Positions 1 through 38,539 of a stretch of DNA of 38,539 nucleotides are shown here, in pieces. A program made the position numbers and the translations under genes. The first letter of the stretch is position 1; each line of letters opens with the position of its first letter. The notes beneath the pieces are model-generated. The model saw nothing but the letters and a program-made list of their open reading frames with translations. It was not told where the DNA came from and made no database searches. The stretch is from positions 1 through 38,539 of the forward strand of contig JAKATW010000155.1 of the NCBI GenBank assembly GCA_021827945.1, in the 5' to 3' direction. Origin of the DNA: Thermoplasmata archaeon (lineage in GTDB: Archaea > Thermoplasmatota > Thermoplasmata > Thermoplasmatales > GCA-001856825).

Positions 1-2
1 TC

Positions 3-233
3 AGAGTTGACCAAGAAATCTCCGACCTTGTGGAGAACCTGCTTCGTTATAAATTGGCAAGAAACAAAGCAGAGGCTGTAAGAATCATTATGAGGCAAGG
101 CATTTCAAATGCTAAAAAAGTAGTAGAGCGGAAGGAAAAAGGGAAGGAAGTCGTAAGAAAATGGTTAAAACACGGGCTTCCCGAATTATCGAAAGACCTT
201 TCTACAATCTCGATCAGGGCCAGGGAACGATGA
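3..233 (+). CDS. VapB-like ribbon-helix-helix antitoxin, 5' end off the window
   Basis: The reading frame is open from the first bases of the window, so the true start lies to the left; the GTG at 30 is only the first in-window start codon. The visible part begins RVDQEISDLVENLLR and continues with a basic helix (RNKAEAVRIIMRQGI), the pattern of the second half of a ribbon-helix-helix DNA-binding domain, followed by a charged C-terminal arm that in VapB-type antitoxins wraps the toxin. The stop overlaps an ATG (ATGA at 230-233) that opens the remains of a PIN-domain toxin, the usual VapB-VapC arrangement. Family call is by pattern recognition; the exact antitoxin family is not certain. Confidence 0.6.
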   Translation, partial: RVDQEISDLVENLLRYKLARNKAEAVRIIMRQGISNAKKVVERKEKGKEVVRKWLKHGLPELSKDLSTISIRARER

Positions 234-332
234 ATCAATCGATACAACTTGATACTGGCTGTTTGGAATGAGAATGATTCGTGGAAGGCAGAAATGTTGT
301 CTGTTCTCAATGGAGAAAGGGACACAACCTAA
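230..332 (+). pseudogene. vapC (PIN-domain toxin) relic, frameshifted and truncated
   Basis: Starting at the ATG that overlaps the antitoxin stop, the frame reads MNQSIQLDT and then hits TGA after four more codons. A second frame continues in PIN-like fashion: LILAVWNENDSWKAEMLS, ending with TAA at 330-332. The two join if one copy of the 11-base stretch AACTTGATACT were present twice, which would give the classic LDTNLILAVW metal-binding opening of VapC. I infer loss of one copy of a tandem repeat as the frameshift event. The rest of the PIN fold (about 90 residues, including the other acidic residues) is absent. This toxin is inactive if the reading is right. Confidence 0.5.
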
Positions 333-334
333 GA
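326..334 (+). repeat. 9-base direct repeat, left copy
   Basis: AACCTAAGA occurs here, exactly where the vapC relic ends, and again at 4514-4522. Between the copies lie the split integrase, tnpB and the AbiE pair. This may mark an old insertion boundary, but nine bases is short and chance is possible. Confidence 0.3.
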
Positions 335-350
335 TTCTCCTAAGCAGAAT

Positions 351-1082
351 TTGAGTATCAGGTACATGATTCTCATGCGGAATCACATTTATAGTGAATT
401 GTTATCATATTACTTGATGGAGGGGGACAGGGTCTACAATATAGAGGGACTCCTGGAGCAGACTAAAACACGATTAGTTCAGGAAGAAGCCCTCAATTCA
501 GACGTTAAAAAAGCCATCCTCGATTTTATTGACGATCTCACTATGGACTACTTATCCCATCACATGCGGTACTTTTACTTAACGAGACTTAAGGTACTTG
601 CCCGAGTCCTGGGAGATGCGTTCCTACACCCAACGAAGCAAGATATAAAGATGACAGTATTGAAACTAAAAGCAGCTAAGACCAGGAGAAATGGCAATTA
701 TGCGGATAGCACGATGAACGGGTTATTCATGACGTTAAAGAAATTCTATCACCTCTATGAAAATGGTAAGTACCAAGAATCTGTTAGTGGACTCAGACTG
801 AACTGGCATCCTGCCAAGGACAAGAAATCCGAGGAAATCGTCTCACCCGAGGAGCTTGATATGCTACTCGGCGCCAGCCGCAACGAGAGGGATAAGGCCC
901 TTATAGCGATGCTCTACGATTCAGGGTGCAGGATAGGGGAACTCTTGACGCTCAGGGTCAAGGATATAGAGTTTGACAATTATGGAATGAAACTGACGGT
1001 AAAGGGGAAGACATGGGTAAGGAAGGTCAGGGCTCTTAACGCTATCGCGATATCCTATGCGATACTGTGGAATGTTGTTTGA
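351..1082 (+). pseudogene. Tyrosine recombinase (archaeal integrase), N-terminal part, interrupted
   Basis: About 228 residues of a tyrosine integrase: an N-terminal SAM-like core-binding domain (residues ~50-150, with SSTxxxxL-like helices) and the opening of the catalytic domain, including EIVSPEELDMLL and the first catalytic arginine in YDSGCRIGELLTLRVKDI (Arg194). Homology stops after KGKTWVRKVR, near base 1035; the last ~15 residues to the stop at 1080-1082 look foreign. The box II HxxR and catalytic tyrosine are missing here; the tyrosine end resumes at about 2484 after a tnpB gene. The track start is TTG at 351; ATGs at 366 and 375 are equally possible. Such integrases catalyse site-specific recombination of archaeal viruses and plasmids. 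This copy cannot be active. Confidence 0.8.
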
Positions 1083-1154
1083 TCCGGCATGTTTCCGTTG
1101 AGAATGGTTGCAACAGGAGTGTAGAACCTCCGTCCCATATTACTATGAATTCAT

Positions 1155-2471
1155 TTGTTCATTTTTTTCATTTGTCATCAGGGTATAGAAAGTTCAAGTA
1201 CCTGGAACTGGAATTATGGAAGTGATGGTGAAGTCTTGACTCATCCCTGGAAGTCTTCAGGAGATAAGAGGACGGTATGGTGGTACTACGAACCTTCACC
1301 CACCATAATGTATTACCTCAGCGACATGAGAGACGCCATTAGATATGGTGTAACGAAATCTTACCTGCAGTGGAAGAGTAATGGTACTATTCCCTCCCCC
1401 ATAGACCTGAGGAAGTATATCAAACCATGGTTCTATTCCAATTACGGCTATGCTAAGCACCACATCAACCCAGTGTGCAGATCATCTGTTTCCATTCTCC
1501 GCTCATTCAGGAAGAACCACAGAAACAAGAGATACCCTCAAGTCAACAGGCTAGCAATGAGACTGGATTCAGAGCTTGTGAAGATCGTTGATGGGAGAGT
1601 GAGGATAACAATGAGACCAGGGCAGTACGAATTCATTCCCATAAACACCAGGAACAAGAAGTGGGAAGAGTACTCAAAGCACAAGATAGGAGAAGTTCTC
1701 ATCACAGACAGGATAATATCGATCTCCTTCTCCATTCCAGACAGGAAAGAGATATCTGGTAAGAAGATCGGGATGGACACAAACTTTTCCAACATAACAG
1801 GAACAGTGTTTGATGGAGGCATAAAGGAAGTTATTTGGAAATCAACCTCCAGCATAGGGAGTATACAGAACGACTTCTCGAGGAGGAGAAGGGAATTACA
1901 GAAGCACGTCAGGAATCAAGAGAAGAGAAATAGGAAGATGAAACGGACAAGGGGAAGGGAGAGGAACAGAATCAACGATGCTATGCACAAGCTATCCTCT
2001 TCAATGGTCAAGGAACATCCAGATGCATCATTCATACTTGAAGACCTGAGTAACATAAGAAAAACTTCAAGACCACGATCAAAGAAGATGAGAACACATC
2101 TCAACAGGTGGCCCTATTCAGAGTTCCAGAGGATGATAGAATACAAGAGCAGATTCAAAACGATATACGTGAATCCGGGAGGGACTTCGTCAGAATGTCC
2201 CGTCTGTGGTGGAAGGCTGAAGCACCCTGCCTGGAAGATATCAAGATGCTATAACTGTGGTAAGGACTACGACAGAGACAGGTTGTCATCACTGGCAATA
2301 ACCCTGCGTGGCCTTCACCTGTGCGGAGACCCGTTCCCCGTGAGTGCGAAAGCCTCTTTACCATCTGTGATGGATGAATATCTGTACGTCGGCAGTCCAC
2401 CTGAAACTGCTGGAGCAGGAGGGACTGAGATGGTATATGCTTCGAACAATATTATGCACAACAATGCATAA
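1155..2471 (+). CDS. tnpB: TnpB, RNA-guided nuclease of an IS200/IS605-family element
   Basis: RuvC-type nuclease with the three expected acidic positions counted from base 1155: Asp208 (GMDTNFSNITG), Glu296 (FILEDLSNIR) and Asp375 (YDRDRLSSLAI). A four-cysteine zinc ribbon (CPVCGGRL...CYNCG) lies between the last two, and a basic arginine-rich helix at ~240-270. No tnpA is present, so this is a TnpB-only element. TnpB proteins of this class cut DNA guided by an RNA made from the element's right end; that RNA would overlap or follow bases ~2300-2500. The N-terminus is unclear: the frame opens at TTG 1155 with poor context, and ATG 1308 (MYYLSDMRDAIRYG) fits the family better. The third motif lacks the usual Asn after DRD (DRDRL). 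It sits inside the integrase gene, and its stop is only ~13 bases from resumed integrase homology, in the same frame. Confidence 0.85.
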   Translation: MFIFFICHQGIESSSTWNWNYGSDGEVLTHPWKSSGDKRTVWWYYEPSPTIMYYLSDMRDAIRYGVTKSYLQWKSNGTIPSPIDLRKYIKPWFYSNYGYAKHHINPVCRSSVSILRSFRKNHRNKRYPQVNRLAMRLDSELVKIVDGRVRITMRPGQYEFIPINTRNKKWEEYSKHKIGEVLITDRIISISFSIPDRKEISGKKIGMDTNFSNITGTVFDGGIKEVIWKSTSSIGSIQNDFSRRRRELQKHVRNQEKRNRKMKRTRGRERNRINDAMHKLSSSMVKEHPDASFILEDLSNIRKTSRPRSKKMRTHLNRWPYSEFQRMIEYKSRFKTIYVNPGGTSSECPVCGGRLKHPAWKISRCYNCGKDYDRDRLSSLAITLRGLHLCGDPFPVSAKASLPSVMDEYLYVGSPPETAGAGGTEMVYASNNIMHNNA

Positions 2472-2900
2472 TGTTTTGAGAACGGATGGGTCCATGGTTC
2501 TAGGATGTCGAGGGTTTATGTCAACTTGAGCGATGAGCAGGTAGACGATGCTGTCCTGAAGGTCTATGGAATCGAAAAACAGAAAGACGGAAAGGGGAAC
2601 ACGATTCAGTACGGGCCTAAAATATGCGTTAAATGCGGAGTCGAGAATCCATCGATAGCTGATTACTGTTCCAAATGCGGCGCCCCCCTTAATAAAGATA
2701 AAATTACAGAGCCGGGAGGCAATGCGAAAGGGAATGAAACTGCGAATAAAGAGCAGTCTTTAATTGATAACAGCGGTAAAGAACTTGCGAAGGACTTTGA
2801 TCCAAAATTCAAAGAAAAAATACTGGAAGACTTGCTAAATGAAATAGTCCGCAATTCTCAACTCAAGGAGAAATTTTTAAGGGCTTTAATGGATAAATAA
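2472..2900 (+). pseudogene. Tyrosine recombinase, C-terminal part with catalytic Tyr and zinc ribbon
   Basis: Directly after the tnpB stop and in the same frame, the sequence resumes with GWVHGSRMSRVYVNLS, matching the end of archaeal integrases (typically GW..GS.M...YVHLSG), where the tyrosine is the nucleophile. It continues with DAVLKVYGIE and a C-terminal zinc ribbon (CVKCG...CSKCGAPL), also typical of methanogen/Thermococcus-type integrases, then a charged ~60-residue tail. The first ATG is at 2505, so a 131-residue protein could be made, but it lacks the arginine and HxxR boxes. Compared with relatives about 100 residues of the catalytic core are lost between the two halves, so the tnpB insertion came with, or was followed by, a deletion. 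The stop is 4 bases from the convergent AbiEii stop. Confidence 0.75.
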
Positions 2901-2904
2901 TAGA

Positions 2905-3666
2905 TCATTTTTCGATCAACCTTTCAATCTCACTAGTTACCTCTGAGAAATTTGGAAGGCTTCCTATAATGAGACCTTTTAGATCATTTTTCCAGAGCCT
3001 TTCTTTCGCTAGCATTCTCGCCTTGAATTGATCTGAATTGAATTCTATTCCATAAATTTGGAGTTGCTCTCTTATTAGAGAGTGATCGACTTCGATTCCT
3101 TTTTTCAAGAGGAACCATAAGTCATATACGTCCCTTGGCTTTTCTCGCGTAACTATTGCCCTTATTTTTTCTGCCAGTATCTCTTTTTCATTCATGGCAA
3201 TCACATCAAAGGCAGGTATGTCGCTGTAAGACGACACAAAAAAGGACTTTACGTAATGCATAGATAACCTTTCCCTGTGACTAATGTTCAATGAAATATG
3301 ACAGGCGCTTTCCTTTCTACCATCATATAGAGGACCTCGGAAGGAGAAGAAAATATTTGTTTCGTTATTGTGAGCTTCTATAGTGGAATGTGAAGTGACT
3401 CCAATTAGTCTAGTCGATCTAACTAACAGGTCGGTATGGCGTCTATAATCGAATTTCTTTGAATTTAAAGTGAAATCAAGGTCTTCGCTAAACCTATTCA
3501 AATTATATAGCTTATAAAGAGACGTTCCACCTTTGAGAACGATAGCATCCCCAATTTCCTGGCTTATGGAAAAAAGAAGCACCTCCAGCAAGTAGTCCTT
3601 CTCTGCATTTGATATGGAAATTCTCTTTCTCTCTGCAACCCTTTTCAGTTCTTCTCTCCTAATCAT
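2905..3666 (-). CDS. abiEii: AbiEii-family nucleotidyltransferase toxin (type IV toxin-antitoxin)
   Basis: 253 residues with the AbiEii/AbiGii nucleotidyltransferase signature: LKGGTSLYKLY (residues ~42-52) followed by FSEDLDFTL, the GG-S/T and DxD motifs that bind nucleotide and metal. A later ILAEKIRAIVTREKPRDVYDLW stretch, here broken by me into IRAIVTREKPRDVYD, is the conserved family block with a lysine and RDxYD. Known members are nucleotidyltransferases that arrest growth by modifying RNA such as tRNA 3' ends. The start ATG overlaps the stop of the upstream AbiEi gene by 4 bases, showing translational coupling. Length and motifs are complete, so the gene appears intact. Confidence 0.88.
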   Translation of the reverse strand: MIRREELKRVAERKRISISNAEKDYLLEVLLFSISQEIGDAIVLKGGTSLYKLYNLNRFSEDLDFTLNSKKFDYRRHTDLLVRSTRLIGVTSHSTIEAHNNETNIFFSFRGPLYDGRKESACHISLNISHRERLSMHYVKSFFVSSYSDIPAFDVIAMNEKEILAEKIRAIVTREKPRDVYDLWFLLKKGIEVDHSLIREQLQIYGIEFNSDQFKARMLAKERLWKNDLKGLIIGSLPNFSEVTSEIERLIEK

Positions 3667-4376
3667 TTCCCCACGTTATCCTTTACTTCCCATTTATGGT
3701 CTATTAAGCCCTTGCTTGGAAGATTTGGCTCGAGAATCGTTACCTGGTCGTATATATGGCCCTTCAACCTATAGAAGAAGTCGTATCCACTCATATCCAT
3801 CATGTATCCAATTCTCTTGATTAATGCTACATTTCTAGTCCTCAAAGAGTACCCTATCAGTTTTTGCTTGCTGATTCTATTTGCCTTGAGTTGAATGATT
3901 TCTTGTATCTCTGGTATTGAAATTTTCTTGAACAGAACGGAGTCAACAATCGCTTTCTCTGGATCCGCCATAAATATCTCAATTCCGTCCCTTACGATCT
4001 TCTGGTAGCCAAACAGCTGACTAGGATCAATTTTTATGAAGAAAATTTGAGTATTCAATATGCTGAGGACCGAGTTTTTTCTATATCTTGTGGTGAATAC
4101 CCAGAATGAGTGTGGGATTTGCTCGGTCAGATTGTGATAACTCAAAGAATTCCATATGGATAAATAAGAGGGCCACGTTATACTTGAAGCAACCAATAAG
4201 GGGTCGCTTTGGGTCGTATATTTCCCTCTCTCGATCCTTGTAATTTTATTCCGTGAGATCCATCTATGAACTACCTCGGTTGCATATTCTGGTGACTTGC
4301 CTAAAATGCTGGCAAGCTGGACCGTGGTAAAAATAGGTCTATCCTCAAGCGTTCTAGAAATTTCTTCCCATCTCAC
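3663..4376 (-). CDS. abiEi: AbiEi-family antitoxin / transcriptional repressor
   Basis: 237 residues, first gene of the AbiE operon. The N-terminal ~70 residues form a winged helix (FTTVQLASILGKSPEYATEVV, quoted to position, with RIERGKYT as the wing), as in AbiEi antitoxins. The following part contains DPLLVASSIT, a conserved YLSIWNSLSYH block and the DPEKAIVDSVLF block typical of the AbiEi C-terminal domain. AbiEi proteins neutralise AbiEii without direct contact (type IV) and repress their own promoter by binding inverted repeats; such a repeat is present upstream at 4418-4441. Family call is by motif and by its coupled AbiEii neighbour. Confidence 0.82.
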   Translation of the reverse strand: MRWEEISRTLEDRPIFTTVQLASILGKSPEYATEVVHRWISRNKITRIERGKYTTQSDPLLVASSITWPSYLSIWNSLSYHNLTEQIPHSFWVFTTRYRKNSVLSILNTQIFFIKIDPSQLFGYQKIVRDGIEIFMADPEKAIVDSVLFKKISIPEIQEIIQLKANRISKQKLIGYSLRTRNVALIKRIGYMMDMSGYDFFYRLKGHIYDQVTILEPNLPSKGLIDHKWEVKDNVGK

Positions 4377-4396
4377 GCAATAGCTATGGTGTTGTT

Positions 4397-4441
4397 AAAT
4401 ATAAATTTTGTTAGTAGTTAATTATCATTTATGATAGTTAA
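4397..4441 (-). promoter_or_regulatory. abiE promoter and palindromic operator
   Basis: On the minus strand an A/T-rich TATA-like element (AATTTATATTTAAC, about 4397-4410) lies 21-34 bases before the abiEi start. Immediately upstream is an inverted repeat with 11-base arms, one mismatch and a 2-base spacer: TTAATTATCAT (4418-4428) against ATGATAGTTAA (4431-4441). The place and form suit an autoregulatory AbiEi operator. Confidence 0.6.
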
Positions 4442-4513
4442 TAGCTTACGTATTTTATTCAACATATCCGAGGTTATCGTTACGCTTTCACGTTGGGTTA
4501 CTGAATCAAAAAG

Positions 4514-4533
4514 AACCTAAGAGGATTCTTAGG
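4514..4533 (+). repeat. Right copy of 9-base direct repeat within a perfect 7-base inverted repeat
   Basis: AACCTAAGA at 4514-4522 matches 326-334. Its CCTAAGA (4516-4522) also forms a perfect inverted repeat with TCTTAGG (4527-4533), 4-base spacer. It could be an element end, a small hairpin or coincidence. Confidence 0.35.
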
Positions 4534-4547
4534 AAAAAGGAGTTTAA

Positions 4548-4667
4548 GTGAACCCAGTTATTGGGCTGTGCATCGAAACCCTCCGGTTGTTTGAACTCCT
4601 TCCAGAAAAACCAGAACAAGAGATTGCCGATAATTTTTTGAAAAGTATTAGAAAAAAAGGTTGGTAG
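4548..4667 (+). CDS. Possible small ORF or gene remnant, 39 residues
   Basis: GTG start at 4548 preceded by an AAAGGAG at 4536-4542 with 5-base spacing, a good ribosome-binding site. The product (MNPVIGLCIETLRLFELL and then a charged tail ending IRKKGW) is not recognised. It ends two bases before the converging vapC relic. It may be a small protein or the tail of a deleted antitoxin; evidence is only the start context and clean reading frame. Confidence 0.3.
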   Translation: MNPVIGLCIETLRLFELLPEKPEQEIADNFLKSIRKKGW

Positions 4668-4668
4668 G

Positions 4669-4972
4669 CTAATGCATTACCAGCGAAAGACTGACTTCTT
4701 CAAATTCCTTGTCAAATGTCCTAAGATTGTCCATGCCATTCGTCTTTACTTGAGAAATAATTGTGCAATCTGTGAAGCTGAATCTGGTTGTTTTCTGATT
4801 TCTGAAAATTTGCCAGGAATGGTCAAGCATCGGCTGGTCCACTCTCCACAACTCCAGCGATTCCACGATCTATCGCCGACAAAATCTTTCTTGAATAGGA
4901 ATAAAATGAAGGATCGCTGTGGATGACATTTAAGAACACGTTAGTGTCTATGCAGGTCTTAATCCCACTCAT
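4669..4972 (-). pseudogene. vapC (PIN-domain toxin) relic with internal deletion
   Basis: The gene starts with an ATG at 4972 inside the last codons of the AbrB-type antitoxin gene (14-base overlap). The first frame gives MSGIKTCIDTNVFLNVIH, the metal-binding DTN opening of a PIN domain, and runs 49 residues to a TGA at 4823-4825. A second frame then supplies the PIN C-terminus: FSFTDCTIISQVK and NLRTFDKEFEEV, ending at 4669. Together they cover both ends of a PIN domain, but the middle, including the conserved glutamate region, is missing. A deletion plus frameshift near 4825 explains this. The toxin should be inactive while its antitoxin gene is intact. Confidence 0.65.
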
Positions 4973-5189
4973 CTCTGATTTTTTTCATCATTCTTTTCGC
5001 TGATTTACTGAATGGAGTCGAATCTTCTAAAACTTCAACTGTACCTTTCTTTTCAGCCTTCCTAATGATGATACTTCCATTTTTCTTTTCGAACAGCACT
5101 TTATCGCCAGCCTTTACTCCAAGATCCAGTCTAAATTCGACAGGAATAGTTACCTGCCCCTTTCCTGTCACTTTGCTCAGTTTTGTCAT
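4959..5189 (-). CDS. AbrB/MazE/SpoVT-family antitoxin (VapB type)
   Basis: 76 residues with the swapped-hairpin AbrB fold signature at the N-terminus: KVTGKGQVTIPVEFRLDLGV (residues ~6-25), then GDKVLFEKKNGSIII. The C-terminal half is acidic/basic and helical, expected to bind a PIN toxin. It overlaps the start of the vapC relic, so the pair was a VapBC operon. The protein is intact and full-length for the family, leaving an orphan antitoxin that could still bind its own promoter. No clear operator was picked out upstream. Confidence 0.85.
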   Translation of the reverse strand: MTKLSKVTGKGQVTIPVEFRLDLGVKAGDKVLFEKKNGSIIIRKAEKKGTVEVLEDSTPFSKSAKRMMKKIRDEWD

Positions 5190-5364
5190 TATATCATTAC
5201 CACGAAGTGAAGAATACCTTGTATTACTGCCTTACCTGTCGATGAAGTATGCAGCATTATTCTAAGATTGTCAATGAGCTTCTGACTTGATGACCGAACC
5301 TTCTGCTTTAAACTACACAAAGGGTCTGTAATATTTACACTCACACAGCTTTAAGTCTGAGCAT

Positions 5365-6753
5365 TCACCAAGGGGCTGTTCTCTTGTTTCTTCTACCCCT
5401 GAGATATTTAGCAGAGATCAGGACAATCCCGATCGGAATTCCAAACCACTGCAGTACGTCAACCTCAAAGATAAATGATCCAGGCTTGCCGTAAACGAGC
5501 CAGCTGAGGAATTCCGCAAATGCAGAGAATATTATCAGCCAGGTCAGTGAGATGATGAACTTGTTCTCTTCAAGGAGCAAGAGCCTAGATGTCTTTCTTG
5601 GGAGCTCAATTACGATCTGAGAATATCCAACTGCGAAAAGCGCTATGGAAGGGAGGAACTGCACAGTATATGATATGAGATTGTTCCCAGTTCCAATTAA
5701 AGCTGTCCAGTCTCCGTCAACCAAGATGGCTAGGTAAAAGGTGATGAATCCCGCTACGGGAATGGAAGTGAGCAAGAATACAAATCTCCCTTCTTTCTCG
5801 TGACTTTTCTTTCTTATAGTAAAATAAAGGAAGTATGCTATTCCAGCAATTAAAGCAGCTAACACGCTGAAGAAGGAGATGTTCAATCCCGTCAATAGTG
5901 CTTGAAATTCGCTTGTGTACAGCCTGTAAATACTTGGAATGGCGGAAGTGACGCTGTTTCTAAAAATCTCAGCGGCAAAATTACTCGAGAGCCATGTCCA
6001 TATTGTGAGTAAGAGGAATAATATCAAAACTGATACATAACCTAGGTTCCTCCCTCTGAGTTGTATGCGCGAAAGGTCAGTGGCAGTGATATCGATGATG
6101 GAAATCATTCCAATACCTGTCACCAGGATTATCCCAGCAAACACAAAGGAGATCACCAGAACCGATGCTGTGCCGATGATGAATAGAGAAATGAATAGCC
6201 CGATGATTATTATTGCAGTTAAAAATGTGCTCTGAATCTTGGAATTATTCTTCAAGCTTCTCGGCCAGTAATGATAGAGGGAATGGAAGATCGACTCGAA
6301 AGCTAGTATTATGACGGCAGCGTAGATCAATTCGAGCGAAAAAATGGGGGAAAAGAAATGGGTCAAGGTACCCAAACCCGCTGCAAGTGATAGCCCTGAG
6401 AAGGGGATTATTATGTGTTTGTATCTGAACAGGTACGTCAAGTCGTGCTTCAGTGCTTCGAGATTCTTTCCCCTCGATTTGAGCGCTTCTTCTTTTAGCA
6501 TTGCATATATGGAGAAAATAGACAGCAGAATCAGGACCAGGACAGAAGTATAAGACCAGAGAGTGAAGACCGCACTAAATTCTATTCTGAACATGAGTGA
6601 AAGAGAGACCAGTATTGGAATCGCAAGGAGTACAAGAGAGATTGAAAGTATGGAAAAGCCTCGGGTAATTCCGTCAAGCCCACTTTTATCTGTTTCTGAA
6701 GTATCCGCGACAATTCCGTTTGACTCGTGTTTGCTGCTTTCTGTCAATGCCAA
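5365..6753 (-). CDS. Polytopic membrane protein of unknown function
   Basis: 462 residues with about twelve hydrophobic spans after a polar N-terminal ~30 residues and ending in a basic tail (RGRRNKRTAPW). Spans are roughly at 33-55, 60-83, 113-135, 140-160, 175-200, 203-225, 238-258, 295-318, 333-355, 370-392, 405-425 and 430-450. No transporter signature is recognised. The start is a TTG at 6753 with no ribosome-binding site; a TATA-like TTTTAAATC at about 6768-6777 on the minus strand suggests a leaderless or near-leaderless message, and a second TTG lies two codons in. It is monocistronic, with an unrelated accessory zone downstream. Confidence 0.75.
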   Translation of the reverse strand: MALTESSKHESNGIVADTSETDKSGLDGITRGFSILSISLVLLAIPILVSLSLMFRIEFSAVFTLWSYTSVLVLILLSIFSIYAMLKEEALKSRGKNLEALKHDLTYLFRYKHIIIPFSGLSLAAGLGTLTHFFSPIFSLELIYAAVIILAFESIFHSLYHYWPRSLKNNSKIQSTFLTAIIIIGLFISLFIIGTASVLVISFVFAGIILVTGIGMISIIDITATDLSRIQLRGRNLGYVSVLILFLLLTIWTWLSSNFAAEIFRNSVTSAIPSIYRLYTSEFQALLTGLNISFFSVLAALIAGIAYFLYFTIRKKSHEKEGRFVFLLTSIPVAGFITFYLAILVDGDWTALIGTGNNLISYTVQFLPSIALFAVGYSQIVIELPRKTSRLLLLEENKFIISLTWLIIFSAFAEFLSWLVYGKPGSFIFEVDVLQWFGIPIGIVLISAKYLRGRRNKRTAPW

Positions 6754-7003
6754 TTTATCTGAGCAGTGATTTAAAACTTTCTTAGTTTTCCTGAGTAATT
6801 TGAAGAGTAAGAGAAATAAAAATATGTTTTTGACTTCAAATTTCCATCAGTTCTACAAACTATACCATAAATACCTTCAATATCCACAAACGTGGGAATT
6901 GTTGATAATTTGCGTAGAATTCGGCTAGAACAAGATTAAATACATCGAAACCTGTATACAAGTGCAAGGTATTCGCTCAGAGCGATTGGCGGAGTAGTGC
7001 GGT

Positions 7004-7276
7004 ATGCCGAATGGTCCGTGGAGCAAAATGATATCAATTGACTGTCCGTTTGAAGATGCGACCCATACCTATACATTGGTCTATCTCATTAGGGGCCAAG
7101 ACACCATCGTCACGACTCTGAATTACGAAGACAAACAGCGGGAGAATGAACCCGAAGAAAAGGATGTCACGATCTTAAGAGCATTCAAATGCCCCACCAC
7201 TGGAAAACATTTCAAGGCTGAAATTGAGATGTCAATCTCACTAAAAATGGATAAAGACAAGATTTCAGTGCAGTGA
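7004..7276 (+). CDS. Small soluble protein of unknown function
   Basis: 90 residues, not recognised. It has two cysteine-proline pairs (DCPFED near residue 14 and FKCPTTGKHF near 62) and alternating beta-like segments, with a lysine-rich end. ATG 7004 has a GGAG 8 bases upstream; a second ATG at residue 9 is possible. Its stop overlaps a GTG (GTGA at 7273-7276) that may begin the following membrane-protein gene, so the two are likely co-translated and functionally linked. Confidence 0.6.
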   Translation: MPNGPWSKMISIDCPFEDATHTYTLVYLIRGQDTIVTTLNYEDKQRENEPEEKDVTILRAFKCPTTGKHFKAEIEMSISLKMDKDKISVQ

Positions 7277-7725
7277 GAATAATGTCAAACGATAGACCCA
7301 AGATTGTTTCAGTTTCTCCGTTGTCGAGTTCCGAAGAAACGTACATAAAAGCGGCAGAGAATCAAGCTGGAAAATCTTTCGACGTCTTGAGAACATTTGC
7401 GGGCATGATGATTTCAGTTCAGTCAGGTTTCATCGCAGTTTATTTTGCAATTCTGAAATTCATAGGCATCAATGCTGCTTCGGGTACGGGTTTCTTACCG
7501 CTGGTTCTGATCTTTCCACCATTGTTTTTTGGGCTGGGCATAGTTTTCTTTATCTTCGTTGCTCTCCCAATTCTAGAAAAAATGCGATTGGATCAGCCCG
7601 ATAAGATAGTAGAAAAGTGGAATAGGGTGCTGATGATCAAGTTCGTTTTCATAATAGCGGGACTGGTCTCTTTCTTCATTGCAATTGTCGGAATAATTTA
7701 CGTAGGCATGTCTGTGCTGGCCTGA
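7273..7725 (+). CDS. Small membrane protein of unknown function
   Basis: 150 residues with a soluble N-terminal ~40 residues and three or so hydrophobic spans: MMISVQSGFIAVYFAILKF (quoted, ~49-67), LPLVLIFPPLFFGLGIVFFI (~78-97) and the C-terminal FVFIIAGLVSFFIAIVGII (~123-141). The frame may start at GTG 7273, overlapping the upstream stop, or at ATG 7282 three codons later (MSNDRPKIVS). No family is recognised. The tight spacing makes a two-gene operon with the preceding 90-residue protein. Confidence 0.65.
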   Translation: MRIMSNDRPKIVSVSPLSSSEETYIKAAENQAGKSFDVLRTFAGMMISVQSGFIAVYFAILKFIGINAASGTGFLPLVLIFPPLFFGLGIVFFIFVALPILEKMRLDQPDKIVEKWNRVLMIKFVFIIAGLVSFFIAIVGIIYVGMSVLA

Positions 7726-7771
7726 ACTGAGTTGAGACCTTTTGCAGCCTAAGACCCAAGTTAAAATTATT

Positions 7772-7900
7772 TCAAACAATCCTTCCCATCATCCTCTTTG
7801 CAAATATTGGAACCGCTTTGTTCACAACAGTTGGAGTCTGGTAGCCGAGTGTAGATTGGATGCGTATTTCTAGGTCATCCGACGAGAGAGACTTCAATCT
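7772..7900 (-). pseudogene. Possible protein-coding remnant
   Basis: The minus strand has a 42-codon open stretch between stops reading RLKSLSSDDLEIRIQSTLG, YQTPTVVNKAVPIFAKRM and ending MMGRIV. Composition looks coding, but there is no start codon context and no recognised family. It may be the tail of a deleted gene. Confidence 0.25.
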
Positions 7901-8298
7901 TCAGCTCATTTCAATAGACTTTTGACAAGATTGACAAATAAGTTTAGATGGTTAAGCCATATTAACCGGAATAAACCCCTCTGATACAAAAGATAGAGTA
8001 TTCGGAGACTCTTTTCGTGACACCTGACATCCTAGCAATAGATGCTTTCTGAATGGGTCCCAAACCATTTAGACAGCCCTCTTCAATTTAGAACACTCAT
8101 GGTTTACCGTACTGTCTTAAACAGAGGAACTCTGCTGTAGACCAGAATAGTATCAATCGAGTAATAGGAATGATAAACTGTCCTTTTCTGAGAGCAAATA
8201 TCTTGATCTCTTTCTCGGAAGTAGAATATACGGTTTAAAGAGCCTTAATTTGTCTTAATGGATAAGTACCACATAAAAAATCTTCAATAGGTGTTTTG
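7901..8298. other. Intergenic stretch without recognisable gene
   Basis: A/T-rich sequence. I see only a short inverted repeat GGTTAA (7950-7955) / TTAACC (7962-7967) and no convincing ORF or RNA. It leads into the secreted-protein pseudogene. Confidence 0.5.
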
Positions 8299-8923
8299 AT
8301 GAATAAGACCATTGTTGAATTAAAATTCTCTTATCCTTCATTATAGTGCTGTCGATCGGAACCGTAGTTGCTACTAACGGGAACGGAAATGGAGGGGGAT
8401 TTGATCCGCATGGACATAATTACCAGGCCCGCTTTTTCGATGGCTGATGCGGTAACTATCTGAAACCGACCACTCAACTCGGATATGGGACTTGGAACTC
8501 TTGACTCGTGATAAAACGGTCAAAGGACTGGATATCATTGGAAAATGAACCTGTCGGTTACCAGTTAACCAAATACTGGAGTTGGTATTCTAGCGATATA
8601 TCCCCATCAGGTTGGTATAGTTTCAACGGACCGGGTGGTTACCCGTTTATAGTCTGGACTGACCAGAGCCAGATTCCCGTTGGAACCACGTACTTCGTGA
8701 CTGAGTTTATGAAAAATTCAGGCCGTCAGCGACAATCCTACCGCGCGGGCTACTTATAAGGCCAGTGGAGTATGATGCATGATGGGGAGATTATTGAGAC
8801 CGTGTTCCAATGTATGTCGACTTCCAAGATGTGGTTAGTGTATACAGCCCGAGTGGCAACCTTCTTGAAACAGTCAATGTGGCCGTTGGACCCGCGATGT
8901 GACTGGGACAGCCGATATTCTAG
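8299..8923 (+). pseudogene. Secreted protein pseudogene with several stops and frameshifts
   Basis: The stretch can be read as one exported protein across several lesions. ATG 8299 opens a short signal-like start, stopped by TAG at 8344; the next frame gives VATNGNGNGGGFDPHGHNYQ, then CGNYLKP, LGYGTWNS, KDWISLENEPVGYQLTKYW, and TTYFVTEFMK, with in-frame TGAs at about 8447 and 8503. A run of five A at about 8711 shifts the frame into KIQAVSDNPTARATYKASG, and another shift leads to YVDFQDVVSVYSPSGNLLET and, past a last TGA, LGQPIF and TAG at 8921. I recall a family of exported archaeal proteins with this NYxxP/TW/KDW pattern and LGQPIF ending; its function is unknown. At least five lesions make it clearly non-functional. 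Confidence 0.7.
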
Positions 8924-9129
8924 TTAAGATCTTTCTTATTTTTTCTCATTGCTTTGACTTCTAATCAGTTTCATAGCTGTCGAATATTTCCTGGTCACCC
9001 CTTATAATTTCAGGGTTAGAGGTGCCTGTTTCGTAGACATTACATCCCCTATAAAGTCAACTTGGTGCTTTCTGCAGCTAAAGATAAGGACTATCCCTTC
9101 TAACTCCCATAAGAGATAAATACGGTATA

Positions 9130-9153
9130 AAGTATATTTAAAAGAGTTGGAGA
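9130..9153 (+). promoter_or_regulatory. Promoter and ribosome-binding site of the giant surface protein
   Basis: AGTATATTTAAAAG (9130-9143) is a good archaeal TATA box and GGAGAG (9148-9153) lies 10 bases before ATG 9164. With a TATA box only ~27 bases upstream of the start, the leader would be very short. Confidence 0.5.
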
Positions 9154-9163
9154 GAAGAATTGT

Positions 9164-12100
9164 ATGACCCAGAGAGTCAAAATTACAAACTCGACTGTCA
9201 AATTCTTGGTTTTCTTCATCCTAATTGCACTTCTGCTTGAAGGGATTTCAGTGCAAGGGGGGAATGGTCAGGTTGCTAATTCCAATCTGACCATCTATAC
9301 CGACTACAACATAACCTTTTCAGAAACTGGACTTCCCACGGGAACTTCCTGGACTGTCAAGGTTATTTCAAACTATTCCGCAAATACCTCATACAGCTCA
9401 AACAGCAGCCTCCTGGAATTTAGCGTGACCAATGGAAGTTACACTTTCGTTGCGCTTTCCACGACATCATATGTCACTCCTGAGGCATCTGGCAGTTTTA
9501 GTGTGTCGGGTTCGCCAGTGTCTATATCGATTAGCTTTCAAAGGACTGCGGTCTCTGAATACTACCAGCCTTTCATTCTGATGAATATGTCACAGGAGAA
9601 AGTCTTAGATTTGAGCTCCCAAACTGGACCTAGCGCACTGAGCTTTGGGGTAATGAACACAACGGTGAAGGTGCAAGTCTACAACAACAGCGGGATGATC
9701 TATGAGAAAAACATAACTGGAGACCCCACAGACTTTAACGCTACCATGGCATCGAACGGCTATGGTTACGTCAATTTTCTGTCATCTGGTAGCGTATCAG
9801 TTTATGCAACAGACGTAGGTACACACAGCGGTTATTTTGCGCTGGATCTGTGGAATTACTACATATCCAATTATTCTGCCTCCTTAATTACACTGCCACC
9901 CCATTTCCAAGAGGTTTTTGGAACTGGATCCCTTAATCCAAAGATTCCTACGTTCGTGGCCGTGAACAACACTGGGATGTCATTTACTCTCGTAGCCCCT
10001 TACTACAAGGAAGCAGTTCCTTTTTCCATCTGGATTGGAGAAGGTTTCAACAATCCACTGACAGGGAAATACTGGTGGGCTCAGGTTGGATTCAATAACT
10101 GGCTTACGGGAATGTATGACGTTTCGTATGCAGGTTGGGGAGTCTTTTCAAACTATGTTAACACCACTGGAGGAACTGACTCTAACTACCCCCTTGTACC
10201 AAATGAAACCTACACCTTCACAATGCAGGCTGAAAACAACGGGACCTGGGGGTTCTTCGCTAACGGGCAACCCATCAATGAAAGCGGTCACAGCGCTTAC
10301 TTTAGAGCACCTACAGATTATGCAAGCGGGGAGGCCTACCTAGGTATCGAACCGTTGGTAGGACAAAGGGCAGGTCCATTGAATTCCACGAGCTTTTTCC
10401 AGGGATCAATCGTCATCCCCAATGCAGAGTCGTTCCTGGTAAATGGTACATGGGAAAGGGCCTCCAACCTTTCATTCCTGTACGGAGTAAGGGACTGGCA
10501 GGATGGTCACGGTGGGACGACTGCTGGAATGAATATTTGGGGCATAGAAGGCAACATCCAGAATAAGAGCATCCCTAAGGGAGAGATTGTACTGAATAAT
10601 GGCCCTTACACTCCATACGATGTTCCTTCTGGAGTAAATTATGATGTTTACCCAATATCAGGTAATGTTTCATTTCCGTGGGAGAACGAAAGTAGATTTG
10701 GTAACTTCGTCACTGTTTCAGAGGAATCAAATGGCACGATTCTTCTGACTCCTCTTCAGAAAAACACTGAGATTTCAATCGTTAGATTCCAGAACGATTC
10801 AGGCTATGTGTACAGCGATCACGACATGATCATTTCTCATCCCGTTTACGCAGAGAATCCAGCACTCGATTTCAAGGCAGCAATCTTCGCAGTCCCTATA
10901 AACGCATCCACTTCTTATTCGGGGTACAATGGAATCTTCCAAGAGATCGCGCTGAGCCCCATATTTTCGACGAGCTCAAAGCAGATAAATCTCTTCTCCC
11001 TTGGAAATGTTAGCACTTCGTATTCTGGTCAGGTATTCATCCCAGTTTACATTAATAATGCTCAATCACTTGTCAACCTAAAACAGATCTTTTCTTTTGA
11101 CTCTTCTCTGCTTCAATTCGTTGGAACACTGGGAGTGATCTCCTCTCAAAACATCACCTTCAGTTACGAGAACCTTTCAAGTGGAGTATTGGAGCTAAGA
11201 GCCGAAGGAAGCTTTGACATTATCTCAAACCATTCATTGCTCTTCTATCTCGTGTTCCAGCCATTAATCGAAGAGCAAACATCAACAGAAATTCTTCTAG
11301 ACAGCGCACTGGTGAATGGCTTTGCAGTGAACGGAAACAGCTCTTCCAATGTCACTTTAGCGGAGGGATGGACTAGCATTGGACCATCAGACATCAAAGT
11401 CCCAGGAAGCAACATGTCCTATGGAGGGCTGATTTCTGACGTAGCCTTTTCACCGATCGATATGAATGTACTCTACGCTGCTTCGGGCCAGAGTTATCCG
11501 ATGTCTGGACCCAACGGCTACCCGGGCGATTCAGGTTTCGGTGGAGTACTGAAATCGACCGATGGGGGGAAAACCTGGACCGTTGAGAACTTGGGCCTTA
11601 CCACTGCTTCGATAACTTCAATGGCCGTAAATCCTCAGAACCCTGACATAGTGGTTGTGGAGACTAGGGGAATGGAAGGTGGGAATCCTGTGGGTGGTGC
11701 AATTTTCAAGACGGTCAATGGTGGACTCAGCTGGGAGCAGACATATGACTCCGGAGGCTTTCAACTACAGTATCTTAACGGAACACTCTACGCAACCACG
11801 TTTTACTCCCTTCTTGAATCAAACAATTTTGGCACCACCTGGACCAAGATAGCGGACTTTTCCAACATAGTGACCTCCTCTCTAATTCTGGACAGCGGAG
11901 GAAAGATTTACGTGGGTCTGTGGTCTCTTTCTGGTAACGTCACCGACGAAATCATGGAATCCACTGACCACGGTTCAAGTTTTGGCTTGTTGGTTAAATT
12001 CTATGAGTCTGAATTTAGTGGCATGGAACCTTCAATAAGTCAGATCGTTGCCAGTCCGTCCAACGACTCCAATATGTGGGCGATCATTGATTCCCCTTAC

Positions 12101-15100
12101 CCTGCTAGAGAACTTGGGAGTCCCTCCCTCTACAGGTCTCCCGATGGAGGGAAAACGTGGCAACAGGTAAACACCACCGCTGTTGGAATGGGATACCAAT
12201 CAGAACCTCCCAGCTATATGACGTTTGACCCTTCAAATGGTAGCATTATCTATGTTGTCGGGAACGGCTTTATCTTCGTATCTACGAATGGAGGAGACAC
12301 CTTCACTGGTGTTTTACCGCCAAATTCGGCAACCTTCCCTGACAAACTGGTTGTTGACCCATCAAGTGACAATACTATTTTCTTATGTTCCGAAGGAGGA
12401 CTTTTCGTCTCTCACGACAGAGGAAAGAACTGGGCCCCACTCTCAAACTTTTCTACCAACCTCCTCTTATATGTTGCGGTGGACAATTCGAAAATATTCG
12501 GCATTAGTGAGGGGCAGAGTCCGTTATATTCAAGCAACTCTGGCAGCAACTGGACAATCATAAACAAGGGATATCTAGGAGTCGTCTCCGTAGATCCCTA
12601 CAACTCGTCCATCGTGATCATGTGGACAGAAACACACACCACTGCGGGGGGCCCATTCTTCTTTGTTTCGGTAGACGGAGGGAAGTCTTTTTTCCTGCCG
12701 AGTATTAATTTCACTGCAGAGGTAAATCCTAGCGTTGAGAACATAGCTTTCTCGAAAGGAGTAATATTCGTGCCAGGCGGGACTGGAATTTTCTATAGCA
12801 AGGACAACGGGGCAACTTGGTCTGTCTTCGAAAATTCACCCACTAATGCTTCAACAGTGGTTGACTCACCATCTGACCAGAACATCCTCTATTCATCTAA
12901 CATTTCGGGACTTTATGAATCCACGGATGGTGGCGTCTTATGGAACAAAATCAACTCAAATATTTTTGAGGCTCTCTCTGTTGACCCATCAAACTCCTCC
13001 ATATTGGCAGCAACCACGACTTACGGGAGCCCGTACGTTTACAGGTCGATGATCAGTTATGACGGTGGAAAGTCTTTTGGATATCTTGGAATGAGCTCAC
13101 ACGAGTTTTTTCTCTCATTTTCTGATATTTATTTCCAGGAAGTAGCGGGAAAACTTGGACTCGTATTCACATCAGATCAGGGGCTATACCTCTCATACAA
13201 TCTTGGTAGTACCTGGACAAACGTATCGTACAATCTTCCCTCAACTCTGATAAACTCATTCTTCTCCACTGGAAATGGTACTTCTTACGTAGCTACCTGG
13301 GGTTCCGGAATATACACAGATCCTCAGCTATTCAATCTGAGTTTTCACAGAGACGTGCCAATACTGTGCGGATATCTTCCGGCCGGGTATAACGTAACAA
13401 TAGACGGGGCATCAATCTATGAACCTGGGTACTTTTCGCTGGATTTGAGTCCGGGGAACAATTCAGTAAATTGGGAAGGAAAGGAACTCTACCTGACTGG
13501 GTACAACGGGGACATTTATTTCCTAAACTTCAGCAACATGCAAATACATTTATCTATCTCGGACAGGAATCTCCCGGAGGGAGTTCAGTGGAATGTTTCG
13601 GCAAATGGGAAAACATTCGCAATACATGGAAACGATACCATCACTCTTCCTCCCGGGACAGAAGGTATATACGTGTACCCTGTAGCGACAGATTTCTCAA
13701 TATACTACCCCTCTAGGGATTTTTACCCTATCAACTCCTCGTCCCTTATTTCCTCAATCACAGTTCTCTTCAGTGAGAGCGTTCAAACGGCTTACGCAAA
13801 TTTTACGTCATCTATGAACGGAATGTTCTGGTCTACCCAGGTCGCGTACAACCTTGGTTACCTGCTTTTCGCCGGTGGCACTCTGGGGTTAGTCAATGCC
13901 AGTTCTAGCCGTGCAACCATTCTCCAAATTCCAGATTATGCAGGTATAGCGGATACGGTTGTACCTTTCAAGTCCGGATTCCTGATCGGAGGGTCTGCTT
14001 CGCAGAATATACCAGGCATATACTACTACGATATTGCGACTGGAGTCTTCACAAATTACTCCTCCCTCCTTCCATCGTCCTGGAATGAGACTTCCAGCAA
14101 AATCACGAACATCTTCGAAATTAACAGCAGCTCTTTCGGTTTCCTCGGCGTTGGTGTAGGATCAGTTTATTTCGGGACTATGGAGAACGGCAGGTTCGTG
14201 AGCCTTGACCAGTATCTCCCACCATCGTTTACACCTACAGGAGGCTATTATGGCACTTATTCCGCCGCATACATCTCTTCACGTCGTGCAGTAATATTGA
14301 CAGATGGATCTGACATAGGCATCTTTTATCTTAACAATCTGACATTCCACGACACCTCTTTGCTGATGCCTGAAGGGTTCTACATAGGATCAGAGGGTGG
14401 CGGGCTCGGATACAGCTACGTAGCCACGAACAGCACCACTGCTATCATAACTGGGTTTGCCGGAAATCGGCAGTTTATTCTGTTTTATAATCCAGTCGGA
14501 GGGGTGCGGGACCTTTCTTCCTTGTTTCCCTCTTCTCAGTACGTGGATACGGTATGCTGGTATGGCAATGACGTCGTTCTGTCCGGATATAGTGAAAATA
14601 ATTCGTCTCCCTCTATCTTCATTTACAACACATCTTCTGATATTCCTACGGTGATAGGGACAAAGTATTATGGAAACGTGAGTATGGTCGATAGCGCGAT
14701 AGAGGTGGGTAATTCTATCTACTTTTCAACATTCAAAATGATCCCCGTACCGGGTCAGAGCTATGTAATCTATACATCCTATTACGGAGATGTAAGACTC
14801 ACTCCTACCGGAAGGGTGAGCCTGAACTTAAACGTCCCATCTGACATTGGCATCAACGGCAAAACATACTATGCAAAGAATGCAACAATAACGGAATTCA
14901 CAGGGAACTACACAATTTCGATATCATCTCGAGGGTACACCAACTTCTCCCGGTCTGTTTACATTTCACCTTTTGAGACCTTGACCCTGAACGTTACGCT
15001 AGCGAAAGTCTACAATGTGACCTTCGCAGAATCCGGTCTTCCACCAGGGACGTCCTGGAACGTGACGCTTGATGGCACCGTCGAATCGTCCACCTCTCCC

Positions 15101-15874
15101 TCCATAACATTCTCCGTCACAGACGGAAGTTATTCATATTCGATCGGCGCAATAGCAGGTTACACCTCACTATCAACTTCTGGAACTCTATATGTCAACG
15201 GAAGCAACGTATCAAAGTCCGTCTCATTTTCACCAACCACATATATCATCACGTTTGCTGAGTCAGGTTTGCAGAACGGAACAGTGTGGTCCGTTACTCT
15301 AAACGGGACTGTCAAATCGTCTTCATCAGGCAACATAACGTTCAATGTTCCAAACGGAACATACCCCTATTCAATAGCACCCGTACCTGGATATTCCGTA
15401 ATCTCGGCGCTAGGATACAACGAGACCTCAGGGTCCATAACGGTCAGTGGTTACAACATAAAGTACCCCCTTTCTTTTCTGCGCAGCAAGGGGTATTTCC
15501 TTGCAGAAGTCAACCCTGTGAACGCTACCCTCTACATCAACGGTACTGCTTACCAGAGGACTGGCGTCCTGTTCGGATTGCCCGCAGGGAATAGCGGAGG
15601 GATAGAGGTGGAGTACTTCAACGTCTCACTGGGTCCTGGAACTTACCAGGTGAAGATCTCTGCACCGGGATATCTCACCTACAAGACAACGATAACGATG
15701 TCCTCCCAGCTCACTCCTATTCATGGGAACTACACACTTGAAAAGTTATCAAGCCATTCATCACTTCCGTTCGTTTACATCTCAATCATAGCAGTAATAG
15801 TGGTGATAGCTGCAGTCACCACAGCAATACTTCTGAGAAGAAGGGGTGGGAAGGGGTCAGAAAAGCTTAGCTGA
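9164..15874 (+). CDS. Giant membrane-anchored surface protein with cohesin-like, Asp-box propeller and PEGA-like modules
   Basis: 2236 residues. Residues ~10-30 are a signal sequence. Next: an 'ETGLPTGTSW' repeat (~49-128); a ~470-residue Trp/Gly/Asn-rich region; a cohesin-like module (~603-735, VFIPVYINNAQ...IFSFDSSLLQFVG...LFYLVFQPL); and a propeller (~735-1390) with thirteen Asp-box-like motifs such as STDGGKTW, SPDGGKTW, SKDNGATW and STDGGVLW, spaced ~40-50 residues. A second propeller-like part follows (~1551-1870), then a PEGA-like module, two more repeats of ~77 residues (FAESGLPPGTSW, FAESGLQNGTVW), another PEGA-like module (~2108-2180) and a C-terminal membrane helix with RRRGGKGSEKLS inside. 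Many NxS/T sequons suggest heavy N-glycosylation. Asp-box propellers bind or cut glycans or proteins; no catalytic residues are identified. It shares its end design with the thermopsin-like gene at 16579. Confidence 0.85.
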   Translation: MTQRVKITNSTVKFLVFFILIALLLEGISVQGGNGQVANSNLTIYTDYNITFSETGLPTGTSWTVKVISNYSANTSYSSNSSLLEFSVTNGSYTFVALSTTSYVTPEASGSFSVSGSPVSISISFQRTAVSEYYQPFILMNMSQEKVLDLSSQTGPSALSFGVMNTTVKVQVYNNSGMIYEKNITGDPTDFNATMASNGYGYVNFLSSGSVSVYATDVGTHSGYFALDLWNYYISNYSASLITLPPHFQEVFGTGSLNPKIPTFVAVNNTGMSFTLVAPYYKEAVPFSIWIGEGFNNPLTGKYWWAQVGFNNWLTGMYDVSYAGWGVFSNYVNTTGGTDSNYPLVPNETYTFTMQAENNGTWGFFANGQPINESGHSAYFRAPTDYASGEAYLGIEPLVGQRAGPLNSTSFFQGSIVIPNAESFLVNGTWERASNLSFLYGVRDWQDGHGGTTAGMNIWGIEGNIQNKSIPKGEIVLNNGPYTPYDVPSGVNYDVYPISGNVSFPWENESRFGNFVTVSEESNGTILLTPLQKNTEISIVRFQNDSGYVYSDHDMIISHPVYAENPALDFKAAIFAVPINASTSYSGYNGIFQEIALSPIFSTSSKQINLFSLGNVSTSYSGQVFIPVYINNAQSLVNLKQIFSFDSSLLQFVGTLGVISSQNITFSYENLSSGVLELRAEGSFDIISNHSLLFYLVFQPLIEEQTSTEILLDSALVNGFAVNGNSSSNVTLAEGWTSIGPSDIKVPGSNMSYGGLISDVAFSPIDMNVLYAASGQSYPMSGPNGYPGDSGFGGVLKSTDGGKTWTVENLGLTTASITSMAVNPQNPDIVVVETRGMEGGNPVGGAIFKTVNGGLSWEQTYDSGGFQLQYLNGTLYATTFYSLLESNNFGTTWTKIADFSNIVTSSLILDSGGKIYVGLWSLSGNVTDEIMESTDHGSSFGLLVKFYESEFSGMEPSISQIVASPSNDSNMWAIIDSPYPARELGSPSLYRSPDGGKTWQQVNTTAVGMGYQSEPPSYMTFDPSNGSIIYVVGNGFIFVSTNGGDTFTGVLPPNSATFPDKLVVDPSSDNTIFLCSEGGLFVSHDRGKNWAPLSNFSTNLLLYVAVDNSKIFGISEGQSPLYSSNSGSNWTIINKGYLGVVSVDPYNSSIVIMWTETHTTAGGPFFFVSVDGGKSFFLPSINFTAEVNPSVENIAFSKGVIFVPGGTGIFYSKDNGATWSVFENSPTNASTVVDSPSDQNILYSSNISGLYESTDGGVLWNKINSNIFEALSVDPSNSSILAATTTYGSPYVYRSMISYDGGKSFGYLGMSSHEFFLSFSDIYFQEVAGKLGLVFTSDQGLYLSYNLGSTWTNVSYNLPSTLINSFFSTGNGTSYVATWGSGIYTDPQLFNLSFHRDVPILCGYLPAGYNVTIDGASIYEPGYFSLDLSPGNNSVNWEGKELYLTGYNGDIYFLNFSNMQIHLSISDRNLPEGVQWNVSANGKTFAIHGNDTITLPPGTEGIYVYPVATDFSIYYPSRDFYPINSSSLISSITVLFSESVQTAYANFTSSMNGMFWSTQVAYNLGYLLFAGGTLGLVNASSSRATILQIPDYAGIADTVVPFKSGFLIGGSASQNIPGIYYYDIATGVFTNYSSLLPSSWNETSSKITNIFEINSSSFGFLGVGVGSVYFGTMENGRFVSLDQYLPPSFTPTGGYYGTYSAAYISSRRAVILTDGSDIGIFYLNNLTFHDTSLLMPEGFYIGSEGGGLGYSYVATNSTTAIITGFAGNRQFILFYNPVGGVRDLSSLFPSSQYVDTVCWYGNDVVLSGYSENNSSPSIFIYNTSSDIPTVIGTKYYGNVSMVDSAIEVGNSIYFSTFKMIPVPGQSYVIYTSYYGDVRLTPTGRVSLNLNVPSDIGINGKTYYAKNATITEFTGNYTISISSRGYTNFSRSVYISPFETLTLNVTLAKVYNVTFAESGLPPGTSWNVTLDGTVESSTSPSITFSVTDGSYSYSIGAIAGYTSLSTSGTLYVNGSNVSKSVSFSPTTYIITFAESGLQNGTVWSVTLNGTVKSSSSGNITFNVPNGTYPYSIAPVPGYSVISALGYNETSGSITVSGYNIKYPLSFLRSKGYFLAEVNPVNATLYINGTAYQRTGVLFGLPAGNSGGIEVEYFNVSLGPGTYQVKISAPGYLTYKTTITMSSQLTPIHGNYTLEKLSSHSSLPFVYISIIAVIVVIAAVTTAILLRRRGGKGSEKLS
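15004..15480 (+). repeat. Two tandem ETGL-type repeats in the giant surface gene
   Basis: Two ~235-base units encode FAESGLPPGTSWNVTLDG and FAESGLQNGTVWSVTLNG, each followed by a Ser/Thr stretch, a (T/P)(D/N)G(S/T)Y turn, a GY..... stretch and a final beta strand. The same unit occurs once near the N-terminus (about 9308-9547) and five times in the downstream thermopsin-like gene. Confidence 0.8.
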
Positions 15875-15900
15875 GGAGGATTGGGGTGGAATCGATAACC

Positions 15901-15907
15901 TTTTTTT
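15901..15907 (+). terminator. T-run terminator of the giant surface gene
   Basis: Seven consecutive T, 27 bases past the TGA, without a hairpin. Archaeal transcription commonly stops at such runs. Confidence 0.45.
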
Positions 15908-16182
15908 GACATCAACGACGATACGTTCCCATCCCCCTTCCGCTCTCCGATAGACTACTCTAAACCACACATCAAACTATGTTACTCGACTTCAACTCTA
16001 CTTAAGCACCCTCGATTATTATATTCATATGAGTATTATTACTTATCAAAAACTTTGTTTTACTTCAATAAATGTTACAACCCTTTTCCTACTATATTTC
16101 ACCTGGATCTCCTTCGACCACCTAAGTTGATTCCCCATTCTCGTCAGGAATGATTCGGCTACTTTATCTAGTGTTGCCGTAG

Positions 16183-16460
16183 GGGGCTTTCATCTTATCG
16201 GGCGATATTGTACTCTCAAAGTTCCAGGCTCTTCTTCATCCGAAAGCGGCAAAGGAGCTGGAGGAATTTTATGGAGAAAGGGGGAGAGATAAAAGGGATC
16301 ATTATTTCCAATAGACCCATCTGAAGTGAAGAGCGGGAGGGAGTTCGGAGACATTCTGGAAAAGGTGTCACAGATATTCAGGGTCAAGACGTACCATGAC
16401 CATAGCATCGACGAATATGTGCTGACAAAGGTGAAGACAACTATACTGATAAAAAGATGA
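16183..16460 (+). pseudogene. Possible RelE/ParE-type toxin relic
   Basis: One frame (16183-16314) reads LSKFQALLHPKAAKELEEF and YGERGRDKRDHYFQ before TAG; an overlapping frame continues from about 16311 with DPSEVKSGREFGDILEKVSQ, IFRVKTYHD and YVLTKVKTTILIKR to TGA 16458-16460. 'HPKAAKELEEF' resembles the first helix of RelE/ParE toxins, and the end has the beta-strand pattern expected there. No start codon is present and a one-base shift splits it, so it is decayed if the call is right. Confidence is low to moderate because the match is to a short motif. Confidence 0.35.
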
Positions 16461-16578
16461 GCGCTGGGTAATCACAATTTCAACGCATCGTTCCACAAAG
16501 ATCTGTATGGAAAACTCATTTAATGTAACCAAAGATTTTTAAGTCAAGGGGATTTATTACCCAGGGAGTTCAAACTGA

Positions 16579-19356
16579 ATGAAAGTAGACAGATTGGCTA
16601 GGAGTATAATCATGGGAATAGTGATTGTCTTGATGCTCTCTGGAGCAATCCAATCCGTAGGAAGCTACAACCATTCTGTGCCCGGCAACTCGGACCATCA
16701 GATAAATGGTCATATCATACCTGCAAACGGGCCTGGAAAATACCCAGTAGGTCAGCAGGTGAACGTCAACAATCTATATTCAACGGAACCAGCGCCGATG
16801 GGTATTGCAGACTATGGGATCGGTCCTGGAGGCAGTCCGTATTCATATTCCACCACTTCTTTTCTGGGCAACATCAACATCCAGAACCTTGAAACATATA
16901 ACGCTTCACTGAACGGATCTTCGACACAGCTCACGTTTCAGTTGAACATCAACTATGTCTTCTACGTCGGATCAACTGAATACGTCTACTGGGTCCAGAA
17001 CGTTGCAGACTTCAACACATCTGCCACCCCGTCCATAGGCTTCATAGACAACGTCTGGAATGAAACAGGAAGAAATACCAGCGTTTACAATTCCACCCTC
17101 AGCGGTAACGGCACAGTCGGAAATTCTTCAGGCACTTACTTCTACTATTCCTTCGCCAACCAGAGCCTTCCAGGGAATGACATCTATGTTTCCTACCCGC
17201 TCAATATAGAGATGGCCATCAATTACACTTCCACACCCCAAGGCATTCCAGAACTGATTTTCATGTACAACGATGGTCATGGCTGGCAGACGTACGATAA
17301 TGTTCTTTTCAAATTTGCGACAAATGTGACAAAGGTCGATGGTTTTGTTGTTGATGGCTATGGCTACGAACCTGATGGATATTCGTTCTATGACGCAGAG
17401 CTGATACTCGGTGGACCGGGGGATGGGACTCAGACACTTGATGTCAAGTCGTCGGTTACGCTTCAGCTTGAGTATTACAACGGCCACAACTATCAGATGG
17501 TGACCAACGCATACAACTTCGGCAGCGATACCGCAGAGGGCATATCAAATGTGACCTCTGCTGCAAATTATTACAAGTCTGACGGATCGCTCTTTGCTTC
17601 GATCGTGAATGGTACGGGCAAACTGGCTCAGATCTACAACAGGGGCCAAATAGGGATACTCAACGTATCCGCAACTGGATTGTCAGGATATGTACTTGTA
17701 AATAGCACAAAATACAACTTCGTTGGGGGAGATGCAAACCTGACCATTGCACCCGGTACCTACGACGTAAAGGTCTACAATTCCAAGGGTACCCTGCTGG
17801 TACAGAAGAATGAAACCTTCACCGCTGGAGGATATCGCTTCCTCTCCACTTCCAGTACCTATAGGGTGACATTCATGAGTTCAGGAATTACGTCCGGTGC
17901 CACCTGGTACCTCAATCTCTCCGACGGGACGTCGATGCATTCGGCATCTCAGAACTTATCCACCAATCTCACAAACGGGAGCTACACATTCAACGCATCT
18001 TCCGGCGGTACTTATCGCGCGAGTGGAAGTTTCAATGTTTCCGGTGCGAATATGACCGTGGACGTAGTTTTCAAGTCATCTATAGCAAAAACGTACGAGA
18101 TTGTTTTTCAAGAATCGGGACTGATAACTGGGAAGGCGTGGAATGTGACTCTCAACGGTAGCCTGAAGTCGTCAACTTCATCTTCAATAGTCTTTGACGA
18201 AATGAATGGGACGTACAACTTCACAGTTGGATCTGTGAGTGGCTATTTTTCCACCCCGTCATCTGGTGAGACCATTGTTTCAGGAAAGAATGTCAGTATC
18301 CCAATAATCTTCTCCCCTGCCGTTGCCATATCCAAGTACAGCGTCATATTTGTCGAGTCGGGACTCGTGAATGGAATATGGTATGTCAATATGACAGATG
18401 GGCAGTCCGCTTATTCCTCAACCACAACTATCTCATTTCTTCTTCAAAACGGGACTTACAACTATTCCGTATCAACGGGAAACCTCCTGTTCACATCCAC
18501 TCCCGTGCATGGATCTTTCGCAGTAAGCGGCTCTTCCCTGCGGGTGAATGTCACCTTTAATGAACTGTTGCTATCTCTGGAGTTCAACGAGACCGGACTT
18601 CCTTCTGGATCAAAATGGTCAGTGACACTCAATGGAACGACAGAGTCATCTCTCTCGAATAACATAACGTTTTTAGTAACTCCCGGAACCTATGTGTACT
18701 TGATCAGCGCCCCTTCTGGTTATACCGCGTTTCAACTCTCTGGAATAGTCAAAGTAGTCAACTCATCCTTAACTGTTCATACTGCTTTCAGTAAGTCTGA
18801 ATACAGTGTTACGTTCCTTATATCTGGTCTACCATCTGGAACCTTGTGGACTATCACCTTCGACGGGGCTTCATTCACGACATCTTTCAATTCGGTTTCT
18901 TTCACAGTGACGGACGGAAGTTATCTCTTCACCATGGGAAGCGTGACCGGCTACTCGGTTCAGCCAGGGACCGGCACATTGATTGTGAATGGTTCTTCCA
19001 TAACTGAATCTATAGTGTATTCCAAGATTGCGGCGTACGGATACTTCACAGGTTCAATTACGCCATCAAATGCCACCATCTATGTGAACGGTCAGTCCTA
19101 TTCGCAACTGAACGGGCAGTTCAACATTTCCCTGTCGCCAGGGACGTACCAGGTCAAGATAGAGGCACCCGGGTACACGACATACACTACTAACATTACT
19201 GTCTCATCTTCCACAATTACTCCTCTACAGGTCCACAGCATCGCAAAAGCACCTGGTGCAACATCCTCTTCTCTGCTGGAAAAGGTTGCCATCGGGATTG
19301 TCGCAATACTGATAGTCTCGTTGATCGCAGTTGTCCTAAGGAGGAGAAGGGCTTAG
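16579..19356 (+). CDS. Thermopsin-family (A5) acid protease-like surface protein
   Basis: 925 residues. Signal sequence at ~8-30, a linker, then a thermopsin domain (~65-325): EPAPMGIADYGIGPGG, YSTTSFLGNINIQNL, then LNINYVFYVGSTEYVYWVQN and FIDNVWNETG, all characteristic of peptidase family A5. A beta module (~355-420) follows, then five tandem ~77-residue repeats (~424-815; e.g. FNETGLPSGSKW, FLISGLPSGTLW), a PEGA-like module (ITPSNATIYVNG...PGTYQVKIEAPGYTTY) and a C-terminal membrane helix followed by RRRRA. Thermopsins are acid proteases secreted by Sulfolobus and Thermoplasmata; whether this one cleaves is not shown, since A5 catalytic residues are poorly defined. It probably stands on the cell surface. 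A GGGAG lies 11 bases before the ATG, and TTTTTAAGT near 16533 is a likely TATA box. Confidence 0.85.
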   Translation: MKVDRLARSIIMGIVIVLMLSGAIQSVGSYNHSVPGNSDHQINGHIIPANGPGKYPVGQQVNVNNLYSTEPAPMGIADYGIGPGGSPYSYSTTSFLGNINIQNLETYNASLNGSSTQLTFQLNINYVFYVGSTEYVYWVQNVADFNTSATPSIGFIDNVWNETGRNTSVYNSTLSGNGTVGNSSGTYFYYSFANQSLPGNDIYVSYPLNIEMAINYTSTPQGIPELIFMYNDGHGWQTYDNVLFKFATNVTKVDGFVVDGYGYEPDGYSFYDAELILGGPGDGTQTLDVKSSVTLQLEYYNGHNYQMVTNAYNFGSDTAEGISNVTSAANYYKSDGSLFASIVNGTGKLAQIYNRGQIGILNVSATGLSGYVLVNSTKYNFVGGDANLTIAPGTYDVKVYNSKGTLLVQKNETFTAGGYRFLSTSSTYRVTFMSSGITSGATWYLNLSDGTSMHSASQNLSTNLTNGSYTFNASSGGTYRASGSFNVSGANMTVDVVFKSSIAKTYEIVFQESGLITGKAWNVTLNGSLKSSTSSSIVFDEMNGTYNFTVGSVSGYFSTPSSGETIVSGKNVSIPIIFSPAVAISKYSVIFVESGLVNGIWYVNMTDGQSAYSSTTTISFLLQNGTYNYSVSTGNLLFTSTPVHGSFAVSGSSLRVNVTFNELLLSLEFNETGLPSGSKWSVTLNGTTESSLSNNITFLVTPGTYVYLISAPSGYTAFQLSGIVKVVNSSLTVHTAFSKSEYSVTFLISGLPSGTLWTITFDGASFTTSFNSVSFTVTDGSYLFTMGSVTGYSVQPGTGTLIVNGSSITESIVYSKIAAYGYFTGSITPSNATIYVNGQSYSQLNGQFNISLSPGTYQVKIEAPGYTTYTTNITVSSSTITPLQVHSIAKAPGATSSSLLEKVAIGIVAILIVSLIAVVLRRRRA
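17850..19030 (+). repeat. Five tandem ETGL-type repeats in the thermopsin-like gene
   Basis: Units begin at about 17850, 18091, 18337, 18568 and 18802, each ~230-240 bases, with the core V(I/T)F.(E)SGL..G..W.(V/L)(N/T). They are diverged at DNA level, so they are old protein repeats rather than recent duplications. Confidence 0.8.
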
Positions 19357-19494
19357 AGACAGCACAACGATAATCCGAATGATGAAGTATGCATATGGTA
19401 GTGACCACTCAGAATGCAGTCAGTAAACCTATTCTAGGGGACGCTGTGTATCATGGGTGAAAGAGAGATGCCCGCAGATTTTGATTCTGGTGCC

Positions 19495-19891
19495 ATGTTA
19501 AGAGTGGGGGAGTGAAAAGAGATTAGACAATACTGACGCATCGAGGCGTAAAGTGTCAGAGGACGACCGTGAGCTGACAAAAATTGTAGAGGGACTGAAG
19601 GTCTCGATAAAGATTGTAGGCTGCGGAGGCGGTGGGACAAACACGATCAACAGATGCATGAGGGAGGGCATATTCGGCGTAGCGATGATAGCGGCAAACA
19701 CAGATGCTAAACACCTGCTGACAGTTGTAGCAAACCGGAAGATCCTCCTCGGCAAGAGAACCACCAGAGGGCTTGGAGCTGGAGCAATTCCAAAAGTTGG
19801 AGAGACGGCTGCAAAGGAGGCTGAGGACAATATAGTTAATGCACTAGGAAGGACTGAATCACTGAACAGGTCGATTTCTACAGATATCTGA
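19495..19891 (+). pseudogene. ftsZ: Truncated ftsZ relic (N-terminal nucleotide-binding part only)
   Basis: From GTG 19553 the frame encodes SEDDRELTKIVEGLKV, IKIVGCGGGGTNTINRCM, ANTDAKHLL and TTRGLGAGAIPKVGE, which are the opening strands and T1-T3 loops of FtsZ, the tubulin-like cell-division GTPase. It stops after KEAEDNIVNALG with unrelated residues, just before where the tubulin signature GGGTGTG should come, so about two thirds of the protein is missing. Upstream, ATG 19495 reads MLRVGE and hits TGA; dropping one G of a five-G run would join it in frame to SEKRLDNTDASRRKVSEDD, a plausible FtsZ N-terminal extension. I read this as frameshift plus 3' truncation. It cannot polymerise or bind GTP normally. 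A full ftsZ is expected elsewhere. Confidence 0.75.
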
Positions 19892-19915
19892 TGAAGTTCC
19901 AGGCAGCAAAGAAAT

Positions 19916-20344
19916 TCACCTACGCTTCTTCAGACCAACTGCCTGATCGCACATTTCAACGATCCTTGTCGTTTCCTTTGCAAACCTTTCGTACTTCACC
20001 CTCATATCGTCCAGGGTAGACCTCGTTTCAAAAATGTACCCGCTGATAGACCTCAGGGTCCAAAGAGAATTAAATGTATGAACGAATTCTTCAATCTCGG
20101 TACCCAAGATTTTTGACAGCTTTGCGTCCTCCTTAACGGTTTTTGTGACCAGATCCCCGATCGAGTGCGTCTTTGGGGCTTCGATTCCGTTGAAGAAGAG
20201 CAAGGCCTTCAGAGAGATTTCTGTGGACATCTCTAGACTGTAGACTGCCAGATCGTAATTCCCCGCCTCAGCGTTCGCAATGGACGAGGACAGCCACCTC
20301 TTCGCACTCTCAATTGCATCCCTCGCTATGCCTTTATCTTCCAC
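19916..20344 (-). CDS. HEPN-domain protein, partner of an MNT nucleotidyltransferase
   Basis: 142 residues, all helical. AIESAKRWLSSSIANAEAGN, then YDLAVYSLEMSTEISLKALL and PKTHSIGDLV, match the HEPN fold of the type found next to minimal nucleotidyltransferases in archaea; the KTHS histidine is the common conserved position. HEPN proteins are often RNases or AMPylation targets in HEPN/MNT toxin-antitoxin pairs. The canonical Rx4-6H RNase motif is not obvious, so toxicity is uncertain. The start at 20344 overlaps the end of the MNT gene by 19 bases, so the two are coupled. Confidence 0.75.
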   Translation of the reverse strand: MEDKGIARDAIESAKRWLSSSIANAEAGNYDLAVYSLEMSTEISLKALLFFNGIEAPKTHSIGDLVTKTVKEDAKLSKILGTEIEEFVHTFNSLWTLRSISGYIFETRSTLDDMRVKYERFAKETTRIVEMCDQAVGLKKRR

Positions 20345-20919
20345 TTCAGCACCACCCCACCTTCAACAATCTCCTTCTTCCAATCAATGCTCCTCCTAAT
20401 GTCTATCCTGAAATTTGTCAGTGTATTCCTCCTTTCGAAGAGTATGACCCCTTCATCAACTATGCTCAAGTAAATCGGCCTGAATAATTTCAGATCTTCC
20501 CCTGACAGGATGAGCGGCCTGATCCTTAAATAGAATCCTGTCTGAACCAGTGATACCCTCAGCCCTTCAACTTCGTCTATTGAGTCTTCTATTTCATCGA
20601 TGAAGTTTATTGCCTTACCCCTGACAGCCACCAGAATATCAGTATCGCTATCTTTCCTATACAAACCCCTAGCGACTGAGCCGAAAAGCATTATCCCCAG
20701 AACATTCTGATTTCCGGTTATCACGTCCACGAAACCATTAATGTAATCTCGCAGTTCCTTTTTCAGGAGAAGGAAACGAAGTCTCCTCCCCACAAACTCC
20801 TCTATGACATCCCTGGAGGTTACCCTCCTACTCCCCTCGGATGAGAGCAGCCGTTTCGCTGCATTTACTTCCCCTAACGTAGAGTCGTCCACCAGCATCT
20901 GTCTGAGCTTGCCACTCAT
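20326..20919 (-). CDS. Minimal nucleotidyltransferase (MNT) antitoxin-like protein
   Basis: From ATG 20919 the product is 197 residues. An N-terminal winged-helix-like part (~15-45: GEVNAAKRLLSSEGSRRVTS, DVIEEFVG) precedes the pol-beta nucleotidyltransferase motif GSVARGLYRKDSDTDILV, with GS at 80-81 and the metal-binding Asp92 and Asp94 (GSx10DxD). Known MNTs of such pairs modify the HEPN partner with AMP and silence it. The frame is open 46 codons further upstream, but that extension crosses the A/T-rich palindrome at 20939-20961 and is hydrophobic and unlike the family, so I chose MSGKLRQMLVDD; ATG 20934 is a near alternative. Confidence 0.75.
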   Translation of the reverse strand: MSGKLRQMLVDDSTLGEVNAAKRLLSSEGSRRVTSRDVIEEFVGRRLRFLLLKKELRDYINGFVDVITGNQNVLGIMLFGSVARGLYRKDSDTDILVAVRGKAINFIDEIEDSIDEVEGLRVSLVQTGFYLRIRPLILSGEDLKLFRPIYLSIVDEGVILFERRNTLTNFRIDIRRSIDWKKEIVEGGVVLKWKIKA

Positions 20920-20938
20920 TACTTTATGTATCATTAAA

Positions 20939-20961
20939 ATATACATAAAACTTATGTATAT
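20939..20961 (-). promoter_or_regulatory. Palindromic operator of the MNT/HEPN operon
   Basis: Perfect inverted repeat with 10-base arms ATATACATAA / TTATGTATAT and a 3-base spacer, ending 20 bases upstream of the chosen MNT start. A partial repeat of one arm (CTTTATGTATCATT) lies between it and the start. The arms carry the only TATA-like sequence, so a bound protein would block transcription. Confidence 0.65.
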
Positions 20962-21057
20962 CATTTTGCAATGATAAGCGCACACGAATGGTAGTGTTAC
21001 TCTAAAATCCAGATTGAAGGTTTTCCGCGGAGAGCTTTCTTCAAAGTCTAGGAACAC

Positions 21058-21420
21058 AAATTAGATTTAGATGTGACTACTCCATCAGTCTGAACTCAAG
21101 TCGTCTGATAGAATATCATGCCTAATCCTGTCTGTTAAGACATACCTGTTGTCTTGACTGCACAAAAGAGTGCTGGAATCTTTGTTTGGGTAGCAGGGGA
21201 GACACATCAACACCGCAACGACAAAAAAATATCACAATCAATTTCGGTCTCGCTTTTTTTTTGGTTTTTGGGGTTGAGGTAGTTGACTCGTAGGTTGAGT
21301 CATAGTCCCTTAAACATTAACCAGAAGTCCAAATTTAGTACATTCCAATTTAATGTTTTAGTTTAACCTTATTTTATGAAAAAAATCCACGAATCTGTTT
21401 CAAAAATGTAGGTTACTAAC
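21058..21420. other. Gene-free stretch between MNT/HEPN and the amidohydrolase
   Basis: No ORF or RNA gene seen. It holds T-rich runs near 21254-21270 and a small inverted repeat TGACTC (21284-21289) / GAGTCA (21297-21302). Confidence 0.5.
21379..21385 (-). terminator. T-run terminator of the amidohydrolase gene
   Basis: Seven A on the plus strand, that is seven T in the transcript sense, 36 bases past the amidohydrolase stop. Confidence 0.4.
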
Positions 21421-22614
21421 TTACTTTTTCAATAGCCGATTCTTTTGGATTTTTCCCCCCTTCATTACGAAGAGAACGTTGTCTGGACCTATAACATCTA
21501 TGTTCGTCATAGGGTTTCCTTTGACAGCTATCACGTCTGCCTGGTACCCCTTAAAAATGGAACCCACATTCTTGAGTCCGATGCATTCTGCCGCAATGGA
21601 AGTACCAGATTGAAGCGCTACCTCTGGTCCGGTCACAGATGAGATGAGTGCAATTTCCTTGTAGTTCGTACCATGAGGATCATCCGAGCTACCGACAAAA
21701 TCTGTTCCTACAGCTATCTTGATCTTGTCGTCAGATGCAAGTTGCACTTCCTTCTCTAGGTGTCTTTTTATGATTGCGTCCTTTGTTGAATTTCCGCTAT
21801 TCTTGCTCCTCACGTACGTTGACATTGTGGGAACGTAGAAAGTTCCACGCTTCTTCATCTCTTCCGCAAGCTTCTCAGTCAGGCCAAGTCCGTGCTCTAC
21901 GCTATCAAATCCCGCAAGTACAGAGTTACTTATCGCTGATTCTCCGTATGCATGGGATGCAGCCTTCACAAGACCCTTGTGCGATTCGTCTGCTATGGCT
22001 GACAACTCCTCTAGGGTCAGCTGGTTCTTGATCTGTCCTCCTCCTGCAAAACTGGTGGATGAATAGGCCTTGATGGATTCAGCTCCGTCCCTTAGGTTCA
22101 TCCTGACTGCTCTTCTGCACTCCCATGGTGAGTCACAATAATATGAGTATGATATCTTTTGAGCAAAGTCAAGGTCAAAGTTTCTAGGATCGTCATTTCC
22201 TCCTGTCTCTGCAAGAGAGAAACCTGCAGATATTATCCTAGGCCCATAGAGCAAGTTCATTCGCTCCGCCTTGCTCATTGCAATGGAAACCTTGTCGCCC
22301 ATCGTCCGTACCGTGGTGAAACCAGCGTTAAGCAAATTCTTGGAATCTTCCACCGATCTTATCGTGACTATGACCTTGTCAGTAAGGACCCAATCATTTA
22401 GAGAGTGGTTGCCCGTTCCGAAGAAATGGATATGCGTATCTATGAGCCCTGGTAAGAAAGTCACGTCCTTATCGCTAAGTTCCTTTCCATTTGCCATTCG
22501 AGTTGAATTCCTTGTCTCTTCGACATATTCAATAATTCCAGTTTCTTCGCTGACTTTGAATTCTGCATTCTCAATCAATTTTTTTCCATCAAAAGTTCTT
22601 CCTCTAAATATCAT
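21421..22614 (-). CDS. Metal-dependent amidohydrolase (imidazolonepropionase/prolidase-like)
   Basis: 397 residues of the amidohydrolase superfamily. Metal ligands are all visible: His61 and His63 (GLIDTHIHFFG), Lys182 (ESIKAYSS, the carbamylated lysine position), His221 (ASHAYGE), His241 (SVEHGL) and Asp305 (VGTDFVGS). The N- and C-terminal strands forming the small beta-sandwich (PGLID at the front, GYQADVIAVKGNP at the end) are present. This subgroup includes Xaa-Pro dipeptidases and related hydrolases; a dipeptidase role would suit a peptide-eating archaeon, but the substrate cannot be read from sequence. A TATA-like TTTAAG lies ~25-30 bases before the ATG on the minus strand, so the message is probably leaderless. 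Transcribed alone. Confidence 0.85.
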   Translation of the reverse strand: MIFRGRTFDGKKLIENAEFKVSEETGIIEYVEETRNSTRMANGKELSDKDVTFLPGLIDTHIHFFGTGNHSLNDWVLTDKVIVTIRSVEDSKNLLNAGFTTVRTMGDKVSIAMSKAERMNLLYGPRIISAGFSLAETGGNDDPRNFDLDFAQKISYSYYCDSPWECRRAVRMNLRDGAESIKAYSSTSFAGGGQIKNQLTLEELSAIADESHKGLVKAASHAYGESAISNSVLAGFDSVEHGLGLTEKLAEEMKKRGTFYVPTMSTYVRSKNSGNSTKDAIIKRHLEKEVQLASDDKIKIAVGTDFVGSSDDPHGTNYKEIALISSVTGPEVALQSGTSIAAECIGLKNVGSIFKGYQADVIAVKGNPMTNIDVIGPDNVLFVMKGGKIQKNRLLKK

Positions 22615-22941
22615 CTAAAAGTATTGTAATACATTCTTAAAGCATTATCGATTTCAAAATGATTTTTTCCTCATGCTGTTTTGCCCAATAATTTTCTTCT
22701 ATACTACGTGTCCTGTCCTTTTAAGAAGGTTTCATCATAGCGTACCCTTGCAAAACCTAGTATCAGATAGAGTCTATAGCTACAAATGTACATCAAAATC
22801 TACTGAATTGTACATTGTGATCAAAATTTGCTGTATGATATGCGCTTTTTATACCGATTAGACAGGGAAGGATGGCAGGGAATAAGGGGAGGTGGCCCAT
22901 TTGCGCCAGGTCAACAATTCAGATATTAAGTGATACCACGT
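22615..22941. other. Gene-free stretch upstream of the amidohydrolase
   Basis: Contains the minus-strand promoter of the amidohydrolase close to 22621-22645, with a small symmetric GTATT/AATAC element at 22621-22632. The rest is A/T-rich with no convincing ORF or RNA gene. Confidence 0.45.
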
Positions 22942-23592
22942 TTACAAGAGAAAGAACTCTTCGAGAGATTTGAAGAAATCCTCTCTTTTGTCGAGGTAGA
23001 GGGCATGCCCTGCCCCCCTTATAGCTTTTAATTTTGACCCTTTGATGGCGTTGCTGTACCTCAGGAACGATTCCATCGGAATGACGTTGTCATTTTCTCC
23101 GTACATAATCAGGACTGGTTTCCTTATCAGGGATGCTTCCTGTGACAGGTCATCGCTCCACACAGGCCCAACCAGGACGAGTTTGTTAACGGATTCGGGA
23201 TGTCTTGATGCGTAGGAGATGGCGAACGGTCCCGAGAATGATGCACCCAGGAGTACGAACTTCTTGAGTCCTACACTCTTTGCGAACTCTTCTATGAATG
23301 TGGCTGCGTTGGAATACTTCCTGGTGGGAGGGTAGAATTCATCGTTCTCCTCGCTCTCACCCCAGCCGGGATAGTCTGCTGCGATGTAATCGAGACCCAT
23401 CTCATTTATCCTACCGGGTGCTCCTATAGACGACCAGGTTTCAGCCCTGAATGACTTTCCGTGCAAAAGCAACAGAGTGTCCTTTGATCCTGCAATCTTG
23501 CTCTCGAAGTAATGGACCCTCTTTCCTTTTATTGTGATGAAGTGATTCGACGATTCCATAAAGAGATATGAAAGAACAGTTATTACGTCCAT
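22942..23592 (-). CDS. Alpha/beta-fold hydrolase
   Basis: 216 residues. LLLLHGKSFRAETW (~40-53) is the oxyanion-hole strand, AADYPGWGES (~71-80) the next conserved turn, Ser118 in LLGASFSGPFA the nucleophile elbow (GxSxS rather than GxSxG), Asp168 in MYGENDNVIP the acid and His196 in GAGHALY the base. The lid is very short, which makes it a small esterase/thioesterase-like or CCG1-interacting-factor-type member; substrate unknown. Start: a TATA-like CATAAAATCC centred ~28 bases before ATG 23592 supports a leaderless start there; ATG 23559 (MESSNHFITIKGK) would fit the fold's usual beginning. The downstream neighbour on the same strand is 300 bases away, so it is monocistronic. Confidence 0.8.
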   Translation of the reverse strand: MDVITVLSYLFMESSNHFITIKGKRVHYFESKIAGSKDTLLLLHGKSFRAETWSSIGAPGRINEMGLDYIAADYPGWGESEENDEFYPPTRKYSNAATFIEEFAKSVGLKKFVLLGASFSGPFAISYASRHPESVNKLVLVGPVWSDDLSQEASLIRKPVLIMYGENDNVIPMESFLRYSNAIKGSKLKAIRGAGHALYLDKREDFFKSLEEFFLL

Positions 23593-24170
23593 CGTTCATC
23601 TCAGAAGGCTGCAAAGGATTTTATGATCGCACTTCTGATGTTTTAAGAGAATCCATAATTCTGCCCTTCACTATTCCTTCCGGTCGCAACTATCCTTGAC
23701 CACTTTCACGCTATCGTGAGACTTGCTGAGATCAATCTCTTCTCAAATGGTACTCCCAAAAAGTCAATGTAGCCCGCAAATCGTTTAAGAGTCTAATAAT
23801 TTCTTCAGTTTCTATTTCCGTATCGGTGTGGAACTAACACTTGCCTTTTTCATTCCTAATCAGAATAGATGTTTGAATATAGCAACTAGATTAGCGACGT
23901 CTGAGATCTTTGGAACCTCCCTCATCCGCTTCGGTGATCCTGATCGAGAAGGCGTATGCCCCGAGCGCAATCTTACTTAAATATACATGAAGCATCAAGA
24001 ACGGACACCCTCCTGAAAGCGGATGCATATTGAATAGATTCGTTTTGGCGGGACCTCAGTAAAATATCTCAAAAGTATGTAAACGCCTGTATTAGACTAT
24101 CGAGGAATCTTCTCAATTTTGACAATGCCTAATATTCGAAAAGGTTGAAAACAAGTATTCTGATGTGGTT
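23593..24170. other. Mostly gene-free stretch
   Basis: Between the divergent hydrolase and glycosyltransferase genes. Apart from the hydrolase promoter and a 45-codon minus-strand ORF (listed separately), I see nothing recognisable. Confidence 0.45.
23891..24028 (-). CDS. Possible 45-residue small protein or remnant
   Basis: ATG at 24028 opens 45 codons (MHPLSGGCPFLMLHVYLS, then KIALGAYAFSIRITEAD and GGSKDLRRR). Codon content is G/C-richer than the flanking spacer, hinting at coding origin, but no ribosome-binding site or family is recognised. It may be a small protein, part of a dispersed repeat or a chance ORF. Confidence 0.3.
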   Translation of the reverse strand: MHPLSGGCPFLMLHVYLSKIALGAYAFSIRITEADEGGSKDLRRR

Positions 24171-24278
24171 ATGGACATGTTTACTGTAAAGGGCGTAGTT
24201 AGCGGGAGTATTCCTTTCAAAATGCACACTTTTCCCGCAGCTACGGGTCAATTCTCGTGGGGTGCGGTTCGCGGATGA
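24171..24278 (+). CDS. Possible 35-residue leader ORF coupled to the glycosyltransferase
   Basis: ATG 24171 begins MDMFTVKGVVSGSIPFKM and ends FSWGAVRG with TGA at 24276-24278. The stop overlaps the ATG of the glycosyltransferase in an ATGA arrangement, which is typical of translational coupling. The frame is open about 15 codons further upstream without another ATG. No family recognised; it could be the remnant of a longer upstream gene. Confidence 0.35.
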   Translation: MDMFTVKGVVSGSIPFKMHTFPAATGQFSWGAVRG

Positions 24279-25165
24279 AGAAAACTGCAATAATCTTCAG
24301 TTACAATGACGGAGATCTTGTCCTGTCCCCACTCCATTCAGTCTTGAACAGTGACGTCGACCAGGTATTTCTCCTCTACGGAGGGGAATCCATTTCACAG
24401 GAAATTGCCAAGATTGAGGACACAAGATTGATCAAGGTGCTCGAGAGGGAGAGGAAGGGTAAGGTGAGAGCGTTGAATTCGATAGTCGCAAACATAGGGG
24501 GAGATCTTGTGTTCCTCATCTCGGGAGATGTCTCGTTCGATCCCTCTCTGGTCAAGAGGTGCGAGAACTCATTCACCGGTACGACCGGGGCCGTTACCGT
24601 CAGGGTAACGCCGTCAAATTCAGACACTCTCACAGAAAGGATCGGCTCTCTGATGTGGGAGATGCACGATGTGCAGCTGGACTATTTGTCTAAGATGAGC
24701 AGCAATGTTCATGCGGGGGAGTTCATCTGCGTACGGAAGGAGCTTCTACGGAACGTTCCAGAAGTGATAAACGAAGACGCGTTCCTCTGTCTCAGGGCAG
24801 CACACAACGGTCTTTCAGTCAATTATCTGAAAGATGGAGAGGTGCAAAACATCGTACCGTCAAATCCCTTTGACCTGTTCCAGCAGAGAAGGAGGGTGAA
24901 TTTCGGGCACATAGAAATATCAAAGATGGGATTGGATCCCAGAATAATGGATACTCTCGTCTTCAGGGAGACGTCACTCTTCCTCGACGTATTCGTTACG
25001 TTCCTGAAAGAGAAGAAATGGAATCCGTTCGTTCTCTTTGGGGCCATCTCTATTGAGATACTTGGAATCCTGTCGGCTAGAATGGATTATCTTTTTGGGA
25101 AGGATCACAGAAAATGGGCGATGGTGAAGAGACGGAATCATCCAGCTGATCTTTCCGGTCGTTAA
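24275..25165 (+). CDS. Family 2 glycosyltransferase, membrane-associated
   Basis: 296 residues from ATG 24275; an in-frame GTG at 24257 is less likely. GT-A fold: KKTAIIFSYNDGD (nucleotide-sugar strand), KGKVRALNSIVA (~60-72), LVFLISGDVSFDP with the GDV.FD acidic pair at the DxD position, NEDAFLCLRAAHNG with the catalytic-type ED, and QQRRRVNFGH, the (Q/R)xxRW-like acceptor motif. A single hydrophobic stretch near the C-terminus (NPFVLFGAISIEILGILSA) could anchor it to the membrane. This is the pattern of processive or lipid-linked GT2 enzymes; it may build the glycans that decorate the sequon-rich surface proteins nearby, which is inference. Translation appears coupled to a 35-codon upstream ORF. 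Confidence 0.8.
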   Translation: MKKTAIIFSYNDGDLVLSPLHSVLNSDVDQVFLLYGGESISQEIAKIEDTRLIKVLERERKGKVRALNSIVANIGGDLVFLISGDVSFDPSLVKRCENSFTGTTGAVTVRVTPSNSDTLTERIGSLMWEMHDVQLDYLSKMSSNVHAGEFICVRKELLRNVPEVINEDAFLCLRAAHNGLSVNYLKDGEVQNIVPSNPFDLFQQRRRVNFGHIEISKMGLDPRIMDTLVFRETSLFLDVFVTFLKEKKWNPFVLFGAISIEILGILSARMDYLFGKDHRKWAMVKRRNHPADLSGR

Positions 25166-25197
25166 AGTAATACTTATATTACTAACGCGTATTACTT
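25165..25197 (+). promoter_or_regulatory. vapBC promoter inside a palindromic operator
   Basis: Perfect 9-base inverted repeat AAGTAATAC (25165-25173) / GTATTACTT (25189-25197), with a TATA-like TTATATT (25174-25180) in the spacer, 21-27 bases before the vapB ATG. Binding of the antitoxin complex would cover the TATA box and the start of a leaderless message. Confidence 0.65.
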
Positions 25198-25200
25198 GTT

Positions 25201-25449
25201 ATGGAAATAATCTCAACGAAGATCGAAAAGGATACGAAGGAGAAAATGCGGAAGTTCTCGTACATCAACTGGAGTGAAGTGATTAGAGAATCAATAAGAG
25301 CCAGGATTGAGGAGGAAGAATCAAGAACGCGAGCGATTGATAGAAACAAGATAAAAGAGGCAATGAGTATAGCCGCGAGTGTTAGAAAGCCTTCAAAGGG
25401 CTGGAATTCAACAGAGGAGATCAGGAAATGGCGAGATCGCGTAAGTTAG
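25201..25449 (+). CDS. vapB: VapB-type antitoxin
   Basis: 82 residues. The first ~45 (EIISTKIEKDTKEKMRKF, SYINWSEVIRESIRARIEE) form a ribbon-helix-helix DNA-binding domain; NWSEVIRE is the typical second helix. The rest (KPSKGWNSTEEIRKWRD) is the extended toxin-binding tail. It overlaps vapC by 22 bases and is preceded by a palindrome that encloses the TATA box, so negative autoregulation is likely. Intact and of usual length. Confidence 0.88.
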   Translation: MEIISTKIEKDTKEKMRKFSYINWSEVIRESIRARIEEEESRTRAIDRNKIKEAMSIAASVRKPSKGWNSTEEIRKWRDRVS

Positions 25450-25853
25450 TAGTAGATGCGTCTGTCGTGGTAAAATGGTACGTCGAGGAGGAATACTCAG
25501 CACAAGCTTTGAAAATATTCGAGGACTATAGTGATGGAAAATTTGACCTGTTGTCCGTCCACCTTATGCCATTTGAGGTTCTTAACGCTCTTCGGTATAA
25601 TCCTGCCATGGGCGTTCGTGATATTGAAAGGGCTGGAGAGAGTTTATCTAGATCACAAATAACCTTATTTCCCCTACTGGATGGACTTTATCTCGATTCG
25701 GTAAGAATTGCAACCGAATATGGCACAACGATCTATGATTCCTCATACTTAGCTCTTGCCGAGAATGCTGAGTGCGATCTCTGCACTGCGGATGAGAAAT
25801 TTGTCGACAGAATTGAATCTGACGGGAATTTGAAACTCTTGAGAGATATGTAA
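25428..25853 (+). CDS. vapC: VapC-type PIN-domain ribonuclease toxin
   Basis: 141 residues, complete PIN domain. The acidic metal-binding residues are Asp10 (LVVDASVVVKWY), Glu50 (MPFEVLNAL), Asp104 (TIYDSSYLALA) and Asp122 (CTADEKFVDR). VapC toxins cleave specific RNAs, often tRNA or rRNA, until bound by VapB. The start overlaps the vapB end by 22 bases, so expression is coupled. In contrast with the two vapC relics at 230-332 and 4669-4972, all catalytic residues are kept, so this pair looks active. Confidence 0.9.
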   Translation: MARSRKLVVDASVVVKWYVEEEYSAQALKIFEDYSDGKFDLLSVHLMPFEVLNALRYNPAMGVRDIERAGESLSRSQITLFPLLDGLYLDSVRIATEYGTTIYDSSYLALAENAECDLCTADEKFVDRIESDGNLKLLRDM

Positions 25854-26176
25854 AACCATGTAAAACAAATGCAGTAGGTGTTCATTTCCTCCGTCTTTTA
25901 AGCAGGTGTCTAATCATTTATTTGGTAAAACGGTAAGGCAGAAATCTCTGATATCCAGAAGACCGCTTCTCCCTCTTTGATACCTCAACGGAGTTATCAA
26001 AGCGGACGATAAATGATATTGAGAATTTATTCCTTATTTTCACGAGAAAAAGAGCGCAACACGGATAAGTCAAAATCAGGTGCTACTGTTCGAACCAATA
26101 TGAAAGAATGTTAAGAAGGGCACTACTATTCATCTCTTTACAGGAAGATTAAATACGAATTAAAACATTTAAACAG
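25854..26176. other. Gene-free stretch holding a strong inverted repeat
   Basis: No ORF seen. The notable element is the inverted repeat at 25975-26002; the DUF973 promoter lies at the right end, with A/T-rich TTAAAACATTTAAA just before ATG 26177. Confidence 0.5.
25975..26002. repeat. Perfect 8-base inverted repeat with 12-base loop
   Basis: CTTTGATA (25975-25982) pairs with TATCAAAG (25995-26002). CCGCTT (25963-25968) can alternatively pair with AAGCGG (26000-26005), so two mutually exclusive hairpins are possible. No T-run follows, so a simple terminator is not indicated. Confidence 0.5.
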
Positions 26177-26851
26177 ATGAGTCAAAATGAAGTTCTGGGT
26201 GCATCCCCGAACACAAAAACAGAACACGATGCCCTAGAAAATATCAGACTATTCTCACTTCTTTCAATAGTCGGTTTTGTGATTGATGCAGCGATCGCCG
26301 TAATCTCGGTATTCTACATAACGAGCTTGCTCTCTTCTCTCCTTCAAACTTCAGCTGTTTCGCCTTCCCTGCTAGGATTCGATGTTGCAATAATTGTCAT
26401 GGGTGTCGTTGCTGCCATTCTGCTCCTGTTGTCTTTCGTATTTCTGAGAAGGGGATACAGGACACTCAAAGGCATTTCTACGGCTTTTTCATCCCCCTAC
26501 ACCGGGGTCAACCTATTCTTCATCGGTCTGGTTCTCGTCGTCGTGGGAGCAATTGTGTTCATTCCCATAGCACTCCTGCATGTTTCCTTAGCGCATATTG
26601 CGATCGGGATGATTGTGGTAGTACTGATAGGGGCCGTAATGAGTTTCGTAGGCGAGATACTTGCTCTTATAGTCGGTTCCTTCAGGCTCAAGACTCAATT
26701 CAACAACTCCACTTATGGCACTGCAGGAATAATGTTCATAATTGGGATATTCATTCCATTCCTTCCTATGGTTGGAGCAATTCTGCTGTACACCGCAACG
26801 AACTCTCAGCTGAAGAAAGAGCCGAGAATCCAGAAAAATCTTGCACAATAA
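26177..26851 (+). CDS. DUF973 family membrane protein
   Basis: 224 residues with five or six membrane spans after a short polar N-terminus (HDALENIRLFSLLSIVG opens the first). The end FRLKTQFNNSTYGTAGIMF, then IPFLPMVGAILLYTATNSQL, is the characteristic block of DUF973, a family largely confined to Thermoplasmata and Sulfolobales. Function unknown. It is preceded by an A/T-rich promoter and stands alone; the next genes on the right run toward it. Confidence 0.75.
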   Translation: MSQNEVLGASPNTKTEHDALENIRLFSLLSIVGFVIDAAIAVISVFYITSLLSSLLQTSAVSPSLLGFDVAIIVMGVVAAILLLLSFVFLRRGYRTLKGISTAFSSPYTGVNLFFIGLVLVVVGAIVFIPIALLHVSLAHIAIGMIVVVLIGAVMSFVGEILALIVGSFRLKTQFNNSTYGTAGIMFIIGIFIPFLPMVGAILLYTATNSQLKKEPRIQKNLAQ

Positions 26852-27049
26852 AGACAAATTAATCCTGGCCAGTAAACATCTCAGAATGGAGGGAATGGAT
26901 AGATAATATCTATACATCAAGAGAAAGCAAGACCGGTTATGAATTCACACTTATCCCGGTCTCCAACTGTAAAGGGAAATAAAAGAAGAGAAGTATGTCT
27001 GAGGCAGCTCTTCTTCCCCCGATGTTCTTCAGAAAGCCATTCCTCGTTG

Positions 27050-28210
27050 CTATGCAGGGACCACCTTCTTGTCACGCGGAAGGAACCACGTGAAGACAAC
27101 AGCACCGAGTATAAGCGCAGAAAGGAAGAGGAAATAGGAAGTGACAGAAGATATCACGACCAGAGCGGACAGTGTGAACACCACCGAGAATATCCTGCTC
27201 ACGAATGCCATGAAACCAGTCGCAATTCCCTGACGACTCTTGGCGTAGAATCTGCTGATCCATTCCATAATTATCGGATAGGCAGGAAGCATGATGAACC
27301 CGCTTATTGGCAGAAGAGCGTACATTGTTACCTTGGAAGCTACGAATGCCAGTGCTACAAATATCAGGAGGACTACAGCAGCAACAATTCTCAGATAGAT
27401 GGTTCGGAGATCTTTCCTGGTAACGACATTCGGGAGTATGAGTATACCAACTAAGCCCAGAATGAGCGTCAGGGCAACCACCGTACCAGCTACTTGGCCC
27501 ATCCCTATGGTCTGTATGACCGGTTGCAGCCAAGTAGATAGATTGTCATACGCAGCAACCCCAAGTCCGAGGATTACCCCGAGGACCCAGAGATTCCTTT
27601 GTCTTACCGCATATTTCATCTCCTTATATACTGACACGTTTTCCTCAGGTTTTCTCGCTTCCAGGCCGAGAATTCCTACGAGGAATAGCACAATTCCGAC
27701 AACAGAAATGAGCGCTGTGGGAAGGAAAACCATGTGCAACCCGCCCAGATTGTAGAAGTATTCACCCGCAGCAAGTGAGAAAATGGTACCGAGATAGACA
27801 GAGAAACTAAGCATCGATATCGTGATCGGTTTTCTCTTCTCAAAATATGTGCTCGCAAACAGTGCAAACGCGTTCAGAGAGAAGGGTTGACCTATCGCTC
27901 CAAGCACCTGGAAACCAAGCAACCAGATATACGCGTGCGGAGAGAAAATCCTGAACGCTCCGCTTGCAAACGTGAGAATTGAGCCGACAGTGAGCCAGAG
28001 TTTGAAGTTCTTGTCGAGAAGAATTCCTACAGGTATCGTCAGGATAAGGAAGAATATGGGATAGATTATGGCTAGAAGTCCAATGGACCCATCCGATACT
28101 CCAGATATCTGCGCAACATTTGTCAGTATGGGAGAATATGTGACCCATATGGCCTGTGATACGAATACTATGAGGATTAGACCCACAAGTGTCAGAAACC
28201 TTGACTTCAT
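27050..28210 (-). CDS. Major facilitator superfamily (MFS) transporter
   Basis: 386 residues, about twelve membrane spans in two sets of six. The loop between spans 2 and 3 reads PVGILLDKNFKLWLTVG, the MFS motif A form (G..LDr), and YPIFFLILTIPVG precedes it. Substrate cannot be read from sequence. Its ATG overlaps the stop of the PLP-decarboxylase gene by 4 bases (28207-28210), so the two are one operon, which suggests that the transporter moves the substrate or product of that enzyme, like decarboxylase/exchanger pairs in acid resistance (inference). Confidence 0.82.
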   Translation of the reverse strand: MKSRFLTLVGLILIVFVSQAIWVTYSPILTNVAQISGVSDGSIGLLAIIYPIFFLILTIPVGILLDKNFKLWLTVGSILTFASGAFRIFSPHAYIWLLGFQVLGAIGQPFSLNAFALFASTYFEKRKPITISMLSFSVYLGTIFSLAAGEYFYNLGGLHMVFLPTALISVVGIVLFLVGILGLEARKPEENVSVYKEMKYAVRQRNLWVLGVILGLGVAAYDNLSTWLQPVIQTIGMGQVAGTVVALTLILGLVGILILPNVVTRKDLRTIYLRIVAAVVLLIFVALAFVASKVTMYALLPISGFIMLPAYPIIMEWISRFYAKSRQGIATGFMAFVSRIFSVVFTLSALVVISSVTSYFLFLSALILGAVVFTWFLPRDKKVVPA

Positions 28211-29577
28211 CGGAACACCTCATTGACAATCTCGTTGGCCATCTCCTTTGCAGATTCTTCAGGTATCTGTTCCAGAAGTTTCACGAGTAATGCCGCGTTG
28301 ATGTTGCCCTCCTTGACCATTGTCATGAGGACTGTCAAATCTCCCGTCGAAATACCCTCCATAAGCTTTTTGAAAGCAGGGTCTTGAGGAGAAGCTATGG
28401 TCTCTCTCGCGGCCCTTATGAATGCACGGGACAACTTGTCGTGAATGGGACTCAAGGTCATATGAACGTTGTAGGGGACGAGGTCTTGGATCGCCTTCTG
28501 CACTTCGAGGTGCCAGGACCTCTTCTGCATTCCATAAACGAATCCAAATACATCGATATTTTCATTGTAGAGAGAAAGGATGCTTGATTCCAGAGGTGCA
28601 GTAGATCTGAAACCCAGCTTTGTCATCTCCTTGAACAGGTAATTCCTGGCAGAGAGTACCTTCTTTGCAAGAGACAGATATCCATCATTTCCGAGATAAT
28701 TGATCGCAGTCCACGCACTTGCCATGGGACCAACGGACCTCGAGGACAGTATCGACGTATTGACAAAAATATAGCTGGGCCACGATATGTTGATGTAATT
28801 GGAATATTTCTTCATCTCTGGATTCCTGAACAGGAGTACTGAAGACCCTTTCAGGGAATATCCATACTTGTGGGTATCCATTGAGAGCGAGGTGACACCT
28901 TCCTCCTGGAAATCGTACTTGGGTATTTTCTCCCCCAGCTTCTCGAAGTATGGCAGTATGAAACCTCCAACACACGCATCCACGTGAAGGGGTATCTTCC
29001 TGTCTTTAGTTATTTGCCCCATATCAGTGACAGGGTCGACCGTTCCATATGGGAAATTTGGGGCAGATGCAACTACCAGAGCGGTCCTTTCGTTGATTGC
29101 AGACTTGAGGGATTCTAGATTAGCCTTCTTGCTCTCACGGTCAATCGGGATGACCTTCAGCTTGAGATCAAAATACTCCGCTCCCTTCTCCCATGATGGG
29201 TGACCAGAGGAAGGAAGCACGATCTCAGGCACCTCGTCCTTCCCCCTCTTTTTTCTGAATAGGTCTCTTGCCGCCTTCACCGTCAGTAGAATGCTCTCCG
29301 TTCCTCCATAGGTCAGTGTCCCGAGGACACTCTCGTCCGCGTGAGTGATAGATTTTGCAAATCGGACTATCCCCTTCTCAAAGAAAGCAGCACTCTTGAA
29401 TGTGGTGAAGTCAAGTGCGTTCCTGTCGTAGAACATGTTCAGTGCTTTGTGCTGAATCTCCCTGAGTTTCCTATCCCCCGTTTCATAGACGTAGGTAAAG
29501 AGGTTTCCAGAGTATGGATCAGGATCCATTTTTTCGATGCTAGAAAGAGAAGCCAAAATATCCGGCCCGCCGGTCAT
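28207..29577 (-). CDS. PLP-dependent decarboxylase/lyase, group II (sphingosine-1-phosphate lyase-like)
   Basis: 456 residues, fold-type I PLP enzyme. TYGGTESILLTVKAARD (~89-105) binds the phosphate, His126 (PSSGHPSWEKGAEYF) stacks on the ring, Asp200 (PLHVDACVGGF) holds the pyridine nitrogen and Lys237 (SMDTHKYGYSLKGSSVLL) forms the Schiff base. The order and spacing match archaeal MfnA-type amino-acid decarboxylases and sphingosine-1-phosphate lyases. The ~70 C-terminal residues (after AARETIASPQDP) are an extra helical extension rich in Glu. The gene is coupled to an MFS transporter. The substrate is probably an amino acid or amine phosphate, not resolved. Promoter TATA at 29600-29613. Confidence 0.82.
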   Translation of the reverse strand: MTGGPDILASLSSIEKMDPDPYSGNLFTYVYETGDRKLREIQHKALNMFYDRNALDFTTFKSAAFFEKGIVRFAKSITHADESVLGTLTYGGTESILLTVKAARDLFRKKRGKDEVPEIVLPSSGHPSWEKGAEYFDLKLKVIPIDRESKKANLESLKSAINERTALVVASAPNFPYGTVDPVTDMGQITKDRKIPLHVDACVGGFILPYFEKLGEKIPKYDFQEEGVTSLSMDTHKYGYSLKGSSVLLFRNPEMKKYSNYINISWPSYIFVNTSILSSRSVGPMASAWTAINYLGNDGYLSLAKKVLSARNYLFKEMTKLGFRSTAPLESSILSLYNENIDVFGFVYGMQKRSWHLEVQKAIQDLVPYNVHMTLSPIHDKLSRAFIRAARETIASPQDPAFKKLMEGISTGDLTVLMTMVKEGNINAALLVKLLEQIPEESAKEMANEIVNEVFR

Positions 29578-29599
29578 GGCAAGTGTTATGGTGAAAGAT

Positions 29600-29613
29600 A
29601 TATTTTATAATTG
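29600..29613 (-). promoter_or_regulatory. TATA box of the decarboxylase-MFS operon
   Basis: Minus strand ATTATAAAATATAT, centred ~30 bases before ATG 29577. Together with the 148-base gap to the ThDP gene, it suggests that this operon has its own promoter. Confidence 0.5.
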
Positions 29614-29725
29614 CCCAAAATTAGGTGGGCTAAAACATTAGTCCAGTACATTGTTTTTCATTCAGTGAGCCTCCTCAGGAAGGCAGTACCTTTGCACCCT
29701 AGAAACGGGTTTCCTGATGTTCTTT

Positions 29726-31402
29726 CTAGTCCCTCTTCAGGAACCCCTGTATCTGACTTAGCGGGCTGTTGAACTCACTCGATACTCTTACATCAACAAC
29801 AGACGGGAGTCCACTGTCCCTTGCCCTCTTCAAAGCGCTCATTATTTCTCTCGGGTCGTGAACGGTCTCTCCATAGCCTCCGAGACTTCTGGCAAACTCA
29901 TCATATTTCCTGCTTTGAAGCAGCGCAAATCTGCCGCTGTCCTTCTTCCCGGTGGCTAGAATCCTGTTGTGGTAGACATCGCCCCATATCATGTCGTTCA
30001 TTACAACGACCACTATTGGAATACCGTACCTAGCTGCTGTCTCAATCTCAACTGCGCTCATCAGGAAACTGCCGTCTCCTGTTACGACGTAGACGTCCCT
30101 TTCGGGATTACCGAGCTTGGCCGCAATTCCCATCGGTACCCCCATCCCTATCATTCCGAATGGGCCGTGAGACCACATTATCTGACCGGGACGGTAGGCC
30201 CTAAGATAAAGAAATGCCCAAGCAGTCGTGTCTCCTCCATCAAGGACAAAAAGACCGTTCTCGCCAGCAAATTCCCTCAGGTCCCTCATCAGACGCTGTG
30301 GTCTGATCGGTGTTTCGTCAGAAGCTGCATCTTCTTCCATCTTGTTGTAGTAAGACTTGATCAGGAAGGAGGCATTGGTGCTCCATTCGCTACCGGTCTG
30401 CTTTCCCTTACCATTCCTTGATAGTGACTCGAGAATCTGACTCGTCACCGCTCTTGCGTCTCCCCATATTCCTACATCTACAGGCTTGTTCTTACCGATC
30501 ACTGAGGGATCGACATCTATGTGTATCACCTTTGTGCCTTCACCGTAGAACGACACATCACTACCGAACCCGAGAAATTCATCGAATCTTGCGCCGATGG
30601 CAATTATCAGATCGGCATACCTGGTTATTATACCGACATTCGCATTCCCTCCAAAGAGAGGGTGAAGAGTCGGAATGCAACCTACTGCAAGACCTTCAGT
30701 TGCGACCAAGGCCTGTGCTGCCTCTGCCAACTTCACTATTTCGCTACACGCACCAGACCAGTAAGCCCCACTGCCAGCCACGATCACAGGCCTCACTGAT
30801 CGCTCTATAAGTTCCCTAGCTCTCTCGATAGCGGAGGGATCACCAAATATTCTCCCGGCTGGCCTGTACCTGTCAGGAGACTCGTACACAATATCTCTTT
30901 CACATTTTCCCAGAGAAACGTCTTTCGGGATTTCAAGGAGTGTGGGTCCCATTCGTCCCGTCAACGCCTCTCTTGAGGCATCCTGTACGTACTCGTTCAA
31001 CCTGCATGTTGAAAGGACCAAACGGGAATACTTCGTGTACTTCTCAACCCAGGTATGCACATTGACTTCTTCGAAGGCCAGCTTATCTATATTGGAAAAA
31101 GGTGTTCTCCCTCCTAGGGCGAGAACAGGGCTACCTGCGAGATATGCCTGCGCAAGAGATGGCATTATGTTCGCAACTCCTGGTCCAACCGCTACAGCTA
31201 CAACCCCAAGCTTCCTGGTGCTCCTTGCATAACCATCGGCAGCACTCGCAGCTGCCTGTTCAGACCTCATGGAAATGATCTCTATTCCTCTCTTTTCAAG
31301 TTCCTCATAAATCGGCATGATCCAGCCATCAGGGAGGGTGAATACGTGTTTTACTCCCTCCTTCTCCAGCGAAGACGCGATTATTTCTGATCCTGTCGGC
31401 AT
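29726..31402 (-). CDS. Thiamine-diphosphate enzyme of the acetolactate synthase/2-oxoacid decarboxylase family
   Basis: 558 residues with the three classic domains: PYR (~1-165, catalytic Glu48 in ISMRSEQAAASAADGYA), a central Rossmann-like domain (~190-330, PVIVAGSGAYWSGA, VIHIDVDPSVIG) and PP (~370-545). The ThDP/metal motif runs GDGSFLMSAVEIETA (442-456) to Asn469 (VMNDMIWG). Related enzymes include acetolactate synthase, benzoylformate decarboxylase, oxalyl-CoA decarboxylase and 2-hydroxyacyl-CoA lyase. I cannot settle which; the FAD loop of acetolactate synthase was not identified. The start overlaps the end of a 3-hydroxyacyl-CoA dehydrogenase gene by 22 bases, which favours a role in an acyl-CoA or hydroxyacid pathway. 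Confidence 0.85.
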   Translation of the reverse strand: MPTGSEIIASSLEKEGVKHVFTLPDGWIMPIYEELEKRGIEIISMRSEQAAASAADGYARSTRKLGVVAVAVGPGVANIMPSLAQAYLAGSPVLALGGRTPFSNIDKLAFEEVNVHTWVEKYTKYSRLVLSTCRLNEYVQDASREALTGRMGPTLLEIPKDVSLGKCERDIVYESPDRYRPAGRIFGDPSAIERARELIERSVRPVIVAGSGAYWSGACSEIVKLAEAAQALVATEGLAVGCIPTLHPLFGGNANVGIITRYADLIIAIGARFDEFLGFGSDVSFYGEGTKVIHIDVDPSVIGKNKPVDVGIWGDARAVTSQILESLSRNGKGKQTGSEWSTNASFLIKSYYNKMEEDAASDETPIRPQRLMRDLREFAGENGLFVLDGGDTTAWAFLYLRAYRPGQIMWSHGPFGMIGMGVPMGIAAKLGNPERDVYVVTGDGSFLMSAVEIETAARYGIPIVVVVMNDMIWGDVYHNRILATGKKDSGRFALLQSRKYDEFARSLGGYGETVHDPREIMSALKRARDSGLPSVVDVRVSSEFNSPLSQIQGFLKRD

Positions 31403-32328
31403 CTCAATTCCTCCCTTATTGCTTGAACCCTCTTTGCATAAAGACTCGAAGGCGTTTCGTTTCCGTAATCGTAGAAACCCCTCTGCGTCTTAACTCCCAG
31501 TTCGTTATTTCCGATCTTCTTGGAGAGCCAGTCGGGGACATAACCCATCTCTCGACCCAACCTCTGTGTCAGGTACATTCCAGCAAGGTAAGTTGTATCT
31601 AGTCCTATGTAGTCAGCGTTTTTCAGGGGGCCGAAAAGTCCGTAGAGTATTCCCAGATGGTATTTCCACACGCTATCGACGTCTTCTATCGAAACTCCTT
31701 CATCGATGAGGCGGATAGCCTCAGACGTGACGGCAGCGTGAAACCTGTTGACTATGAACCCGGGGATATCGGGACTCAGCACCACTTTCTTTCCGACCGT
31801 CTTCTCCAAAAAATTTCTCGTAATCTCCACGACTTCCTTCCCAGTCCATTCAGATGGCGTCATCTCCACCAGCGGAGCTACGTATGGTGGATTCATCCAG
31901 TGAACCCCGATTATCCTTTCCTTGCTCTTGAGACCGGCTGCGATCTCACTTATCTTTATGACAGACGTATTAGACGCGTGTACTGAGTCGTCTCTTGCGT
32001 TCTCGGCAAGCTTTTCAAACAAATCTCTCTTGGCGGATGGATCTTCGGTAATGGCTTCAAATATCATGTCTGAATTTTCTACTGCCTTCTTGAGATCTTT
32101 CTCAACCACTACATTGTCCTGAACCCTTGACGCACTTACGATCGTTCCTCTCCCTTCAAGGTCCGCTAGTAGATCGGAAATACGTTTGCTTGATGCATTC
32201 AGCAGATCTTCCGTTAGATCATTGAGAAACACTCTGATTCCATTCAGTGCCATAGTTATAGCGAGGCCAGTCCCCATAACTCCAGCGCCAATAACAGAGG
32301 TCTCCCTAACTTCCTTAGATGAGGTCAT
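31381..32328 (-). CDS. 3-hydroxyacyl-CoA dehydrogenase family protein
   Basis: 315 residues. N-terminal Rossmann fold with VIGAGVMGTGLAITMALNG (NAD), the conserved NTSVIKISEIA, catalytic His143 in IGVHWMNPP, Glu155 in PLVEMTPSE and Asn194 in PDIPGFIVNRF. The C-terminal helical dimerisation domain holds DYIGLDTTYLAG and ends TQRGFYDYG, as usual. It is a single-domain, monofunctional enzyme of the 3-hydroxybutyryl-CoA / carnitine / gulonate dehydrogenase group. It heads an operon with the ThDP enzyme. On the minus strand AAATATAAAA is 13-22 bases upstream of ATG 32328, a little close for a standard TATA box. Confidence 0.87.
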   Translation of the reverse strand: MTSSKEVRETSVIGAGVMGTGLAITMALNGIRVFLNDLTEDLLNASSKRISDLLADLEGRGTIVSASRVQDNVVVEKDLKKAVENSDMIFEAITEDPSAKRDLFEKLAENARDDSVHASNTSVIKISEIAAGLKSKERIIGVHWMNPPYVAPLVEMTPSEWTGKEVVEITRNFLEKTVGKKVVLSPDIPGFIVNRFHAAVTSEAIRLIDEGVSIEDVDSVWKYHLGILYGLFGPLKNADYIGLDTTYLAGMYLTQRLGREMGYVPDWLSKKIGNNELGVKTQRGFYDYGNETPSSLYAKRVQAIREELRCRQDQK

Positions 32329-32717
32329 AAAATCATCAAATTTTATATTTGGATTGTACTAAAACTTTTCTTGGAAACCTGCTCTGTTTGACGGATAGCC
32401 TTCAGTAAATTATTCCATATATCCGTGAATTCATGTGGATTTGGTTATTCCATTTCAAGCTTTAGCTGTGGGAGTACATCATGACTGTGATTGCTACATT
32501 TTCGTGTCTATCTGCATCCTGATTCCTCTCGTCTCCTATTTAGATGGGATTAAAACGGTTAGACACTTCAAATCTGAATATTTTACCATCTGAAGTGGAA
32601 AATATTACATAATTATAGGCTGTCAGACTATTAGACAGAACTCTTCTAGTTTATTTTCCATTGCTTGCGAAATATTTAATAAAAGAATTTCCATTTTAAC
32701 TATTAGAGGATATTTGG
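32329..32717. promoter_or_regulatory. Divergent regulatory region with two inverted repeats and a promoter
   Basis: Between the dehydrogenase operon and the solute-binding protein. Inverted repeats: AATATTTT (32577-32584) / AAAATATT (32599-32606), extended inside by CCA/TGG; and CTGTC (32620-32624) / GACAG (32634-32638). A TATA box AATATTTAATAAAA (32671-32684) and a GAGG ribosome-binding site near 32705 serve ATG 32718. No gene is seen here. The repeats sit just upstream of the TATA box, where an archaeal regulator would bind. Confidence 0.5.
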
Positions 32718-35570
32718 ATGACTAGTGATCAAAGAAATAACCAACCATCTATGTCCGATCCTGTACCTGCGCCTCCCAAGAAGCAGGGACTCTCAAATTC
32801 TAAGTGGTATGTCATAATCGTAGTCTTGATTGTGATTATTGCTGCCCTAGGGGTCCTTGCGTTCTATCACCCAACCCCAACGGTGCCCGTGGGGACATCT
32901 GCAGATATAACTGCAGCAAGTGCAGTTGCGCAGTATAATGTTCCGTACAACGTGTCAATAAAGACGAACGGGATGTTCAACAGCATAGACTTCTACTGGG
33001 GAGACGGATCACCTCAGGTGATTCCCTATTCCGGATCTGACTTTGTGAATGTATCGCATACATATACAGCACCTGGATCTTACTATCTCTACTATACAGT
33101 CAACTACAAGACGTCGGTCTTCACAAGCAATAAACAGATCGTACCTGTTTCGGTGAGTGCTGCTTCGACCACACTCCCAGATACAAGCTCTTACGGAGAC
33201 ATAGCACTACAGTCCGCCTCAGCTTCCCCTCTGGTCAACAATACCTGGATCTACTCTCCTGGAACAATTGTATCACTCTTGCTCGGCTACTTCACTCCTC
33301 CCGCAAACAGCAGTTACCAGGTCGTTTCCCAAGCTATTACAGTAATGTTCAACGGGAGTGTTGCTGCAAGTTTCGTACTCCCCTATTTTTTTAACGCCTC
33401 CTCCGGGCTGTATGAACTTCCGCTCAGCAGTGCCATATACAATTTGACTGTAAACCAAGGATATTACCAGGTGGGAATATCAACATATACGGCCAGCGTG
33501 AATGCAACTACGGGAGCAGTTAATTCTTCTCAGGGACTCTTCAAGACCAGCTACTACCTTGACATACCAGTATTCACTAACGCTGCCACCTATACTTCTG
33601 CTGTGAACTCCGTAACTCTAGTCAATGCAGAGGCTCAGACCGGGGGTTACAAGACACTTGACCCGGCCATACAATACGACATTGTGAGCTATGAAGTTCT
33701 GCTGAATACAATGATAACTCTGGTGGGATACAACGGCAGTAGTTCATCTCAGTTCTTCCCGTATCTTGCTGCTTACATGCCAACCATAGCCAACGGTGGC
33801 ATAAACGACAACTGGGCAAATTACACAGTCAAAATAAACTCTACCGAAGCAGGATACAGTGGTAGTTACAGGGTAACCATACAGCCCTATGAGAACTACA
33901 CGTTCCACATCAGGTCCAACGCTACCTTCCAGGATGGGTCCAAGGTCACGGCATGGGATGTAGCTTTCACATTCGCAAGACTCCTGCTATTGGATGCGGG
34001 AAGCCCCGGTACTCCAGGCTGGATCAATGCGCAGTATCTGCTTCCGGGAAATTACTACGCCTCCAATACATTCTGGAACATAACACAGAACATCACGTGG
34101 GACAATGCAACGAATAACGTGACTTTCCACTTCCAGTCTCCGCTAGCTCCAAGTCTCGTTTACGAGATTCTTGGTGATACAAGTGGGGCACAGATCCTCG
34201 ATGCTGCTTGGGTACAGGAACACGGAGGAGGAATCGGATGGAATACATCAGGCTTTGCTGCTTATCCAGCTCACGGAAGCGCTGGGGATTACATCACCTA
34301 TCTCATCAACCATGTGATGGCATCTGGACCTTACATGATTGAATATACAGTACCTGCCTCAGAAGTCGTCCTCATCGCCAATCCCAACTACAATCCTCCA
34401 GGCAACGGATGGGAGCCCAAACCTAAGATAACTACAGTAGTGATAGAATATATGGGACAGGAGACCACGAGGTATCTGCAGCTGAAGTCAGGCTATGCAT
34501 CTATTGCAGGCATCTCTGCTGCAGACTGGTACATTGTTCAGGGGCTTCAGAGCTCAAAGATAGTGAACGTTTTCTCCTTCCCGACTCTGACCATATACTT
34601 CTACGGAATGAACGCCAACATAAACGAAACCATGCTATCTGACCAGTACCCACAAGCCAACGTCCCCCAGACTCTCTTTGATTCTATACAGGTAAGAAGA
34701 GCTTTTGCGGATTCCTACGATTACTCTTACTACCTCGCTAAACAGATAGGTAATGAGGTCTACAACACCACATTCGGAACTGGATATGCTGGAACTCTTC
34801 CATACGGCATGGTGGGATATCAGAGCAACCAGACCCTGGTAGCAGCGGGAGTCTCCCTTCCTGAGTTCAATCTGGCTTATGCAGAACAAAATTGGACAGC
34901 ATTCGAAAATTCAGCACTGTTCAGTGCCATGGGACTGGTACTGTCTCCGACAGGAACTGTTCTCTATAGAGGCTCTCCTCTCAATATACCGATCTTTGTT
35001 CTGACAGCTGATCCCCAGGACGTTGCAGGAGCTTCAACCTGGATCGGTAATCTTGAGAAAGTTATCCCAGGACTTGCCTCAAACATAGTGACTGTTTCAC
35101 TTCCAAATCTGATCGGCTTCCTTGCAACTGGCCAGAACCCTATGCCTGTCTACCTAGCATTCTGGGCTCCTGACTACCCATATCCTACCGATTACATCGT
35201 ACCGATTGCGTGGCCCTCAACGTCCAGCTTCTACACATCAGCAAATGCGTTCTATCCGAGCTGGTTCAACAGCTCATCTAACCCCCTGAGCGGTCTACCG
35301 GGAATGGTTCAACAGTACAACAACCTGACCCTGATGGACAACGCATTTGTGAATGGAACCAAGACAGGTAATCAGGCGCTCTCTCTGCAAAACTTCCATG
35401 CGTTGAATGAAATGCTGGTCAACATGAGCATGTACGTCTACCTGTACCAAGCAAATGGTTTCTGGATCGTGAACACTCACATCAACCCATCAACAATTTC
35501 TGACTATCAGGAGAATGTCATGATGGGTAGCGGAGGAGACATGATGTACAACTATCTCTCTTTCACCTAG
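32718..35570 (+). CDS. Membrane-anchored family 5 solute-binding protein with an N-terminal PKD-like domain
   Basis: 950 residues. A polar, proline-rich N-terminus (PSMSDPVPAPPKK), a single membrane helix (~30-48, WYVIIVVLIVIIAALGVLAF), then a PKD-like domain (~55-145, DFYWGDGSPQVIPYS, HTYTAPGSYYLYYTV). The remainder is an SBP_bac_5 oligopeptide-binding domain: YTFHIRSNATFQDGSKVTAW, TLFDSIQVRRAFADSYD and the C-terminal YQANGFWIVN region. Family 5 proteins feed peptides or sugars to ABC importers. The usual permease and ATPase genes are not in the window, so it may be an orphan or pair with a system elsewhere. The uncleaved helix replaces a lipid anchor. Followed by a T-rich terminator. Confidence 0.85.
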   Translation: MTSDQRNNQPSMSDPVPAPPKKQGLSNSKWYVIIVVLIVIIAALGVLAFYHPTPTVPVGTSADITAASAVAQYNVPYNVSIKTNGMFNSIDFYWGDGSPQVIPYSGSDFVNVSHTYTAPGSYYLYYTVNYKTSVFTSNKQIVPVSVSAASTTLPDTSSYGDIALQSASASPLVNNTWIYSPGTIVSLLLGYFTPPANSSYQVVSQAITVMFNGSVAASFVLPYFFNASSGLYELPLSSAIYNLTVNQGYYQVGISTYTASVNATTGAVNSSQGLFKTSYYLDIPVFTNAATYTSAVNSVTLVNAEAQTGGYKTLDPAIQYDIVSYEVLLNTMITLVGYNGSSSSQFFPYLAAYMPTIANGGINDNWANYTVKINSTEAGYSGSYRVTIQPYENYTFHIRSNATFQDGSKVTAWDVAFTFARLLLLDAGSPGTPGWINAQYLLPGNYYASNTFWNITQNITWDNATNNVTFHFQSPLAPSLVYEILGDTSGAQILDAAWVQEHGGGIGWNTSGFAAYPAHGSAGDYITYLINHVMASGPYMIEYTVPASEVVLIANPNYNPPGNGWEPKPKITTVVIEYMGQETTRYLQLKSGYASIAGISAADWYIVQGLQSSKIVNVFSFPTLTIYFYGMNANINETMLSDQYPQANVPQTLFDSIQVRRAFADSYDYSYYLAKQIGNEVYNTTFGTGYAGTLPYGMVGYQSNQTLVAAGVSLPEFNLAYAEQNWTAFENSALFSAMGLVLSPTGTVLYRGSPLNIPIFVLTADPQDVAGASTWIGNLEKVIPGLASNIVTVSLPNLIGFLATGQNPMPVYLAFWAPDYPYPTDYIVPIAWPSTSSFYTSANAFYPSWFNSSSNPLSGLPGMVQQYNNLTLMDNAFVNGTKTGNQALSLQNFHALNEMLVNMSMYVYLYQANGFWIVNTHINPSTISDYQENVMMGSGGDMMYNYLSFT

Positions 35571-35590
35571 TTTTTTTTCATTTTTTCTTT
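35571..35590 (+). terminator. T-rich terminator of the solute-binding protein gene
   Basis: Directly after TAG come eight T, then CA, six T and C and three T, without a hairpin: a strong archaeal oligo-T terminator. Confidence 0.6.
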
Positions 35591-35612
35591 ATTTTATAAT
35601 ATTCCAATGTAG

Positions 35613-35750
35613 GTATTCCACGAACGCAAGATCGGCAAGTCTTATAGAACAAGATTGGAAAACATGATGAAGAGATACGACGTTTCGATTAACCAAAAAA
35701 TAACCCATGAAAGTCGATCAAGAGCCTATATTGTCCGGTTAAAGAAATGA
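35613..35750 (+). pseudogene. Possible gene remnant, 45 open codons
   Basis: Between two stops the frame reads VFHERKIGKSYRTRLENM, MKRYDVSINQ and SRSRAYIVRLKK before TGA 35748-35750. Codon use looks coding and basic helices suggest a nucleic-acid-binding tail, but the first ATG is 17 codons in and no family is recognised. Probably the end of a lost gene, or chance. Confidence 0.25.
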
Positions 35751-35854
35751 CTACCTCTTATATTTCTGCTCCTCGTCTTTTTGGTCGGATGGTTTGGGTA
35801 GATGGAAGTCTTACATCTTTCCATTAATTGAGGTACAATTCTGACTAGAAAAGA

Positions 35855-35954
35855 TGCCGGGGCTGGGATTTGAACCCAGGACCTCCGGATTTCTCCGGAT
35901 AATTAAGCGTAACTCCCTATGAGTCCGGCGCTCCACCAGCTAAGCTACCCCGGC
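35855..35954 (-). tRNA. tRNA-Met (CAU, elongator type) with a 27-base intron
   Basis: Complete cloverleaf on the minus strand: acceptor GCCGGGG/CCCCGGC plus A73, UA at 8-9, D arm GCTTAGCTGGTGGAGC, anticodon stem CCGGA/TCCGG, loop CTCATAA, variable loop AGGTC, T arm CTGGG-TTCAAAT-CCCAG. Removing 27 bases after CTCATA (position 37) leaves a 73-base mature tRNA. The intron contains a second TCCGG that can pair with the exon stem and form the bulge-helix-bulge splice site. CAU with a G1-C72 pair indicates elongator Met rather than initiator; an Ile2 tRNA is an outside alternative. CCA is not encoded. The 5' fifteen bases overlap the eS1 gene. Confidence 0.92.
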
Positions 35955-36617
35955 TTCGGATTCTTCTTCCTCTTCTTCCACCGGCTCCTCTTCTACTTTT
36001 TCTTCCCTTTTTACCCGCTTGGTTGGCTCGAAAATCTCTGAGCTTCTGATCTCAATCTTCTTTGCCGGATAGATGACCTTGATCTGATCGTAAAGATCGT
36101 TGTATATCTGAGGAGATAGCATGTAAACTACAAACTGACCGACCGGCTGTTCCTTGACCTTTGCCTTTAGGAACTCTGCTATCTTGTTTCTTATTCCGGT
36201 CTCGACGTTGTTTATTACCTTCCTGTCCACTATTATAAGTGGTTTGATCCTGATGTTGACGTTGTCGGATGTGACTGCATCCACGACAAGGTCTATCCTT
36301 GTCTTCCTTCTCCTGATCATCCTTCTTATGTAATCCTGGTTTATTTCGTGTCCCTCAAACTCAGTGAATGCCCTGTCCCCTTCCGTTTTCGTTACCCTGA
36401 AAAAGAGTTTGACGTGACTCTGCTTGTAGTCTCCGGTTATATCCGAAAGAGACGCCTCCGACACCCTGCCTACCATCTCTTCGGGGGAAGAAGCAGGTGA
36501 GCTACCTATTTCCTTCTTGCCGAACGAATCATTGGCCAGTATCGTATACCAGCTCTTTGCCTTCCACTTGTCCTTCACTTTCTTTGTGGCAATTCTGCTT
36601 GCTTTCTCCTTAGCCAA
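35940..36617 (-). CDS. rps3ae: Small ribosomal subunit protein eS1 (S3Ae)
   Basis: 225 residues of the archaeal/eukaryotic eS1 family: DKWKAKSWYTILANDSFGKK near the start, EGHEINQDYIRRMIRRRKTR (~105-125), VDAVTSDNVNIRIKPLIIVD and YDLYDQIKVIYPAKKIEIR, broken here to YDQIKVIYPAKKIEIRSSEI. It ends with a long acidic tail (VEEEPVEEEEEESEAGVA). The start is TTG 36617 (LAKEKASRIATKK); upstream frame stops at once, so no earlier start exists. A TATA box TATTTATTAA at 36651-36660 implies a leader of about 12 bases. The last four codons and the stop (GCC GGG GTA GCT TAG) are also the first 15 bases of tRNA-Met. Confidence 0.93.
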   Translation of the reverse strand: MAKEKASRIATKKVKDKWKAKSWYTILANDSFGKKEIGSSPASSPEEMVGRVSEASLSDITGDYKQSHVKLFFRVTKTEGDRAFTEFEGHEINQDYIRRMIRRRKTRIDLVVDAVTSDNVNIRIKPLIIVDRKVINNVETGIRNKIAEFLKAKVKEQPVGQFVVYMLSPQIYNDLYDQIKVIYPAKKIEIRSSEIFEPTKRVKREEKVEEEPVEEEEEESEAGVA

Positions 36618-36729
36618 ACACTACCATCTCTTCTATCGGCAACGTTTGAGTTAATAAATACTTTTTTGAGTATTGTACGTCTCGATGATATACAACCCTC
36701 ATTCCTTGGCGGAGGCTTATTTCCTCATC

Positions 36730-36738
36730 TATAAATAT
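36730..36738 (+). promoter_or_regulatory. TATA box of pheT
   Basis: TATAAATAT centred 26 bases before ATG 36760, the distance expected when transcription begins at the start codon itself (leaderless message). Confidence 0.6.
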
Positions 36739-36759
36739 GGAGTATCTATCCCTTCTTAA

Positions 36760-38334
36760 ATGGTATTAGTCAGATTTGAGCAGAAGAAACTGTTAAGACT
36801 ATGCGAAGTGTCCCAGGATAAGCTTGTGAAGGTTCCGTGGTTACTTGGAGGGGAGGCAAGAAATGAGGACCAGGACATAGTGATGGAATTCAATCCGGAC
36901 AGACCGGATCTATACTCCATACAGGGCGTGACGAGGGCAATAAGGACGTTCGAGGGCCTTGATCACTTCGCTCCTCTGATCGTCAAGAATGAGGATCTGG
37001 TTGTGAATTCATATCCACCAAGTTACAGACCCTATTTCACTGTGGGTATAGTCAGAGGGGTAAGGGTCAGGGATCTCATCAAGGAGATAATAGACTACCA
37101 GGAAAAGATACACTTTACGATAGGAAGAAACAGGAAGCTCTCATCTATCGGGCTTCACGACCTGAGGAAAGTCAAGTTCCCCATATCATATAAGGAGGTG
37201 ACACGGGACGAGAGATTCATCCCCCTGGGAGAGAGCCAAGAGGTACAGATAGGGGAATTCATGAAACAGAATCCAAAAGCGCTGGAGTATGGAAATCTTG
37301 TTCCCGACAAGATTCCAGGGCTGGTTGACTCTGAGGGACGCATATTTTCGCTCCCTCCGATCCTGAATTCGTCCATTACTACGGTTACCGAAGATACAGA
37401 GGACATACTGGTGGATGTGGAAGGGACCAGCAAGAGCGCGGTGGAAAAAACGATTATACTCATGCTAACTGCATTGGCATACCCCTCTGGAGTTATCTCT
37501 ACACTCAGGATGAATGACAGGATTGTGACAGACATTGAGTATCAAGAGAGGTCTATTTCAAAGAAATCTATCAAGAAGATGCTTGGTTATGATTTATCAG
37601 AAACAGATGTCCACTCTTCGCTTGACAGGATGGGATACGGTTTCAGAGAGGGGAGAGTCATCATCCCCCCGTACAGGACAGATATCATAGCAGATGTCGA
37701 CGTGATGGAAGATATTTTCAAGGGCCTGGGATATGACGGGATCAAGAGGATGAAAGAGGGGTTCGTCAGTTACGGAAAGGAGAATGCCCTCAGGTCAACT
37801 GAGAGCAAACTGAGACATCTGTTGGTGGGGTACGAATTGAATGAGACTGTCAACAGCGTGCTCGTAAACAGCAGGTACAATACGATATATGGATTCAACG
37901 ACGACAGAACGGATCTACTCAATCCAGCGAGCCAGGAACAGGATTCCATCAGGACCAGAATGTCCCCCTCACTCATGCAGACATTCATGAACAATTTCAG
38001 GAACCCATACCCGCAAAGGGTATTCGAGATTGGGAGCGTGGTCGTCGACGGAGGGGAGAAGGATATGTTGGGAATCGCGATAGCAGACAAAACCGCATCC
38101 TTCTCCGAAATCAAGGGAATTTTCGTTGGAATACTTGAGGACCTCGGAATAGAGAATTATGAGATAACGAGAGATGAGCAGGCAATGTATGTGCCGGGCA
38201 GGGTTGCAGGCATAAGTGTCAACGGAAAGAAGGTTGGATTCTTCGGGGAAGTACATCCAAAGCTACTTAAGAACTCGGGAATCAAAATGCCCGTTGCAAT
38301 GGGAGAGCTTGAGATACAGGGGGTCATGTCATGA
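36760..38334 (+). CDS. pheT: Phenylalanyl-tRNA synthetase beta subunit, archaeal type
   Basis: 524 residues, slightly shorter than the ~550 usual in archaea. FNPDRPDLYSIQGVTRAIRT (~44-63) is the conserved N-terminal block; IGLHDLRKVKFPISY (~128-142) is the archaeal/eukaryotic B3/4 region; the B5 domain spans ~265-335, with PPYRTDIIADVDVMEDI (~306-322); the catalytic-like core follows with NPASQEQDSIRTRMSPSLMQ and VFEIGSVV. With PheS it charges tRNA-Phe; PheT carries the editing and tRNA-binding modules. pheS is not adjacent, since the gene upstream is the divergent eS1. The stop overlaps the ATG of a NOG1-like GTPase (ATGA), so the two form an operon. A leaderless promoter is at 36730-36738. 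Confidence 0.95.
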   Translation: MVLVRFEQKKLLRLCEVSQDKLVKVPWLLGGEARNEDQDIVMEFNPDRPDLYSIQGVTRAIRTFEGLDHFAPLIVKNEDLVVNSYPPSYRPYFTVGIVRGVRVRDLIKEIIDYQEKIHFTIGRNRKLSSIGLHDLRKVKFPISYKEVTRDERFIPLGESQEVQIGEFMKQNPKALEYGNLVPDKIPGLVDSEGRIFSLPPILNSSITTVTEDTEDILVDVEGTSKSAVEKTIILMLTALAYPSGVISTLRMNDRIVTDIEYQERSISKKSIKKMLGYDLSETDVHSSLDRMGYGFREGRVIIPPYRTDIIADVDVMEDIFKGLGYDGIKRMKEGFVSYGKENALRSTESKLRHLLVGYELNETVNSVLVNSRYNTIYGFNDDRTDLLNPASQEQDSIRTRMSPSLMQTFMNNFRNPYPQRVFEIGSVVVDGGEKDMLGIAIADKTASFSEIKGIFVGILEDLGIENYEITRDEQAMYVPGRVAGISVNGKKVGFFGEVHPKLLKNSGIKMPVAMGELEIQGVMS

Positions 38335-38539
38335 TTCCGGAAAAGTTACCGACAGTTCCCGATTCAAAAGAGATCATTGAAAGGAGCTTCAAGGAAATAA
38401 AGAAGGTACAGGATATCTACCTCCCAAGCTTTCTCAACAAGCTGAAATCCCTGTCAATCCAGAAAATAAAGTTGATGGAATCAGTCGCAACAAAGGCGAT
38501 AGGGAGGGTTTATGACGGTTTCCCAAAGATAGAAGAAGA
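38331..38539 (+). CDS. NOG1-like GTPase, N-terminal part (runs off the window)
   Basis: ATG 38331 opens MIPEKLPTVPDSKEIIERSF followed by helices KEIKKVQDIYLPS and KIKLMESVATKAIGRVYDGF, the N-terminal helical bundle of NOG1-family GTPases. In eukaryotes NOG1 helps assemble the 60S subunit; archaeal forms are thought to act in large-subunit maturation. Only the first 69 codons are present; the GTPase motifs lie beyond the end. The start overlaps the pheT stop by 4 bases, so translation is coupled. Confidence 0.75.
   Translation, partial: MIPEKLPTVPDSKEIIERSFKEIKKVQDIYLPSFLNKLKSLSIQKIKLMESVATKAIGRVYDGFPKIEE

Follow-up and report, generated by a model that had tools for sequence, protein, structure and literature searches.

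The gene for ribosomal protein eS1 in this Thermoplasmata archaeon ends inside the tRNA-Met gene that follows it on the same strand: its last four sense codons and stop, GCC GGG GTA GCT TAG, are also nucleotides 1 to 15 of the tRNA. The overlap is real and conserved, neither chance nor error, and Pfam, Rfam and ARAGORN agree exactly with the coordinates (35940-35954) and codons that an earlier note on this DNA had given for it. Our reading (probability about 0.78) is that eS1 and tRNA-Met form an old bicistronic unit whose stop codon has moved into the tRNA, and that cleavage of the transcript would leave a nonstop message. The following features were placed in the window, by which we mean the whole stretch of 38,539 nucleotides that was analysed.

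36651 to 36660, minus strand: TATTTATTAA, picked by eye from the sequence as a candidate TATA box for joint eS1-tRNA-Met transcription.
35940 to 36617, minus strand: eS1 (ribosomal S3Ae) gene, TTG start at 36617, 225 amino acids plus stop, with a Pfam match.
35955 to 35987, minus strand: pre-tRNA leader, made up of the eS1 codons that encode EPVEEEEEESE; it lacks a TATA-like element, has low synonymous divergence, and repeats the GCCGG with which the tRNA begins.
35940 to 35954, minus strand: eS1/tRNA overlap, 15 nt, present in 9/9 genomes of the genus.
35942 to 35940, minus strand: eS1 stop codon, TAG.
35954 to 35855, minus strand: intron-bearing tRNA gene, CCA not encoded (Rfam RF00005, 61.4 bits; ARAGORN with introns).
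35919 to 35921, minus strand: anticodon CAT, read from the sequence.
35891 to 35917, minus strand: tRNA-Met intron, 27 nt, after position 37; length from ARAGORN, placed by hand.

The eS1 frame matches PF01015 well above the curated Pfam cut-off (1.5e-60; 204.5 bits versus 29.3), and its final ∼29 residues form a low-complexity acidic tail beyond the Pfam domain. The 5' end of the tRNA falls exactly at a codon boundary of eS1, GAA/GCC, and the shared 15 nt cover the 5' strand of the acceptor, nucleotides 8 and 9, the 5' strand of the D stem, A14, and G15. In a test of 28 tRNA genes of this genome, only tRNA-Met has a same-strand frame of at least 80 codons terminating inside it; the next-closest such frames stop 21 to 54 nt upstream of their tRNA genes.

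ARAGORN, with introns allowed, returned the identical span (35954 to 35855) and a 27-nt intron; without introns, it detected no tRNA at the locus. Its name for the tRNA, Ser(aga), was rejected as an artefact: because TCCGG is repeated in the intron, the program misplaces the intron, and with the intron after position 37 the tRNA is Met(CAU), the name that ARAGORN itself gives to two homologues (L007 and L009). The intron was placed by hand, from the 7-nt anticodon loop. The tRNA has the anticodon CAU, the loop CUCAUA|A, the acceptor GCCGGGG/CCCCGGC, the anticodon stem CCGGA/TCCGG, and a G1-C72 pair; the initiator marks, the GGG/CCC anticodon-stem pairs and A1-U72, are both absent. By these sequence features it is an elongator tRNA-Met and not an initiator, so where the earlier note spoke of "initiation or elongation supply", elongation is the one concerned. 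Of the 40 tRNA matches (L213 to L252) in an assembly that is 87% complete, no other is an elongator tRNA-Met gene; the other CAU tRNA, L218, resembles tRNA-Ile2. No initiator tRNA-Met was recognised among the same 40 matches, probably because of a gap in the assembly.

We found eS1 in 9/11 genomes of the genus, and aligning the eS1/tRNA-Met junctions, as the earlier note had proposed, gave the 15-nt overlap in every one of the nine. These genomes, mostly drafts from metagenomes, represent distinct species-level lineages, with eS1 84 to 91% identical to that of the window. Synonymous divergence is heavy (parsimony places about three changes on each fourfold site over the tree), with the overlap unchanged; the shared tRNA bases themselves vary (the third shared codon is GTA, GTG, or ATG), and still the overlap stays.

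The gene order is far older than the overlap. tRNA-Met lies directly downstream of eS1 in about 188 of the 202 Thermoplasmata genomes examined, a set made up of the genomes that our searches listed rather than a random sample. The count combines 172 of 183 informative genomes in a first set (170 by automatic search and two more, from family f20, by eye) with 16 of 19 in a second. The gap between the two genes was measured in 170 genomes and is 0 to 20 nt in 125 of them: 12 overlap, 23 have gaps of 0 to 2 nt, 102 of 3 to 20 nt, 18 of 21 to 60 nt, and 15 of more than 60 nt. The pairing of eS1 with tRNA-Met is old and class-wide; the overlap seems to have been a late elaboration of it.

A second overlap occurs in an unrelated genus, g88 of family f33, where eS1 and tRNA-Met share 39 nt in 3/3 genomes (L114, L153, and L154). 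There, base 13 in the D stem is C, the frame continues, and the stop TAG begins at U36, the last base of the anticodon, and takes in A37 and the base after it. The sister genus, g105, has an ordinary eS1 stop 10 nt upstream of the tRNA; the g88 overlap arose independently of the one described here.

In family f20, at loci L070 and L132 (genomes G140 and G130), tRNA-Met begins some 35 to 40 nt past the eS1 stop and seemingly has a second intron besides that of the anticodon loop, inserted in the T loop and ∼30 nt long (GGGTTCAAA...AAATCCCCGTCCTCGGCA); ARAGORN misses this tRNA.

Most likely, the overlap is a derived condition, in which an old bicistronic unit no longer has a stop codon separate from the tRNA. 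In the mechanism that we propose, eS1 and elongator tRNA-Met would be an old Thermoplasmata transcription unit of two genes, both served by the eS1 promoter. A small 3' change in eS1 (an indel), dating from the ancestor of the genus, may have thrown the original stop out of frame, and the shifted frame would run on until it met its next stop, TAG, at tRNA nucleotides 13 to 15. This frameshift origin of the extended frame rests on few bases: TCTGAA stands immediately 5' of the tRNA in 8/9 genomes, which puts an out-of-frame TGA 1 nt before the tRNA, and a 1-nt eS1-tRNA gap is common in related families. T13, and hence the TAG, is also present in the sister genus g2 and in several other genera of the order that have no overlap. 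The idea that T13 is an adaptation to supply eS1 with a stop was therefore ruled out; eS1 took over a TAG that already existed and had not arisen to serve it.

The uncut transcript would encode an eS1 ending in AGVA. A cut at the tRNA 5' end, presumably by RNase P, would free the tRNA and leave an eS1 message that ends ...GAA with no stop codon. Such a message would end in a full codon with an empty A site, and ribosomes arriving there would need rescue of the Pelota/ABCE1 type; their product would lose only AGVA, from an acidic tail outside the conserved domain. Pelota-like proteins, assigned by similarity and scoring below the curated cut-off, were found in 8/8 genomes of the genus searched. 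Given the anatomy of the locus and the known action of RNase P, a complete message and a mature tRNA should be mutually exclusive on any single RNA. The layout may nevertheless cost little, since the message can be translated repeatedly before cleavage. The overlap, its conservation, the synteny, and the lack of a TATA-like box belonging to the tRNA are observed directly; co-transcription, the RNase P cut, the nonstop fate, and the frameshift origin are all steps that we infer.

The earlier note went further, and treated each transcript as a choice between message and tRNA. One form of that idea is a selected switch that ties eS1 synthesis to the supply of elongator tRNA-Met through the ratio of the two products; it would be added to the co-transcription model and is not an alternative to co-transcription. 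Several observations are in its favor. The overlap has been kept in all nine species-level genomes despite the changes at fourfold sites, and none of the tail's Glu codons has mutated to a stop, for which a single base change would do. Synonymous divergence is low at the 3' end of eS1, 0.19 to 0.20 over the last 23 codons against a mean of ∼0.47 over all codon windows, and 0.23 over the last 16 leader codons, a value matched by 5/197 windows; this could, however, reflect constraints on the RNase P leader or the acidic tail itself. Nearly all relatives that retain this pair of genes lack the overlap, the TAG within the tRNA is older than the overlap, and the message can be translated many times before, and even after, cleavage. 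A regulatory choice is possible, but we rate a selected switch as unlikely.

The leader also bears on this question. In all nine genomes (L002 to L009 and the window), fold prediction sets it in competition with the native tRNA structure: the predicted probability of native acceptor pairing is 0 to 0.21 with the leader and 0.94 to 1.0 without it, and the drop comes mostly from the leader GCCGG, which copies the tRNA 5' end. Compared with synonymous recodings, the native sequence ranks no higher than the 7th percentile in 6/9 genomes, and recoding relieves the predicted misfold in most. Similar drops were, however, predicted at 42/155 other loci (27%), and the nine genomes share ancestry and are not independent cases; g88 has no strong competing leader fold (P of 0.5 to 0.9), and no such leader-tRNA competition is predicted for g2. 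The conserved eS1 tail codons GAG CCG GTG ... TCT GAA, in which the GCCGG of the tRNA 5' end recurs, might act as an RNA switch by pairing with the 3' half of the tRNA, a speculative suggestion from fold prediction that we regard as improbable. If it were true, the pre-tRNA would stay misfolded until translation of the eS1 tail opened the leader, and release of tRNA-Met would depend on eS1 translation.

The co-transcription model competes with a reading in which the tRNA has a promoter of its own in the eS1 coding tail, so that two separate RNAs are made and their processing is unaffected by the overlap. A TATA-like element is typical of most archaeal tRNA genes and of most in this genome, where A+T content at -33 to -22 averages 0.77 to 0.90 over 35 other tRNA genes. 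In Haloferax, 39 of 52 tRNAs have a nearby start site, and those without one are a minority (PMC4983044). At tRNA-Met, A+T content from -36 to -25 is 0 to 0.33, and the search for a TATA box within the eS1 3' end that the earlier note had called for found none above shuffled sequence: the best score from -50 to -15 was 3.5, compared with a median of ∼7 for the other tRNA genes and 4.1 for shuffled sequence. On this motif score, 3 of the 35 other tRNA genes match tRNA-Met or fall below it.

The same holds across the genus, in which A+T content at -34 to -22 averages 0.31 in the nine genomes, against a background of 0.55, and the stretch is purine-rich. Many relatives with gaps of 0 to 2 nt likewise have no TATA-like element; among relatives, an A+T peak occurs mainly where the gap exceeds 50 nt. 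In family f11, tRNAs behind gaps of more than 60 nt (for example, L148, L211, and L212) have an A+T content of 0.66 to 0.80 at -34 to -22, against a background of 0.41 to 0.52, as if they had gained a promoter of their own. A weak or non-canonical promoter inside eS1 is possible, but we consider separate transcription of the tRNA quite unlikely. Because no TATA-like element stands at promoter distance from the tRNA and the synteny is tight throughout the class, tRNA-Met is likely made from the joint eS1 transcript, a judgment made at the level of motifs. On that account, a cut at the 5' end of the tRNA would part the message from its stop codon, and this much of the processing claim in the earlier note is retained without the regulatory choice attached to it.

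There is next to no chance that an assembly or sequencing error erased an upstream stop: the genome is a draft metagenome assembly in 161 contigs, but the same arrangement recurs in nine separately assembled genomes whose eS1 sequences are 84 to 91% identical. A shared upstream stop in relatives had been named as a sign of such an error, but this bears on the case only in part. Stops 0 to 20 nt upstream of the tRNA do occur in other genera; within this genus, all genomes tested have the overlap, which makes it derived rather than erroneous. Equally remote is readthrough or recoding of the TAG, with eS1 running on into the tRNA; the frame beyond it is open in this genome up to a TAA near 35813, but intron lengths vary among species (27, 19, and 17 nt) and the downstream frame is not conserved, and no PylS scored above the cut-off in 8 genomes (best match, 34.6 bits versus 178); pyrrolysine and stop readthrough were rejected on these grounds.

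The closest precedent for the overlap is selB-selC. In Alpha- and Gammaproteobacteria, selB frames enclose tRNA-Sec or end inside it, and a nonstop logic has been proposed (Mukai 2021; PMC8124441). In both systems, a translation gene enters the tRNA behind it on the same strand, with the frame running from tRNA nucleotide 1, and the entering frame is conserved among species (here in 9/9 and, independently, 3/3 genomes). Processing would in both yield a nonstop message, proposed for selB-selC as alternative expression of protein and tRNA (PMC8124441). The stop lies at tRNA nucleotides 46 to 48 in Dyella and Luteibacter (PMC8124441) and at 13 to 15 in the eS1 case. The bacterial pair joins tRNA-Sec to SelB, the factor dedicated to it, and stoichiometry is an obvious reason for that; eS1, in contrast, is an archaeal small-subunit ribosomal protein and not a dedicated partner of the intron-bearing elongator tRNA-Met that it overlaps, and the unit has no downstream coding gene. 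In Thermococcus kodakarensis, tRNA-Lys lies in the 5' untranslated region of TK0306 and forms an mRNA-tRNA co-transcript (PMC4247193); as we propose for eS1, a tRNA is co-transcribed with a protein gene, but there it precedes the coding region and shares no bases with it. Animal mitochondria offer a further likeness, as tRNA excision sets the 3' ends of messages and overlaps of tRNAs with coding sequences are known, according to work cited in PMC8124441.

We found no report of eS1-tRNA-Met linkage or overlap in the open-access literature. If our reading is correct, this is a conserved cellular, non-mitochondrial archaeal case in which a ribosomal-protein message has to lose its stop codon whenever the tRNA is made from it. 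Mitochondrial stop codons are often completed by polyadenylation; we know of nothing like this for eS1/tRNA-Met. Relatives with gaps of 0 to 20 nt, those with gaps of more than 60 nt and a candidate promoter, and the second, independent overlap are natural comparators, with which the cost or benefit of coupling could be tested.

A second, partial eS1-like frame was seen in genome G034 (contig C16, 101637 to 101873); it is 63% identical to residues 133 to 212 and lies ∼10 kb from the main copy.
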